A program made the translations under genes and the position numbers. Under the pieces are notes generated by a model, which saw nothing but the letters and a program-made list of their open reading frames with translations, made no database searches and had not been told where the DNA came from. A stretch of 54,153 nt of DNA from an uncultured Enterococcus sp. Lineage in GTDB: Bacteria; Bacillota; Bacilli; Lactobacillales; Enterococcaceae. Numbering within the stretch: position 1 is the stretch's first letter; each line of letters starts with the position of its first letter. The stretch is from the NCBI RefSeq assembly GCF_913775425.1, contig NZ_CAJYIS010000062.1:1-54153 (forward strand). The letters are read 5' to 3'. Positions 1 through 54,153 of the stretch are shown piece by piece.

Positions 1-1618
1 CAGATAATTCAGCAATTCGTGCTTGAACATCTGGATTTTCTAAAAATTCATCATAAGTTGTTTCAGCACGATCCACAACTCCATTTGGGGTTAGCGCAAT
101 AATACGGTTTGCTAATGTTTGAATGAACTGGTGATCATGAGAAGCAAATAATAATGAGCCAGTGAAGGACATTAAACCATCATTTAGCGCCGTGATTGAT
201 TCTAAATCCAAGTGATTTGTTGGATCATCTAAAACTAAAACATTGGCTTTTGAAAGCATCATTTTAGATAGCATACAGCGGACTTTTTCGCCCCCTGATA
301 AGACATTTACTGATTTTAAGACTTCGTCACCAGAAAAGAGCATACGACCTAAAAAGCTACGTAAGAACGTATTGTCATCTTCTTCTTTACTGGCATACTG
401 ACGCAACCAATCTAAAATAGTGATCTCACTTGAGAATTCCTTTGTCGTATCTTTTGCGAGATACGCCTGAGTAGTGGTAACACCCCAACGAACGCTTCCA
501 GTATCTGGTGTTAGATCACCCATAATCACGCGGAAAAGTGTTGTAGTCGCAATATCATTATCGGCAACAAAAGCGACTTTATCATCTTTATTTAATGTAA
601 AGCTGATATTATCTAAGATTTTTTTACCGTCGATTGTGACACTCACATTTTCAACTTGTAATAGATCGTTTCCGATTTCGCGTTCGGGTTTAAAGCCTAC
701 GAAAGGATAACGTCTAGATGAAGGTTGAATATCATCTAAAGTAATTTTATCTAGCATTTTTTTACGAGAAGTTGCTTGTTTAGATTTTGAAGCATTTGCG
801 CTAAAACGAGCAATAAAATCTTGCAATTCTTTAATCTGTTCTTCTTTTTTAGCATTTGACTGTGACTGTAATTTTGCAGCTAATTGACTAGATTCTAACC
901 AAAAATCATAGTTTCCGACATATAATTTGATTTTACCAAAATCAAGATCGGCCATGTGTGTACATACTTTATTTAAGAAATGACGGTCATGAGATACAAC
1001 AATGACTGTATTTTCAAAGTTGATTAAAAATTCTTCTAACCAATTGATTGATTGGATATCTAAACCATTGGTTGGCTCATCTAAAAGCAAGACATCTGGT
1101 TTACCAAAAAGAGCTTGAGCTAATAACACTTTGACTTTTTGACCACCAGTTAACTCACTCATCAATGAATCATGTAAGTTTTCTGGGATATTTAATCCTT
1201 GTAACAATACTGAAGCTTCTGATTCTGCTTCCCAACCATTTAATTCAGCAAATTCGCCTTCGAGTTCAGCCGCACGAATACCGTCTTCATCGCTAAAATC
1301 TTCTTTCATATAAATGGCATCTTTTTCTTTCATGACCTTATACAATTGCTCATGACCCATAATCACAGTTTCTAATACTGTGTATTCTTCAAAATCATAA
1401 TGATTTTGTCGTAATACAGCTAAACGTTCATTAGGACCAAGAATCACATTTCCTGTAGAAGGTTGGATATCACCAGCCAAAATTTTTAAAAAAGTCGATT
1501 TTCCTGCACCATTTGCACCAATCAAGCCATAACAATTTCCGGGCGTAAATTTAATATTAACATCATCAAAAAGTTTGCGATCCGAAAAGTGCAAACTAAC
1601 ATCACTTACTGTAATCAA
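1..1618 (-). CDS. ABC-F family ATPase, YbiT type (3' end outside window)
   Basis: Soluble twin-ATPase protein of the ABC-F family, which act on ribosomes rather than as transporters; the exact role of this YbiT-type member is not established. The start is a TTG (1616-1618) preceded by GAGGAAAC at good spacing, giving the family-typical N-terminus ITVSDVSLHFSDRKLF. Domain 1 has Walker A GANGAGKST, signature LTGGQK and Walker B LLLDEPTNGLD. Domain 2 is degenerate: its P-loop reads ADNDIATTT, without the usual lysine, and its Walker B reads LVLDDPTNHLD, with Asp where the catalytic Glu normally sits. About 539 codons are present, so only the last few residues are likely missing. It is downstream of the small ORF at 1724-1954 and probably co-transcribed with it. 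Family call is solid; function is inferred. Confidence 0.9.
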   Translation of the reverse strand, partial: MITVSDVSLHFSDRKLFDDVNIKFTPGNCYGLIGANGAGKSTFLKILAGDIQPSTGNVILGPNERLAVLRQNHYDFEEYTVLETVIMGHEQLYKVMKEKDAIYMKEDFSDEDGIRAAELEGEFAELNGWEAESEASVLLQGLNIPENLHDSLMSELTGGQKVKVLLAQALFGKPDVLLLDEPTNGLDIQSINWLEEFLINFENTVIVVSHDRHFLNKVCTHMADLDFGKIKLYVGNYDFWLESSQLAAKLQSQSNAKKEEQIKELQDFIARFSANASKSKQATSRKKMLDKITLDDIQPSSRRYPFVGFKPEREIGNDLLQVENVSVTIDGKKILDNISFTLNKDDKVAFVADNDIATTTLFRVIMGDLTPDTGSVRWGVTTTQAYLAKDTTKEFSSEITILDWLRQYASKEEDDNTFLRSFLGRMLFSGDEVLKSVNVLSGGEKVRCMLSKMMLSKANVLVLDDPTNHLDLESITALNDGLMSFTGSLLFASHDHQFIQTLANRIIALTPNGVVDRAETTYDEFLENPDVQARIAELS

Positions 1619-1723
1619 CGCGTTTCCTCACTTTATTTGAATTTGACCGAAGTCTTCTTAAAATTATAGCCGTCCAAGCCCAAACTTTCAAGAAAATCAA
1701 CAGATTCAAAGGAAACTTTAAGG

Positions 1724-1954
1724 TCATCCTTGTGATAAACTGTTTTTCCAGTAAGTATGGTTGATATGTTCGACATAGATTGTAATCTGGATTGTTTTTC
1801 CTTCGCTTTCATTAATTGCGCGAGAGACACCACGAACAGCATAAAACTTATCCGTTTCTTTTAATTCCACAGTATCCCCTGTACGTGGTACTTCATCGAG
1901 TTTACTTTCGATCGTTTTTCTACTATAAAGATCGACAAAAGATACATGATACAT
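1724..1954 (-). CDS. Small hypothetical protein, possibly frameshifted
   Basis: I do not recognise this 76-residue ORF. It starts at an ATG (MYHVSFVDLYSRKTIE) preceded by AAGGGGTGTTTTTATG. It is rich in beta-prone, charged residues, with no signal peptide or membrane segment. The reading frame stops at 1724. Removing one base from the five-A run (T-run 1743-1747 on the plus strand) would fuse it to a second open frame ending at 1633, giving one protein of about 106 residues that ends 15 bases before the ABC-F start. The tail uses AAG and CTT more than its neighbours do, which weakens that reading. Either the 76-residue form is real, or this is a frameshifted gene or an assembly error. Confidence 0.5.
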   Translation of the reverse strand: MYHVSFVDLYSRKTIESKLDEVPRTGDTVELKETDKFYAVRGVSRAINESEGKTIQITIYVEHINHTYWKNSLSQG

Positions 1955-2010
1955 AAAAACACCCCTTATTTTATTCGTTCTACTTATTGTAACCTCTTAC
2001 ATTTTAAGAG

Positions 2011-2048
2011 TAAAGAAAATCCGAACTTCAATGATGAAAGTTCGGATT
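2011..2048 (-). terminator. Terminator of proBA
   Basis: Perfect 11-bp inverted repeat AATCCGAACTT (2018-2028) / AAGTTCGGATT (2038-2048) with a 9-nt loop. Read on the minus strand it is followed by TTCTTTA. It lies just past the proA stop. Confidence 0.75.
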
Positions 2049-2053
2049 TATGA

Positions 2054-3301
2054 TCATTCACGAATTTGACCGTTGCCGTAAACGATATATTTGATAGAAG
2101 TCAGTTCAGGTAATCCCATTGGACCACGAGCATGGATTTTTTGAGTCGAGATTCCAATTTCAGCACCATAACCAAACATGAAACCATCAGTAAAACGAGT
2201 GGAGGCATTGACATAAACTGCAGCAGCATCGACTTCATTTAAGAATTTTTGAGAAGCTTGATAGTTATCCGTAATGATCGCCTCAGAATGTTTCGTATTG
2301 TAATAATTGATATGAGCGATAGCATTCTCAATAGAGTCGACTAATTTTACAGCTAAAATATAGTCAGAATACTCCGTTTCCCAATCAGATTCAGTAGCCA
2401 AAGTGGCAGATGTCAAATAAGCAAGAGCTTCCTCATCAGCATGCAGTTCGACGTTAGCCTCTAGTAAGGCACGCTCTAAGTGGGGAAGATAGTCTTTGGC
2501 AACATCACGATGAATAAGCAGTGTTTCTGCTGCATTACAGACTGAAGGACGTTGAGCTTTAGCATTGACGACGATATCGATCGCCATTTGCAATTGGGCA
2601 TCTTTATCGATATAAACATGATTATTTCCAGTTCCAGTTTCAATGACAGGTACTGTGGCTGTCTCTTTTACTCGTTTGATCAAGCCAGCGCCACCACGAG
2701 GAATCAAAACATCCAGATAATCAGTCAATTTCATCAAAGCTGCTGCTGTTTCATGAGAAGTATCTGAAACAAATTGAATCGCGTATTGAATTTCAGGATA
2801 GGCTGCTAAAATTTCTTGCATAATTTGGATCAGTTTTTGATTGGAGTGAAATGCTTCTTTTCCACCACGTAAGATGACAGCATTTCCTGATTTGAAACAA
2901 AGACTAGCTGCATCGGTCGTGACATTTGGCCGAGATTCATAGATAATTCCAATAACACCTAAAGGAACTCGTTTCTTTCCAATTAAAAGACCATCTTCAG
3001 TTGTCCACATATTATCCACATTACCCACAGGATCAGGTAATTGAATGACTTGGCGAATGCCCTCAGCCATTTCTAAGATACGTTCTGTGGATAACTTCAA
3101 ACGATCTTGCATTACAGGTGCGATGTTATTTGCAGTAGCTTGTGCCAAATCTTTTTCATTTGCTGCTAAAATGGCTGGTGTTTGGTCGATTAATGCTTGT
3201 GCGATTTGTTCTAAAATTTGATTTTTTGCAGTCGTTGTGAGTAGACTTAAAGCATGAGCACTTGTTTTGGCTTGTGTGCCGAGTTGTGTTAGTAAATCCA
3301 T
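2054..3301 (-). CDS. proA: Gamma-glutamyl phosphate reductase ProA
   Basis: NADPH-dependent reduction of glutamyl-5-phosphate to glutamate-5-semialdehyde, step two of proline synthesis in the cytosol. The 415 residues match the usual family length. Visible signatures are the [12 protein letters not shown] segment, GKEAFHSN, the nucleophile Cys context [11 protein letters not shown], and the C-terminal [14 protein letters not shown]. The ATG directly abuts the proB stop codon, with AAGGAGGAAAG inside the end of proB as ribosome binding site, so the two are translationally coupled. A strong hairpin follows the gene. Confidence 0.96.
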
Positions 3302-4105
3302 TTAGCTTTCCTCCTTGAATAGGGTCCCAATTTTTTTACCAGCTAAAATATCAAAAATAATTTTAGGTCGTTGACCATTAGCCAAAACCATCGTGCTATG
3401 ATTTTTCAATACGCGCTTAGCTGCTTTTAACTTACTAGTCATACCGCCCGTACCATAATCGCTTCCCTTACCGGTAGCTTGAATCAATAAGTCGTCTGTG
3501 ATATTTGCAATATGCGAATAAAGAGTTGCTTTGGGATCAGTTACTGGATTATTTGTATAAAAACCGTCGATATCTGATAACATAATTAAAAGATCGGCGT
3601 CGATCAGTTCACTGACAATTGCAGATAATTGATCATTGTCTCCAAATTTTGTTTGGTGGTCAAGTTCATCTACGGCTACAGTGTCGTTTTCGTTAATGAT
3701 TGGGATCAATCCCATATCAAGTAGTTGTTCTAAAGTATTGATTACATTGTCACGACTGGTAGGATATTCGACAATATCACGTGTAAGTAACAATTGTGCG
3801 GTTTGCTTGCCATAATTAGCAAAGCGTTGATTGTAAATATTCATCAAAGCAGCTTGACCTACAGCTGCAACTGCTTGTTGTTTAGGAATCGTAGTTGGTC
3901 TAGTAGCAAGATTAAGATGATTCATTCCAACACCTACAGCTCCAGAAGAGACTAAAATGACTTCTTTTTCTTGATTGCGTAGATCACTTAATACAAATGC
4001 CAGTTCATCGATACCACTAAGGTTGATTTCACCATTAGGATACATTAATGAGCTCGTTCCGATTTTGATCACGATTCGTTTTGCTTCATTTAGTTTAGAT
4101 CGCAT
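3302..4105 (-). CDS. proB: Glutamate 5-kinase ProB (short form, no PUA domain)
   Basis: Phosphorylates glutamate at the gamma carboxyl, the committed and normally proline-inhibited step of proline synthesis. The 267 residues carry the amino-acid-kinase fold: VIKIGTSSL at the N-terminus, LVSSGAVGVG, NENDTVAVDEL and the GTGGMTSKLKAA segment. The C-terminal PUA domain of the E. coli type (about 367 aa) is absent, as in many Lactobacillales. The ATG has GGAGTG eight bases upstream. First gene of the proB-proA operon, transcribed divergently from dut. Confidence 0.95.
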   Translation of the reverse strand: MRSKLNEAKRIVIKIGTSSLMYPNGEINLSGIDELAFVLSDLRNQEKEVILVSSGAVGVGMNHLNLATRPTTIPKQQAVAAVGQAALMNIYNQRFANYGKQTAQLLLTRDIVEYPTSRDNVINTLEQLLDMGLIPIINENDTVAVDELDHQTKFGDNDQLSAIVSELIDADLLIMLSDIDGFYTNNPVTDPKATLYSHIANITDDLLIQATGKGSDYGTGGMTSKLKAAKRVLKNHSTMVLANGQRPKIIFDILAGKKIGTLFKEES

Positions 4106-4270
4106 ATAGACACTCCAAGTTTCTTGTTTTTTATAATTGTTCTTATTTTACCTATAAATGCGTCAGAAGTCATGTTTCTTTTATTAAAAAATTCTGTAAA
4201 TTATCATGATCTGTTTCGCTTTTGTTTTTTTTCTACTAAATTATCGCTAAAATAGAAATAGTATGATCGA

Positions 4271-4299
4271 TTATCAGATGAGTTTATAGATTCTATGAT
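4271..4299 (+). promoter_or_regulatory. Predicted promoter for dut-radA-yacL
   Basis: TTATCA (4271-4276), 17-bp spacer, TATGAT (4294-4299). The dut ribosome binding site AGGAGG follows at about 4323. Confidence 0.65.
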
Positions 4300-4334
4300 A
4301 GAATAGATTTTGTAATTTAATAGGAGGAAAAAAA

Positions 4335-4835
4335 GTGAAAAAAAGAGGATTTGAAATTGTAACAACTTACCAAAATCAAGGGATTCGGTTACCTATTCGT
4401 GCAACTAAACAAGCAGCTGGCTATGATTTTGAAGCAGCAGAAGATATTGTCATTCCTAGTGTGATCAAGCAGTGGATGCAACATAAGGGAGATTTGACAA
4501 AAAGCTTAAAACCAACACTTATTCCGACAGGGATTAAAGCATACATGCAAGAAGATGAATTTTTACAGTTGGCCAACCGATCAAGCAATCCATTAAAACG
4601 TTTCTTGATGATGGGAAATGGTGTAGGGATTATCGATGCAGATTATTATGGGAATGATGCAAATGAAGGACACATCATGTTTCAATATATAAACTTTGGA
4701 ATGACTGACCAAGTCATAAAAAAAGGTGAACGGATCGGACAAGGAATCTTTTTACCATTTTTAAAAGCAGATGAAGATCAAGAGCAAACAAAAGCTACTA
4801 GAACAGGTGGATTTGGTTCTTCTGGAGGAAATTAA
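4335..4835 (+). CDS. dut: dUTP diphosphatase
   Basis: Hydrolyses dUTP to dUMP, keeping uracil out of DNA and feeding thymidylate synthesis. The 166-residue protein shows the dUTPase motifs in order: [10 protein letters not shown] near residue 27, the serine motif [29 protein letters not shown] and the glycine-rich C-terminal [10 protein letters not shown] that closes over the nucleotide. It is longer than the minimal trimeric form because of an insert after motif 1 (about residues 40-62), as in the family found beside radA in enterococci. The GTG start is set by AGGAGG eight bases upstream; no in-frame ATG fits. First of dut-radA-yacL, 14 bases before radA. Confidence 0.93.
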
Positions 4836-4849
4836 AAAGGAGGCGTTAC

Positions 4850-6220
4850 ATGGCAAAAAAAGCAAAGGTTCAATTTGAATGCCAACATTGTGGTTATGTT
4901 TCGCCACGTTTTTTAGGAAAGTGTCCACAATGTCAAAGTTGGAATTCTTTAGTTGAAGTGAAGATACAAGATCAAACGGATCGACGGACACGTGCGACAA
5001 TCACGGGAGAAAAAATGCGCCCTACACGATTGAATGATGTGATCCCTAAAAAACAAGCTAGAGTACAAACAGAATTAGAAGAATTAAATCGAGTTCTAGG
5101 TGGTGGTGTCGTACCAGGTTCAATGGTTTTACTTGGTGGTGATCCTGGGATCGGAAAGTCGACTTTATTATTACAAGTATCCCAACAGTTGGCTGCAACA
5201 GGTGGTAAAGTATTATATGTTTCCGGAGAAGAAAGTGCAGAACAAATCAAAATGCGTGCCCAACGCTTAGGTGTTATCGATCAAGAATTTTACTTATATG
5301 CAGAAACAGATATGTCTGATATTAGACAAGCTATCGAGGATCTACAACCAGATTACGTTATCATCGATTCGATTCAAACAATGACTCAGCCAGATGTGAG
5401 CAGTGTTGCTGGGAGTGTGAGTCAAGTACGTGAAACAACGGCTGAATTGCTCAAAATTGCAAAAAGCAATGGGATTGCGATTTTTATTGTTGGACACGTG
5501 ACCAAAGAAGGCTCAATTGCAGGACCTAGAATGTTAGAACACATGGTGGATACGGTATTGTATTTTGAAGGGGAACAACATCAAAGTTTTCGAATTCTAC
5601 GTGCTGTAAAAAATCGCTTTGGTTCAACCAATGAGATCGGTATTTTTGAAATGGTCGAAGGTGGACTAAAAGAAGTACAAAATCCTTCGCAAGTTTTTTT
5701 AGAGGAGCGACTGGCCGGAGCGACTGGCTCAGCAATCGTTGTGGCTCTAGAAGGTAGTCGGCCGATTTTGGTTGAAATCCAAGCTTTAGTAACACCTACG
5801 ATGTTTGGAAATGCCAAAAGAACCACTACGGGCCTAGATTTTAATCGGGTATCCTTGATCATGGCCGTACTGGAAAAACGAACAGGTCTACTTTTGCAAA
5901 ATCAAGACGCTTATTTGAAAGCTGCTGGAGGCGTTAAATTAAACGAGCCAGCAATCGATTTAGCAATTGCGATCAGTTTAGCCTCTAGTTATAAAGAAAA
6001 AGGGACGAGTCCTGAAGAATGTTTTATTGGAGAAATCGGATTGACTGGAGAAATCCGCCGCGTTACTGCAATCGAACAACGGGTGAAAGAAGTTCAAAAA
6101 CTAGGGTTCACTCGAGTCTATGTTCCTAAAAATAATTTGAGTAATTGGCAAGCACCTAAGGAAATTGAAGTAATCGGTGTAGCAACATTATCAGAAGCTT
6201 TGCGCAAAGTGTTTCGGTAA
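4850..6220 (+). CDS. radA: DNA repair protein RadA
   Basis: RecA-related ATPase acting as a branch-migration helicase during recombination and transformation. In 456 residues: an N-terminal zinc finger with Cys11, Cys14, Cys25 and Cys28; Walker [11 protein letters not shown] at about 96-105; Walker [10 protein letters not shown]; the family-specific KNRFG motif near 256; and a C-terminal Lon-like domain ending in EALRKVFR. Length and order are typical. The ATG follows AAAGGAGG. It sits between dut and yacL, the usual enterococcal arrangement, and probably shares the dut promoter. Confidence 0.97.
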
Positions 6221-6236
6221 ATAAGGAGGGGTGTTG

Positions 6237-7361
6237 ATGAAACAGCGAGTAGTGACAATTTTAATGATACTAGCAGGAATTAGTCTAGGGATTTCGATTT
6301 TACCAACTGGTTGGGAGATGATTGGCCAAGCAAATAATGATTGGTTGAACAATACCATCACAAATAGTATTTTGGGAGCACTTATTTTTTACCTTTTATC
6401 TCTAATATTTGTGAAGTATATCTTAGCTGGTATCAAGCGTTTGGAAGAAAAATTAAGTGAATTTAGTGTACCCTATATTTTATTTGGTTCGATTGGAGCA
6501 ATTATCGGCTTACTATTAGGTGTCATTATTTCAATCCCATTTTTTAATTGGCAGTTACCATTCGTCAATAGTATCGTACCTGTTATCATGATGTTTATTC
6601 TTGGATATTTAGGTTTTCGTTTGGGGACGACCCGAATGGATGAGTGGCGTAAGATGTTTACGCCAAAAACGAAAAAAAATGAGGAAGCAACTGATAGTCA
6701 ATTGCTCGATCGAAAAAGTAGTGAGGCCTTCCGAAAATATAAGATATTAGATACGAGTGTGATTATCGACGGACGGATTTATGATATTGCGCAAACGGGG
6801 TTCTTAGAAGGAGTATTACTGATTCCAAACTTTGTATTGTTTGAGTTACAATATATCGCAGACTCTAGTGATAGTCTAAAGCGCGTGCGGGGACGTCGGG
6901 GATTAGATATTTTAAATGCTTTGCAAGAAGATGAAAAAATCGCAGTTGAGATGTACGAAGGTGACTTTGAAGATATTCCAGAAGTCGATACTAAACTATT
7001 AAAATTAGCAAAATTAGTTGATGGGGTCGTTGTGACCAATGACTTTAATTTAAATAAGGTGGCTTCATTCCAAAACGTTCCGGTATTAAATATCAATGCG
7101 CTAGCAAATGCAGTCAAACCGGTCGTGATTCCAGGCGAAACGATGAATGTCCTTGTCGTAAAAGCAGGTACAGAAAGACAACAAGGTGTAGCTTATCTTG
7201 ATGATGGTACGATGGTAGTTGTTGAAGATGGCCAGCACTTTATGAATGAACGAATCGAAGTGGTCGTAACAAGTGCACTACAAACGGCAGCTGGTCGTAT
7301 GATTTTTGCAAAACCAGCACATGGAACCAGAGGAATTCGCCATGAGGATCAAAATAAATAA
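6237..7361 (+). CDS. yacL: PIN/TRAM domain membrane protein YacL
   Basis: Membrane-anchored PIN-domain protein with a predicted nuclease fold; its substrate is unknown. Four hydrophobic segments occupy about the first 135 residues. The PIN domain starts at KILDTSVIIDGRIYD, with acidic residues D in DTSVIIDGR, E in LFELQYI, D in VVTNDFNL. A TRAM domain follows (GETMNVLVVKAGTE onward). I place the start at ATG 6237, seven bases after AAGGAGG (6223-6229). An in-frame GTG at 6231 would lie directly on the Shine-Dalgarno. It is 17 bases after radA and ends before a long terminator. Confidence 0.92.
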   Translation: MKQRVVTILMILAGISLGISILPTGWEMIGQANNDWLNNTITNSILGALIFYLLSLIFVKYILAGIKRLEEKLSEFSVPYILFGSIGAIIGLLLGVIISIPFFNWQLPFVNSIVPVIMMFILGYLGFRLGTTRMDEWRKMFTPKTKKNEEATDSQLLDRKSSEAFRKYKILDTSVIIDGRIYDIAQTGFLEGVLLIPNFVLFELQYIADSSDSLKRVRGRRGLDILNALQEDEKIAVEMYEGDFEDIPEVDTKLLKLAKLVDGVVVTNDFNLNKVASFQNVPVLNINALANAVKPVVIPGETMNVLVVKAGTERQQGVAYLDDGTMVVVEDGQHFMNERIEVVVTSALQTAAGRMIFAKPAHGTRGIRHEDQNK

Positions 7362-7384
7362 AAAAATTGAAAAAATGCTTCAAG

Positions 7385-7447
7385 GTTGTTCAGTTGACTT
7401 TACTATTCGCGCTATTGAATGTACAATTCAACTGAACAGCTTTTTTT
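7385..7447 (+). terminator. Terminator after yacL
   Basis: Inverted repeat TGTTCAGTTGA (7387-7397) / TCAACTGAACA (7428-7438) followed by seven T. The loop is long (about 30 nt). It separates yacL from gltX. Confidence 0.8.
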
Positions 7448-7508
7448 GTAAGCGAGAAGAATCATTTTATTTTAGAATAAAATCGATAGTTAAGAAAAGA
7501 GGATTATT

Positions 7509-8963
7509 ATGACAAAAGTACGTGTACGTTACGCACCAAGTCCAACTGGACATTTGCATATTGGGAATGCGAGAACCGCACTATTTAACTACCTATATGC
7601 ACGCCATCATGATGGAGAATTTATTATCCGAATTGAAGATACTGACCAAAAACGTAATATCGCAGATGGTGAAAAAAGCCAGTTAGAAAATTTAGCTTGG
7701 CTAGGTATGGAGTGGGATGAATCTCCTCAAAAACCAGGTGAATATGGTCCTTATCGTCAGTCAGAACGTAAAGAGATCTATCAACCAATGATCGATCAAC
7801 TCCTAGCAAGTAATTTAGCGTATAAGTGTTATTGTACAGAAGAAGAACTAGAAGCAGAACGCGATGCACAACGTTCACATGGTGAAATGCCTCATTACGG
7901 TGGTAGATGTGCCAATCTATCTCCAGAAGAGCAAGCAGAAAAAGAATCAATGGGAATTACTCCTGTTATTCGTTTCCGTGTACCAAAAGGTAGTGAGTAT
8001 CGTTTCAACGATATGGTCAAAGGTGAAATTGCTTTTGAAGCTGAAAATGTAGGTGGAGATTTTGTAATTCAAAAACGCGATGGAATGCCAACATATAATT
8101 TTGCAGTAGCTGTCGACGATCATTTGATGAAAATCACACACGTTCTACGTGGAGATGATCATATCGCCAACACACCAAAGCAATTGATGATCTATGAAGC
8201 TTTTGGCTGGACACCGCCTGAATTTGGACACATGACTTTGATCATTAATTCAGAAACAGGTAAAAAATTAAGTAAACGTGATGAAACGATTCTACAATTT
8301 ATCGAACAATATCGTGAATTAGGTTATTTACCAGAAGCAATGTTCAATTTTATTGCTCTTTTGGGTTGGTCACCAGTTGGCGAAGACGAATTATTTAGCC
8401 AAGAAGAATTGATTAAATTATTCGACCATGAACGTTTAAGTAAATCACCAGCAGCATTTGATGCTAAAAAATTGGAATGGGTAAACAATGCGTACATGAA
8501 AGTTATGGATCTAGATACTTTAACTGCAATGTGTGTACCTTATCTAGTAAAAGCACATGATTTAGGTGAATTGGATGAAACAAAACAAGCTTGGATCAAA
8601 AAAATCGTGGCTCTATATCAACCACAAATGAGCTATGCACAAGAAATCGTAGAACTTTCTAGTTTATTCTTTGAAGAACATCCAACATTAGATGAAGCGG
8701 CTAAAGAAGTTTTAGCGGGTGAAACTGTACCAACTGTTTTAGCAGCTTTTAAAGAAAAATTAGCTGCAATGGAAATCGTAGAGGCAGCAGAGGTAAAAGC
8801 TGCTATCAAAGAAGTTCAAAAAGAAACTGGAATCAAAGGGAAAAATCTCTTTATGCCAATCCGCGTAGCTGTTTCAGGTCAAACACATGGTCCTGAATTA
8901 CCAGATACCGTAGAATTATTAGGCAAAGAAAAAGCTTTGGCGCATTTAAATCAAATTTTATAG
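7509..8963 (+). CDS. gltX: Glutamyl-tRNA synthetase
   Basis: Class I aminoacyl-tRNA synthetase charging tRNA-Glu. In bacteria of this group, which use GatCAB, it usually also mischarges tRNA-Gln. The 484 residues carry the HIGH motif as [12 protein letters not shown] (from about residue 12) and the KMSKS motif as KLSKRDETI (from about 253). A Cys-rich segment [11 protein letters not shown]...GRC near 109-138 corresponds to the family's zinc-knuckle region. The ATG follows AAAGAGG. Its own transcript begins after the yacL terminator. The gene ends inside a predicted promoter that serves the downstream cysteine T-box. Confidence 0.97.
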
Positions 8964-8964
8964 A
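8937..8964 (+). promoter_or_regulatory. Possible promoter for the cysES operon
   Basis: TTGGCG (8937-8942), 16-bp spacer, TATAGA (8959-8964), overlapping the gltX stop codon. It would start the T-box leader as a transcript separate from gltX. Match is moderate. Confidence 0.4.
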
Positions 8965-9190
8965 CAAACACAGTGAACAGACGAAGTACGACTTCCTTTT
9001 TTTAGAGAGATTGTGGTTGGTGAAAACAATCAAAAGGATGAGGAAATGCACCTGGGAGTGGTTTTGGCTAACGTCAAAAACGGATAAAGACCGTTATTCT
9101 TTTAAGGCAGAGAAATCTGTAAAGAAAAGTGGAACCACGCCATCGCGTCTTTTTGCATACAATGTGTATGTAAAAAGACGCGATTTTTTA
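8965..9190 (+). promoter_or_regulatory. T-box leader, tRNA-Cys responsive
   Basis: Stem I contains GAGAG...GGTTGGTGAAAA near 9004-9026. The specifier is predicted as TGC (Cys) at 9047-9049, in the context GGAAATGCACC. The conserved T-box sequence AAGTGGAACCACGC is at 9127-9140. The competing terminator has arms 9142-9161 and 9164-9183, then T's. Uncharged tRNA-Cys should favour readthrough into cysE-cysS, which fits the downstream genes. Confidence 0.93.
9142..9189 (+). terminator. Regulated terminator of the Cys T-box
   Basis: Very long stem starting ATCGCGTCTTTTTGCATAC, mirrored by GTATGTAAAAAGACGCGAT, followed by TTTTTT. It is the attenuator half of the T-box. Confidence 0.9.
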
Positions 9191-9222
9191 TACTTGAATA
9201 AAGGAAGGAAACAATAAAACGA

Positions 9223-9747
9223 ATGAGTTGGATGAAACGCGCAGTTGCTGCAGCTAAAAAAAATGATCCGGCAGCTAGAACGACGCTAGAAGTTATCTTA
9301 ACATATCCAGGTGTGCATGCTTTATTTTGGCATCGCGTCTCCCATTTTTTATATAAACGACACTTTTTTTTATTAGCACGAATTCATTCTCAAATTTGGC
9401 GTAACATTACTGGAATCGAAATCCACCCAGGTGCAACAATTGCTCAAGGGGTATTTATTGATCACGGTATGGGCATTGTGATCGGTGAGACGGCTGAAAT
9501 TGAAGAGGATGTCGTCCTATTTCATGGTGTAACATTAGGTGGAACAGGTAAAGATCGCGGGAAACGCCATCCGACTGTCAAAAAAGGAGCAGTCATTTCA
9601 TGCAACACTCAAGTATTAGGTCCGGTAACAATAGGTGAATATGCCAAAATAGGTGCTGGAGCTGTTGTGATCCACGATATTCCCCCTGAGGCTACTGCTG
9701 TCGGAGTACCGGCTAAAATTGTACGTTTGAAAGGAGTAAAAATCTAG
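9223..9747 (+). CDS. cysE: Serine O-acetyltransferase
   Basis: Makes O-acetylserine from serine and acetyl-CoA, the entry to cysteine synthesis. The protein has 174 residues, a short helical N-terminus and a left-handed beta-helix of hexapeptide repeats: GATIAQGVFIDHGMGIVIGE, then VVLFHGVTLGGTGKDRGKRHPT and AKIGAGAVVIHDIPPEATAVG. His residues of HG and the GKDRGKRHP acetyl-CoA loop are present. The ribosome binding site AAGGAAGG is about 12 bases before ATG 9223; ATG 9232 is an alternative. It is the shorter Firmicute form of CysE. First gene behind the Cys T-box, overlapping cysS by one base. Confidence 0.95.
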   Translation: MSWMKRAVAAAKKNDPAARTTLEVILTYPGVHALFWHRVSHFLYKRHFFLLARIHSQIWRNITGIEIHPGATIAQGVFIDHGMGIVIGETAEIEEDVVLFHGVTLGGTGKDRGKRHPTVKKGAVISCNTQVLGPVTIGEYAKIGAGAVVIHDIPPEATAVGVPAKIVRLKGVKI

Positions 9748-11153
9748 TGATCAAAATTTATAATACAATGACTAGACAAAAAGAGTTATTTAAACCAATT
9801 GAAGAAAATAAAGTAAAAATGTATGTGTGTGGTCCGACTGTTTATAACTATATTCATGTAGGAAATGGTCGAAGTACGGTAGCATTTGATACAATCAGAC
9901 GCTATTTGACTTATCGTGGCTATACCGTAGAATATGTTTCTAATTTTACTGACGTTGACGATAAAATTATTCGAGTAGCAAATGAATTAGGTGAAACAGC
10001 ACCAGAAGTTGCCCAACGTTTTATCGATGCATTCAAAGAAGATACTGCTGCCTTAAATGTACAAGAAGCGGATAAAAATCCTCGAGTAATGGATTATATT
10101 GACGATATTATTATTTTTATAGAAGAACTAATAAAAAAAGGGTATGCTTACGAAGTCGATGGTGATGTGTATTATCGTACACGAAAATTTAGTGAGTATG
10201 GTAAATTAAGTGGCCAATCGATCGACGAGCTAGAAATCGGGGCGAGTCAACGTACTGGTGATGAACAGCAAATTAAAGAAGATCCACTAGACTTCGCTTT
10301 ATGGAAACATGCTAAAGAAAATGAGATTTCATGGGAAACTCCATGGGGAGCTGGTCGACCAGGATGGCACATCGAATGTTCCGTGATGGCGACAAAAGAA
10401 TTAGGTGAAACCATCGATATCCACGGTGGTGGTCAAGATTTAGCCTTTCCACATCATGAAAATGAAATTGCGCAAAGTGAAGCAAAAACAGGACATGTAT
10501 TTGCGAATTATTGGATGCACAATGGTTTTGTTACTATGGGTGCTGAAGATGAAAAGATGAGTAAATCATTAGGCAATTTTGTCACTGTTCACGAATTGAT
10601 CAAAGAAATTGATCCTCAAGTTCTACGCTTCTTTTTAGCAAGTACCCAGTACCGTCGTCCACTGCGTTATTCGATGGCAGGAATTAAGGAGGCAGGTACG
10701 AATCTACAGCGATTGAAAACAACAATCGAGAGCGTAAATTTCCGTTTGGAAACAGCCAAAGAAGCACTTGAAACAGATACGGAACAGTTAAAAGAATTGA
10801 CGGAGTTATTTGAACAGTTTACTGCTGAGATGGATGATGACTTTAATACTGCCAATGGATTGACGGTTATCTATGAATTAAGTAAATGGACAAATCGTTA
10901 TATTGAACAGACAGACGTATCAAAAATCGTATTAGACAAGGCCTTGGAATATTTAACGACTTGGTTAGCGATTTTTGGTGTTGAATTTACTACAGAACTA
11001 TTAGATGATGCCGTCGAACAATTAATTAAAGAACGTAATAAAGCACGAGCTGATCGTAATTTTGCGCGTAGTGATGAGATTCGTGATTTTTTAAAAGCTG
11101 AAGGAATTATTTTAGAAGATACTGCACAAGGAACACGTTGGAGACGAGATTAA
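9747..11153 (+). CDS. cysS: Cysteinyl-tRNA synthetase
   Basis: Class I synthetase charging tRNA-Cys. The 468 residues show the zinc-binding MYVCGPTVYNY with Cys28, the HIGH motif as HVGNGRS, the other zinc-site residues in WHIECSVM and HHENEIAQSE, and the KMSKS motif KMSKSLGN near 269. Length is standard. The GTG start overlaps the cysE stop by one base, so translation is coupled, and the T-box controls both making and charging cysteine. It is followed immediately by mrnC (stop and ATG adjacent). Confidence 0.97.
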   Translation: MIKIYNTMTRQKELFKPIEENKVKMYVCGPTVYNYIHVGNGRSTVAFDTIRRYLTYRGYTVEYVSNFTDVDDKIIRVANELGETAPEVAQRFIDAFKEDTAALNVQEADKNPRVMDYIDDIIIFIEELIKKGYAYEVDGDVYYRTRKFSEYGKLSGQSIDELEIGASQRTGDEQQIKEDPLDFALWKHAKENEISWETPWGAGRPGWHIECSVMATKELGETIDIHGGGQDLAFPHHENEIAQSEAKTGHVFANYWMHNGFVTMGAEDEKMSKSLGNFVTVHELIKEIDPQVLRFFLASTQYRRPLRYSMAGIKEAGTNLQRLKTTIESVNFRLETAKEALETDTEQLKELTELFEQFTAEMDDDFNTANGLTVIYELSKWTNRYIEQTDVSKIVLDKALEYLTTWLAIFGVEFTTELLDDAVEQLIKERNKARADRNFARSDEIRDFLKAEGIILEDTAQGTRWRRD

Positions 11154-11555
11154 ATGAGAGATTACAAACAACTAAATGGATTAGCATTAGCTTATGTAGG
11201 AGATGCGATTTACGAAGTCTATATTCGGGATTACTTAGTTTCTACTGGACTGACTCGACCAAATCAATTGCATAAAGCAGCAACACAATACGTTTCTGCG
11301 AAAGCACAAGCAGCTTTGATACATCAAATGCTTGAAGAAGACTTACTGACTATAGAAGAACAAGATTTTTATCGTAGAGGACGTAATAGTAAAAGTTATA
11401 CGAGCGCCAAAAATGCCGATATCACGACATATCGTATTTCAACAGGATTTGAAGCATTGATGGGGTATCTACACTTAACAAAACAACAAGCACGATTAGA
11501 AGAATTGATCGAATGGTGCATTGAGAAAGTAGGCGATTTACATGGTAAGAAATAA
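11154..11555 (+). CDS. mrnC: Mini-ribonuclease III
   Basis: RNase III-like endonuclease without a dsRNA-binding domain, which in Bacillus matures 23S rRNA. The 133 residues carry the RNase III signature as LALAYVGDAIYEVYIRDYLV near 9-28 and the second acidic site around GFEALMGYLHL. The start codon follows the cysS stop directly, and the gene overlaps rlmB by 14 bases. The cysS-mrnC-rlmB-rae1 order matches Bacillus and enterococci. Confidence 0.94.
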   Translation: MRDYKQLNGLALAYVGDAIYEVYIRDYLVSTGLTRPNQLHKAATQYVSAKAQAALIHQMLEEDLLTIEEQDFYRRGRNSKSYTSAKNADITTYRISTGFEALMGYLHLTKQQARLEELIEWCIEKVGDLHGKK

Positions 11556-12387
11556 TCCACGTAAAAACCAAAGAGATTCATTTGATAAAAAAAGAAATAC
11601 AAAACCAAGAAAAACCCAAAATGTATCACGTGAGCCTGAGCGAACTCCTGAAGAGTTAGCCGAAAATTTTGTTTTCGGACACCATGCAGTTGTCGAAGCC
11701 TTGAAACAAGGTCGAGGAAATAAACTCTTTTTATTAGAAGATGCACATGGTGAGAATATCGATGCTTTAAAAGAATTGAGTCGTGAACAAGCTGTCCCAG
11801 TAAAATGGGTTCCTAAACAAAAACTAGATACAATGAGTCAAAATGGCGTTCATCAAGGAATGATTCTAGCGATTACACCTTATGAATATTTGAGCTTAGA
11901 TGAATTGATCGAACGTACGCCAGAGCAACCGTTCTATTTAATATTAGATAGTTTAGAAGACCCACATAATTTTGGTTCAATTTTACGAACAGCAGATGCT
12001 AGTGGAGTAGATGGAATCATCATCCCTAAACATCGTGCTGTAGGGATTACACCTGTCGTCGTAAAAACATCAACTGGTGCTGTTGAGCATGTACCGATTG
12101 CGCGTGTAACCAATTTATCTCAAGCAGTCAAACATCTGAAAGAAAAAGGTTTTTGGATTTTTGGAACAGATATGAAAGGGACAAATTATCGTTCTTGGAA
12201 TGCTAAAGGTGCAATTGCTCTAATTGTAGGAAATGAAGGTCGTGGTATGAGCGAAGGCTTGAAAAAAGAAACAGACGAGCTATTGACGATTCCAATGACT
12301 GGACATGTTCAAAGTTTAAATGCGGGAGTTGCAGCTGGGTTATTGATGTATGAAGCATATTATCAACGACGAGTGGATACAGTATGA
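11542..12387 (+). CDS. rlmB: 23S rRNA (guanosine-2'-O-)-methyltransferase RlmB
   Basis: SPOUT-class (TrmH) methyltransferase for 2'-O-methylation of a 23S rRNA guanosine, using S-adenosylmethionine. The 281 residues comprise a basic, probably disordered N-terminal extension (residues 1-38), a substrate-binding domain beginning FVFGHHAVVEALKQG, and the catalytic knot with LDSLEDPHNFGSILRTADA, IALIVGNEGRGM and IPMTGHVQSLNAGVAAG. All three SPOUT motifs are intact. It overlaps mrnC by 14 bases and rae1 by 4. Confidence 0.94.
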   Translation: MVRNNPRKNQRDSFDKKRNTKPRKTQNVSREPERTPEELAENFVFGHHAVVEALKQGRGNKLFLLEDAHGENIDALKELSREQAVPVKWVPKQKLDTMSQNGVHQGMILAITPYEYLSLDELIERTPEQPFYLILDSLEDPHNFGSILRTADASGVDGIIIPKHRAVGITPVVVKTSTGAVEHVPIARVTNLSQAVKHLKEKGFWIFGTDMKGTNYRSWNAKGAIALIVGNEGRGMSEGLKKETDELLTIPMTGHVQSLNAGVAAGLLMYEAYYQRRVDTV

Positions 12388-12911
12388 AAAATGAATTGTT
12401 GATTGTGGATGGCTACAATATGATCGGAGCATGGCCAGAACTGACAACATTGAAAAATCAAGATCGCTTAGAAGAAGCCAGAGAAAATCTCTTGCAAAAA
12501 TTGTCGAATATGGCAAAATATGAAGGTCTAGCTGTGATCGTCGTATTTGATGCACAATTAGTTCCTGGAGTAACGCAGAGTTATCAAAAGTATCAGCTTG
12601 AGGTGATTTTCACTGAAGAAGGTGAGACTGCCGATTCTTATATTGAACGAATCGCGGGTGAGAAAAACAATGTATTGACTCAAGTACGGGTAGCAACTAG
12701 TGATTTAGCAGAACAATGGGTAGTTTTTTCGCAAGGCGCCTTACGAATATCTGCGCGTGAGTTATATCAACAAATTCAAAAAACTGAAAAAAATATTAAG
12801 CAACATCAAAAAGAAATTCATTATAGTGCTTATCGTCGAAACTCTCCTTGGGATATGGATCAATTGGCATTATTAAATCAAAAGCTCAACGAATTGAGTA
12901 AAAAAAAATAG
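12384..12911 (+). CDS. rae1: NYN-domain ribosome-associated endoribonuclease (YacP/Rae1)
   Basis: Member of the NYN/PIN-like family. The Bacillus homologue Rae1 cuts mRNA in the ribosomal A site. The 175 residues open with LLIVDGYNMIGAWPEL, continue with VIVVFDAQLVPG and EGETADSYIERIA, and include VRVATSDLAEQWVVF, giving the expected acidic active site. The C-terminal third is charged and helical. ATGA overlap with rlmB. A strong bidirectional terminator follows, ending the cys operon and separating it from the convergent sugar cassette. Confidence 0.9.
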   Translation: MKNELLIVDGYNMIGAWPELTTLKNQDRLEEARENLLQKLSNMAKYEGLAVIVVFDAQLVPGVTQSYQKYQLEVIFTEEGETADSYIERIAGEKNNVLTQVRVATSDLAEQWVVFSQGALRISARELYQQIQKTEKNIKQHQKEIHYSAYRRNSPWDMDQLALLNQKLNELSKKK

Positions 12912-12955
12912 CTGAATCAAACTTGTAGTCTGTTACAAGTTTGATTCAGTTTTTT
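12900..12955. terminator. Bidirectional terminator between rae1 and the hxlB end
   Basis: Perfect 16-bp stem CTGAATCAAACTTGTA (12911-12926) / TACAAGTTTGATTCAG (12933-12948), flanked by an A-run on the left and TTTTTTATT on the right. It works for both converging operons. Confidence 0.93.
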
Positions 12956-13493
12956 ATTCGATATTAACATGTTCACTAAGCGCCTCTTCATTTGAGGTTT
13001 GATCTTTATTTGCGATCATTAAAGCAAGTATATCTAGCGTAATATGGACTGTTTGATCAAATAAAGTCGAAAGTAATTGTATCGATTGGATTCCAGAACC
13101 GGTCTTAGTAGCACCAGGAACGATCAAACAATGATCAGCTAGTTTGGCAAGAGGGGAGTTTGGCTCGCTTGTGATCGCTAAAATGGTCAATCCTAATTTT
13201 TTAGCTGTTTCAGTTTCTTTTACAATACCAGAAGTTGTACCTGATCCAGAAATCGCAACCCAAAGATCACCCTTTCGGATCGATGGTGTAATTGTTTCAC
13301 CGATCACAAAATCTGTATATCCAATGTGCATTAAACGCATCGCAAAACTTTTGGCTTGAAATCCGCTACGGCCCGCACCTGTAATAAAAATGCGTGTATT
13401 TTTATCAAATAATCCCATTGCTTTTTCTAGTTGGTCTTCAGAAACCTCTTGCATAACTTGATTGATTTCATTCATTACCTGTACGTTTATCAT
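12954..13493 (-). CDS. hxlB: 6-phospho-3-hexuloisomerase (SIS domain)
   Basis: Isomerises D-arabino-3-hexulose-6-phosphate to fructose-6-phosphate, the second step of the ribulose monophosphate route. The 179-residue SIS-fold protein shows IFITGAGRSGFQAKSFAMRL near 35-54, WVAISGSGTTSGI near 77-89 and LAITSEPNSPLAKLAD, the phosphosugar-binding loops of the family. Last gene of the six-gene cassette; its ATG overlaps the hxlA stop by 4 bases, followed by the shared terminator. Whether the natural substrate is the formaldehyde-pathway hexulose phosphate or a related sugar phosphate cannot be told from sequence. Confidence 0.85.
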   Translation of the reverse strand: MINVQVMNEINQVMQEVSEDQLEKAMGLFDKNTRIFITGAGRSGFQAKSFAMRLMHIGYTDFVIGETITPSIRKGDLWVAISGSGTTSGIVKETETAKKLGLTILAITSEPNSPLAKLADHCLIVPGATKTGSGIQSIQLLSTLFDQTVHITLDILALMIANKDQTSNEEALSEHVNIE

Positions 13494-14116
13494 TTGGAAA
13501 TGACCCCCTTAAATTCTTGAATAGCTTTTATTGGATCGGTTGCTTTGGTAATAGCTGATCCTACGATAACTTGTTCGACACTGCCTTGTTCTTGTAGCTT
13601 TTGTGCAGTATTTAAGTCGATTCCACCAGCGATCGCTAAACGTTTGATAGTAGGAAAACGTTCTTTAAATTGTTTGACTGTAGCAACAGCATCAAAGCAA
13701 TCTTTTCGATCAATCGAATGATGAAGTGCATAGATAGCTTTATCGAATTGTGTAATTTGTGTGATTTTTTCTTCAGTAACTTCCAATAAGTCGATGACCA
13801 TTGTTTTTTGATATGCTTGACTGACTTCATAACAGGTTTCTAGAGTATCGACTGAAGCAGCTCCCATCACCGTGATGTAGTCAGCTCCATATTTAAATCC
13901 TTGTGTGAATTCGTACTCTCCTTCATCAATCGTTTTGCTATCTACTAATAATGTTGCATGGTCACAGACTTCTTTTATAGTTGAAATGGCTAAATTTCCA
14001 TAATCTTTAACTAAAGAGGTTCCTAGTTCGATTACATCTGCATAAGCATCTAGTTGTGTAGCTAATTGCTTTGCTTGATTTAAAGAAATTCGATCGATCG
14101 CTACTTGTAGTTTCAT
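13490..14116 (-). CDS. hxlA: 3-hexulose-6-phosphate synthase-like aldolase (OMPDC superfamily)
   Basis: Predicted to join or split ribulose-5-phosphate plus formaldehyde and 3-hexulose-6-phosphate. The 208-residue TIM barrel keeps the family residues Asp8, Glu30, the D-x-K-x-x-D motif Asp59/Lys61/Asp64, His132, and the phosphate loops AGGI (163-166) and VGSAI (185-189). After His132 the sequence is HSID, so the position that is an essential Arg in the related 3-keto-L-gulonate-6-phosphate decarboxylases is Ile. This favours synthase over decarboxylase. Overlaps the kinase by 4 bases and hxlB by 4. Family assignment is strong; substrate is inference. Confidence 0.83.
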   Translation of the reverse strand: MKLQVAIDRISLNQAKQLATQLDAYADVIELGTSLVKDYGNLAISTIKEVCDHATLLVDSKTIDEGEYEFTQGFKYGADYITVMGAASVDTLETCYEVSQAYQKTMVIDLLEVTEEKITQITQFDKAIYALHHSIDRKDCFDAVATVKQFKERFPTIKRLAIAGGIDLNTAQKLQEQGSVEQVIVGSAITKATDPIKAIQEFKGVISK

Positions 14117-15075
14117 ATTTGAACCTCTTGTGCAGTTAGAAATCGTGCTAACTCTTCTTGTGTTGGATAGCCATCACTATCGCCAGCTGATTGTACTGCT
14201 AGAGCACCGACTGCATTTGCACGGATCACTGCTTCTTTTAATGAAAGGTTTTCCATCAAACCAGTTAACAAACCTACAGCAAATCCATCTCCAGCCCCGA
14301 CCGTATCGATCACTTCTTTGACATAAAAGCCTGGAACAGTAAATCTTTCACCATCTTTGGTTTTAACAAATGCGCCATCTTCACCTAATTTGACAATAAC
14401 TGTTTTTGTAGCAGTACCATTGTTTAAATAAAAATCAGCGATGGTATCAGGATCACGACTACCTACCAAGATATCGGCTTCATTAATACCTGGTAAAACA
14501 ATCGTCGCAAATGATGCCAAATAATTTAACGTATCACGCATTTTATCCGTACTCTCCCAAAGTTGTGGTCGCAAATTTGGATCAAAGGTCGTTGGGATAT
14601 TATGGTGCGCGAGTAATTCGATTAAATGTGTAAATGCTTGACATGCTTGTTGTGAAATCGCAGGAAAAATCCCAGATAAGTGAGCGAATTTTAATGTTGA
14701 AAAATCGATTTTTTCTAAAATTGCTTGATTAAAATGTGCAGCAGCTGAACCTTTTCTAAAATAGAAGATACTAGGATCACCCGAACTTACTCGATCTTTT
14801 AGCTGAAAAGCAGTCCAGTAATCAGAAGTTTCTTCTACAAGGGAGGTATCTATTTGATTTTTTTTAAGTTCTTTGATAATAAACTCACCAAAAGGATCCT
14901 TACCCACTTGAGAGATATACGTACTAGTGTGACCAAGTCGTGAAACGCCAACAGCTACATTGACTTCAGCACCTGCTAAAAACTTTTGAAATTGTGTAGC
15001 ATCCGTTAGCGATCGGTCGATTTCTTTAGAGCCGAATAATGCGATAGGTTCCCCAATAGTTAAAAATTCTGTCAT
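14113..15075 (-). CDS. PfkB-family sugar kinase (KdgK-like)
   Basis: Cytosolic ATP-dependent kinase resembling 2-keto-3-deoxygluconate kinase. In 320 residues: GEPIALF at the N-terminus, the PfkB signature region FLAGAEVNVAVGVSRLGH near 32-49, FDPNLRPQLW near 164-173, and the anion-hole and catalytic motif DTVGAGDGFAVG with the base Asp263. Closest family resemblance is to KDG and 2-ketogluconate kinases, but the cassette has no KDPG aldolase. Its product is therefore more likely fed to the hexulose-phosphate enzymes behind it. Third from the end of the operon, 21 bases after the permease. Confidence 0.83.
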   Translation of the reverse strand: MTEFLTIGEPIALFGSKEIDRSLTDATQFQKFLAGAEVNVAVGVSRLGHTSTYISQVGKDPFGEFIIKELKKNQIDTSLVEETSDYWTAFQLKDRVSSGDPSIFYFRKGSAAAHFNQAILEKIDFSTLKFAHLSGIFPAISQQACQAFTHLIELLAHHNIPTTFDPNLRPQLWESTDKMRDTLNYLASFATIVLPGINEADILVGSRDPDTIADFYLNNGTATKTVIVKLGEDGAFVKTKDGERFTVPGFYVKEVIDTVGAGDGFAVGLLTGLMENLSLKEAVIRANAVGALAVQSAGDSDGYPTQEELARFLTAQEVQI

Positions 15076-15095
15076 GATAATTACCCCTTTTCTAA

Positions 15096-16367
15096 TTATA
15101 ATAAAATATAGGCTACAAATAAGTTAATCACTGTTGCTCCCCAAGCCCAAGGGAGTCCAGTTAGTAAGAAAGTCTTCGTGTCTAATTTAGCGTATTGAAC
15201 TGACCATAGATTCCAAGATTGAGTAATACAAGCAGAAACACCCATCATAGAAGGAACCACTAACAATCCGTATAAGAAATATTGATTAAATAAACCAGTG
15301 CTTACTAAAATAGCTGCTGTAGCTGCTCCAGCACCGTATAGCATCAATGGACCTCTAAAATAAGATAGAGGTGCAATAATCGCGACGATGATAATCAAGA
15401 GTAATTTACTATTTGGAATGATTTGTTGGAACAATTCAGTAAAGCTAGAAGTCGCATGAATCGCAGCTGATTGGAACATAGTTAACACAAACAGCATGAT
15501 CAATAGTCCAGCAATGTCGCTGATTGCTAACTTTGCAGTATCATTCATCATCTTAACGAAACGTTTATAACTTTTCATATTTCCAGTCGTCAAAAATGCA
15601 AGTAATGTAGAAAAGAGTAGAGCTGGGATAGCATCCCATTTAGCAAAAATACTAAGTGCGACTGGTAAAATCGGGAGAATATATGTCCAGATTGGAACGT
15701 CTAAAGTAGTGTCTTTAAAATCACTTTCAACAATTACAGGGATTCCGCTGCGAATTTTTTTAGCATTGAATAAAATAAAGACGATCAATACAGCCAATTG
15801 AACAAACATCGCAACGAAACCAAATCGTTGGTAATGTGGTCCCCAAGCAACTTCGGGGAAGAAAACTTGGAATTGAACAAATAAGACATTATTGACATAC
15901 ATTGCAGCGCCGATGGCAATAGTAAAAACGGAAACAGCAATCGGCTTTGGAACACCGATAGAAAACATAATTGGGAATAAAATCACACCAACAGCGATCG
16001 CTGACCCAACACCATATGAACTAGTAAAAATCAGTACAATAACGATTGCAATCAAGATAGTAGCAAGTACAGGTCTTTTTTTACCAACTTTTTCAGTTCG
16101 ACGACTGATACTACCAGCGATTCCTGTATCAACTAGTACTCGGCCAAACCAAGATCCGAAAATGATATAAGCAGCTGTTTTTCCATAATTTAAAACAGGA
16201 TCAGTAAAGATTTCTTTGATTGCTGTTTGAAAAGGAACCATTCCGATAATGGTCCATAAAACGGCCATAGCAAAGAATCCGACTGTCAAGTTTCCACCCT
16301 TCATTGCATAAATGACAAAAACGATAAATGTAATGGCAAGTAATATTCCAGTAATTGCACCACCCAT
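15096..16367 (-). CDS. GntP/CitM-like (ion transporter superfamily) permease
   Basis: Integral membrane carrier of 423 residues with about eleven hydrophobic segments and two internal halves, as in gluconate (GntP) and citrate or dicarboxylate (CitMHS, DcuC) secondary transporters. Notable stretches are the glycine-rich GVGSAIAVGVILFP and the membrane-embedded GPLMLYGAGAATAAILVSTG. No ATPase or PTS component lies nearby, so uptake would be proton- or sodium-coupled and deliver an unphosphorylated substrate to the adjacent kinase. Substrate is unknown; a sugar acid or polyol-type compound would fit the family. Confidence 0.75.
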   Translation of the reverse strand: MGGAITGILLAITFIVFVIYAMKGGNLTVGFFAMAVLWTIIGMVPFQTAIKEIFTDPVLNYGKTAAYIIFGSWFGRVLVDTGIAGSISRRTEKVGKKRPVLATILIAIVIVLIFTSSYGVGSAIAVGVILFPIMFSIGVPKPIAVSVFTIAIGAAMYVNNVLFVQFQVFFPEVAWGPHYQRFGFVAMFVQLAVLIVFILFNAKKIRSGIPVIVESDFKDTTLDVPIWTYILPILPVALSIFAKWDAIPALLFSTLLAFLTTGNMKSYKRFVKMMNDTAKLAISDIAGLLIMLFVLTMFQSAAIHATSSFTELFQQIIPNSKLLLIIIVAIIAPLSYFRGPLMLYGAGAATAAILVSTGLFNQYFLYGLLVVPSMMGVSACITQSWNLWSVQYAKLDTKTFLLTGLPWAWGATVINLFVAYILL

Positions 16368-16381
16368 GAGTCTGTGCCTCC

Positions 16382-16624
16382 CTAATAGTTATTTAGTTCA
16401 CTTAAAATCCGTTGATAACTTGATCGTGGTCGTGCATCATGATCTGTAAAAAATTCATTTTCGATCGTATTAAATTGTTGAATCAAGTAATAGGCCGATA
16501 GATAGGCTGCTAATGCTTCTTTTGCAGCTGCTTCCATATCTTTTTTCTCGATTTCTGGACGGTGAATCGTTTTCATAAAGTTATATGCAAATGTTTCGGG
16601 ATCGATTTTCGTTTGATTACTCAT
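16382..16624 (-). CDS. Uncharacterised 80-residue protein of the sugar cassette
   Basis: I do not recognise this protein. It is soluble, mostly helical in composition, with a conserved-looking segment EKKDMEAAAKEALAAYLSAY near 26-45 and a charged C-terminus. No Cys, no metal motif, no signal peptide. The ATG overlaps the end of the epimerase gene by 8 bases, and the permease starts 14 bases later, so it is a true member of the operon. A helper to the epimerase or permease is possible but unproven. Confidence 0.7.
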   Translation of the reverse strand: MSNQTKIDPETFAYNFMKTIHRPEIEKKDMEAAAKEALAAYLSAYYLIQQFNTIENEFFTDHDARPRSSYQRILSELNNY

Positions 16625-17363
16625 GAACTAAAACCTCCTGGATTTTTTCTTTTGCTCTTAAAATAGTAGCTGTATCTTGAGTAGGGTATTCGATGGCTAC
16701 TGGAATATTTGGTAGGGCATTGATTGCTTGCTTCCAATCGATAATCCCCAGATCTAAATCTGTTGCTACAGGTTTATCCTCATGGAAAGTGACGTCTTTC
16801 AAATGTAAGTAAGTAACATAAGAAGCTAATAAATCAAGTGCGTCTTGTTCATTCTCATCGACAAAGCGAAAATTCCCTAAATCAAATACATATCCAATAG
16901 GTAGCTGTGCTTCTTTGATTTTTTTCATAAATGAAGCAATCGTGGCGATTTTTCCAGACTCAACAGTTTGGTCATTTTCGATCGCAATAGTAACCCCTTT
17001 TTTTAGTAGCGCTTTCAATTCGTGAGTTAAAAGATCATTTTTAAATTCACCGATCGTAAACTTAACTTGTGAAACTCCTAAAAATAAAGCTTCTTCTAAA
17101 TAATCTTGAAGGTGAGGATTGATATACCCATCAAGATAAAGCTGATCAGGAATGCTGTAAAAAAGAGTTAAATTTCGTCTTTTAGCAATATCTCGAATAG
17201 GAGCTAACTCATTTTTTAAATCTCTAAAATATTCTCTACGAATCTCTATATGCTCAAATCCTAAATCAGAAGCTTGTTCAACAAGTTCGAGTTGAGTCGC
17301 TCCATTTTTAAATTCGCTATCAAATACTAGTAAGTTCAAAAAAATTGGCTGTGTAGTCGTCAT
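16617..17363 (-). CDS. TIM-barrel sugar isomerase/epimerase
   Basis: Member of the xylose-isomerase-like AP-endonuclease 2 superfamily, which includes hexulose and pentulose-phosphate epimerases. The 248 residues hold a likely metal site made of Glu129 (AIENDQ), Asp161 (FDLGN), His187 (LHLKD) and Glu225 (AIEYP), spaced as in tagatose-3-epimerase relatives. The ATG follows AAAGGAGGAAAATT. First gene of the cassette, behind a promoter carrying two operator palindromes and a cre site. Probably changes the configuration of the imported sugar or its phosphate; the exact reaction is unknown. Confidence 0.78.
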   Translation of the reverse strand: MTTTQPIFLNLLVFDSEFKNGATQLELVEQASDLGFEHIEIRREYFRDLKNELAPIRDIAKRRNLTLFYSIPDQLYLDGYINPHLQDYLEEALFLGVSQVKFTIGEFKNDLLTHELKALLKKGVTIAIENDQTVESGKIATIASFMKKIKEAQLPIGYVFDLGNFRFVDENEQDALDLLASYVTYLHLKDVTFHEDKPVATDLDLGIIDWKQAINALPNIPVAIEYPTQDTATILRAKEKIQEVLVHE

Positions 17364-17383
17364 TTTTAATTTTCCTCCTTTAG

Positions 17384-17395
17384 GAAACCGGTTTC
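17384..17395. promoter_or_regulatory. LacI-type operator O1 of the sugar cassette
   Basis: Perfect palindrome GAAACCGGTTTC with the central CG-type step typical of LacI-family operators. It lies just downstream of the predicted transcription start, and 25 bp centre-to-centre from a second copy. Confidence 0.75.
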
Positions 17396-17404
17396 TATAA
17401 TCAA

Positions 17405-17433
17405 ATAGTAAACCGGTTCCCTTTATATGTCAA
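17405..17433 (-). promoter_or_regulatory. Promoter of the sugar cassette
   Basis: On the minus strand: TTGACA (17433-17428), 17-bp spacer, TACTAT (17410-17405). The spacer contains operator O2 and the -35 is inside a cre match. Confidence 0.75.
17411..17418. promoter_or_regulatory. LacI-type operator O2 in the promoter spacer
   Basis: AACCGGTT in the context GTAAACCGGTTCCC, an imperfect copy of O1, placed between -35 and -10. Binding there would block RNA polymerase. Confidence 0.65.
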
Positions 17434-17442
17434 CGCTTTCAT
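17428..17442 (-). promoter_or_regulatory. CcpA cre site overlapping the cassette -35
   Basis: Minus-strand ATGAAAGCGTTGACA fits the cre consensus WTGNAANCGNWNNCW at every position. Its last six bases are the -35 box, so CcpA binding should repress. Confidence 0.8.
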
Positions 17443-17445
17443 TTT

Positions 17446-17522
17446 TAAAAAACAAAAATAAAAAAAAGAACTAAACTGACTAATCCCATAGATAAGGGTG
17501 CTAGTCAATCGTTCTTTTTTTC
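17446..17522. terminator. Terminator between lacI-type gene and cassette promoter
   Basis: Hairpin with outer arms AAAAGAAC and GTTCTTTT and inner arms GACTAATCCC and GGGTGCTAGTC, with an A-rich left flank and T-run on the right. On the minus strand it ends the regulator transcript before the cassette promoter. Confidence 0.65.
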
Positions 17523-17537
17523 TAAAATAACACAAGT

Positions 17538-18521
17538 TTATAATGATGAACGCCAACGAATTGCTGAAGGCACAATAATTTGGTGCTGCTTGTCTGTATC
17601 GTATAGTTGTGCTAATAAAGTCGATGCAGCCGTTTCGCCAATCGTTAAAGAAGGTTGTTCGATACTGGTAATTCCTGGTCCAATCAGCTCTGTAATATTC
17701 CAGTCATCAAAGCCTGTAATACCGAGCTGTTCTGGTAAAGAAATGTTGTGATGAATTAACCATTTCAAACAGTGCATCAACATTCGACCATTTGAGGCAA
17801 AAAGTACTGTTTTTTGAGTTAGTGGAAATAAATGTGAAAGGTATTCTTCAACTTCGTGTTGTTGCGATAATTCAACTAAAGAAAGCTGTTGATTTGAATA
17901 GTGAACATATTGTTCGAACACGTGATAGCGAGCAGCACGTGTTCGAACTTCTTCTAGCGGCTCACTCATAACAACGATGTGTTCATATCCTTGCTTCTCG
18001 ATCTCTGTAGCTAAAATTTTTGTCGCTTCTTCATTGTTGGTTAACACACTTGGCCATTGTTTAGGAGAAGTATCACGATCGACTAAGACGACTGGAATCC
18101 CCCGTTCTTTTAGCAACTGATAGGTAACGCTCTTACTGGAAGAAGGTTGTAAGATAATGGCGTCAACATTTTGATCGATCAAACGTTCGAGTAAGATTTG
18201 TTCTCTAGTAATAGAATTTGCAGCATCCATAATGATCATTTGATAACCTTTTTTTTCCAAAATATTTCCGATACCTTTGAGTAATAGAGAAGAGAACATG
18301 TTAGAAATATCGGCTACGACGACACCAATCAGGTAGCTATGTTTCGATTTTAACGCTTGAGCTTGTTTGTTGGGTCGATAGTTTAGTTCTTTGATGACAT
18401 CTTCGATTCGTTTCTTTGTTTGATCAGACATATTGTTATAATTATTATTTAAAAAACGCGATACAGTAGTTTTTGAGACTCCAGCTTTTTGAGCTACATC
18501 ATTGATAGTGATTTTTTTCAT
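17538..18521 (-). CDS. LacI/GalR-family transcriptional regulator of the sugar cassette
   Basis: DNA-binding repressor, 327 residues. The N-terminal helix-turn-helix ITINDVAQKAGVSKTTVSRF and hinge NYRPNKQAQALK are standard LacI features, followed by a periplasmic-binding-protein-like sensor (YLIGVVVADISNMF onward; GITGFDDW near the C-terminus). It resembles the KdgR-type branch. Located upstream of the six-gene operon in the same orientation, with its own terminator. The paired AACCGGTT palindromes in the operon promoter are the natural targets. The effector is unknown; probably the transported sugar or its phosphate. Confidence 0.88.
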   Translation of the reverse strand: MKKITINDVAQKAGVSKTTVSRFLNNNYNNMSDQTKKRIEDVIKELNYRPNKQAQALKSKHSYLIGVVVADISNMFSSLLLKGIGNILEKKGYQMIIMDAANSITREQILLERLIDQNVDAIILQPSSSKSVTYQLLKERGIPVVLVDRDTSPKQWPSVLTNNEEATKILATEIEKQGYEHIVVMSEPLEEVRTRAARYHVFEQYVHYSNQQLSLVELSQQHEVEEYLSHLFPLTQKTVLFASNGRMLMHCLKWLIHHNISLPEQLGITGFDDWNITELIGPGITSIEQPSLTIGETAASTLLAQLYDTDKQHQIIVPSAIRWRSSL

Positions 18522-18651
18522 GTATGCACTCCTTTACAGACTTTTTTATTATTATACTCAAAGATCAGAAGGATCACCAAATAGAATGAGAGATGGTGCA
18601 TGATTTGCTAAAATATTGAACAGTTTTATGAGAAACGCTACGTATTTTCTT

Positions 18652-18660
18652 TGCTATACT
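18652..18660 (+). promoter_or_regulatory. Extended -10 promoter for the SigH-like gene
   Basis: TGCTATACT (TG at 18652, TATACT 18655-18660) without a clear -35, as for extended -10 promoters. Confidence 0.5.
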
Positions 18661-18688
18661 CTGGAAATTAAAAAAAGGAGGGGTAGCA

Positions 18689-19249
18689 ATGACCGATAGC
18701 GAACAATTCGAACAAACAGAGAACGATCAGCTGTTTCAATTATTTCGTCAATACTTTCCAGTAATTTTAGCAATGAGAAAAAAATACTATATTAAAGGAT
18801 TTGATGAGGATGATTGGGCACAAGAAGGGTACATTTCACTATATAAAGCTAAATGTGCATATGATCCAAGTAAAGGAGCTAGCTTTGGCTCATTTTTCAA
18901 GCGAACATTTGAAAATAATATCAAAAGCCAATTACGTAAACAAAATGCATACAAACGTCAAACAGATCAGCTTGCAACGTCTCTAGAAGAACATACGTAT
19001 CGTGTGTCGAATGAAGCTACTTCGTTGTATCCCAATGTAATTTATGAAGACTCTTTAAATCGTTTATTGATTATCGAAGCATTGAATGGTTGCATTGATG
19101 ATCTACCTTATGTAACGCAACAAGTGTTGTTGAAAACTTTAGAAGGAAAAGAGTTATCAGATATCGCAAGTGAATTAAATTTACCGGCACGAACGGTGCG
19201 TTATCAAGTAAATAAAATAAAAATGAAAATAAGTTTGCTACTTTATTAA
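18689..19249 (+). CDS. sigH: SigH/ComX-like RNA polymerase sigma factor
   Basis: Small sigma-70-family protein, 186 residues. Region 2 includes FDEDDWAQEGYISLYKAKCAYDPSKGASFGSFFKR (about residues 38-72), and region 4 is a C-terminal helix-turn-helix GKELSDIASELNLPARTVRYQVNKI. It resembles enterococcal SigH and streptococcal ComX, which drive competence genes, though competence has not been generally shown for such homologues. The gene normally follows rae1 in enterococci; here the 5.6-kb sugar cassette separates them. Ribosome binding site AAGGAGGGG. Confidence 0.85.
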   Translation: MTDSEQFEQTENDQLFQLFRQYFPVILAMRKKYYIKGFDEDDWAQEGYISLYKAKCAYDPSKGASFGSFFKRTFENNIKSQLRKQNAYKRQTDQLATSLEEHTYRVSNEATSLYPNVIYEDSLNRLLIIEALNGCIDDLPYVTQQVLLKTLEGKELSDIASELNLPARTVRYQVNKIKMKISLLLY

Positions 19250-19304
19250 GAAAATAAGGTGAAAAAGAAAAATTAGTTGAAAAAAAATAATAATTATGAT
19301 AAAT

Positions 19305-19333
19305 TTGTATGTTTAGTCTATTTATGTTACACT
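19305..19333 (+). promoter_or_regulatory. Predicted veg promoter
   Basis: TTGTAT (19305-19310), 17-bp spacer, TACACT (19328-19333), with an A/T-rich upstream tract. Confidence 0.55.
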
Positions 19334-19352
19334 GTTTGTTGAGGTGAAGATG

Positions 19353-19598
19353 ATGCCAATGACTTTAGCAACAATCAAGCAAGACTTAGAAGGAAAAATC
19401 GGTTATGAATTGATGCTCGTTGCCCAAACTGGTAGAAAGCGTCACACAGAGCGTCGTGGTGTGTTAACAGAGACATATCCCGCTGTATTCGTAGTAGATT
19501 TAGATCCTGAAGAAAATTCTTTTGAACGTGTTTCCTATAGTTATTCAGATATTTTGACAAAAACAGTCGAAATTGAATTTTTGGATAACGCGGTTTAA
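19353..19598 (+). CDS. veg: Veg family protein
   Basis: Small conserved Firmicute protein. In Bacillus, Veg promotes biofilm matrix gene expression, but the mechanism is poorly known. The 81 residues from ATG 19353 include the family core TLATIKQDLEGKIG, GRKRHTERRGVLTETYPAVF and SFERVSYSYSDILT. An open frame extends to a GTG at 19344, but GAGGTG (19341-19346) is the ribosome binding site, so ATG 19353, six bases after it, is the likely start. Monocistronic, with its own promoter and terminator. Confidence 0.9.
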   Translation: MPMTLATIKQDLEGKIGYELMLVAQTGRKRHTERRGVLTETYPAVFVVDLDPEENSFERVSYSYSDILTKTVEIEFLDNAV

Positions 19599-19634
19599 GT
19601 TTTATCATCAGTAAATGAACTTATCTTAAATAAC

Positions 19635-19673
19635 AAAAAACTCCTCACTGATCAAATCAGTGAGGAGTTTTTT
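19635..19673. terminator. Bidirectional terminator between veg and mscL
   Basis: 18-bp perfect stem AAAAAACTCCTCACTGAT / ATCAGTGAGGAGTTTTTT with a 3-nt loop, serving both convergent genes. Confidence 0.93.
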
Positions 19674-19678
19674 GTTAT

Positions 19679-20137
19679 TTATTCTTTATCATAAGGATGA
19701 TTTGGATCGTAAATTTGCCCATCTTGTTGAGCTTTCAAAAGATCACGGATTTCGGCTAAATAATCTTCAGCAGTTGGTGTATCTTCTACGACTTCTTCAA
19801 CTGGATTGCGTAAATCTTTGGCTTTATTTGCAGCACGCACGACCATAAATAAGACAAATCCTGTAATAATGAAGGTTACGATTGCACTAATGACATCGCC
19901 AAACTGAAAAACGACACCGTTGACTTTGACATCTAGTATAGTGAGTGAATCTTCTAAACTCCCATTTTTAGTTCCAGGAATAAATGAAATAATTAGTCCA
20001 ATCAATGGAGTAATCAATCCATCAACGACTTGTTTGACAATAGCAGTAAACGCACTCCCGATTACGACCCCAACAGCTAAATCAAGTACACTGCCTTTAA
20101 CGATAAACTCTTTGAATTCACCTAAGATTTTTTTCAA
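19679..20137 (-). CDS. mscL: Large-conductance mechanosensitive channel
   Basis: Pentameric membrane channel that opens on osmotic downshock. The 152 residues contain the N-terminal helix KKILGEFKEFIVKGS, TM1 VLDLAVGVVIGSAFTAIVKQ with the small-residue gate, TM2 VISAIVTFIITGFVLFMVVR, and an acidic C-terminal bundle. Slightly longer than the 136-residue E. coli form because of the loop and tail. The ATG follows AAGGGGGC. Divergent from the M16 pair. Confidence 0.96.
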   Translation of the reverse strand: MKKILGEFKEFIVKGSVLDLAVGVVIGSAFTAIVKQVVDGLITPLIGLIISFIPGTKNGSLEDSLTILDVKVNGVVFQFGDVISAIVTFIITGFVLFMVVRAANKAKDLRNPVEEVVEDTPTAEDYLAEIRDLLKAQQDGQIYDPNHPYDKE

Positions 20138-20281
20138 TGAAAAATGCCCCCTTTAAATAACTGATAAATTCAGTATAACGAAAAGTTAAGAATTAGGAAA
20201 TCATTTAAACCCCTCTGAATTTTCTCGCTTTCTGCATTATGTTATACTGAAGAGCAAGAATAATAGAAAAGAGGTAAGCGA

Positions 20282-21553
20282 ATGGAACACTTACAGTCAG
20301 GAATTACATTACAAATCATTCCAACTAAAAAATATAAAACTACACGTTTATTTATTCGCTTTACTAGTCGACATACAGCTGATGAAGCAACAAAACGTAC
20401 ATTATTGACTAGTTTACTAGAGACTAATAGTAAACAATATCCTACACAGACGGTATTGAGTAAAAAACTTGCTGAATTATATGGTGCAAGTTTTGGGATT
20501 AATGTGGCTAAAAAAGGAAATCTTCACCAAGTAAATGTGGGGCTGACTTTAGTAAACGGCAAGTATATTGCAGATGAATCCTTACTTTTAGAAGGAATCG
20601 ACTTTTTAGAAACCATTTTATTTGAGCCTAATACTACACAAGAATCATTTGATGAAGCGACGTTTCTACTTGAAAAAGAGAACTTACTTGCTTATTTGGA
20701 AAGTATCTCAGAAGATAAACAAACCTATGCTTCATTAAAATTACAAGAACTATATTTTAGTGAGGACGCAGAGCAAAAAGTCCCTAGTTTTGGTGACGCT
20801 AAGCGTTTAGCTACACTAACTGCTGCACAATTATATCAAACACATCAAGAAATGTTACAAAACGATCATATCGATATTTTTGTGGTGGGTGATGTCGATA
20901 GTGACAGCGTACGCCAACGTTTTGCGGAGTGGAAATTTCCGGCTACTAAACGCGTACATCCTGAATTATATGTTGATGTCGTGCAAAACAATATTATCAA
21001 AGAAAACATTTTACGTGAGCCAGTCACACAAGCGAAATTAAACTTAGGGTATCGTTCAGGCGTGTATTATGAATCTGAACAACGTATGGCATTTACCGTG
21101 TTCAATGGTCTATTTGGTGGATTTCCGCATTCTAAATTATTTACTAACGTGCGAGAAAAAGCGAGTCTAGCCTATTATGCATCAAGTAGTATTGATACAT
21201 TTCGTGGTATGGTCACAGTCCAAACAGGGATTGATAGTCAAAATCGCGAACGAGTAATGAAGCTGATCCATGAACAGCTCCTAGCGATTCAACAAGGAGA
21301 TATCAGTGAAAAAGAATTGATGCAGACCAAAGAGATGTTAAAAAATCAATACTTACTCTCTCAAGATTATGTACAAGCACTAATCGAACAGCAATATTTG
21401 GCTACTTGGCTCCCACACACTAAACGAACTGAAGAACAAGTGATTAAAGAGATCATGGCTGTGACCAAAAAAGATGTTCAAAAAATCGCTAAGAACCTAG
21501 AATTACATGCGGTCTTTTGTTTAGAAGGAGATAGTCACAATGGAGAAAATTGA
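20282..21553 (+). CDS. M16 family peptidase-like protein, non-catalytic subunit (YmfF-like)
   Basis: Homologue of the B. subtilis YmfF half of an M16 pair. The 423 residues have the M16 fold landmarks (EGIDFLETILFEPN; NGLFGGFPHSKLFTNVREKASLAYYASS near the substrate-binding C-terminal half). The zinc motif HxxEH is missing: the equivalent region near 30-47 reads SRHTADEATKRTLL. It probably forms a heterodimer with the next gene product, which has the motif. ATG with GAGGTAAGCG. Overlaps the next gene by 14 bases. Confidence 0.87.
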   Translation: MEHLQSGITLQIIPTKKYKTTRLFIRFTSRHTADEATKRTLLTSLLETNSKQYPTQTVLSKKLAELYGASFGINVAKKGNLHQVNVGLTLVNGKYIADESLLLEGIDFLETILFEPNTTQESFDEATFLLEKENLLAYLESISEDKQTYASLKLQELYFSEDAEQKVPSFGDAKRLATLTAAQLYQTHQEMLQNDHIDIFVVGDVDSDSVRQRFAEWKFPATKRVHPELYVDVVQNNIIKENILREPVTQAKLNLGYRSGVYYESEQRMAFTVFNGLFGGFPHSKLFTNVREKASLAYYASSSIDTFRGMVTVQTGIDSQNRERVMKLIHEQLLAIQQGDISEKELMQTKEMLKNQYLLSQDYVQALIEQQYLATWLPHTKRTEEQVIKEIMAVTKKDVQKIAKNLELHAVFCLEGDSHNGEN

Positions 21554-22847
21554 GTATCAGCAAATCAATGAAACACTATATAAAGAAGTTTTAGATAACG
21601 GTCTAAAAGTGTTTTTATTACCAAAACCAGGATTTCATAAAACATATGGTTTATTTAGTACAAACTATGGCTCGATCGACAATGCTTTTGGCTATGAAAA
21701 AGATGCAATTCAACATGTTCCGGATGGAATCGCACATTTTTTAGAGCATAAATTATTTGAAAAAGAAGATGGCGATGTCTTTCATGTTTTCGGTGAACAA
21801 GGTGCTTCAGCGAACGCGTTTACGAGCTTTACTCGAACGAGTTATCTTTTTTCTGCTAGCGATCGTGTTCAAGACAATCTAACGACACTCTTAAATTTCG
21901 TACAAGAACCTTATTTTACGAAGGAAACGGTAGAAAAGGAAAAAGGTATTATTGGACAAGAGATTCAAATGTATGAAGATGATGCTAATTGGCGCCAATT
22001 TTTCGGAATCATCGGGAATCTTTTTCCAAATCATCCACTTCACATTGATATTGCGGGGACGGTTGCTAGTATTGCCGAAATTACAGCTGAAGATCTTTAC
22101 CTATGCTATAACACGTTTTATCATCCAAGTAATATGACCTTATTTATCGTAGGCGATTTTGATCCAAATGAAATGCTCGAATATATTCGTCAAAATCAAG
22201 AAGCTAAAGAATTTGAACCAATTCGTCCAATTATTCGTCAATTTCCAAATGAAACATATGAAGATATCGTACCTTTTGCTCAATTGGCATTACCAGTCAC
22301 ACGTACGAAATCAGTGATTGGAATCAAAGGATTGCTTGAAAATTTACCAGAAGATGAAGTTGAAAAAATTAAATTTAGACTGTCTTTACAATTACTTTTC
22401 CAACTTTTATTGGGCAACACATCTGATAATTATTTAGAATTGTACCAAGAAGGAGTGATCGATGATACATTTGGTTTTGAATTGACGATCGATCGGGGCT
22501 TTTATTTTGCTGATTTTTCTAGTGATACCGATCAAGCAGATGATTTTGAGCATGCGATAAGAAAAATTTTGCTGACTTTTGATACAAGTGAAGCGGTGAA
22601 TGATGAAGCTTTGACACTGTTGAAGAAAAAAATGCTTGGAAAGTTTTTCCAATCGTTGAATTCGCTTGAATTTATCGCAAATCAATTTACCCAAGATCTC
22701 TACGAAACAGTTACCTTATTTGATATCCCAGAAATCATTCAACAAATTGAATTAGCGGATATTCTTAAAGCAGGTCATTCATTTATTCGCAAAGAGGCCT
22801 TTAGTCGCTTTGATGTCATCCCTCAACAAGATTTAGCGAAAGAGTAG
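21540..22847 (+). CDS. M16 family zinc peptidase (YmfH-like)
   Basis: Catalytic member of the M16 pair, 435 residues. The inverted zinc motif is HFLEH (His66, Glu69, His70), with a downstream acidic ligand in KGIIGQEIQMYEDD. The gene precedes rodZ, pgsA, cinA, recA and rny as in Bacillus (ymfF-ymfH...ymfM-pgsA-cinA-recA), though the reductase-like genes between are absent here. The peptide substrate is unknown. No signal peptide, so cytosolic. Overlaps the partner by 14 bases, so translation is likely coupled for a 1:1 complex. Confidence 0.9.
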   Translation: MEKIEYQQINETLYKEVLDNGLKVFLLPKPGFHKTYGLFSTNYGSIDNAFGYEKDAIQHVPDGIAHFLEHKLFEKEDGDVFHVFGEQGASANAFTSFTRTSYLFSASDRVQDNLTTLLNFVQEPYFTKETVEKEKGIIGQEIQMYEDDANWRQFFGIIGNLFPNHPLHIDIAGTVASIAEITAEDLYLCYNTFYHPSNMTLFIVGDFDPNEMLEYIRQNQEAKEFEPIRPIIRQFPNETYEDIVPFAQLALPVTRTKSVIGIKGLLENLPEDEVEKIKFRLSLQLLFQLLLGNTSDNYLELYQEGVIDDTFGFELTIDRGFYFADFSSDTDQADDFEHAIRKILLTFDTSEAVNDEALTLLKKKMLGKFFQSLNSLEFIANQFTQDLYETVTLFDIPEIIQQIELADILKAGHSFIRKEAFSRFDVIPQQDLAKE

Positions 22848-22961
22848 CCTTTAAAAAAAGTGTAAACTCTAATTTTTCTACACAAGTTACAATTGATTTG
22901 TGGTATCTTTAATAGGGAAACAATCAGAAAAAATCGTATGGAGACTGGAGTAGATGGACGA

Positions 22962-23852
22962 GTGAGCAATGAGATTTTGATTGGTGAACGATTGCGGGAA
23001 GCCCGTTTAGATAAAAATTTAACAATCGATGGGTTACAGCAAAAAACGAAAATCCAAAAACGATATTTAGAAGCATTAGAAGCAGGTCAATTTGAGGCAT
23101 TACCGGGTGAATTTTATATTCGCTCGTTTATTAAACAATACGCAGTAGCTGTAGATCTAGATGGAGAACACTTGGTTCATCTATATGAAGGTCAGTTGCC
23201 ACCAGAAACGGTGATGCCACAACGTGAACAGCCGCAAACAATTCAAGGGTCACGTAAAGCTCAACACGTTGCAGAACGTCAGAAAAAGACATGGATGGAT
23301 TTTTTACCAATGATCTTACTAGGATTGGTTGCGATGACCGTTTTATCTGTGGTCTTTTATATGACATGGTCTGACCGTAAGGCAAGCCCTGCAATTAATC
23401 AGACGAGCTCATCTGTTGCTGTAGACAATCAAGTGTCTTCAGTATCGAGCGAAGCGACGAAAGCAAGTACAAAAGAGAGCACAAAGCAAAGTACAACGGA
23501 AAGCAAAAAACAAGAAACAGATGCTATGAAAATCGAACGTGTGACGTCAACACAAGCACAAGCAACCATGAATATCACGAAAGCTAAAGCACCATTGACC
23601 TTAACTTTTAAGGGAAAAGGTGGTCGCTGTTGGGTGGGAGTCATGATCAATAATGATTATGCCTATCAATATACATTTGAAGATGGTGTGACTCAAGAAT
23701 TTGCCTTACCAGAAGGAACCTCGACTGCGACATTGATTTTGGGTGCTAGTGAGTACATTGAAGTCCAAGCAAACAAAAAGGCGATCGATTTCAACGATCC
23801 TAAATTTGAGGCATTACAAAAAAATGTTGTGTTAAATATTTCATATCTTTAA
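22962..23852 (+). CDS. rodZ: RodZ-like cell-shape protein
   Basis: Membrane protein linking MreB-type elongation machinery in other bacteria. In 296 residues: a cytosolic helix-turn-helix of the Xre type (IGERLREARLDKNLTIDGLQ; YLEALEAGQF), one transmembrane segment FLPMILLGLVAMTVLSVVFY near 114-133, a Ser/Thr/Lys-rich linker, and an extracellular DUF4115-type domain (GGRCWVGVMINNDYAYQY). The open frame reaches back to a TTG at 22893. I choose GTG 22962 because the product then starts MSNEILIGERL as relatives do, with GGAG 11 bases upstream. Start certainty is moderate. Followed by pgsA. Confidence 0.87.
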   Translation: MSNEILIGERLREARLDKNLTIDGLQQKTKIQKRYLEALEAGQFEALPGEFYIRSFIKQYAVAVDLDGEHLVHLYEGQLPPETVMPQREQPQTIQGSRKAQHVAERQKKTWMDFLPMILLGLVAMTVLSVVFYMTWSDRKASPAINQTSSSVAVDNQVSSVSSEATKASTKESTKQSTTESKKQETDAMKIERVTSTQAQATMNITKAKAPLTLTFKGKGGRCWVGVMINNDYAYQYTFEDGVTQEFALPEGTSTATLILGASEYIEVQANKKAIDFNDPKFEALQKNVVLNISYL

Positions 23853-23876
23853 TTGTTAAGAAAGAGGAGTAAACTT

Positions 23877-24455
23877 GTGAATTTACCTAATAAATTAACC
23901 GTGCTACGGATCATTATGATCCCGATCTTTATTGTAGTATTAGCTATTCCTTTCGACTGGGGAACTATTGCTGTACAGTCACTGAATTTACCGGTAACAC
24001 ATTTAGTGGCTGCTATTTTATTTGCCGTGGCAAGTATCACTGATTGGCTGGATGGCTATATTGCACGTGCTAGAAATCTAGTAACGAATTTTGGCAAGTT
24101 TGCAGATCCATTAGCAGATAAAATGCTCGTGATGACTGCTTTTATTATGCTTGTTGCGCTTGCTAAAGCACCAGCTTGGGTAGTGGCGATTATTGTTTGT
24201 CGTGAGTTAGCTGTTACAGGCTTGCGTTTACTACTTGTTGAAGGTGGCGAAGTAATGGCAGCAGCATGGCCTGGAAAGGTCAAGACAGCTACACAAATGG
24301 TTGCGATTATTTTATTATTGATCAATAATTGGCCGTTTGTCTATATTGGTCTACCTGTTGATCAAATCATGCTATATGCATGCTTGATTTTTACGATCTA
24401 TTCAGGTATCGATTATTTTGCCAAAAATACAGCAGTATTCAAAGGATCTATGTAA
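23877..24455 (+). CDS. pgsA: CDP-diacylglycerol-glycerol-3-phosphate 3-phosphatidyltransferase
   Basis: Membrane enzyme making phosphatidylglycerol phosphate from CDP-diacylglycerol and glycerol-3-phosphate. The 192 residues have about five hydrophobic segments and the complete CDP-alcohol phosphotransferase motif: DWLDGYIARARN, then GKFADPLADK with the paired aspartates. The start is GTG 23877 (MNLPNKLTVLR), seven bases after AGAGGAG; an upstream in-frame codon at 23853 would overlap the rodZ stop and lacks a binding site. Co-transcribed with rodZ. Confidence 0.95.
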   Translation: MNLPNKLTVLRIIMIPIFIVVLAIPFDWGTIAVQSLNLPVTHLVAAILFAVASITDWLDGYIARARNLVTNFGKFADPLADKMLVMTAFIMLVALAKAPAWVVAIIVCRELAVTGLRLLLVEGGEVMAAAWPGKVKTATQMVAIILLLINNWPFVYIGLPVDQIMLYACLIFTIYSGIDYFAKNTAVFKGSM

Positions 24456-24458
24456 GAT

Positions 24459-24562
24459 ATAGACTATAAGGGTAGTTTATCTGATAAATGCATTTCAAAT
24501 AGGAAAGTATTCTGTTTGAGCTATAATGTAATCAGAAGACTAAACTTATAGTCTATTTTATT
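24459..24562 (+). other. Inverted-repeat region between pgsA and cinA
   Basis: Perfect 12-bp arms ATAGACTATAAG (24459-24470) and CTTATAGTCTAT (24545-24556), 74 nt apart, the right arm followed by TTTTATTTTG. A second, short hairpin AGACTA/TAGTCT (24537-24542/24549-24554) uses the same right arm. Two mutually exclusive folds are possible. A TATAAT (24522-24527) lies inside the loop. Confidence 0.4.
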
Positions 24563-24607
24563 TTGTAAATAAGCCAAAATGGCGTATTTAAAGTTAGGGG
24601 AGCGAAT

Positions 24608-25855
24608 ATGAAAGCAGAAATTATTGCAGTAGGAACAGAATTACTTTTGGGGCAAATCGTCAACACAAACGCGACATTTCTTGCTGAAGAGTTGGCTAAT
24701 GTAGGAATCGATTTGTATTATCAAAGTGTAGTAGGAGATAATGAAGCACGTTTAGAGGAACTATTATCGCTTGCAGAAAGTCGTAGTGACTTGGTCGTGT
24801 TATGTGGTGGATTAGGACCAACCAAAGACGATCTTACGAAACAAGTAGTCGCAAAACATGTTGGCAAACCACTAGTGCAAGATGAAAAAGGTTACCAAAA
24901 ACTGGTTGATTTTTTTGCTAAACGTAACCAAGAGATGACTGAAAATAATCTATTACAAGCATTGATTATTGAAGGAGCGATTCCTTTAGAAAACGAAACG
25001 GGCCTAGCAGTCGGCATGCTATATAAAGATGAAACGACTCAAACAAGTTATTTACTGTTTCCAGGACCGCCTAATGAATTAAAACCAATGGTCTACAATC
25101 ATGCACTTCCATTGATTGCTAAACAATTTTTACAAAAAGATCATTTACTTTCACGTGTATTACGCTTTTATGGGATTGGAGAATCGCGTTTAGTGACAGA
25201 ATTAGAAGATTTGATCGAAGGGCAGTCCAATCCAACAGTTGCTCCTTATGCCAAACCAAACGAAGTTACATTACGTCTAACAGTTAAAACCGATTCACCC
25301 AAAAATGGAGAAGTATTACTGGATCAATTAGAGCAAACTATTTTAGCTCGGGTAGGGGACTACTTTTATGGGTATGGCGATCAAAATTCGCTAGCTAAAG
25401 TCGTCGTTGATGAGTTAAGTAAAAGACAACAAACACTAGCTGTTGCAGAAAGTTTGACTTCAGGTTTAGTACAAGCGACCTTAGGCGATATCTCGGGTGT
25501 TTCTGAAGTATTTAAAGGCGGCGTTGTAGTTTATACAAAACAGATGAAAATCGATCTGTTGCATCTAGATGAAACGCAGCTTGAACAAGAAGGAACAGTT
25601 TCTGAGTTTTGTGCTTACGAAATGGCGCAAAATATTCGTAAACAATCGGCTGCTGATTATGGTATAGCGCTAACTGGTGTAGCGGGTCCAACTAGTATTG
25701 AAGATAAAAAAGTTGGTACAGTTTATATTGGCTTAGCGACTCCTGAAAAAACCTTTGTTAAAGAACTTTATATCCCCAGAGATCGTCAATCGATTCGTCA
25801 AAATGCTGTTATAGCAGCATTTGATCTACTCAGAAAAGAAATCTTAAGAAAATAG
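24608..25855 (+). CDS. cinA: CinA: competence/damage-inducible protein, nicotinamide-nucleotide amidase
   Basis: Two-domain protein for pyridine nucleotide salvage, classically linked to competence because it is co-located with recA. In 415 residues: the N-terminal MoaB/Mog-like domain [19 protein letters not shown] and [13 protein letters not shown], and the C-terminal amidase domain [26 protein letters not shown] with ALTGVAGP. Both domains are full length. ATG with GGGGAGCGAAT. It lies 94 bases before recA with a terminator between. Confidence 0.95.
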
Positions 25856-25887
25856 AAAAAGGCGAATATTTGTTCGCTTTTTCTTGC
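25855..25887 (+). terminator. Terminator after cinA
   Basis: Stem AAAAAGGCGAA / TTCGCTTTTT (one G-U pair) with short loop and T-run, starting at the cinA stop. The same bases contain the LexA-like box listed separately. Confidence 0.65.
25863..25876. promoter_or_regulatory. LexA-like (SOS) box upstream of recA
   Basis: CGAATATTTGTTCG differs from the Gram-positive pattern CGAACNNNNGTTCG at one base. It lies 8 bp upstream of the predicted recA -35, where LexA sites are expected. It is also the terminator stem of cinA, so coincidence is possible. Confidence 0.55.
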
Positions 25888-25912
25888 AATTTTAAGTTAT
25901 AAAGGCTATGAT
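25885..25912 (+). promoter_or_regulatory. Predicted recA promoter
   Basis: TTGCAA (25885-25890), 16-bp spacer, TATGAT (25907-25912); a second -10 TATAAT at 25915-25920. Confidence 0.55.
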
Positions 25913-25949
25913 TATATAATAGAAGCAAAAGAAAAGGGAGGATTGTCTA

Positions 25950-26987
25950 GTGGCAGATGATCGTAAAGCAGCCTTAGATGCTGCGTTGAAAAAAATTGAA
26001 AAGAATTTCGGTAAAGGTGCCGTTATGAAACTTGGCGAAAAAGTAGATCAACAGATTTCCACAATTCCAAGTGGTTCACTGGCTTTAGATGTTGCGCTAG
26101 GTGTCGGTGGATATCCTCGTGGACGAATTATTGAAGTATACGGTCCAGAAAGTTCTGGTAAAACAACAGTTGCTTTACATGCAATTGCCGAAGTTCAAAA
26201 AAATGGTGGTACTGCTGCCTTTATCGATGCTGAACACGCACTAGATCCTAAATATGCTGAAAATCTAGGTGTAAATATTGATGATCTATTACTTTCACAG
26301 CCGGATACAGGTGAACAAGGTTTAGAAATCGCAGATGCCTTAGTATCAAGTGGTGCAGTAGATATGGTTGTCGTTGACTCGGTAGCTGCATTAGTGCCAA
26401 GAGCCGAGATCGATGGTGAGATGGGTGCCTCACACGTAGGACTACAAGCTCGTTTGATGTCACAAGCTTTACGTAAATTATCTGGATCAATCAACAAAAC
26501 AAAAACAATTGCGATTTTTATCAACCAAATCCGTGAGAAAGTCGGCGTGATGTTTGGAAATCCTGAAACTACACCTGGTGGACGTGCATTGAAATTCTAC
26601 GCAACGATTCGTTTAGAAGTACGTCGCGCAGAGCAGTTGAAATCTGGTACTGATATTATCGGAAACCGTACTAAGATCAAAGTTGTTAAAAATAAAGTAG
26701 CACCACCTTTTAGAATTGCCGAAGTCGACATCATGTATGGAGAGGGAATCTCGCAAGTAGGTGAATTACTTGATATGGCGGCTGAAATGGATATTATTGA
26801 TAAAAGTGGTGCTTGGTATTCATATAAAGGAGATCGTATCGGTCAAGGTCGTGAAAATGTGAAGCAATACATGAAAGAGCATCCTGAGATGGTCGAAGAA
26901 GTTTCTTTACGTGTTCGTGATGCATATGGAATTGGTACAGGTGAAACGTTAGTTGAAGAGGTTGCTGTGGAAACAGAAGCAGAATAA
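25950..26987 (+). CDS. recA: Recombinase RecA
   Basis: Strand-exchange ATPase and co-protease for LexA. The 345 residues show Walker [10 protein letters not shown], the catalytic Glu region [14 protein letters not shown], Walker [11 protein letters not shown], the L2 loop [22 protein letters not shown], and a short acidic tail. The GTG start has AAGGGAGG about nine bases upstream and gives [10 protein letters not shown]. Monocistronic with its own promoter and a strong terminator. Confidence 0.98.
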
Positions 26988-26993
26988 ACGTTC

Positions 26994-27030
26994 AAAGACT
27001 TAACTTATCGAATAAGTTAAGTCTTTTTTT
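26994..27030 (+). terminator. recA terminator
   Basis: 15-bp stem AAAGACTTAACTTAT / ATAAGTTAAGTCTTT with loop CGA and T-run. Confidence 0.93.
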
Positions 27031-27092
27031 ATAATCCAAAGAAATCGCTTTATTTAGTTAGGGAAGTAAACTCTGGTTTCCTCCTTTTTAAG

Positions 27093-27121
27093 TTGACACT
27101 CTTTACTTAAGCCTTTAGAAT
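27093..27121 (+). promoter_or_regulatory. Predicted rny promoter
   Basis: Consensus TTGACA (27093-27098), 17-bp spacer, TAGAAT (27116-27121). About 110 nt of leader to the start codon holds no motif I recognise. Confidence 0.8.
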
Positions 27122-27234
27122 GAAATTGTGCGACATGCACATATGCAAGTAGGCATATTGATACTAACAATCAAAAATAGTTTATCAAAAAACTACAAAC
27201 ATAGTAAAAAAATAAGATAGTTGGAGGTGATTCG

Positions 27235-28806
27235 ATGAGCACAATGCTGATACTTCTCCTCGCTATCCTCAGTTTATTTGTCGGTCTTGGTTTAGGGTTA
27301 CTAGCGATGGTGAAGTCTAATGCGCGTCGACAAAAAGAATTAGACGATGCACAACAGTCGGCATCCGCAATTCTTGCACAAGCAAGAAAAGAAGCAGATA
27401 CCTTGAAAAAAGAAATGTTACTAGAAGCAAAAGAAGAGAATCAACAGCATCGATCCGAGATTGAAAGAGAGTTGAAAGAAAGCAAACTTGAATTAAAATC
27501 ACAAGAAAATCGCTTACTACAAAGAGAACAACTACTTGATCGAAAAGATGATTCTTTGGAAAAACGAGAACATTCATTAGAAGCAAAAGAGCAACGAGTG
27601 AGTGAGCGACAATCTCAAATTGATGAGCGAGAACAGAAGGTCGAAGAATTAATTACCACTCAGCAAACAGAGTTAGAACGTATTGCTGGATTAACGAAAG
27701 AAGCAGCAAAAGATGTGATCATGAAGTCGACGGAAGAAGAGTTGACTCATGAATTAACAATAATGGTCAAAGAATCAGAACAACGAGCAAAAGAAGAAGC
27801 CGATCGTAAGGCGAAAAACTTACTTTCATTAGCATTGCAACGTTGTGCAGCAGATCAAGTATCTGAAACAACAGTATCTGTTGTAACATTGCCAAATGAT
27901 GAGATGAAAGGTCGTATCATTGGTCGTGAGGGACGAAATATTCGTACACTAGAAACATTAACGGGAATCGATTTGATTATCGACGATACCCCAGAAGCGG
28001 TCGTGTTATCAGGATTTGATCCAATTCGTCGTGAAATTGCTAGAATGACCTTGGAGAAATTAATCCAAGATGGTCGTATCCACCCAGCGCGTATCGAAGA
28101 AATGGTCGAAAAATCGCGTAAAGAAATGGACGAGCGGATTCGTGAATATGGTGAACAAGCAGCCTTTGAAGTTGGCGCACATACGTTGCATCCTGATTTG
28201 ATCAAAATCATGGGACGTTTACGTTTTAGAACGAGTTACGGTCAAAATGTGTTAAATCACTCAATCGAAGTAGCACGCCTAACTGGTGTTTTAGCTGCTG
28301 AAATCGGTGAAGATGTACAGTTAGCTAAGCGAGCTGGTTTCCTACATGATATCGGTAAAGCTTTAGATCATGAAGTTGAAGGTTCTCACGTTGAAATCGG
28401 TGCTGAGCTAGCGGCAAAATATAAAGAAAACCCTGTGGTTATCAACGCAATCGCATCCCATCATGGCGATACAGAAGCAACTTCGGTTATTTCTGTATTA
28501 GTTGCAGCAGCCGATGCTCTGTCCGCTGCTCGACCAGGTGCTCGTAGTGAATCGTTAGAAAACTACATCCGTCGTCTAGAAAATCTAGAAAATATCTCAA
28601 ATGGCTTTGCCGGAGTGGCTTCAAGTTTTGCAGTTCAAGCAGGGCGAGAAGTACGCGTAATGGTAAAACCAGAAGAAATTTCTGATTTAGAAGCAGTACG
28701 CTTGGTGCGAGACATCCGTAAGAAAATTGAAGATGATTTGGATTATCCAGGTCATATCAAAATTACCGTGATTCGTGAAACACGCGCTACTGATTATGCT
28801 AAATAA
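27235..28806 (+). CDS. rny: Ribonuclease Y
   Basis: Membrane-anchored endoribonuclease that starts decay of many mRNAs in Firmicutes. In 523 residues: an N-terminal transmembrane helix ([20 protein letters not shown]), a long coiled coil of charged heptads (about 25-200), a KH domain ([19 protein letters not shown] near 228-246), and an HD domain with the metal motif [12 protein letters not shown] near 368-379. Length and order are textbook. ATG with TTGGAGGTGATTCG. Flanked by recA and treR, each with its own terminator. Confidence 0.97.
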
Positions 28807-28843
28807 AAAAATCTCTCAACTTTTCAGTTGAGAGATTTTTTTA
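28805..28843. terminator. Bidirectional terminator between rny and treR
   Basis: Stem AAAAAATCTCTCAACT / AGTTGAGAGATTTTTT with a short T-rich loop, shared by the convergent genes. Confidence 0.92.
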
Positions 28844-29557
28844 TTCTTTTTTACGATAGACATAATTAATAAATTTAAAGCGATCTAAGCGATGAATCGA
28901 TTCGGTATATTCAAAACAACGTGAATCATCTAGATACACTAGACTACGGATCGTGATGACATTTTGATCTTCTGGATGAAGATTCATCAATGAACGGAAT
29001 TCTTTACTGACAGGATCGACTGTAATTTCACGCCTAGCAAAAGCGATAGATAAGTTTAATTCATTCTCAAAATAATCATAAATCGACTCCTCAGCTTGTT
29101 CTAAAGAAACATTAGGAATGATACTTTGTAATAGATAGTCTTTATCTAAAATAACAACTTCTTTATTGATACGTCTTTGGCGGATCAATCTCCACACAGG
29201 AGCGTCTAGAGGCCAGTTTGTTGCTTCGTGGATCCGTTTGGAAACTTTTGTTAGTGTGATCTCAACTACACTGGTTTCACTTGGAATACTTTGAGCATCT
29301 TGTAATTCTTTATAACTCGCTAAACCAGATATTGGAAAATCCATCCGGTTTGTGTCGAGTACGATAGATCCTTTTCCTTGTTTCTTTTGGATATAACCTG
29401 CATTTAATAAAAGTTGTAAAGCTTTACGAACAGTCTCACGTGAAACACCATATAGTTTGATTAGCTGATTTTCACTAGGCAACAAGGTGTGTGCGGGATA
29501 TTCATTAGCTAATATTTTTTGTTCTAGATCTAAAAATATTTCTTTGAATTTATTCAC
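28841..29557 (-). CDS. treR: Trehalose operon repressor TreR (GntR family)
   Basis: GntR-type repressor sensing trehalose-6-phosphate in relatives. The start is GTG 29557, preceded by AAGGAG; the open frame continues 16 codons further upstream but without a binding site. The 238 residues equal the length of B. subtilis TreR, with the winged helix LLPSENQLIKLYGVSRETVRKALQ, GKGSIVLD, the TreR-typical FPISGLASYKELQDA and the UTRA effector domain ending YTESIHRLDRFKFINYVYR. No trehalose PTS or phosphotrehalase gene is in the window, so its targets lie elsewhere; a TreR-like palindrome lies upstream of its own gene. Confidence 0.87.
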   Translation of the reverse strand: MNKFKEIFLDLEQKILANEYPAHTLLPSENQLIKLYGVSRETVRKALQLLLNAGYIQKKQGKGSIVLDTNRMDFPISGLASYKELQDAQSIPSETSVVEITLTKVSKRIHEATNWPLDAPVWRLIRQRRINKEVVILDKDYLLQSIIPNVSLEQAEESIYDYFENELNLSIAFARREITVDPVSKEFRSLMNLHPEDQNVITIRSLVYLDDSRCFEYTESIHRLDRFKFINYVYRKKE

Positions 29558-29682
29558 TCTATTTCTCCTTTTTGAAACAAAACTACCGACAGATCTACCA
29601 TTCAAATGAAGAGCAAGACCGATATATGAGTAATCTCCTGTTAAGGTGGGGCTTCTGCTCTGATTTTAGTGCACTTTTTCTT

Positions 29683-29698
29683 ACTTGTCTAGACATGT
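29683..29698. promoter_or_regulatory. TreR-like operator upstream of treR
   Basis: ACTTGTCTAGACATGT, with perfect core TGTCTAGACA (29686-29695), similar to TTGTATATACAA-type TreR sites. Suggests autoregulation. Confidence 0.5.
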
Positions 29699-29717
29699 TT
29701 AGGATTTATTTAAAAAT

Positions 29718-29732
29718 ATGAAAGCGTTATTA
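29718..29732 (+). promoter_or_regulatory. cre-like site between treR and ispE
   Basis: ATGAAAGCGTTATTA matches the cre consensus with one mismatch (T for C at position 14). Confidence 0.45.
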
Positions 29733-29773
29733 ATTTTGAGGATACAAGGAATTGATAAGAAATACAACTTAAA

Positions 29774-29804
29774 TTGAGATAGTTTTTGAAAAATCTGATA
29801 TGAT
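29774..29804 (+). promoter_or_regulatory. Predicted ispE promoter
   Basis: Extended -10 TGATATGAT (TATGAT 29799-29804) with a weakly spaced TTGAGA (29774-29779, 19-bp spacer). Confidence 0.5.
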
Positions 29805-29837
29805 AGAAAAAATAGAAACTATAATAAGGTGAGGTAT

Positions 29838-30689
29838 ATGGAGATTTTCGAAAAGGCCCCAGCGAAGATTAATCTCGGACTAGACGTATTATATAAGCGA
29901 ACGGATGGTTATCATGAACTCGAGATGATCATGGCAAGTGTAGATTTGGCTGATCGTTTAACATTTGAACGCTTGGATGAAGATAAGATCATATTGGAAA
30001 CCAATAAAGCATTCTTACCTTTAGACAAGCGCAATAATGTTTACCAAGCAGCAGAAAAAATCAAGCGACGCTATGGTATCACTGATGGTGTTAAAATTTC
30101 TGTTCAAAAAGCGATCCCTGTCTCAGCTGGACTTGGTGGTGGTAGTTCAGATTGTGCGGCAACATTACGTGGCTTAAATCGTTTATTCGACTTAAATCTT
30201 TCAATGGAAGAAATGATTCAAATTGGTGTCGAAATTGGAACAGATGTACCGTTTTGCCTACATGGATCAACAGCTCACATTCTAGGGAAAGGTGAAATCG
30301 TACAGACGTTACCGTCGATGCCAGCAAGTTGGGTTGTGCTTGTTAAGCCCAAGATCAGTGTATCGACGCGTAAAATTTTTCAGCAAGTAGAGTTAGAGCA
30401 ACTCCATCATCCTGATATGTCGCGCTTGAAGCAAGCAATCGAACAGCAAAATTATGCTGAAATGGTTGCTTCGATGGGAAATAGTTTAGAGAGCATCACG
30501 ATTCCTCGTTATCCCGTTGTGCAACAAATCAAAGATCGAATGATGAGTTATGGTGCGGATATTGCCTTGATGAGTGGAAGTGGACCGACTGTTTTTGCAT
30601 TATGCCAAAAGCAATCTCGGGCACAAAGAATCGTCAATGCACTCAAAGGGTTTTGCGATGAGGTATATTTGGTTCGTACACTACATTGA
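29838..30689 (+). CDS. ispE: 4-diphosphocytidyl-2-C-methyl-D-erythritol kinase
   Basis: GHMP kinase of the MEP isoprenoid pathway. The 283 residues contain the N-terminal KAPAKINLGLDVL, the ATP-binding glycine loop PVSAGLGGGSSDCAA near 91-105, and the C-terminal ALMSGSGPTVFAL. The start is taken as ATG 29838 after AAGGTGAGG; the in-frame GTG at 29829 is within that site. Enterococci generally make isoprenoids by the mevalonate route, and IspE homologues are retained beside purR in many such genomes, so the in vivo role may differ from the named reaction. Confidence 0.88.
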   Translation: MEIFEKAPAKINLGLDVLYKRTDGYHELEMIMASVDLADRLTFERLDEDKIILETNKAFLPLDKRNNVYQAAEKIKRRYGITDGVKISVQKAIPVSAGLGGGSSDCAATLRGLNRLFDLNLSMEEMIQIGVEIGTDVPFCLHGSTAHILGKGEIVQTLPSMPASWVVLVKPKISVSTRKIFQQVELEQLHHPDMSRLKQAIEQQNYAEMVASMGNSLESITIPRYPVVQQIKDRMMSYGADIALMSGSGPTVFALCQKQSRAQRIVNALKGFCDEVYLVRTLH

Positions 30690-30722
30690 GAAGCTATCCT
30701 TCAAGCAAGGATAGCTTCTTTT
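30690..30722 (+). terminator. ispE terminator
   Basis: 12-bp stem GAAGCTATCCTT / AAGGATAGCTTC, 5-nt loop, TTTT. Confidence 0.85.
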
Positions 30723-30797
30723 ATATGTATTGATATTCCGATGTTTTCCGATTTAGTAGTGAAATTCGTTCCTAAATCAGAAATTATAGCGTAATCG

Positions 30798-30826
30798 TTG
30801 ACGAAACAGCAATCCTCTGATAAATT
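30798..30826 (+). promoter_or_regulatory. Promoter of adcACB
   Basis: TTGACG (30798-30803), 17-bp spacer, TAAATT (30821-30826). Same spacing and -10 as the promoter of the second Zur-box operon at 38951. Confidence 0.7.
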
Positions 30827-30838
30827 ATTCTTTGCGTT

Positions 30839-30859
30839 AAATCGTAAAAATTCCGATTT
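30839..30859. promoter_or_regulatory. Zur box of the zinc importer operon
   Basis: AAATCG (30839-30844), nine bases TAAAAATTC, CGATTT (30854-30859): the B. subtilis-type Zur box, just downstream of the predicted start site and before the adcA ribosome binding site. Confidence 0.85.
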
Positions 30860-30880
30860 ATAAAAAAGTGAGGAAAGAAA

Positions 30881-31810
30881 ATGAAATACATAAAAAGAAC
30901 AGCAATGCTAATTGCCGGATTAGGATTATTTTTAGCTGGATGCAGTCAGTCAAACACTGCTAAAGATCAAGCAAAATCAGATAAGATCCAAGCGATTGCA
31001 ACATTTTACCCAATGTACGAGTTTACAAAGGAAGTATTAGGTGATGAAGGTGATGTTAGTTTACTGATTCCAGCGGGGACTGAACCACATGATTATGAAC
31101 CTAGTGCTAAAGATATGGCAAAAATCGCTCAGTCAGATGTTTTTGTATACAACAGTCAAGATTTGGAGAGTTGGGTAACGAGCGCACAAAAAAATTTAGA
31201 TCCAAAACATACATTGGTGATCGAAGCAACTTCAACGATTGCTTTAGAAACAGAGGATGACCATGAGTCAACAGATGGACACGATCATGAACACGATCCT
31301 CACGTTTGGACGGATCCAGTACTAGCAGTAAAAGAAGTTGAAGAGATAAAGACACGGTTAAGTGCACAGTATCCAGAGAAGAAAACGATTTTCGAAAAAA
31401 ATGCTGAAGCCTATATCGATGAATTAGAACAATTGAATACAAAATATGAAGAAGCATTCAAAGGAGCAACACATCGCACTTTTGTGACGCAACATGCGGC
31501 ATTTAGTTATCTTGCTCATCAATATGATTTGACACAAGAGTCCATTACAGGTATATCAGCAGAACAGGAGCCTTCGCCAAGCCGTTTAGCAGAATTGAAA
31601 ACATATGTTAAAGATCATGATGTACGCGTGATTTATTTTGAAGAAAATGCATCGTCTAAAGTTGCTGAAACGTTATCTACTGAAACTGGAGTAGAACTTG
31701 CAGTTTTAAACCCGTTAGAAAGTTTAACACAGAAACAAATGGATGATGGCGAGACCTATATTAGTATTATGGAACAAAATTTAGAAGCATTGAAAAAAAG
31801 TATTTATTAA
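30881..31810 (+). CDS. adcA: Zinc-binding lipoprotein AdcA (single domain)
   Basis: Extracellular zinc-capturing component of the AdcACB importer. The signal peptide has lipobox LAGC with Cys21. The cluster A-1 binding protein has likely ligands His70 (EPHDYEPS), His141 (DPHVWTDP), His205 (TQHAAFSYL) and Glu280 (NPLES). A His/Asp-rich loop near 127-139 (DDHESTDGHDHEH) marks zinc rather than manganese specificity. The 309 residues end without the ZinT domain found in the paralogue at 40147. A Zur box precedes it. ATG with GTGAGGAAAG. Followed by adcC after 12 bases. Confidence 0.94.
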   Translation: MKYIKRTAMLIAGLGLFLAGCSQSNTAKDQAKSDKIQAIATFYPMYEFTKEVLGDEGDVSLLIPAGTEPHDYEPSAKDMAKIAQSDVFVYNSQDLESWVTSAQKNLDPKHTLVIEATSTIALETEDDHESTDGHDHEHDPHVWTDPVLAVKEVEEIKTRLSAQYPEKKTIFEKNAEAYIDELEQLNTKYEEAFKGATHRTFVTQHAAFSYLAHQYDLTQESITGISAEQEPSPSRLAELKTYVKDHDVRVIYFEENASSKVAETLSTETGVELAVLNPLESLTQKQMDDGETYISIMEQNLEALKKSIY

Positions 31811-31822
31811 GGAGAGTGTAGT

Positions 31823-32503
31823 ATGCGTTATATCGAAGTGCAAAATTTAACTTTTTATTATGACGATGAACCCGTTCTCTCAGATATTAGCTATCATGTA
31901 GATAGTGGAGAATTTGTCATTTTAACTGGTGAAAATGGTGCAGCAAAATCGACTCTCGTCCGCTCTACGTTAGGATTATTAAAACCAGCACAAGGAAAAG
32001 TCACGATTGCTAAAGAAAATGTCGCGGGAAATAAATTAAGTATCGGGTATATTCCTCAACAAATTGCTTCATACAACGTAGGCTTTCCAAGTACGGTATT
32101 AGAGCTCGTTCAGTCTGGTCGTTATCCACGTGGACGCTGGTTTAAACGTTTGACAGAACGTGATCATCAACACGTTAGAAAAGCTTTAGAAGCAGTTGGT
32201 ATGTGGGATATGCGTCATAAACGTGTAGGTGCGTTATCTGGTGGTCAAAAGCAACGAATTAGTTTAGCAAGAATGTTTGCAACAGATCCTGATTTATTTG
32301 TACTGGATGAACCAACGACGGGGATGGACGATCAATCTAGACAAGAATTTTACCGTTTATTACGACATAGTGCCCATCAGCATCAAAAAGCGATTTTAAT
32401 GATCACGCACGATCACGAAGATATTCAAGCTTATGCGGATCGACATATTCATTTAGTTAGAAAGGAGGGGACTCCATGGCGTTGCTTTCACTTGAATTCA
32501 TGA
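31823..32503 (+). CDS. adcC: Zinc ABC transporter ATP-binding protein AdcC
   Basis: Cytosolic ATPase energising zinc import. The 226 residues show Walker [10 protein letters not shown] near 38-46, where the glycine before the lysine is Ala (I recall this variant in streptococcal AdcC, so it is probably family-typical), the Q-loop IPQQI, signature LSGGQKQR, Walker [13 protein letters not shown] and the switch His ITHDHED. The tail PWRCFHLNS overlaps the start of adcB by 28 bases. Middle gene of adcA-adcC-adcB. Confidence 0.94.
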
Positions 32504-33321
32504 GAAAAGCTTTTTTAGCCGCAATTTTTATTGCAGGAATTGCTCCGATGCTTGGTGTCTTTCTAGTATTACGTCGTCAGTCATTGATGGCCGACACATT
32601 ATCACATGTTTCATTAGCAGGGGTAGCTTTAGGATTTGTTTTAAATCTTAATCCGACGTTTACTACATTGATCGTTGTAGTGATTGCAGCAGTTATCTTG
32701 GAATACTTACGCACGATCTATCGGACGTATTCTGAAATCTCGATTGCTATTTTAATGGCTGGGGGATTAGCATTAGCGCTCGTCCTTATGAATCTAAATG
32801 GTGGAAATTCAGCAGTGAGTGTTCAATCGTACTTATTTGGGTCGATCGTAACGATCACAACATCACAGCTTTACTTTTTAGGTGGTCTATGTTTGTTATT
32901 GGTCTTGATGTTTCTTTTCTTCAGACGACCAATGTATGTTTTAACATTTGATGAGGATACGGCTGAAGTTGACGGCTTACCCGTGCGCATCATGTCGATG
33001 TGCTTTAATATTCTTACAGGGATTGCTATTGCGGTAATGATCCCAATCGCAGGTGCGCTATTGATCTCAGCAATCATGGTACTACCTGCAGCGATTAGTA
33101 TGAAACTGGGTAAAAGTTTTTCGGCTGTACTATTAATTAGTGTCATTGTAGGGCTTTTTGGAATGCTGAGTGGTCTGACAGGATCATTTTATTTGGATAC
33201 ACCTCCTGGTGCGACGATCACATTGGTATTTATTGCTTTGTTTTTAGTGGTTCAAATCATTCGTACACTCGTTGTACGATTTCAAATTCAAAAACAAAGA
33301 AAATTTCATGAAAAACCATAG
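32476..33321 (+). CDS. adcB: Zinc ABC transporter permease AdcB
   Basis: Membrane subunit of the zinc importer, 281 residues with about eight to nine hydrophobic segments. The family motif [21 protein letters not shown] at the first cytosolic loop, [15 protein letters not shown]-like segment and the conserved [14 protein letters not shown] near the C-terminus are present. The ATG lies inside adcC, 28 bases before its stop, with AAGGAGGGG just upstream, which indicates coupled synthesis of the two subunits. A strong terminator follows. Confidence 0.94.
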
Positions 33322-33328
33322 TTTTATG

Positions 33329-33360
33329 AGCGAGAAACGAAAATTTCTCGCTATTTTTTT
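33329..33360 (+). terminator. adcACB terminator
   Basis: 9-bp stem AGCGAGAAA / TTTCTCGCT, 6-nt loop, A then seven T. Confidence 0.88.
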
Positions 33361-33374
33361 ATCTTTATTTCATT

Positions 33375-33418
33375 ATTTACGAACGTTTTTCTGATAATAT
33401 TAGAAAATACTCGTAAAA
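33375..33418. promoter_or_regulatory. Inverted pair of PurBox-like sites before purR
   Basis: ATTTACGAACGTT (33375-33387, plus) and TTTTACGAGTATT (33406-33418, minus) face each other, 18 bp apart, as PurR-bound box pairs do (consensus around CCGAAC). The second overlaps the -35 position of TATAAT (33434-33439). Points to autoregulation. Confidence 0.65.
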
Positions 33419-33475
33419 ATTAGTAAAAGACTATATAATGAGGAAAAATAGAAAATAAAAAGGGGCAAAAAACAA

Positions 33476-34300
33476 ATGAAAGTGCGTCGCAGTGAGCGAT
33501 TGATCGATATGACCCATTACTTGTTGGATCATCCACATGAATTAATCTCATTAACATTTTTCGCAAAACGCTATGATTCAGCTAAATCATCAATTAGCGA
33601 AGATCTAGCTATCGTAAAAAAAACGTTTAATCAAAGAGGAACAGGGATTTTAGAAACGATTCCAGGAGCTGCTGGAGGAGTAAAATTTATCCCAACGATC
33701 ACTAAAGAAGAAACGAAAGGTTATTTGAAAGAACTAGCTAATCGTCTATCTGATCAAACACGCTTATTACCCGGTGGCTACGTTTATTTATCTGACCTTT
33801 TAGGGGAACCAGAATTATTGCGTCAAGTAGGTCGGATCATCGCTTCAAAATATTTAGGACAAGAAATCGATGCCGTGATGACTGTCGCAACTAAGGGGGT
33901 TCCGATTGCTCAGGCGGTATCTTATTATTTGAATGTACCTTTTGTTATTGTACGTCGAGACTCAAAAATTACAGAGGGTTCCACTGTTAGCGTCAACTAT
34001 GTATCTGGTTCTTCTGAACGTATCGAAAAAATGGAATTATCTAAACGTAGCTTAAAACGTGGCTCGCGTGTCCTTGTAGTAGATGATTTCATGAAAGGCG
34101 GCGGAACGATCAACGGGATGCAAGGTTTGATCGAAGAATTTGAAGCCGAGCTAGTAGGAGTTACTGTTTTTGCAGAAGCGAACTTTAAGGGAGATCGTGC
34201 GGTAACTGACTATACATCTTTATTGTATGTCGAAGATGTAGATACACAGACCAAATCGATCTCTGTCGTACCAGGGAATTATTTTAACGAGCTAGACTAA
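33476..34300 (+). CDS. purR: Purine operon regulator PurR
   Basis: Bacillus-type PurR: winged-helix repressor or activator fused to a phosphoribosyltransferase fold that senses PRPP. In 274 residues: N-terminal HTH (RSERLIDMTHYLL; KRYDSAKSSISEDLAIVK), and a C-terminal PRT domain with the PRPP loop VLVVDDFMKGGGTINGM near 196-212 and VNYVSGSSERIEKMELSK. Length matches the family. Inverted PurBox-like motifs lie in its promoter. The ispE-adc-purR-glmU-prs order is as in E. faecalis; prs downstream supplies the PRPP that PurR senses. Confidence 0.95.
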   Translation: MKVRRSERLIDMTHYLLDHPHELISLTFFAKRYDSAKSSISEDLAIVKKTFNQRGTGILETIPGAAGGVKFIPTITKEETKGYLKELANRLSDQTRLLPGGYVYLSDLLGEPELLRQVGRIIASKYLGQEIDAVMTVATKGVPIAQAVSYYLNVPFVIVRRDSKITEGSTVSVNYVSGSSERIEKMELSKRSLKRGSRVLVVDDFMKGGGTINGMQGLIEEFEAELVGVTVFAEANFKGDRAVTDYTSLLYVEDVDTQTKSISVVPGNYFNELD

Positions 34301-34314
34301 AAAAGCAACTGTGA

Positions 34315-34411
34315 TAGAAGTGGATAATCCAAGAAATAAGTTGGTTCATTCTGCTAGCAGTATTCTATATTTGGGTACTGTTTTGACTGGTCTTTAAAGG
34401 AGCCACTTCTA
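34315..34411 (+). other. Structured intergenic element between purR and glmU
   Basis: Perfect 9-bp closing arms TAGAAGTGG (34315-34323) / CCACTTCTA (34403-34411). Inside are CCAA/TTGG arms (34329-34344) and the palindrome CTGCTAGCAG (34351-34360). Directly downstream of purR and upstream of an intrinsic terminator. I recognise no known riboswitch class. Confidence 0.4.
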
Positions 34412-34433
34412 AAACATTGTCGATTTATTTTTA

Positions 34434-34468
34434 GGGGGTGTGACAGACTTTTGTCATATCCTCTTTTT
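34434..34468 (+). terminator. Terminator after purR
   Basis: 12-bp stem GGGGGTGTGACA / TGTCATATCCTC, allowing three G-U pairs, followed by TTTTT. Confidence 0.75.
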
Positions 34469-34483
34469 GTTCACTAAAAGCGT

Positions 34484-34512
34484 TTGAAAAAGAATATGAA
34501 TTGAGCTACACT
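34484..34512 (+). promoter_or_regulatory. glmU promoter
   Basis: TTGAAA (34484-34489), 17-bp spacer, TACACT (34507-34512). Confidence 0.65.
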
Positions 34513-34545
34513 TAAACGAGAAAATAAGGAATTGGAGTGAATTAC

Positions 34546-35919
34546 GTGGAATCACGTTATGCCATTATTTTAGCTGCGGGTAAAGGTACACGCATGAAAT
34601 CAAAATTATACAAAGTGCTACATCCAGTTTGTGGTAAACCCATGGTCGAACATATTATGAATCGTGTAACTGAATTAGCACCCACTCAAATCGTAACGAT
34701 CGTAGGCCACGGAGCAGATTTAGTTAAAGAACAACTTGGCGAACGCAGTGAATATGCATTGCAAGCAGAACAGTTGGGTACAGGACATGCTGTATTACAA
34801 GCTGCACCATTTTTACAAGGAAAAAAAGGAACTACTTTAGTAATCAGTGGGGATACACCTTTATTAACAAGTGAAACTTTGGAACGTTTATTTGAATACC
34901 ATGAAGGAAAACACGCTTCTGCAACTATTTTGACAGCGCATGCGGAGGATCCAACTGGTTATGGACGTATTATTCGTGACCGTGTCGGGATTGTTGAAAA
35001 AATCGTAGAGCAAAAAGATGCTTCAGTAAGTGAAGCCCAAGTTCAAGAAATCAATACAGGAACGTATTGTTTCGATAATGAATTATTATTTGAAGCATTG
35101 AATCAAATCGATACAAATAATGCTCAAGGCGAATATTATTTAACAGATATCATTGAAATTTTGAAAAAAGCAGACCATACAGTTGCTGCTTATCAAACAG
35201 AAAACTTTGAAGAATCGATTGGGGTCAATGACCGTATCGCTTTAGCAGAGGCCAATCGTATTATGCGTAATCGCATTAATACCGAGCATATGAGAAATGG
35301 TGTTTCATTTATTGATCCAAATTCTACGTATATTGAAGCGGGTATTAAGATTGGTGCTGAAACAATCATTGAACCAGGTGTTTACCTAAAAGGTCAAACA
35401 ACGATTGGAGAAGGGTGCTTTATTTCTGGCCAAACTCAAATCGTTGACAGTACGATCGGAGACTATGTCAAAGTGTACTCTTCTGTTATTGAAGAAAGTA
35501 CAGTACGTGATCATGTAGATATCGGGCCATTTGCACATTTACGCCCACAAGCAGAGATTCATGAGCACGCGCATATCGGAAATTTTGTTGAAATCAAAAA
35601 AGCAGTAGTGGGTGAACACACTAAAGTTGGACATTTGACTTATGTAGGCGATGCGACGTTAGGTAAAGAAATCAATGTTGGATGCGGTGTAGTATTTGTC
35701 AATTATGATGGCAAACATAAGCACCATACAACGGTTGGTGACCATGCCTTTATTGGTTCAGCTTCTAACTTGGTCGGACCAGTTACACTAGGGGAAAATG
35801 CGGTTGTTGCTGCAGGATCGACGATTACGATGAATATTCCAGATAATGGAATGGGAATTGCCCGGGCACGTCAAGAAAATAAAGAAGATTTCGCAAAAAA
35901 ATTGCCTTATAATCAATAA
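34546..35919 (+). CDS. glmU: Bifunctional UDP-N-acetylglucosamine pyrophosphorylase/glucosamine-1-phosphate acetyltransferase
   Basis: Makes UDP-GlcNAc for peptidoglycan and wall polymers. The 457 residues contain the uridyltransferase motif [20 protein letters not shown] at the N-terminus, QLGTGHAV, and the C-terminal left-handed beta-helix with [20 protein letters not shown] and [12 protein letters not shown] choose GTG 34546 (MESRYAII), eight bases after GGAG; the in-frame GTG at 34537 lies within the binding site. Its own promoter follows the purR terminator. Confidence 0.96.
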
Positions 35920-35980
35920 GAATAACGGAATCACTTGATTTATCAAACAAAAATGACTACTATTTATGAGTAAGAGATTT

Positions 35981-36006
35981 CTAGAAACGTGTCGGATTCT
36001 AGTTTT
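35981..36006 (+). terminator. Weak hairpin between glmU and prs
   Basis: CTAGAA (35981-35986) / TTCTAG (35997-36002) with a 10-nt loop followed by TTTT; marginal, so glmU and prs may be co-transcribed. Confidence 0.3.
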
Positions 36007-36029
36007 AGGTATAGAAAGTGGAGGTTCTC

Positions 36030-37010
36030 ATGTTAAACCAGTATTTTGATCCAAAGTTAAAGATTTTTGCCTTAAATTCCAATCGTCCTTTGGCTGAAAA
36101 AATTGCAGCTGCCGTTGGTGTCGAATTAGGAAAATGCTCTGTTAAACAATTTAGTGATGGTGAAATCCAAGTAAACATCGAAGAAAGTATTCGTGGTTCT
36201 CACGTATATATCATTCAGTCTACTAGTAGCCCGGTAAATGATAATTTAATGGAATTATTGATCATGATCGATGCGTTAAAGCGTGCGAGTGCAAAAACAA
36301 TTAATATCGTGATGCCTTATTATGGTTATGCAAGACAAGATCGTAAAGCACGTTCTCGTGAGCCAATCACAGCGAAGTTAGTAGCGAATATGATCCAAAA
36401 AGCTGGCGCTACAAGAATGGTGACGTTAGATTTGCATGCAGCACAAATCCAAGGGTTCTTTGATATTCCAGTAGACCACTTGATGGGTGCTCCTTTGATC
36501 GCGAATTATTTTTTAGAAAAAGGGATCCAAGGTGATGATGTTGTTGTCGTATCACCGGACCATGGTGGTGTAACACGTGCACGTAAATTAGCTGAGTTCT
36601 TAAAAGCACCGATTGCAATCATCGACAAACGTCGTCCACGTGCTAATGTCGCTGAAGTAATGAATATTATTGGCCGTGTAGATGGTAAAGTATGTGTTCT
36701 GATTGATGATATTATTGATACAGCAGGAACAATCACACTAGCAGCTAATGCGTTAAAAGAAGCTGGAGCTAAGACTGTATATGCGTCTTGTACGCATCCG
36801 GTATTATCTGGGCCAGCCTTAGAGCGTATTCAGGATTCAGCGATCGAGCGTTTAGTAGTCACAGATTCGATCAATTTACCAGAAGAGCGTAAAATCGAAA
36901 AAATCGACGAAGTTAGCGTTGGAAAATTAGTGGCAGAAGCCATTAAACGTATTCATGAGAACAAACCAGTAAGTCCACTTTTTGAAACAAAAACACCTTT
37001 AAAAGGGTAA
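36030..37010 (+). CDS. prs: Ribose-phosphate pyrophosphokinase
   Basis: Makes PRPP from ribose-5-phosphate and ATP for nucleotide, histidine and tryptophan synthesis. The 326 residues include the ATP and Mg sites [34 protein letters not shown], the conserved [13 protein letters not shown], and the PRPP-binding [19 protein letters not shown]. The start is ATG 36030, six bases after AGTGGAGG; the open frame's extra four codons cover that site. Usual neighbour of glmU. Confidence 0.96.
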
Positions 37011-37049
37011 AAAAAAGACAGCTTCCATTTTTTGGGAGATGTCTTTTTT
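37011..37049. terminator. prs terminator (also convergent gene)
   Basis: Stem AAAGACAGCTTCC / GGGAGATGTCTTT with a T-rich loop and T/A runs on both sides. Confidence 0.8.
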
Positions 37050-37428
37050 ATTTGAAGGAAAAGTAGATTGGGATCGTAGAGAGTAACGTGATGACTAAGC
37101 CAACTAAAGCACAACTCATTCCTAAAGGTTCGTTTAATAGGAAATGAGCAATACTACCCAAAAGCATTAAGTAGAAAAACGTAGCGAATTGAATGACTAA
37201 ATATGTACGATAATACGAAAGATAGCGATAGGTTTCACGAAGTTTCATCCAGCGAACAAATCCATAAGAAGCAAATGTCAGTCCGAGTAAAAATAAAAAG
37301 AATAACAGTGCTATCGATTCCCATAGACCGTGAGTGAATGCGCTGAATAACGCATATGTAGAAAAACCGATCAGTCCGACAGAGAGAATAAAATAGATAA
37401 TGCTTTCAACACGATCGAATATTTTCAT
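37048..37428 (-). CDS. Uncharacterised four-helix membrane protein
   Basis: I do not recognise a family. The 126 residues contain four hydrophobic segments: IIYFILSVGLIGFSTYALF, SIALLFFLFLLGLTFASYGF, YLVIQFATFFYLMLLGSI and ALVGLVITLLSTIPIYF. A short basic loop WMKLRETYRY lies between the second and third. No catalytic motif. ATG follows AAGGAGAACGCT. It converges on prs and is divergent from the secreted-protein pair at 37630. Gene reality is well supported by start site and coding composition; function is unknown. Confidence 0.75.
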   Translation of the reverse strand: MKIFDRVESIIYFILSVGLIGFSTYALFSAFTHGLWESIALLFFLFLLGLTFASYGFVRWMKLRETYRYLSYYRTYLVIQFATFFYLMLLGSIAHFLLNEPLGMSCALVGLVITLLSTIPIYFSFK

Positions 37429-37629
37429 AGCGTTCTCCTTTTCACAAGTTCATCATATCTAGTTGAAAGTTTAACATATTCTTAAGATAAATACTACGAT
37501 AGGTCTTCTAGGTCGACCAAAAAGGGTTAAATAAATCTTAATTTATCGCGTCATTTCAGAAAATAATCATTTTTTTTGAAAGAAATTGTGGTAGGATATT
37601 TTCGATACTACTAAAGGAGCATGAAAAAC

Positions 37630-38028
37630 ATGAGAAAAGTTCCGCCAATATTAAAACCAATTGCGTTATTAACGATTTCTGTGTTGATTGCCACAGCAAC
37701 GACTGTGGTAAATAGTTCGAGTTATCGTACGACCACGAATACTACGACCACGACCACTACAACAAGTAGCCAAACAAGTCGTTCTAGTGATGAAACGAAA
37801 CCTTCGTCTGATACCATTATGAGCGTTACAGAATCAAGCGTTGAACAAACACCAAGAACTTATGATACACAAGATCAAGAAACAATTAGTTCAAGCAGTG
37901 AAGAAAGTACGACTAGTGAAGAGAGTACCACAAGCGAACAATCTGATACGACACCGTCATCTTCAGTTGAAGAAAATGTAAATAATCTTAACGTAACTAC
38001 AAGCGATGAGGCAGGTGCTAGTCAATGA
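37630..38028 (+). CDS. Secreted Ser/Thr-rich low-complexity protein
   Basis: Function unknown. An N-terminal signal-like segment (ILKPIALLTISVLIATATTVV) is followed by about 100 residues made mostly of Ser, Thr and Glu, including a run of Thr and repeats of the type EESTTSEESTTSE. Such sequence is expected to be disordered and possibly glycosylated. There is no LPxTG anchor or lipobox. The frame opens at ATG 37621 directly after AAAGGAGC, so ATG 37630, ten bases past the binding site, is more likely. It overlaps the next membrane-protein gene by 4 bases, which suggests they act together at the cell surface. Confidence 0.75.
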   Translation: MRKVPPILKPIALLTISVLIATATTVVNSSSYRTTTNTTTTTTTTSSQTSRSSDETKPSSDTIMSVTESSVEQTPRTYDTQDQETISSSSEESTTSEESTTSEQSDTTPSSSVEENVNNLNVTTSDEAGASQ

Positions 38029-38786
38029 GTTTCTTATTAGATATCATCAATGGAATCAATAAATTTTTAGGGTATTTAGATATTAGTCCTAAATACTTGA
38101 ATCGCAGTTATACGATCTTAAGTATTTTCCCAACGCTTTATATTTTAAGAATCATCTATGGATTATTGCAAAATGAAAATTATTTACAATTTATTTTATA
38201 CAGTATCGTTTTTGTGATTTTGATTTATTTCATTGCCTTGAATATCTTTTATTACTTTTTTGATAAAAATTTAAAAATTGATGTTACCCAACTTTTTGTA
38301 AAATATCTTCCAGATGAAGTCTTCAATATTCAACAAGAGTCTAAAACATCTGCCAAAACAATGAATGCGGTCGATACTGAAGAAATTACGATCGATTTTT
38401 ATGACGATTATGAACTTATTTTAGCGATGAATATGCAAGAATTGATTGAAAAAAATGTCATATCAACAAATGAGTTATCACAGCAAGACGGCTATTTGAT
38501 TGAATGGAATACGATCTATCCTTATTACTTTGTAAAACGGATCCACCAGAATCGATATGAGCTACAAATTGGAACAAGTTATCAATCACTAGTTCCGATC
38601 GGTCGAATTGAGCACAAAGCAGAAGGGAAATTAGAACCAGTAGGACTTTACGTGACTGGTGGCGATTTTGTCAAAGACGGGTTTCGCTATCATGAACCTT
38701 ATCACTTGAAATTACTCGCTAAAAAACCACAAGTTGCAACAGAACAACCAGCGATGTCAAGAGCGCAACGTAGAAAAAAAGTATAG
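38025..38786 (+). CDS. Uncharacterised membrane protein with soluble C-terminal domain
   Basis: I cannot assign a function. In 253 residues there are two clear transmembrane segments near 28-47 (YTILSIFPTLYILRIIYGLL) and 55-79, then a cytosolic or surface domain of about 170 residues rich in Tyr and acidic residues (EITIDFYDDYELILAMNM; GRIEHKAEGKLEPVGLYVTGG), ending in the basic SRAQRRKKV. Resembles uncharacterised proteins widespread in Lactobacillales. ATGA overlap with the Ser/Thr-rich protein gene indicates a two-gene operon. A perfect terminator follows at 38895. Confidence 0.75.
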   Translation: MSFLLDIINGINKFLGYLDISPKYLNRSYTILSIFPTLYILRIIYGLLQNENYLQFILYSIVFVILIYFIALNIFYYFFDKNLKIDVTQLFVKYLPDEVFNIQQESKTSAKTMNAVDTEEITIDFYDDYELILAMNMQELIEKNVISTNELSQQDGYLIEWNTIYPYYFVKRIHQNRYELQIGTSYQSLVPIGRIEHKAEGKLEPVGLYVTGGDFVKDGFRYHEPYHLKLLAKKPQVATEQPAMSRAQRRKKV

Positions 38787-38894
38787 AAGGATTAAACGTA
38801 GTCATTACCATCGAATTTACTGATTTATGGCACTAAAACGTTTCTAGCAAGGACTAGTGAATACCCACAATAGCTTTCACTAAAATGAATATTG

Positions 38895-38939
38895 ACGTCT
38901 ATAAATCGAATGATTTTCGATTTATAGACGTTTTTTTTT
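38895..38939 (+). terminator. Terminator before the Zur-box operon
   Basis: 16-bp perfect stem ACGTCTATAAATCGAA / TTCGATTTATAGACGT, 5-nt loop, nine T. The arms also read AAATCG-N9-CGATTT, the outer pattern of a Zur box (38903-38923). Confidence 0.92.
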
Positions 38940-38950
38940 GTGAAAAAATA

Positions 38951-38979
38951 TTGACAACGAAACGCAGTTCTGTTAAATT
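38951..38979 (+). promoter_or_regulatory. Promoter of the zinc-independent ribosomal protein operon
   Basis: TTGACA (38951-38956), 17-bp spacer, TAAATT (38974-38979). Confidence 0.75.
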
Positions 38980-38989
38980 CTTTCTGCTC

Positions 38990-39010
38990 AAATCGTATTC
39001 ATTACGATTT
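38990..39010. promoter_or_regulatory. Zur box of the ribosomal protein/AdcA-ZinT operon
   Basis: AAATCGTA (38990-38997), TTCAT, TACGATTT (39003-39010): near-perfect palindrome matching the B. subtilis Zur box, beginning 11 bp after the -10. Confidence 0.9.
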
Positions 39011-39039
39011 AAATATGTCAAATAGGAAGAGGGAGTAAT

Positions 39040-39309
39040 ATGGCAAAAAAATCAAAAATCGCAAAAGCACAAAAACAACGTGCAACAGTCGAACATTATC
39101 GCAAACGGCGTGAAGCATTAAAAGCAGCTAAAGACTACCAAGGTCTTGCAGCACTACCGAAGGATGCTAGCCCGGTAAGATTGAAGAATCGAGATCGGAT
39201 AGATGGTCGACCACGTGGATATTTAAGAAAATTTGGTCTATCGCGGATTGAGTTTCGTAAGTTAGCCTTAGAAGGAAAAATCCCAGGTGTCAAAAAAGCC
39301 AGTTGGTAA
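39040..39309 (+). CDS. rpsN2: Ribosomal protein uS14, zinc-independent (C-) form
   Basis: Small-subunit protein S14 of the alternative type. The 89 residues have the conserved C-terminal [20 protein letters not shown] and [11 protein letters not shown], but none of the four Cys that bind zinc in the normal short form; there is no Cys at all. Such paralogues replace the zinc-bound protein during zinc starvation. ATG with AGAGGGAG. First gene of the operon, 30 bases after a Zur box, which directly supports this role. Confidence 0.95.
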
Positions 39310-39321
39310 GGAGGAAGAAAA

Positions 39322-39489
39322 ATGGCAGTACCTGCTCGTAAAACATCGAAAATGAAAAAACGCACACGTCGTACTCATCACCAGATCAAAAGTCCTACGA
39401 TTGCTTATGATCTAACGACAGGAGTCTATAAACGCTCACACTATATCACCAAAGAAGAAGTGAAATTGCGAAAGGCGGAGGTTCGATGA
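39322..39489 (+). CDS. rpmF2: Ribosomal protein bL32, zinc-independent (C-) form
   Basis: 55-residue L32 starting MAVPARKTSKMKKRTRRTHH as all L32 do. The second half (YDLTTGVYKRSHYITKEEV) keeps the L32 pattern but lacks the CPxC...C zinc ribbon; no Cys is present. ATG has AAGGAGGAAG at good spacing, 12 bases after rpsN2. The TGA stop overlaps the ATG of the next ORF. Fits the zinc-sparing exchange of ribosomal proteins under Zur. Confidence 0.9.
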   Translation: MAVPARKTSKMKKRTRRTHHQIKSPTIAYDLTTGVYKRSHYITKEEVKLRKAEVR

Positions 39490-39884
39490 AGATTATTTAT
39501 CCTCCTTTGATCGAAGATGGCTATGCCTACTTTAAGCAGCAAACACCTAAAGCACAACTTTATCAAGAAATGTTCCAACAAGGAATTATCGACGAAACGG
39601 GAGCTCCAACAACAGAAGCCTTACAAAAAGGCTTGGTCAAAGATTTTGATGAAGCAGAAAATTTATTGTTTGATGAGTTTCTCGAGTTGTATCCGATTTT
39701 TAAGGTTCTATCTGATTTATCGTTTAAACAAATCGAAGGATTTTGGGAAATTCCTTTAACGGCTAAAAAACAATTACTTGCACTCTATCCCGAACTAAAT
39801 TATGACCACAAACAACAACTTGACATGTATTTTCTAGAACGAGGAGGATTACAACATGCGTCAGACGATCATTTTGGAATGTAA
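39486..39884 (+). CDS. Uncharacterised 132-residue protein in the Zur-box operon
   Basis: I do not recognise this family. The acidic, soluble protein begins [20 protein letters not shown] and ends with [13 protein letters not shown]. It has no Cys, no signal peptide, no transmembrane segment, and few His (one in YDHKQQ, two in QHASDDHF), which could be a weak metal site but is not a known motif. Central part [20 protein letters not shown] looks helical. Its ATG overlaps the rpmF2 stop, and its end overlaps rpmG2 by 29 bases, so it is tightly coupled to ribosomal protein synthesis. A role in zinc homeostasis or ribosome remodelling is inference. Confidence 0.8.
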
Positions 39885-40005
39885 GGAAACAAAAGAACGC
39901 TTGTACTTAACGAGTAAAAATAAACGAAATACGCCAGAAAAGTTAACATTGAAAAAATACTCACCAAAATTACGTAAACGCGTTTTATTTCAAGAAGTCA
40001 AATAA
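39856..40005 (+). CDS. rpmG2: Ribosomal protein bL33, zinc-independent (C-) form
   Basis: 49-residue L33: [20 protein letters not shown], then [21 protein letters not shown]. The normal form has two CxxC pairs; here only one Cys (position 9) remains and the others are Lys, Leu or Ser, so zinc binding is lost. ATG follows GAGGAGGATTACAAC. It starts inside the preceding ORF. Third zinc-free ribosomal protein of the operon. Confidence 0.92.
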
Positions 40006-40026
40006 CTATGATATGGGAGAAAAAAG

Positions 40027-40143
40027 ATGGAAAAAACGGATTTATCGAGCGCTTATCGTCGTTTAAAAAGTCCAAATATCAAAACGAAAAAGCGTGCATT
40101 GAAATTGATTCAAGCAGCAAAACGAAAGCAAAAGGGGATTTAA
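40027..40143 (+). CDS. 38-residue basic microprotein in the Zur-box operon
   Basis: Too short for most ORF finders. ATG 40027 follows GGGAG, and the product starts MEKTDLSSAYRRLKSPNIKT and ends RKQKGI; almost a third of residues are Lys or Arg. No Cys. It lies 21 bases after rpmG2 and 3 bases before the lipoprotein gene, with its last codons (AAAAGGGG) acting as the next ribosome binding site. I do not recognise it. The composition fits a ribosome- or RNA-binding peptide, but that is inference. Confidence 0.65.
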   Translation: MEKTDLSSAYRRLKSPNIKTKKRALKLIQAAKRKQKGI

Positions 40144-40146
40144 TAC

Positions 40147-41676
40147 GTGAAAAATTATCAAAAATTATTGGGGTTAGGTACGATTGTACTCACTAGTTTG
40201 GGAATATTGAGTGCTTGTGGGAATAATCAAGAAAGTTCAGTAACAGCAGATTCAAAAAAATTATCAATCGTAACAACTTTTTATCCAATGTATGAATTCA
40301 CAAAAGAAATCGTAGGAGATGAAGCTGACGTTAGTTTATTAGTTCCAGCAGGTTCAGAACCGCATGATTATGAACCAAGTGCTAAGGATATGGCTAAAAT
40401 TCAATCGGCAGATGTATTTGTCTATCACAACCCTAATATGGAAGGCTGGGTATCTAACATAGAAAAAACGTTAGACGATAAGGTTAATGTGGTAGAGGGA
40501 ACAAAAGGTATGTTGCTGTTACCAGGTTCAGAAGAAGAAGATCATGACCACGAAGAAGAAGGTCATCATCATGAACTTGATCCACACACTTGGCTTGCAC
40601 CGAGTTTAGCGAAAAAAGAAGTGGCCTCAATCGAAGCACAACTAGCAAAGGTATATCCGGATAAAGCAAAAACATTTAAAACCAATAGTGAAGCATACTT
40701 AGAAAAGCTCACTACCTTAGATCAAAACTATCAAAAAAGCTTAAGTAGTGCGACGCAAAAAAGCTTTGTGACACAACATGCGGCCTTTGGTTATTTAGCT
40801 TTGGAGTATGGGCTAACCCAAGTACCGATCGCAGGTCTTTCACCAGATATTGAGCCTAGTCCTAAACGTTTGAGCGAGTTGAAAACATATGTAAAAGACA
40901 ATGATATTCGCTATATTTATTTTGAAGAAAACGCGAGTGACAAAGTCGCTAAAACATTAGCGAATGAAACCGGTGTTGATTTATTAGTCCTAAATCCATT
41001 AGAAAGTTTAACGAATGAACAAATTAAAAACGGAGAAACCTATATCTCGGTCATGGAAGAAAATCTAGTAGCCTTAGAAAAAACGACACAGTCGACAGGA
41101 AAAGCTGTTGATTCAGAAACGACAGCCGCAACAGAAAAAACAGTTGCCAATGGTTATTTTGACGATAGCGCTGTGGAAGATCGACCGTTAGCTAATTATG
41201 CAGGAAATTGGCAATCGGTTTATCCTTTATTGCAAGATGGTACACTCGATCAAGTATTTGCATATAAAGCGAAATTAAATCCGGAAAAGACCGAGACAGA
41301 GTATAAAGCTTATTATGAAACAGGATATAAGACCGATGTCAATACCATCAAGATAACGGATAGTAAAATTAGCTTTACAGACCCCAAAGGAACACATACG
41401 TATACATATAAGTATGCGGGTAAAGAAATCTTGACATATACCAAAGGCAATAAAGGTGTCCGGTATTTATTTGAAACGACGGATAAAGATGCAGGGAATT
41501 ATCGTTACGTCCAATTTAGTGATCACGGAATCAAGGATGAAGCAGCAGCTCATTTTCACATCTACTTTGGTGGAGAGAGCCAACAAGCATTATTGACTGA
41601 GATGGATCATTGGCCGACTTATTATCCGGCTGATCTATCAGCAAGTGAGATCGCTCAAGAAATGCTCGCTCATTAA
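40147..41676 (+). CDS. Zinc-binding lipoprotein AdcA fused to ZinT domain
   Basis: Second zinc capture protein, 509 residues. Lipobox LSAC with Cys24, then an AdcA-type domain with likely ligands His73, His147, His211 and Glu286 and a His/Asp/Glu-rich loop near 131-142 (EDHDHEEEGHHH). A C-terminal ZinT domain starts near 337 (GYFDDSAVEDRPLANYAGNW) and contains the AAHFHIYFG metal site. This two-domain layout is that of classical streptococcal AdcA. No permease genes follow, so it probably delivers zinc to AdcCB encoded at 31823-33321. The GTG start has AAAAGGGG nine bases upstream. Last gene of the Zur-box operon. Confidence 0.92.
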   Translation: MKNYQKLLGLGTIVLTSLGILSACGNNQESSVTADSKKLSIVTTFYPMYEFTKEIVGDEADVSLLVPAGSEPHDYEPSAKDMAKIQSADVFVYHNPNMEGWVSNIEKTLDDKVNVVEGTKGMLLLPGSEEEDHDHEEEGHHHELDPHTWLAPSLAKKEVASIEAQLAKVYPDKAKTFKTNSEAYLEKLTTLDQNYQKSLSSATQKSFVTQHAAFGYLALEYGLTQVPIAGLSPDIEPSPKRLSELKTYVKDNDIRYIYFEENASDKVAKTLANETGVDLLVLNPLESLTNEQIKNGETYISVMEENLVALEKTTQSTGKAVDSETTAATEKTVANGYFDDSAVEDRPLANYAGNWQSVYPLLQDGTLDQVFAYKAKLNPEKTETEYKAYYETGYKTDVNTIKITDSKISFTDPKGTHTYTYKYAGKEILTYTKGNKGVRYLFETTDKDAGNYRYVQFSDHGIKDEAAAHFHIYFGGESQQALLTEMDHWPTYYPADLSASEIAQEMLAH

Positions 41677-41723
41677 ATAGAATATGCTACAATAGGAAAA
41701 TGATGGGAAAAAGGAGTAATTAC

Positions 41724-42548
41724 GTGAATATTCTTGATAAATTACATACGATGTATACCACATTTTCGCTAACTGAAAAAAAAGTAGCTGATTATATTTT
41801 GGCACATCCTAAAGAGATCCCAAATATGACGATTGCGGATTTAGCCTTACAAAGTGAAGTCAGCGAGGCTTCGATCAGTCGTTTTTGCCGTAAGATAGAA
41901 GTCGTAGGCTTTCATGCATTAAAAATCGAATTGGCCCAAGTGACGATTCCAAAGCTAGATCCACACCCGGAACGCTCGCTGTTAGGCCAACGTTTAGCGC
42001 ATATCAAGCAAAATAAAATCAAAGAGATCGAACAAACTTTGATGCAATTGAATGAAGTTGATGTTCAGCAAACACTAAATCAAATCGTTCAAGCAAAACG
42101 AGTTATTTTTTTAGCGTATGGAAATACGATACCTGTTGCAATGGATGCAGCCTATCGTTTTAATCAAATTGGGATCGCGGCTAACGCGTATGAAATTTGG
42201 GATACAGCATTAGCTGCTTTATTGACTTTTACCAAAGAAGATCTAGTCATCGTGATCTCAAATTCAGGAGAGACGAAAGATTTGATCAAAGCTGTCGAAT
42301 GGTGTAACACGAAAGAGATTGTCGTAGTGGCGATGACGAATAATCAGCACTCTCCATTAGCAAAACTGGCTACGATTCACTTAACGACAGCTACTAGAGA
42401 ACGGTTATTTCAAAAAGATTATTATTTTTCTAGAGTTTCAGCGATGTTGTTGACAGAAACACTGTTCTTGCTTTTAGCGTTTGAAGAACCTGAACGTTTA
42501 GAATTTATCAAACGACATGAGCAATTGATTTCAGATCATAAAATTTAA
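41724..42548 (+). CDS. RpiR/MurR-family transcriptional regulator
   Basis: Sugar-phosphate-sensing regulator, 274 residues. N-terminal RpiR HTH (FSLTEKKVADYILAHPKEIPNMTIADLA, SEASISRFCRKI) and a C-terminal SIS domain (VIFLAYGNTIPVAMDAAYRF; LVIVISNSGETKDLIKAV). The start is GTG 41724 after AAAAAGGAG; the frame is open 24 bases further but without a site. An extended -10 TGCTACAAT lies at 41685-41693, just past the adcA-zinT stop. It precedes the RpiA-like/oxidoreductase operon, in whose leader a 31-bp-spaced repeat is the probable target. Confidence 0.88.
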   Translation: MNILDKLHTMYTTFSLTEKKVADYILAHPKEIPNMTIADLALQSEVSEASISRFCRKIEVVGFHALKIELAQVTIPKLDPHPERSLLGQRLAHIKQNKIKEIEQTLMQLNEVDVQQTLNQIVQAKRVIFLAYGNTIPVAMDAAYRFNQIGIAANAYEIWDTALAALLTFTKEDLVIVISNSGETKDLIKAVEWCNTKEIVVVAMTNNQHSPLAKLATIHLTTATRERLFQKDYYFSRVSAMLLTETLFLLLAFEEPERLEFIKRHEQLISDHKI

Positions 42549-42584
42549 ACTAGAAGTTGTCTTATGACAACTTCTAGTTTTTTC
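42548..42584 (+). terminator. Terminator after the RpiR-type regulator
   Basis: 14-bp stem AACTAGAAGTTGTC / GACAACTTCTAGTT, loop TTAT, T-run. Confidence 0.92.
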
Positions 42585-42614
42585 TTGACGAATAAGGAAT
42601 TGCTTGCGTATACT
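42585..42614 (+). promoter_or_regulatory. Promoter of the RpiA-like operon
   Basis: TTGACG (42585-42590), 18-bp spacer, TATACT (42609-42614). Confidence 0.7.
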
Positions 42615-42622
42615 TAAGAAAG

Positions 42623-42666
42623 TTAATTTCATAAATTATATTTTTTGTAAAATTAAATTTCATAAA
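42623..42666. repeat. Tandem direct repeat in the RpiA-like operon leader
   Basis: AATTTCATAAA at 42625-42635 and again at 42656-42666, exactly 31 bp (about three helical turns) apart, between the promoter and the start codon. Probable operator for the upstream RpiR-type regulator. Confidence 0.6.
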
Positions 42667-42677
42667 GGGGTTTAGTC

Positions 42678-43346
42678 ATGAAAAAACGCTGTGCAGCACT
42701 AGCTTTAAAGAAAATCCGATCTGGTATGGTATTAGGTCTGGGTGGTGGAAGTACGATTGGGTATCTAGTCGATATGATCAAAGAAACTAAATTAGACGTT
42801 CAAATCGTTACACCTTCAGAAAAAACCAAGCAACATTGTATCAATTCAGGCTTAACAGTACTAGACACGGCTTATGTGTCACAAGTTGATTTAGCCTTCG
42901 ATGGTTGTGATGAAGTCGATGAAGAACTGATCGTGTTGAAATCAATGGGCGGAATCCATACGGAAGAAAAAATCATTGCACAAATGGCTAAAGAATATAT
43001 TGTGTTGGTCGATGAAAGTAAAGTATCCAAAACGTTAAGCTTTAAAGTCCCACTTACTTTAGAAGTAGTCAAAGAAGCTATTGGAAGCGTCATTGAATCA
43101 TTGAAACCATTAGGGACAAGTGCACTCCGTATGAGTCAAACGAGTGATTCTTATACGTATACAAGTCGTGGAACAGTATTAATCGATTTTATACCACAAA
43201 CTATTGAGTTCGCTAGATTAAATCAAAGGTTACTTATGACACCTGGAATCGTGGATACATCATTATTTTACAAAATCGCTACCGGAGCAATCGTGGTGAC
43301 AGAAACTACAGATTATGAACTAACAGGAGGAAAGTCGAATGTATAA
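42678..43346 (+). CDS. Ribose-5-phosphate isomerase A-like protein
   Basis: RpiA-fold protein, 222 residues, predicted to interconvert aldose and ketose phosphates. The catalytic pattern is recognisable: GLGGGSTIGYLV (substrate loop), DGCDEVDEEL with both Asp, a Lys in VLKSMGG and a Glu in TEEKI. The glycine-rich loop normally reading KGGGGA is changed to KSMGGI and the usual GLGTGST to GLGGGST. The protein is therefore a divergent paralogue, perhaps on another sugar phosphate. Its position behind an RpiR regulator and before an oxidoreductase supports a dedicated sugar pathway. ATG with AAAGGGG. Confidence 0.8.
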   Translation: MKKRCAALALKKIRSGMVLGLGGGSTIGYLVDMIKETKLDVQIVTPSEKTKQHCINSGLTVLDTAYVSQVDLAFDGCDEVDEELIVLKSMGGIHTEEKIIAQMAKEYIVLVDESKVSKTLSFKVPLTLEVVKEAIGSVIESLKPLGTSALRMSQTSDSYTYTSRGTVLIDFIPQTIEFARLNQRLLMTPGIVDTSLFYKIATGAIVVTETTDYELTGGKSNV

Positions 43347-44304
43347 TTGGGGAATCATCGGAACTGGAGTCATTGCAAGAGAGATGGCTGAAGCGTTTAA
43401 GGCATTAGATCGTAAAGTGTATGGAGTCACGAGCGCACGTTTTGAACGAGCAGAAACGTTTGCCAAAAATTATGATATTGAGCACATCTATAAAGATGTT
43501 ACAGAATTGCTCAAAGACGAAGCAATCGATATCGTGTATATCGCTACTCCGCATAATCTGCATTATGAACAAATCAAAGCTGCGTTACTACAAAATAAAC
43601 ATGTTTTTTGTGAAAAGGCGATTACAGTCAATGATCGTCAGTTGGAAGAGTGTGTCTCATTAGCAAAAGAGCGCGGCCTGATTTTATCTGACGGCGTGAC
43701 GCTATTCCATATGCCTCTTTACAAAAAATTACAAAAAATCGTAGCTAGTGGCGAATTAGGTCCTGTTAAAATGGTTCAAGTCAATTTTGGAAGCTGTAAA
43801 GAATATGATGTGACGAATCGGTTTTTCTCAAAAGAATTAGCTGGCGGAGCTTTACTTGATATTGGTGTATATGCTACTTCGTTTGCGCGCTATTTCATGA
43901 GTAGTCAACCGAATGTCGTCTTGACTACCGGTAACTTTTTTGAAACAGGTGTAGACGAAACATCGGGCATTTTATTGAAAAATCCAGATGGAGAGATGTC
44001 AGTGATGGCTTTGACAATGCGGGCGAAACAACCCAAACGAGGAGTAGTCGCATGTGAGAAAGCATTCATCGAAATCAATAACTATCCTAGGGCACAGGAA
44101 GCAACGATCACGTATACAGAAACAGGAGAGACGATCACGATTACAGAAGGCGAAACTGCTCGAGCCTTAGAATATGAAATTTTAGATATGGAAGACTACA
44201 TCACCAACCAATCGGGTGAACAAAACTTACAACTTGTTCGAGACGTTATGGCCACATTGACAAGTATTCGTACGCAGTGGGGAATGGTTTATCCTTTTGA
44301 ATAG
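43339..44304 (+). CDS. Gfo/Idh/MocA-family oxidoreductase
   Basis: NAD(P)-dependent sugar or polyol dehydrogenase type protein, 321 residues. Rossmann N-terminus WGIIGTGVIAREMAEAF, DIVYIATPHNLHYEQIKAAL, the family EK motif in VFCEKAITVN, and the C-terminal half with GGALLDIGVYATSFARYF (Asp/His-type active site region). It overlaps the RpiA-like gene by 8 bases. Substrate is unknown; coupling to an aldose-ketose isomerase suggests oxidation or reduction of a sugar that enters the pentose phosphate pool. Confidence 0.87.
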   Translation: MYNWGIIGTGVIAREMAEAFKALDRKVYGVTSARFERAETFAKNYDIEHIYKDVTELLKDEAIDIVYIATPHNLHYEQIKAALLQNKHVFCEKAITVNDRQLEECVSLAKERGLILSDGVTLFHMPLYKKLQKIVASGELGPVKMVQVNFGSCKEYDVTNRFFSKELAGGALLDIGVYATSFARYFMSSQPNVVLTTGNFFETGVDETSGILLKNPDGEMSVMALTMRAKQPKRGVVACEKAFIEINNYPRAQEATITYTETGETITITEGETARALEYEILDMEDYITNQSGEQNLQLVRDVMATLTSIRTQWGMVYPFE

Positions 44305-44332
44305 TTGACAATTTTTTTTAGCATGGTATGAT
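44305..44332 (+). promoter_or_regulatory. Promoter of the Met T-box operon
   Basis: TTGACA (44305-44310), 16-bp spacer, TATGAT (44327-44332), starting at the stop codon of the oxidoreductase gene. Confidence 0.75.
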
Positions 44333-44339
44333 AACAATC

Positions 44340-44564
44340 ACATATAGATCCAATGGAAAGAAGAGTACGTTTTAATTGGTTGTTTAGAGAGGTTTTGGTT
44401 GGTGAAAAAAGCCCGGAGTTAAAGCAGAAGATGGTCTTTTCGGACAAGAGTGATCTTGCGGCCTGTTCTACGTTACAGAACGCTTAAGGGGAAATGATTT
44501 CCTAAATTAAGGTGGTACCACGTGATTACACGTCCTTTGTCGGCTGACAAAGGACGTTTTTTTT
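44340..44564 (+). promoter_or_regulatory. T-box leader, probably tRNA-Met responsive
   Basis: Stem I segment GAGAGG...GGTTGGTGAAAA near 44390-44408, candidate specifier ATG (Met) at 44431-44433 (context GAAGATGGTC), T-box sequence AAGGTGGTACCACG at 44509-44522. The terminator ACGTCCTTTGTC / GACAAAGGACGT (44530-44557) is followed by eight T. A Met specifier fits the MetE-like gene downstream; the specifier position was judged by eye. Confidence 0.88.
44530..44564 (+). terminator. Regulated terminator of the Met T-box
   Basis: 12-bp perfect stem with GGCT loop and T-run; competes with the antiterminator containing the T-box sequence. Confidence 0.9.
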
Positions 44565-44592
44565 AGTTAAAAAGGAAAAGGAATGGTGAAAG

Positions 44593-45738
44593 ATGGGAAA
44601 ACAACAAGCTCCATATCGTGTCGATCATGTCGGTAGTTTTTTACGACCAGAACGTTTGAAAGAAGCGAAACTAGCAGAAAAAAATGGGCAAATCTCATTA
44701 GAAAAACGCAAGGAAATCGAATCTGAAGAAATTGAAGCGTTGGTTGCGCAACAAGTAAAAGCAGGACTTAAGGGAATTACAGATGGAGAGTTCCGTCGTG
44801 GTTTTTGGCATCTTGATTTTTTAGAAGGACTCGATGGGGTTGAAGGCTATACACCAGAACAATACAATCAAGTGTTTCATGGGAAACCCGCTCCAGCCTA
44901 TAATATTCGTTTGGTTGATCGAGTATCATTTTCAGATACACATCCATTTATTGAAGATTTTCGTCAATTGAAAAAAGTGGTTGATCAGTATGAAGGAGTA
45001 GAAGCTAAAGCGACAATTCCAAGTCCAACGATGCTGTTACGTCAGGAGTTGCTTGCCAATGATGGAACTTCACATCTATCCGAGATCTATCCGGATTTAA
45101 ATGAGTTTTATCAAGATTTAGCTACTGCGTATCAAGAGGCGATCCAAGCTTTTTATGCAGCAGGCTGTCGCTATTTACAATTTGACGATACAAATTGGGC
45201 CTTTTTAGCAGATGCTACAAAACGTGCAGAAATTACACAAAAAGGAATCGATCCAGAATATATTGCGGCGATTTGTACAAAGATCATCAATGCTTCATTA
45301 GCGAATAAACCAGTAGATATGGTGATTACAACACACATTTGTCGTGGTAATCATGCCTCTTCTTGGTTGTTCTCAGGAGGATATGAGCCTATCGCTAAAG
45401 AATTGTTTGCAACAGACTATGATGGTTTTTTCTTGGAATACGACTCTGATCGTGCGGGTGATTTTACACCACTACGCTATTGGAAAGAAGCAGGTAAAAA
45501 GAGTCAAGTCGTTTTAGGTTTAGTCACATCGAAAACACCTGAACTAGAAGATCCTGAACAGATCAAAGCACGAGTACTAGAAGCACAAGCATATATCCCA
45601 TTAGAGTATTTAAGTATCAGTCCACAATGTGGATTTGCTTCAACCGAAGAAGGAAATCACTTAACGTTTGCAGAACAATGGGACAAAATCAATCATTTGC
45701 AAACCATCGCTCAAGATATTTGGGTCGATCATGTCTGA
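44593..45738 (+). CDS. MetE C-terminal-domain-like methyltransferase (YxjG/YxjH type)
   Basis: Single-domain homologue of the catalytic half of cobalamin-independent methionine synthase, 381 residues versus about 750 for full MetE. Zinc and substrate residues are visible: DHVGSFLRP and GLKGITDGEFRRG, the ligands His and Cys in TTHICRGNH, Glu in FFLEYDSDRAG, and Cys in SPQCGFAS. It lacks the N-terminal folate-binding half, so the methyl donor is uncertain. Control by a Met T-box supports a role in methionine synthesis or salvage. ATG with GGAATGGTGAAAG. It overlaps the Nudix gene by 8 bases. Confidence 0.87.
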   Translation: MGKQQAPYRVDHVGSFLRPERLKEAKLAEKNGQISLEKRKEIESEEIEALVAQQVKAGLKGITDGEFRRGFWHLDFLEGLDGVEGYTPEQYNQVFHGKPAPAYNIRLVDRVSFSDTHPFIEDFRQLKKVVDQYEGVEAKATIPSPTMLLRQELLANDGTSHLSEIYPDLNEFYQDLATAYQEAIQAFYAAGCRYLQFDDTNWAFLADATKRAEITQKGIDPEYIAAICTKIINASLANKPVDMVITTHICRGNHASSWLFSGGYEPIAKELFATDYDGFFLEYDSDRAGDFTPLRYWKEAGKKSQVVLGLVTSKTPELEDPEQIKARVLEAQAYIPLEYLSISPQCGFASTEEGNHLTFAEQWDKINHLQTIAQDIWVDHV

Positions 45739-46177
45739 TTTAACGGTCGACTTGACTCAAGGGAAATTAAATATCCGTGTAGCGGCATTTTGTGAGGTCG
45801 ACAATCGAGTACTGGTGTGCCGCTATCCAGATCAAACGCTTACTCTACCAGGCGGACGAGTAAAATTTGGTGAATCGACTAGTGAAGCACTGCAGCGTGA
45901 AATAAAAGAAGAATTAAATACGACATGTGTGGCAATGGAGTATCTAGGTGTCATCGAAAATTTCTTTTCACATCAAACAGCGTATCATGAATTTTTATTT
46001 GTATATGCCGTACAATTGGCAGATCATGATCTATTTCAACAAACAGAAACTGAGGAATTTACTTGGCTTCCTTTAAAAGAAGTCAAACAACAACTTACAC
46101 CACAAGCAATTTTAACGTTAAAACAAACATTAACGACACATAGTATAAATAAAGAAAGCTCATTCTCAATAGAATGA
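45731..46177 (+). CDS. Nudix hydrolase
   Basis: 148 residues with a complete Nudix box, GGRVKFGESTSEALQREIKE followed by EL (pattern GX5EX7REUXEE), after an N-terminal beta segment NIRVAAFCEVDNRVLVCRY. Substrate is not predictable from the motif. The open frame extends 63 bases upstream inside the MetE-like gene; ATG 45731, overlapping that gene's stop by 8 bases, is the sensible start and gives translational coupling. The stop codon lies in the right arm of the operon terminator. Confidence 0.85.
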   Translation: MSDLTVDLTQGKLNIRVAAFCEVDNRVLVCRYPDQTLTLPGGRVKFGESTSEALQREIKEELNTTCVAMEYLGVIENFFSHQTAYHEFLFVYAVQLADHDLFQQTETEEFTWLPLKEVKQQLTPQAILTLKQTLTTHSINKESSFSIE

Positions 46178-46185
46178 GCTTTTTT
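46155..46185 (+). terminator. Terminator of the Met T-box operon
   Basis: 12-bp stem AAAGCTCATTCT / AGAATGAGCTTT with CAAT loop and T's, overlapping the end of the Nudix gene. Confidence 0.88.
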
Positions 46186-46220
46186 GTCGTAATATATCCG
46201 TTAAATAGCGAGGGAAAAGA

Positions 46221-46721
46221 TCAAGCTTGTTCTAGTCTTAATAGAGTTGTTTTGCGGTCTAAACCACCAGCGTATCCAGTCAATTGGCCATTTTTTGCAA
46301 TCACACGGTGACAAGGAATAAAGATCGAGAGTGGATTTTTACCTACAGCTCCACCTACAGCGCGCGCACTGGTAGATTTTTGCAACTGGGTGTATTGATT
46401 TGCGATATCCATATAAGCAAGTGTTTGTCCATAAGGGATGTGGAGTAATAATCTCCAAATTCTTTGTTGATATACCGTTCCATTAGGTGTTAAATAGTCG
46501 TAAATCTCAGTAATACTAGGATTTTGACCAGCAAAATAAGCATCTAAAAATGTAGTGAATGGTTGAAATAAAGGGTCATCTTTGGTGGTGATCGTACAAT
46601 TGTTAGGATCGATTTTTTGAAAATAATGTGCTTGACCTTCAAACCAAGCACCAATTAAATTTTCTTCTTCTCGTACTAAGGACAAGATACCTAAAGGGGA
46701 TTGATAATCTAAGCGATGCAT
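46221..46721 (-). CDS. ogt: Methylated-DNA-protein-cysteine methyltransferase
   Basis: Suicide DNA repair enzyme that takes methyl groups from O6-methylguanine. The 166 residues hold the acceptor motif IPCHRVIA (Cys near 138), the helix-turn-helix and arginine-finger segment STSARAVGGAVGKNP, and the C-terminal LTGYAGGLDRKTTLLRLE. ATG with AAAGGAG. Monocistronic, convergent with the Met operon and without an Ada-type regulatory domain. Confidence 0.94.
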   Translation of the reverse strand: MHRLDYQSPLGILSLVREEENLIGAWFEGQAHYFQKIDPNNCTITTKDDPLFQPFTTFLDAYFAGQNPSITEIYDYLTPNGTVYQQRIWRLLLHIPYGQTLAYMDIANQYTQLQKSTSARAVGGAVGKNPLSIFIPCHRVIAKNGQLTGYAGGLDRKTTLLRLEQA

Positions 46722-46965
46722 ATTATTTACTCCTTTTATTTTTAGTGTACAAGAACCAGATCCAAAATACGAGTCTAATTTTATGGAAAGTAAAATGAAT
46801 ATTCGTTTTTATTTCATGATAGTTTTCTGAAACGCATTTATTCAAGAAAAATTCAGTAAATAATAAGAAAATTTGTGAGAGAGCACTTACAATTTTCGGA
46901 AAGTTGGTGTAAGCTTAATTTTATATAAAAGTAAATTTAAAGTATGTTCTAAGGAGTTTTGTAAA

Positions 46966-47235
46966 ATGGAAGAAGCAAAATGGCATGCCCATTTAGGGAA
47001 AGTTGCAACTGTAACCGCGATCATTATGTACGTTTCATACGGTCCGCAAATCTATGGAAATTTAACTGGGAACCCGACTGGCTATTTACAACCATTGGCC
47101 GCCGCTGTAAACTGTTCATTATGGGTCGTATATGGATATGGAAAACCACAAAAAGACTGGCCAGTAGTACTTGCTAACTTACCAGGAGTAATTTTTGGTT
47201 TATTGGCTGCGGTAACTGGCTTTATTGCACAGTAA
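46966..47235 (+). CDS. SemiSWEET-family sugar transporter
   Basis: Small PQ-loop membrane protein, 89 residues with three hydrophobic helices; family members dimerise into a sugar uniporter. Visible family features are TAIIMYVSYGPQIYGNLTGN (PQ motif), NCSLWVVYGYGKPQKDWP and PGVIFGLLAAVTGFIA. ATG with CTAAGGAG. Monocistronic with terminator, just before an RpiB-like gene, which hints at pentose or tetrose use, but the two transcripts are separate. Sugar specificity is unknown. Confidence 0.88.
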   Translation: MEEAKWHAHLGKVATVTAIIMYVSYGPQIYGNLTGNPTGYLQPLAAAVNCSLWVVYGYGKPQKDWPVVLANLPGVIFGLLAAVTGFIAQ

Positions 47236-47242
47236 AACATAT

Positions 47243-47283
47243 ACGAAGAAATTCTTCAACTGAAGATTTTCTTCGTTTTTTAT
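47243..47283 (+). terminator. Terminator after the SemiSWEET gene
   Basis: Stem ACGAAGAAATTCTTC / GAAGATTTTCTTCGT, loop AACT, T-run. Confidence 0.88.
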
Positions 47284-47301
47284 TTCATTAGGAGGAAAAT
47301 A

Positions 47302-47769
47302 ATGAGAATCAGTCTAGCAAGTGATCATGCAGGTGTTGCATTAAAAAAAGAAATTATCAAACAATTAGAAGCGATGGGGCATACAGTTTATGACTTTGGT
47401 CCGTATACTGAAGAAGCAGTAGATCTATCAGATTTCGTTTATCCAGCCGCACTAGCAGTGGCTAAAGGCGAGTACGATCGCGGGATTTTTGTCGATGGTG
47501 TGGGTTATGGCAGTGCGTTGATTGCCAATCGTATTTTGGGAATCGATGCAGTAGTATGTCAAGATCCGTTTTGTGCAAAACTCGCACGTGAACATACAGA
47601 TAGCAATGTCTTGTGTTTAGGTGGAAAAATCATCGGATCAGCGATTGCTGCAGAAATCGTGCATACTTGGATGACAACAGACTTTTTAGAAGAAGAAAAA
47701 TATCAGCGTCGTGTTAAAAAAGTTCAAGCGATTTCAGAAAAACATTTACGCCCTTTAACTGAACTGTAA
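47302..47769 (+). CDS. RpiB/LacA/LacB-family protein without the catalytic cysteine
   Basis: 155 residues of the RpiB fold: N-terminal ISLASDHAGVALKKEI, the LAREHTDSNVLCLGGKIIG segment with the conserved His, and the usual length. The active-site loop, normally ICGTGIG with Cys as the isomerisation base, reads FVDGVGYGS, with Asp at that place. Some RpiB enzymes use an acidic base instead, so activity is not excluded, but the change sets it apart from ordinary ribose or galactose-6-phosphate isomerases. ATG with AGGAGG. Own terminator follows. Confidence 0.82.
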   Translation: MRISLASDHAGVALKKEIIKQLEAMGHTVYDFGPYTEEAVDLSDFVYPAALAVAKGEYDRGIFVDGVGYGSALIANRILGIDAVVCQDPFCAKLAREHTDSNVLCLGGKIIGSAIAAEIVHTWMTTDFLEEEKYQRRVKKVQAISEKHLRPLTEL

Positions 47770-47771
47770 AC

Positions 47772-47804
47772 ATATTCGAGTCTATTTGACTCGAATATTT
47801 TTTT
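47772..47804 (+). terminator. Terminator after the RpiB-like gene
   Basis: 11-bp stem ATATTCGAGTC / GACTCGAATAT, 5-nt loop, seven T. Confidence 0.9.
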
Positions 47805-47883
47805 CATCTTAAGTAGACCAGATTAGGCAAAGAAATGGAATTCCAGTATACTAACAACATAAATAGAATAGGAGTGAGCCTGT

Positions 47884-48840
47884 TTGGAAGTAAAGCAGAA
47901 GAATGGAATGGGATCAGTATTAGCAGCACTAGCTGCCAATATCTTAGTTGCCATTAGTAAATTTGTTGGTTTTTTCGTTAGTGGAAGTGCCGCTATGTTA
48001 AATGAAAGTATCCATAGTGTTGTGGATTGTAGTAATCAAATCTTACTAATTTTTGGAGATCGTCGTTCAAAATTAGGGCGTAGCGACTTGCATCAGTTCG
48101 GTGAAGCACGAGCAAAATACTTTTTTAGTACGATTGTAGCCACTATGTTATTTTTTGGTGGTGGTGTATTAGGAATTATGGAAGCGATCGAAAAATTATT
48201 GCATCCTAGTCATGAAGTGAATAATCCTTGGATCGTATTAGGGATTTTAGCATTCGGGATCGTTGTCGAGGGGGCTTCTTTGCGAGTAGCGATGAAAGAA
48301 ATTCGTGAACTCAATATAGAAAAATTATCGATTCCTAAATTTTTGCGAGAAAGCCGTCACAGTGAAATTTTAATTATTTTCACAGAAGATTTTTGTGCTG
48401 TTATTGGACTATTTTTAGCTGTTATAGGGACGATCCTTGCGATGGTTACGGGAAATCCTTTCTATGATGCATTGAGTGGTCTATTTATTGGACTGTTACT
48501 GACTGGAGCAGCGATTTTTCTCGCAAAAGAGTTTTATAGTTTGATCATTGGTGAAAGTGTGACTGCTAGTGATTTAAAAATCATCGTCAATGAATTTAAG
48601 CGTAAAGATATCGAACGCTTAATCGATATCAAAACAATCCACATGGGACCAGACGAAGTGATGATTGCAGCAAAAGTCGATCTATTAGATACTAAAGAAG
48701 ATCAAGGATATGCAATCATTAATGAGATTGAAGCAGATATCCGCGCAGAATTTCCGGATAAGACGCTGTACATCTATATTGAAACCGATAAGTATGATCC
48801 AAATTATCAAAGTCATACTGAAGAAGATTCTATTTTGTAG
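47884..48840 (+). CDS. Cation diffusion facilitator family transporter
   Basis: Proton-coupled divalent metal exporter type, 318 residues. About five to six transmembrane segments, the CDF signature SGSAAMLNESIHSVVDCSNQ with the metal-site HSVVD, a second site region in TEDFCAVIGL, and a C-terminal cytosolic ferredoxin-like domain (IKTIHMGPDEVMIAAKVDL). A TTG start (47884) with GGAG nine bases upstream is the best fit; an in-frame ATG at 47908 lacks a site. Metal is unknown; given zinc genes elsewhere, zinc or manganese are candidates. It leads a three-gene unit with PsiE-like and S51 genes. Confidence 0.86.
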   Translation: MEVKQKNGMGSVLAALAANILVAISKFVGFFVSGSAAMLNESIHSVVDCSNQILLIFGDRRSKLGRSDLHQFGEARAKYFFSTIVATMLFFGGGVLGIMEAIEKLLHPSHEVNNPWIVLGILAFGIVVEGASLRVAMKEIRELNIEKLSIPKFLRESRHSEILIIFTEDFCAVIGLFLAVIGTILAMVTGNPFYDALSGLFIGLLLTGAAIFLAKEFYSLIIGESVTASDLKIIVNEFKRKDIERLIDIKTIHMGPDEVMIAAKVDLLDTKEDQGYAIINEIEADIRAEFPDKTLYIYIETDKYDPNYQSHTEEDSIL

Positions 48841-48852
48841 GGAGAAAAGAAT

Positions 48853-49275
48853 ATGAGTCAATGGTTATTAAAAATTGAAAAAAAGATTTTGGCCTTTTTA
48901 ATGGCTTTGAGCTCGATTGCGCTAGTACTAGTTGGCATTATTATCACATTTTTTTTATTTAAAGAAGTGTATCATTTGTTCACGTTTGCTCTAGCTGTCG
49001 ATACAAATGCTGTTTATTACGATGCATTAGAAAGCATCCTTTCGTTTTTCTTATTCTTTGAATTTTTAACTTTGATCATTACATCGATCAAAAATCAAGG
49101 ACACGTTTCATTGAGTTTTTTACTGACGTTAGGTTTGACGGCGTTGATTCGACTATTATTGACGTATCATGACCAAGTATTTGGGCTTGTTGTCATTGCG
49201 ATCTCGATTGTTTTATTATTATTTGGTATGTCTTTAGTATTAAAACAAGAAAAAGGAGAAAAACATGAAAACTAA
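48853..49275 (+). CDS. PsiE-like membrane protein
   Basis: 140 residues with four hydrophobic segments (FLMALSSIALVLVGIIITFF; ILSFFLFFEFLTLII; LSFLLTLGLTALIRLLLTY; VFGLVVIAISIVLLLFGMSL), matching the phosphate-starvation-inducible PsiE family. The molecular role of the family is unknown. ATG with AGGGAGAAAAG, 12 bases after the CDF gene; overlaps the next gene by 11 bases. Confidence 0.8.
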   Translation: MSQWLLKIEKKILAFLMALSSIALVLVGIIITFFLFKEVYHLFTFALAVDTNAVYYDALESILSFFLFFEFLTLIITSIKNQGHVSLSFLLTLGLTALIRLLLTYHDQVFGLVVIAISIVLLLFGMSLVLKQEKGEKHEN

Positions 49276-49840
49276 ATTCTTATGTTCTTCATTTTTAGGT
49301 AGCCAAAACTTGTTTACTAGCGAAGTTTGTTTAAGGAATAAGCATATCGGATTTATTCCTACAGCTAGTGTTGTAGAAGAATATTCGGATTATGTTACTG
49401 AGACCTATAATTTTTTTGAAAAATCAGCACAGCAGATTACAAAAATCGAATTAGACCAGATTTCTTTTGTGCAACTTGAAGATGTATTAAAACGCATTGA
49501 CATTCTTTTTATCAGCGGTGGGAATACATTTTATTTGCTCGAAGCAGTGAAACGTTCAGGACTGGCTCAATTGCTAGAAGAGTACTTAGCCAATGGCAAT
49601 TATTTGATTGGAGAGTCAGCAGGAGCTGTAATCATGACGCCAGATATAACATATATTAACGCAATGGATGATCCTAAAAAAGCAATGCTATCTGATACAA
49701 ACGGCTTATCATTAGTGGATCGTCCCATTATTCCACATGTTGCTAGTACATATTTGGGTGAAGCAGCTGAAACATTGCTTAAGCAATTTCAAAATCAAGT
49801 GCATTATGCTTTAAGTGATGAAGAAGCTTTATTCTTTTAA
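49265..49840 (+). CDS. Peptidase S51 (PepE-like) family protein, short C-terminus
   Basis: Class I glutamine amidotransferase-like serine peptidase fold, 191 residues. The nucleophile elbow GESAGAVIMTP carries the Ser; GGNTFYLLEAV and a His in PIIPHVAS support the family. It ends at SDEEALFF, where most relatives continue for some residues through a final beta strand, so the C-terminus may be slightly truncated. Starts inside the PsiE-like gene after AAAAGGAG. Confidence 0.82.
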   Translation: MKTKFLCSSFLGSQNLFTSEVCLRNKHIGFIPTASVVEEYSDYVTETYNFFEKSAQQITKIELDQISFVQLEDVLKRIDILFISGGNTFYLLEAVKRSGLAQLLEEYLANGNYLIGESAGAVIMTPDITYINAMDDPKKAMLSDTNGLSLVDRPIIPHVASTYLGEAAETLLKQFQNQVHYALSDEEALFF

Positions 49841-49850
49841 CGAAAAATGA

Positions 49851-49877
49851 AGTAGCTCAAAAAGAGCTGCTTTTTTT
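49851..49877 (+). terminator. Terminator after the S51 peptidase gene
   Basis: 8-bp stem AGTAGCTC / GAGCTGCT (one G-U), A5 loop, T-run. Confidence 0.85.
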
Positions 49878-49878
49878 A

Positions 49879-49962
49879 TTACAAAAAGTAAGCATATCTC
49901 TTTACTTATTTTTTGTAAGTGATAGTATTGAGTTACTAAATCACCTACAAAAAGAAAGTAGG
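49879..49962. promoter_or_regulatory. Cluster of three operator-like inverted repeats before the FMN reductase gene
   Basis: TTACAAAAAGTAA (49879-49891), ACTTATTTTTTGTAAGT (49904-49920) and CCTACAAAAAGAAAGTAGG (49944-49962) all have a TAC/GTA- or ACTTA/TAAGT-type arm around an A/T core, covering the promoter and ribosome binding region. Looks like sites for one winged-helix (HxlR or MarR type) repressor. Confidence 0.5.
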
Positions 49963-49970
49963 AAAACAGA

Positions 49971-50492
49971 ATGAAATTTGGGATTATTTTAGGAAGTACT
50001 AGAGAAGGACGTGTTAGTCCACAAGTCGGAGCGTATATTAAACAATTGGCGATGACACAAGAAGGACATGAATTTGAAATTATTGATATTTTAGATTATG
50101 ATTTACCATTTTTAGGTACAGGAACTCCAAATACTGCTTGGAATGAAAAAATCGATTCTTTAGATGGTTATATCTTTATTACACAAGAATATAATCATGG
50201 TATGAGTGGTGCATTAAAAAATGCAATCGACAGTGCGCGTGAAGAGTGGTTTAATAAAGCAGCCGGCATTGTAAGTTACGGATCTGGTGGCGGTATCCGT
50301 GCGGCTGAGCAATTACGCTTAGTTTTAGCTGAACAAAAAGTAGCAGGTGTGCGCACAAATCCTGCATTTAATTTATTTACAGATTTTGAAAACTTTGCTG
50401 AATTCAAACCAGGTGAACATATGGCACAAGGAGTCTTGGATATGTTTGAGGAATTGATCACTTGGGCTAAAGCATTAAAAACAATTCGTTAA
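49971..50492 (+). CDS. NADPH-dependent FMN reductase family flavoprotein
   Basis: Flavodoxin-fold oxidoreductase, 173 residues: GIILGSTREGRVSPQVG (FMN phosphate loop), the family motif TQEYNHGMSGALKNAID near 81-97, and IVSYGSGGGIRAAEQLR. Enzymes of this type reduce quinones, azo compounds or flavins. ATG with AAAGTAGGAAAACAG. Monocistronic. The repeated inverted motifs in its promoter suggest induction by electrophiles or oxidants, but the regulator is not in this window. Confidence 0.87.
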   Translation: MKFGIILGSTREGRVSPQVGAYIKQLAMTQEGHEFEIIDILDYDLPFLGTGTPNTAWNEKIDSLDGYIFITQEYNHGMSGALKNAIDSAREEWFNKAAGIVSYGSGGGIRAAEQLRLVLAEQKVAGVRTNPAFNLFTDFENFAEFKPGEHMAQGVLDMFEELITWAKALKTIR

Positions 50493-50590
50493 GAAAATGA
50501 ACAACTATGTGAAATGCGAGTAGATTAGAATTATTATTGCTAACGAAAACAATGAAATCTCGCTAGAAAATTGATAACATAACTATGCTA

Positions 50591-50628
50591 AAAACAGACG
50601 AAGAACGATTCTTTGTCTGTTTTTTTTA
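50591..50628 (+). terminator. Terminator after the FMN reductase gene
   Basis: Stem AAAACAGACGAAGAA / TTCTTTGTCTGTTTT (one mismatch-like G/T), loop CGA, T-run. Confidence 0.88.
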
Positions 50629-50650
50629 TGGAAAAAAACTACTTTATTTA

Positions 50651-50691
50651 TTTGTGAAAAAAATATTTAACTTTTGTTTTTTGTGAAAAAA
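50651..50691 (+). repeat. Direct repeat upstream of lutA
   Basis: TTTGTGAAAAAA at 50651-50662 and 50680-50691, 29 bp apart, flanking and overlapping the -35 region. Contains TTGTGAA, a Rex half-site. Confidence 0.5.
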
Positions 50692-50702
50692 GGGAGTATA
50701 AT
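50674..50702 (+). promoter_or_regulatory. lutABC promoter
   Basis: TTGTTT (50674-50679), 17-bp spacer, TATAAT (50697-50702). Confidence 0.65.
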
Positions 50703-50732
50703 GGAATTATTCTAGTGTGGGAGATGACAGTG

Positions 50733-51491
50733 ATGAAAGTCAGTTTGTTCACGAGTTGTGTAGTAGATGCGCTATTTCCAAATGTTTCAATAGCGATTGT
50801 TGAAGTGTTAGAACGTTTGGGGATTGAAGTTCTCTATCCAGAGTCACAAGTCTGTTGTGGCCAACCAACATTAAATAGTGGATATAAAAAAGAATCACGA
50901 AAAGTATTGATTAATCAACTGAATGCCTTTAAAGATGCAGATTATGTGGTGGGAGCTGCGGGAAGTTGTACTGCTTCGATGCGTGAATATGCAACATTTT
51001 TTAAAGATGATCCAGAATACTATGAAGAAGCAGTTAAATTACATGATAAAACGTATGAATTCACACAATTTTTATATCATGTATTGGGAATGCGGGATTT
51101 AGGAGCGACATTGAATGCCAAAGTGACCTATCACCGTTCTTGTCATATGACTCGTCTACTTGGAGAAAAGGAATCACCATTTGCTTTAATGAACTATGTC
51201 AAAGGATTAGAGTATGTTGAACTACCTCATTTAGAAAATTGTTGTGGTTTTGGTGGAACGTTTTCAGTTAAAGAACCAATCATTTCAAATGCGATGGTCA
51301 CTGAAAAAGTCCAAGATGTACTTGCGACTGAAGCTGAAGTATTGATTAGTGCGGATATGGCTTGCCTAATGAATATCGGTGGAAAGTTAAATCGCGAAGG
51401 GCATCCGATTACGATCATGCACATTGCGGAAGTTTTAAATCATGATGTGGATAGTTCTAGAATCGTACAACCTAAATTGGTTCAAATATAG
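50733..51491 (+). CDS. lutA: L-lactate oxidation iron-sulfur protein LutA
   Basis: Cysteine-rich subunit of the LutABC L-lactate dehydrogenase complex. The 252 residues hold two CCG domains: TSCVVDALFPN...VCCGQPTLNSGY and RSCHMTRLLGE...NCCGFGGTFSVK. I start at ATG 50733 (MKVSLFTSC), about nine bases after GGGAG; an open frame begins at GTG 50715. Followed by lutB after 12 bases. Confidence 0.94.
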   Translation: MKVSLFTSCVVDALFPNVSIAIVEVLERLGIEVLYPESQVCCGQPTLNSGYKKESRKVLINQLNAFKDADYVVGAAGSCTASMREYATFFKDDPEYYEEAVKLHDKTYEFTQFLYHVLGMRDLGATLNAKVTYHRSCHMTRLLGEKESPFALMNYVKGLEYVELPHLENCCGFGGTFSVKEPIISNAMVTEKVQDVLATEAEVLISADMACLMNIGGKLNREGHPITIMHIAEVLNHDVDSSRIVQPKLVQI

Positions 51492-51503
51492 GGGGAAGTT
51501 GAG

Positions 51504-52988
51504 ATGGGATTAAAGACAAGCACAAAAACGTTTGATGAACGTTGTGAGGAAAATATCCAAGATGAACAGATGCAAGCAGCGCTAAAAAAAGCGCAAGATG
51601 CACAGTGGATCAAACGTGAAGCAGCACGTGATCAATTGGGAAATTGGGAAGAATGGCGTGAATTGGGCCAACAAATTCGTCAACATACGCTCGCATATCT
51701 TCCGGATTATTTAGAGCAATTTAGTGATAATGTGGAAAAAAATGGGGGAACTGTTCTTTTTGCGCAAACGGAAGCAGAAGCCCAAGCATATGTGCGCCAA
51801 ATCGTCGAAGAAAAAAATATCCATAATATTGTAAAGTCAAAATCGATGGTCACAACTGAAGTTGGATTAGATCCGATGTTTGAAGCGATGGAAGGCGTCA
51901 ATGTCGTGGAAACAGATTTGGCAGAATTTATTTTACAAATGGATGATTGGGATGAACCGTCTCATATTGTCTTTCCTGCCGTCCATAAAAATCGTCAACA
52001 AGTCAAAATGATTTTTGAAAAACTTGGATATGTAGGTAGCGATGATCCTGAAACATTAGCAAAATTTGCACGAGAAGTGTTACGTGATCGTTTTTTAAAA
52101 GCTGATTTAGGAATTTCAGGATGTAATTTTGCCATCGCAGACAACGGGATGATTAATTTAGTAACGAACGAGGGAAATGCTGACTTGGCTGTCAGTATCC
52201 CAAAAACGCAAATCGTCTTGATGGGAATGGAGCGAATTGTGCCGACGTTGAAAGAGGCAGATGTATTAGATAATCTTCTTTGTCGCAGCGCTGTGGGACA
52301 AAAATTAACAAGTTATGTGACTTTTGCTGGACGTAAAAAGCCTGAAGAAGCAGACGGCCCCGAAGACTTTTATGTGATTATCGTCGACAATGGGCGTTCA
52401 AAAGCTTTAGGAACCCAATTCCAAGAAATGTTGCAGTGTATTCGTTGTGGTGCTTGTTTAAACGTCTGCCCGGTTTATCGCCATATTGGTGGACATGGTT
52501 ATGGTTCAATTTATCCAGGGCCAATGGGTGCTGTTTTATCACCGATTTTAGGTGGTTATGAAGAATTTGGTGAATTGCCTTACGCATCTAGTTTATGTGG
52601 TGCATGTACAGATACTTGTCCAGTGAAAATCCCTTTGCATCAATTGTTGATCGAGCATCGTACGGTCATGACTAATGAGTTGAATATGCAACATGGGGTG
52701 GATGATGCGACAATGAAAATGATTGGCCGAGTGACGGCTTCACCAATCGTATTTAATATGGTGCAAAAAGTCGATCATCTAGGATCAGCTGCACTAGCAA
52801 AGAAAACTGAACCAAGTGTGAAAAATCTATATCAATTTGACGGTTACTTAGCTAAAGCGCCCGCAATGGCTAAAAATTGGACAGACTATCGCGATTTTCC
52901 TCGACCACCAAAAAGCAAAGATAATTTTAGAAAATGGTTCAAGGAGCATCAAGCGCAAAAAGGAGTGGCAACTGATGAACGTCAATGA
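51504..52988 (+). CDS. lutB: L-lactate oxidation iron-sulfur protein LutB
   Basis: 494-residue protein with an N-terminal LUD domain (VKSKSMVTTEVGLD; GISGCNFAIADNGMI) and a C-terminal ferredoxin-like module: two 4Fe-4S motifs CIRCGACLNVCPV near 312-324 and CGACTDTCPVKIP near 367-379. It carries electrons from lactate oxidation towards the respiratory chain. GTTGAG-type site before ATG. It overlaps lutC by 14 bases. Confidence 0.94.
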   Translation: MGLKTSTKTFDERCEENIQDEQMQAALKKAQDAQWIKREAARDQLGNWEEWRELGQQIRQHTLAYLPDYLEQFSDNVEKNGGTVLFAQTEAEAQAYVRQIVEEKNIHNIVKSKSMVTTEVGLDPMFEAMEGVNVVETDLAEFILQMDDWDEPSHIVFPAVHKNRQQVKMIFEKLGYVGSDDPETLAKFAREVLRDRFLKADLGISGCNFAIADNGMINLVTNEGNADLAVSIPKTQIVLMGMERIVPTLKEADVLDNLLCRSAVGQKLTSYVTFAGRKKPEEADGPEDFYVIIVDNGRSKALGTQFQEMLQCIRCGACLNVCPVYRHIGGHGYGSIYPGPMGAVLSPILGGYEEFGELPYASSLCGACTDTCPVKIPLHQLLIEHRTVMTNELNMQHGVDDATMKMIGRVTASPIVFNMVQKVDHLGSAALAKKTEPSVKNLYQFDGYLAKAPAMAKNWTDYRDFPRPPKSKDNFRKWFKEHQAQKGVATDERQ

Positions 52989-53682
52989 TCAAAAAGTGAA
53001 AAAAGAAAATTTTTTAAATCATTTAGCAGAGCGTTTAGACTACACGAGACACTCTGTAAAGCCGCTCATTTATCGTAATGATCTCCCACATGAAACTCTA
53101 GATGACTTGGATCAAGCAGCATTGTTCGATGTTTTTTTAGCACAATGTGAAGCCTTGCATTGTCATGTCGTAGCCACACCAAAACAATATTTAGCTCAGG
53201 CGTTGGCTGATCAAATTGAACGCTATCAGGGTGGGCCGTTACTTTATGCTGATGACCCTCGTTTTAATGATTATGGATTAGCAGAGTTTTTAGTAGATGA
53301 AGTCGCCACAGTTTGGCAAAAAGGAGCGACCCAGCGTGAGATCAATTTAGAACATGCACAAAAAGCGAATATCGGGATCGTTTTTGGAGAATATCTGCTA
53401 GCCGAATCAGGAACGGTAGTTGTCGAGAGCAGTCCAGGACAAGGACGGGCGATCCATTTTTTACCGAAGCATTATATCGCAATGGTGCCTAAGAGTCGTT
53501 TGGTCAGTCGAATGACCCAAGTAACGGATTTATATGCTGAAAAAGTAGCTAAAGGCGAAGCTTTCGGTTCAGCTTTACATTTTATCTCAGGACCTTCGAA
53601 TTCTGGAGATATCGAGATGGTATTAGTAGAAGGAGTTCATGGGCCGCTGAGTGTAACGTATTTAGTAATTGAGGATTGTTAA
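52975..53682 (+). CDS. lutC: L-lactate utilisation protein LutC
   Basis: LUD-domain subunit of LutABC, 235 residues: ANIGIVFGEYLLAESGTVVV, GRAIHFLPKHYIAMVP and the C-terminal ISGPSNSGDIEMVLVEGVHG are family features. ATG lies inside lutB after AAAAGGAG. No convincing terminator follows. The next gene is cydA, 273 bases downstream. Confidence 0.93.
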   Translation: MNVNDQKVKKENFLNHLAERLDYTRHSVKPLIYRNDLPHETLDDLDQAALFDVFLAQCEALHCHVVATPKQYLAQALADQIERYQGGPLLYADDPRFNDYGLAEFLVDEVATVWQKGATQREINLEHAQKANIGIVFGEYLLAESGTVVVESSPGQGRAIHFLPKHYIAMVPKSRLVSRMTQVTDLYAEKVAKGEAFGSALHFISGPSNSGDIEMVLVEGVHGPLSVTYLVIEDC

Positions 53683-53844
53683 TGAACGAAGTATTTGACT
53701 ATATATAGGAAATAATAAATTTTTAATTTATGAGAAATTTATGTGGAAAACGATTTATTTTAAACGAATCGGTTGCAATAATCGAGAATTTCCCTAATAT
53801 TGATAGTGGATAATGCTCGATCCATCTGTTTTTGTTTGGTGTAG

Positions 53845-53870
53845 TTTTTCACAGAGTAGTTCGTGAAAAA
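53845..53870. promoter_or_regulatory. Palindrome upstream of cydA
   Basis: TTTTTCAC (53845-53852) and GTGAAAAA (53863-53870), 10 bp apart. The half-site matches the GTGAAAAA of the lutA upstream repeats. Confidence 0.45.
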
Positions 53871-53892
53871 AACCACTTGTGGAACAAATTCG

Positions 53893-53920
53893 TTGTTTGG
53901 GAGTATCTAGGAATTATATT
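53893..53920 (+). promoter_or_regulatory. Possible cydA promoter
   Basis: TTGTTT (53893-53898), 16-bp spacer, TATATT (53915-53920). Confidence 0.45.
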
Positions 53921-53935
53921 GTACACATCGTACAA
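53919..53935. promoter_or_regulatory. Operator-like palindrome at the cydA start region
   Basis: TTGTACACATCGTACAA: perfect 6-bp arms around a 5-nt centre, overlapping the -10 and expected start site. Confidence 0.55.
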
Positions 53936-53955
53936 AAATGAATTGGAGGAATAGA

Positions 53956-54153
53956 AATGGATATCGTTACATTGGCTCGAATCCAATTTGCCATGACGAC
54001 AATTTTTCACTTTTTCTTTGTACCACTATCTATTGGTACTGTGTTTATTGTTGCAATTATGGAAACACTTTATGTGCGAACAAAAGATGAAACCTATAAA
54101 AAAATGGCAAAATTTTGGGCTCAAATCATGTTGCTTAGTTTCGCAGTCGGAGT
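53956..54153 (+). CDS. cydA: Cytochrome bd oxidase subunit I (5' part, cut by window end)
   Basis: First 66 residues of CydA: MDIVTLARIQFAMTTIFHFF followed by FVPLSIGTVFIVAIMETLYV and KMAKFWAQIMLLSFAVGV. The first transmembrane helices and the His in TTIFHFFFVP, the position of a haem ligand, are visible. It is the quinol-oxidising subunit of the bd terminal oxidase. ATG with TTGGAGGAATAG. The 273-base upstream region carries two palindromes. In enterococci the enzyme needs externally supplied haem. Remaining gene and cydB lie beyond the window. Confidence 0.94.

Follow-up and report, generated by a model that had tools for sequence, protein, structure and literature searches.

Zinc-free ribosomal proteins are widespread. 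The stretch of DNA analysed here, 54,153 nucleotides from an uncultured Enterococcus sp. (the window), carries genes for paralogues of ribosomal proteins behind a near-perfect Zur box, in the order rpsN2-rpmF2-X-rpmG2-sORF-adcA. The position of X, which encodes an acidic protein of 132 aa, raises the question of what such a protein does in a run of this kind.

The zinc locus around X

The unit upstream of the locus is ended by a terminator-like hairpin (38894..38932, forward strand, as are the features that follow as far as adcA), consisting of a 17-pair stem and then a T run. Beyond it lies a promoter-like pair of -35 and -10 elements (38951..38979; TTGACA, a spacing of 17, TAAATT, with TG before the -10) that agrees with the consensus at 10 of 12 positions, the number of such terminator-like and promoter-like sites in the region being no higher than expected by chance. 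Just downstream of the -10, a Zur-box-like palindrome of 21 bases (38990..39010) has one mismatch to AAATCGTAATNATTACGATTT, which we take to be the Zur box consensus. At up to three mismatches, two Zur-type boxes are found in the window and none in 100 shuffles. The second of these, at 30839 with two mismatches, stands just before an adcA-like ORF (30881-31810), after which come ABC ATPase and permease ORFs (31823-33321, read by eye); the window therefore has two Zur-boxed zinc loci.

The run begins with rpsN2 (39040..39309), encoding an 89-aa S14 paralogue without Cys (PF00253, 1e-26), and rpmF2 (39322..39489), encoding a Cys-free bL32 paralogue (PF01783, 3.9e-14). X (39486..39884; alignment A1) is followed by rpmG2 (39856..40005), whose product is a bL33 paralogue with one Cys and no CxxC (PF00471, 1.8e-18), by an sORF of 38 aa that matches the 'putative metal homeostasis protein' model NF038026 at 8e-19 (40027..40143), and by the zinc uptake gene adcA (40147..41676), in which a ZnuA domain (PF01297, 1e-85) is fused to a ZinT domain (PF09223, 1.1e-79). 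No Rfam match was found over 37000-42500. Since another L32 of the same genome has CxxC pairs, and its other L33 copy has a CxxC, those in the window represent the zinc-free forms, and an earlier, sequence-only reading of this locus was right to call both paralogues.

That reading also described the gene itself accurately. The ORF, with an ATG start, encodes 132 aa between the L32 and L33 genes, with the S14 gene also nearby; its overlaps of four bases with the rpmF2 stop (39486-39489) and of 29 bases with rpmG2 (39856-39884) are exact; and the protein, as stated, has no Cys, with three His and a computed pI of 4.52. The overlaps had been taken to mean that X is translated in step with the ribosomal proteins. 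As a feature of the family this is rejected: when the gap was examined at 37 named loci, the upstream L32 was readable in 33, and besides the window an overlap was present in only two of these, L087 (-4) and L119 (-1), the remainder being spaced by 0-168 bases.

Spread and conservation of the X family

X had also been regarded as an orphan, a description that no longer holds. Over residues 1-87 of its 132 it matches phrog_25006 (PHROGs v4) at an E value of 4.5e-11, and all 39 members of alignment A2 match the same family, which is known only as a phage family of unknown function. Relatives are present in 43 of 105 Enterococcaceae genomes, a count that takes in a broken copy in E. italicus and a truncated one in genome G057. 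In even draws at the levels of order and class, they were detected in 50 of 395 Lactobacillales genomes and in 6 of 398 genomes across the class, all six within the Lactobacillales. When the window X was back-translated and used alone, no relative was found in either genome_contigs or viral_contigs. The searches of both were redone with alignments as query, and 47 X loci came from genome_contigs, belonging to Enterococcus, Vagococcus, Tetragenococcus, Liquorilactobacillus, Ligilactobacillus and Lactobacillus; a search of viral_contigs with alignment A6 returned no relative. The order rpsN-rpmF-X-rpmG is also found in an E. faecalis plasmid record. At two loci (L117:6404-6829 and L124:6418-6825) a NusG domain II protein comes after X, identified by PF07009 in the former and by eye in the latter.

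Among 32 members from zinc loci, fourteen residues are invariant (M1, I3, P6, L8, E10, G39, P41, G49, E56, F65, L66, F72, W87 and E88). The well-aligned part of the family stops at R119, beyond which the tail differs among members. The pI of the zinc-type copies computed ranges from 4.05 to 6.33, and Cys is absent from most members computed. Rates from five close pairs of relatives are 0.03-0.09 for dN and 0.18-1.63 for dS, and by these X is under purifying selection. A chance ORF is ruled out by the relatives in 43 of the 105 Enterococcaceae genomes together with dN being lower than dS.

Searches against annotated families gave little else. X has no Pfam family up to an E value of 1 and nothing above chance in NCBIfam, where there was one hit at 0.19; a PADLOC match to Csm2 at 0.026 is taken as chance, and the best E values in PDB sequence searches were 0.64 and 0.62. 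With no ribosomal match in Pfam or NCBIfam, and with its acidic pI, X is not a ribosomal protein paralogue by homology. No description of X was found in the literature looked through, most subscription papers lying outside that coverage.

Association between X and the zinc-free bL32 paralogue

The distribution of X was compared with that of each ribosomal neighbour across the 105 Enterococcaceae genomes. Classing L32 as C- type by E value, not by a Cys reading of each hit, with a cut at 1.2e-8 that was chosen after the gap to 1.4e-7 had been seen, we find 41 genomes with X and C- type L32 together, 2 with X only, 3 with L32 only and 59 with neither. The Fisher value for this co-occurrence, 4e-23, overstates independence because the genomes are related. 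For L33, at a cut of 6.5e-17 plus one truncated hit in G102, the corresponding counts are 38, 5, 5 and 57, while the 89-aa S14 accompanies X in 43 genomes, is found alone in 49 and is absent together with X from 13, with no genome having X only. L33 thus tracks X less well, and S14 hardly, making L32 the best partner of X.

The exceptions are few. One of the two genomes with X only (G010) has a copy that, at about 200 aa, resembles the satellite form described below, and in the other (G057) the copy is cut short by a stop, there is no second L32, and a transposase-like ORF, read by eye, adjoins. C- type L32 without X is found in G002, G007 and G031. Three genomes (G038, G048 and G053) have two copies each of X and of C- type L32, and the excess of X in G003 and G011 is due to satellite-type copies.

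The two genes are also physically linked. L32 lies within about 0.4 kb of X in 40 of the 47 named loci; the other seven comprise four satellite- or prophage-like loci and three from Liquorilactobacillus without L32 nearby, and in these three genomes a Cys-free L32 cluster is found elsewhere. In all 33 loci at which the upstream L32 was readable, out of the 37 examined, it is Cys-free. Outside the Enterococcaceae, by the genome set's own grouping, 12 of 16 retrieved loci place L32 next to X, arranged as L32-X, X-L32 (L171) or L33-X-L32 (L173). The other four comprise two with primase probe hits and two with X only. This set leaves out the X-positive genomes G138, G235 and G334, and two of the 16, L166 and L170, repeat the named loci L114 and L133; L164 and L170 gave no probe hit besides X, their neighbours being read only at the matching L133. 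The L32-X pair is found without rpsN2 or rpmG2 probe hits nearby at L060, L084, L165 and L171, and X stays next to L32 through shuffled gene orders.

When E. gallinarum is compared with E. raffinosus, E. canintestini and E. cecorum (L102, L104, L105 and L106), the zinc island that includes X shows 97-98.6% identity over 4.5-5 kb. Such identity between species implies recent transfer, and part of the X-L32 linkage reflects the transfer of this one island.

Overall, the link of X to the zinc-free bL32 is strong. The connection with zinc-free ribosomal proteins proposed in the sequence-only reading is upheld by co-occurrence, by linkage and by the Zur-type box, with L32 the foremost partner.

Loss of X, and L32 without X

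E. italicus has interrupted copies of both L32 and X, yet its rpsN2 and rpmG2 remain open, even if rpsN2 does not show the Met with which S14 normally starts; this one joint loss supports coupling between X and L32. In Ligilactobacillus ubinensis (L128), an in-frame stop interrupts X but L32 is open, and G225 combines a broken X with an L32 that meets a premature stop close to its end. These two cases show that X can be lost.

Cys-free L32 also occurs where X is absent. An order-wide L32 search provided, among the matches listed, nine L32 stretches from genomes not among the X-positive Lactobacillales, and in all nine a Cys-free L32 is present without X. Four of them (L233-L236, from families f6, f7 and f8) have a Zur-type box with up to two mismatches beside L32. 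The other five (L231, L232, L237, L238 and L239) have a Cys-free L32, and the sequence retrieved around it contains no Zur-type box within four mismatches; for the genome of L239 the matches listed include a single L32. Together with G002, G007 and G031, these nine stretches imply that X is not required for Cys-free L32, and an essential L32 chaperone is ruled out as a role for X by the Cys-free L32 of X-less genomes. Judging from these distributions, X would assist or modulate in some lineages, and zinc-free L32 as such does not need it.

Zur-type boxes and probable zinc control

A Zur-type box with up to four mismatches is found within 2.5 kb upstream of X at 39 of 40 linked loci, as against none of 37 equally long control stretches further downstream. 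None of eight satellite- or prophage-type copies has one within five mismatches. Of the Liquorilactobacillus loci in which X is unlinked to L32, the lone X of L. satsumensis has a box 95 bases upstream, with four mismatches, that resembles the palindrome accompanying the L32 cluster of that genome. The X genes of L. sucicola and L. capillatus are divergent from a fourth Fur-family gene (L093:5340-6387 and L101:5442-6387) and are accompanied by TTGCAAATNATTTGCAA-like palindromes, which differ from the box of the L32 cluster. The operon of the window carries its box at the promoter, as a member of the Zur regulon would, and from the placement of these boxes X is probably induced by zinc shortage.

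The operon is of the same type as those in the Zur regulon of E. faecalis (adc genes, yciC, rpmF2, rpsN2 and rpmG2). A review table of that regulon gives rpmF2, rpsN2 and rpmG2 twice each, but the passage concerned names no X-like gene (PMC6103462). In S. agalactiae, the zinc-free S14 is reported to be important for growing when zinc is limiting, and the zinc form was not observed to be degraded (PMC11580457).

Relatives of X in satellite-like elements

A set of relatives not foreseen in the sequence-only reading lies outside the zinc setting, in elements here labelled satellite-like from their gene content. In Lactobacillaceae plasmids and viral contigs, X-like genes come after primase genes (a primase-polymerase with a P4-type or VirE-type protein), and several of these, the viral contigs included (among L032, L033, L085, L086 and L134-L137), have HNH and terminase genes nearby. 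The form present in E. avium and E. malodoratus is 198 aa long and is encoded ahead of primase-type genes. X and this 198-aa form are homologous over their full length (profile comparison, E 3e-31), but the latter has additional sequence at its C terminus, which resembles the second half of X (probability 83%). Unlike the zinc-type copies, the satellite-type relatives have no Zur-type box within five mismatches (all eight loci examined), and no ribosomal protein genes were seen near them. As regards phage records for the satellite forms, only two unannotated contigs, 'Enterococcus phage Efs 1-1-1', were found, one of which (L083) holds S14-L32-X-L33.

A tree of 61 X proteins, 47 zinc-type and 14 satellite-type, was built without two duplicates (L166 and L170), a truncated copy (L159) and one with 63 aa before a stop (L167). 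It involves two changes of label; a single clade of zinc-type X is not rejected (p-AU 0.39) and is seen in 42% of 200 bootstrap trees. These results fit one recruitment. The closest relatives of X outside the zinc setting being satellite-like genes, X was probably recruited once from a phage-satellite-like family; the direction, from satellite to zinc operon, is itself an inference, since the root of the tree is a chosen outgroup. Compared with phrog_25006 as a phage family, the zinc-type copies differ in separating from the rest on the tree and in having Zur-type boxes upstream.

Possible roles of X

The reading that we favour, tentatively and from the genomic evidence, is that X may be a Zur-controlled accessory protein of zinc starvation that works with the zinc-free bL32 paralogue, bL32(C-). 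We commit ourselves to X acting on bL32(C-) or on ribosomes containing it, and lean towards a role in escort or exchange. When Zur lets go, X would be made together with bL32(C-); it would then bind either free bL32(C-), which is highly basic, or 50S subunits that contain it, with the effect that bL32(C-) is incorporated over the zinc form, or that such ribosomes are marked or protected. X itself would not handle zinc. The acidity of X and the visibly Lys/Arg-rich composition of L32 fit an escort.

A doubtful alternative is that X is a hibernation or protection factor for zinc-starved ribosomes, comparable to MRF/MPY of mycobacteria though unrelated to them in sequence. There is precedent in M. 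smegmatis, where the CobW-like MRF recruits the hibernation factor MPY and is encoded in a cluster of zinc-free ribosomal protein genes (PMC7174638). X shares this kind of genomic place, being likewise a non-ribosomal protein encoded among genes for zinc-free ribosomal proteins, but no sequence relation to MRF/MPY was found: X shows neither a GTPase nor a CobW match, and the HPF/MPY, RMF and MRF families are absent from its Pfam and NCBIfam hits. Furthermore, some loci (L102) carry a separate CobW protein in the same run, and it is this protein that has the faint match to the MRF model, at 3.8e-5, far under the cut-off.

It also seems unlikely that X is a nucleic-acid-binding regulator, derived from an early gene of a satellite and adjusting this operon or other zinc genes. 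Satellite-type copies do have HTH, primase-polymerase and P4-type primase genes in their neighbourhood, and the first 50 or so residues of two predicted models of X (pLDDT 78 and 80, pTM 0.56 and 0.53) resemble part of a winged helix, with MarR, PadR and IclR rows in VIA-align at Z 2-2.8; such values, among 220 and 354 aligned chains, are common according to the tool's own warning, and calmodulins reach the same level. The best Z values were 2.9 and, with a MukBEF-MatP chain, 3.5, and Foldseek against PDB and BFVD gave nothing at E 0.001 or below (best 1.1, 1.1 and 1.3), so all of the fold matches stand at chance level. The structural match to an unrelated family that the sequence-only reading had named as speaking against it was sought with both models, and no significant one was found. 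By eye, the G-x-PT-x-x-A-x-x-x-G stretch of X resembles the KilAC phage domain, but hhalign comparison with KilAC (ANT) PF03374 members gave probabilities of 0.5-9.6%, over small alignments. A regulator would, moreover, leave the tie between X and L32 unexplained, and the zinc-type copies are acidic.

Less probable still is a passenger status for X, in which a satellite gene trapped in a mobile zinc island would be maintained purely through linkage and serve no function at L32. The island does move, as its identity between E. gallinarum and three other species indicates, and satellite-type relatives do exist. Against this are the purifying selection in the five pairs, the retention of X beside L32 while other genes are reshuffled, and the four loci at which the pair stands without rpsN2 or rpmG2 hits nearby.

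A zinc chaperone or sensor, the former suggested by the sequence-only reading with the few His as ligands, would suit a gene run that lies under a Zur-type box and ends with adcA, but it is very improbable because neither Cys nor His is conserved among the 32 zinc-locus members, His is entirely absent from the copies of L088, L089, L100, L104 and others, and X has neither the cobW match nor the conserved Cys or His of a CobW-type zinc metallochaperone.

Conclusions

The reading of X as an accessory protein of zinc-free bL32 may be carried further, to a proposal that we regard as rather speculative. X would be a domesticated phage-satellite protein that recognises bL32(C-) or its ribosomes and controls the exchange, storage or activity of zinc-free ribosomes. 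To our knowledge, a control layer of this kind in zinc starvation has been described only for mycobacteria, where it involves an unrelated protein. A conserved non-ribosomal protein that co-occurs with zinc-free bL32 offers a genetic handle on whether zinc-free ribosomes receive help in their exchange or fate, and the kinship of X with satellite-like genes would tie mobile elements to ribosome remodelling.
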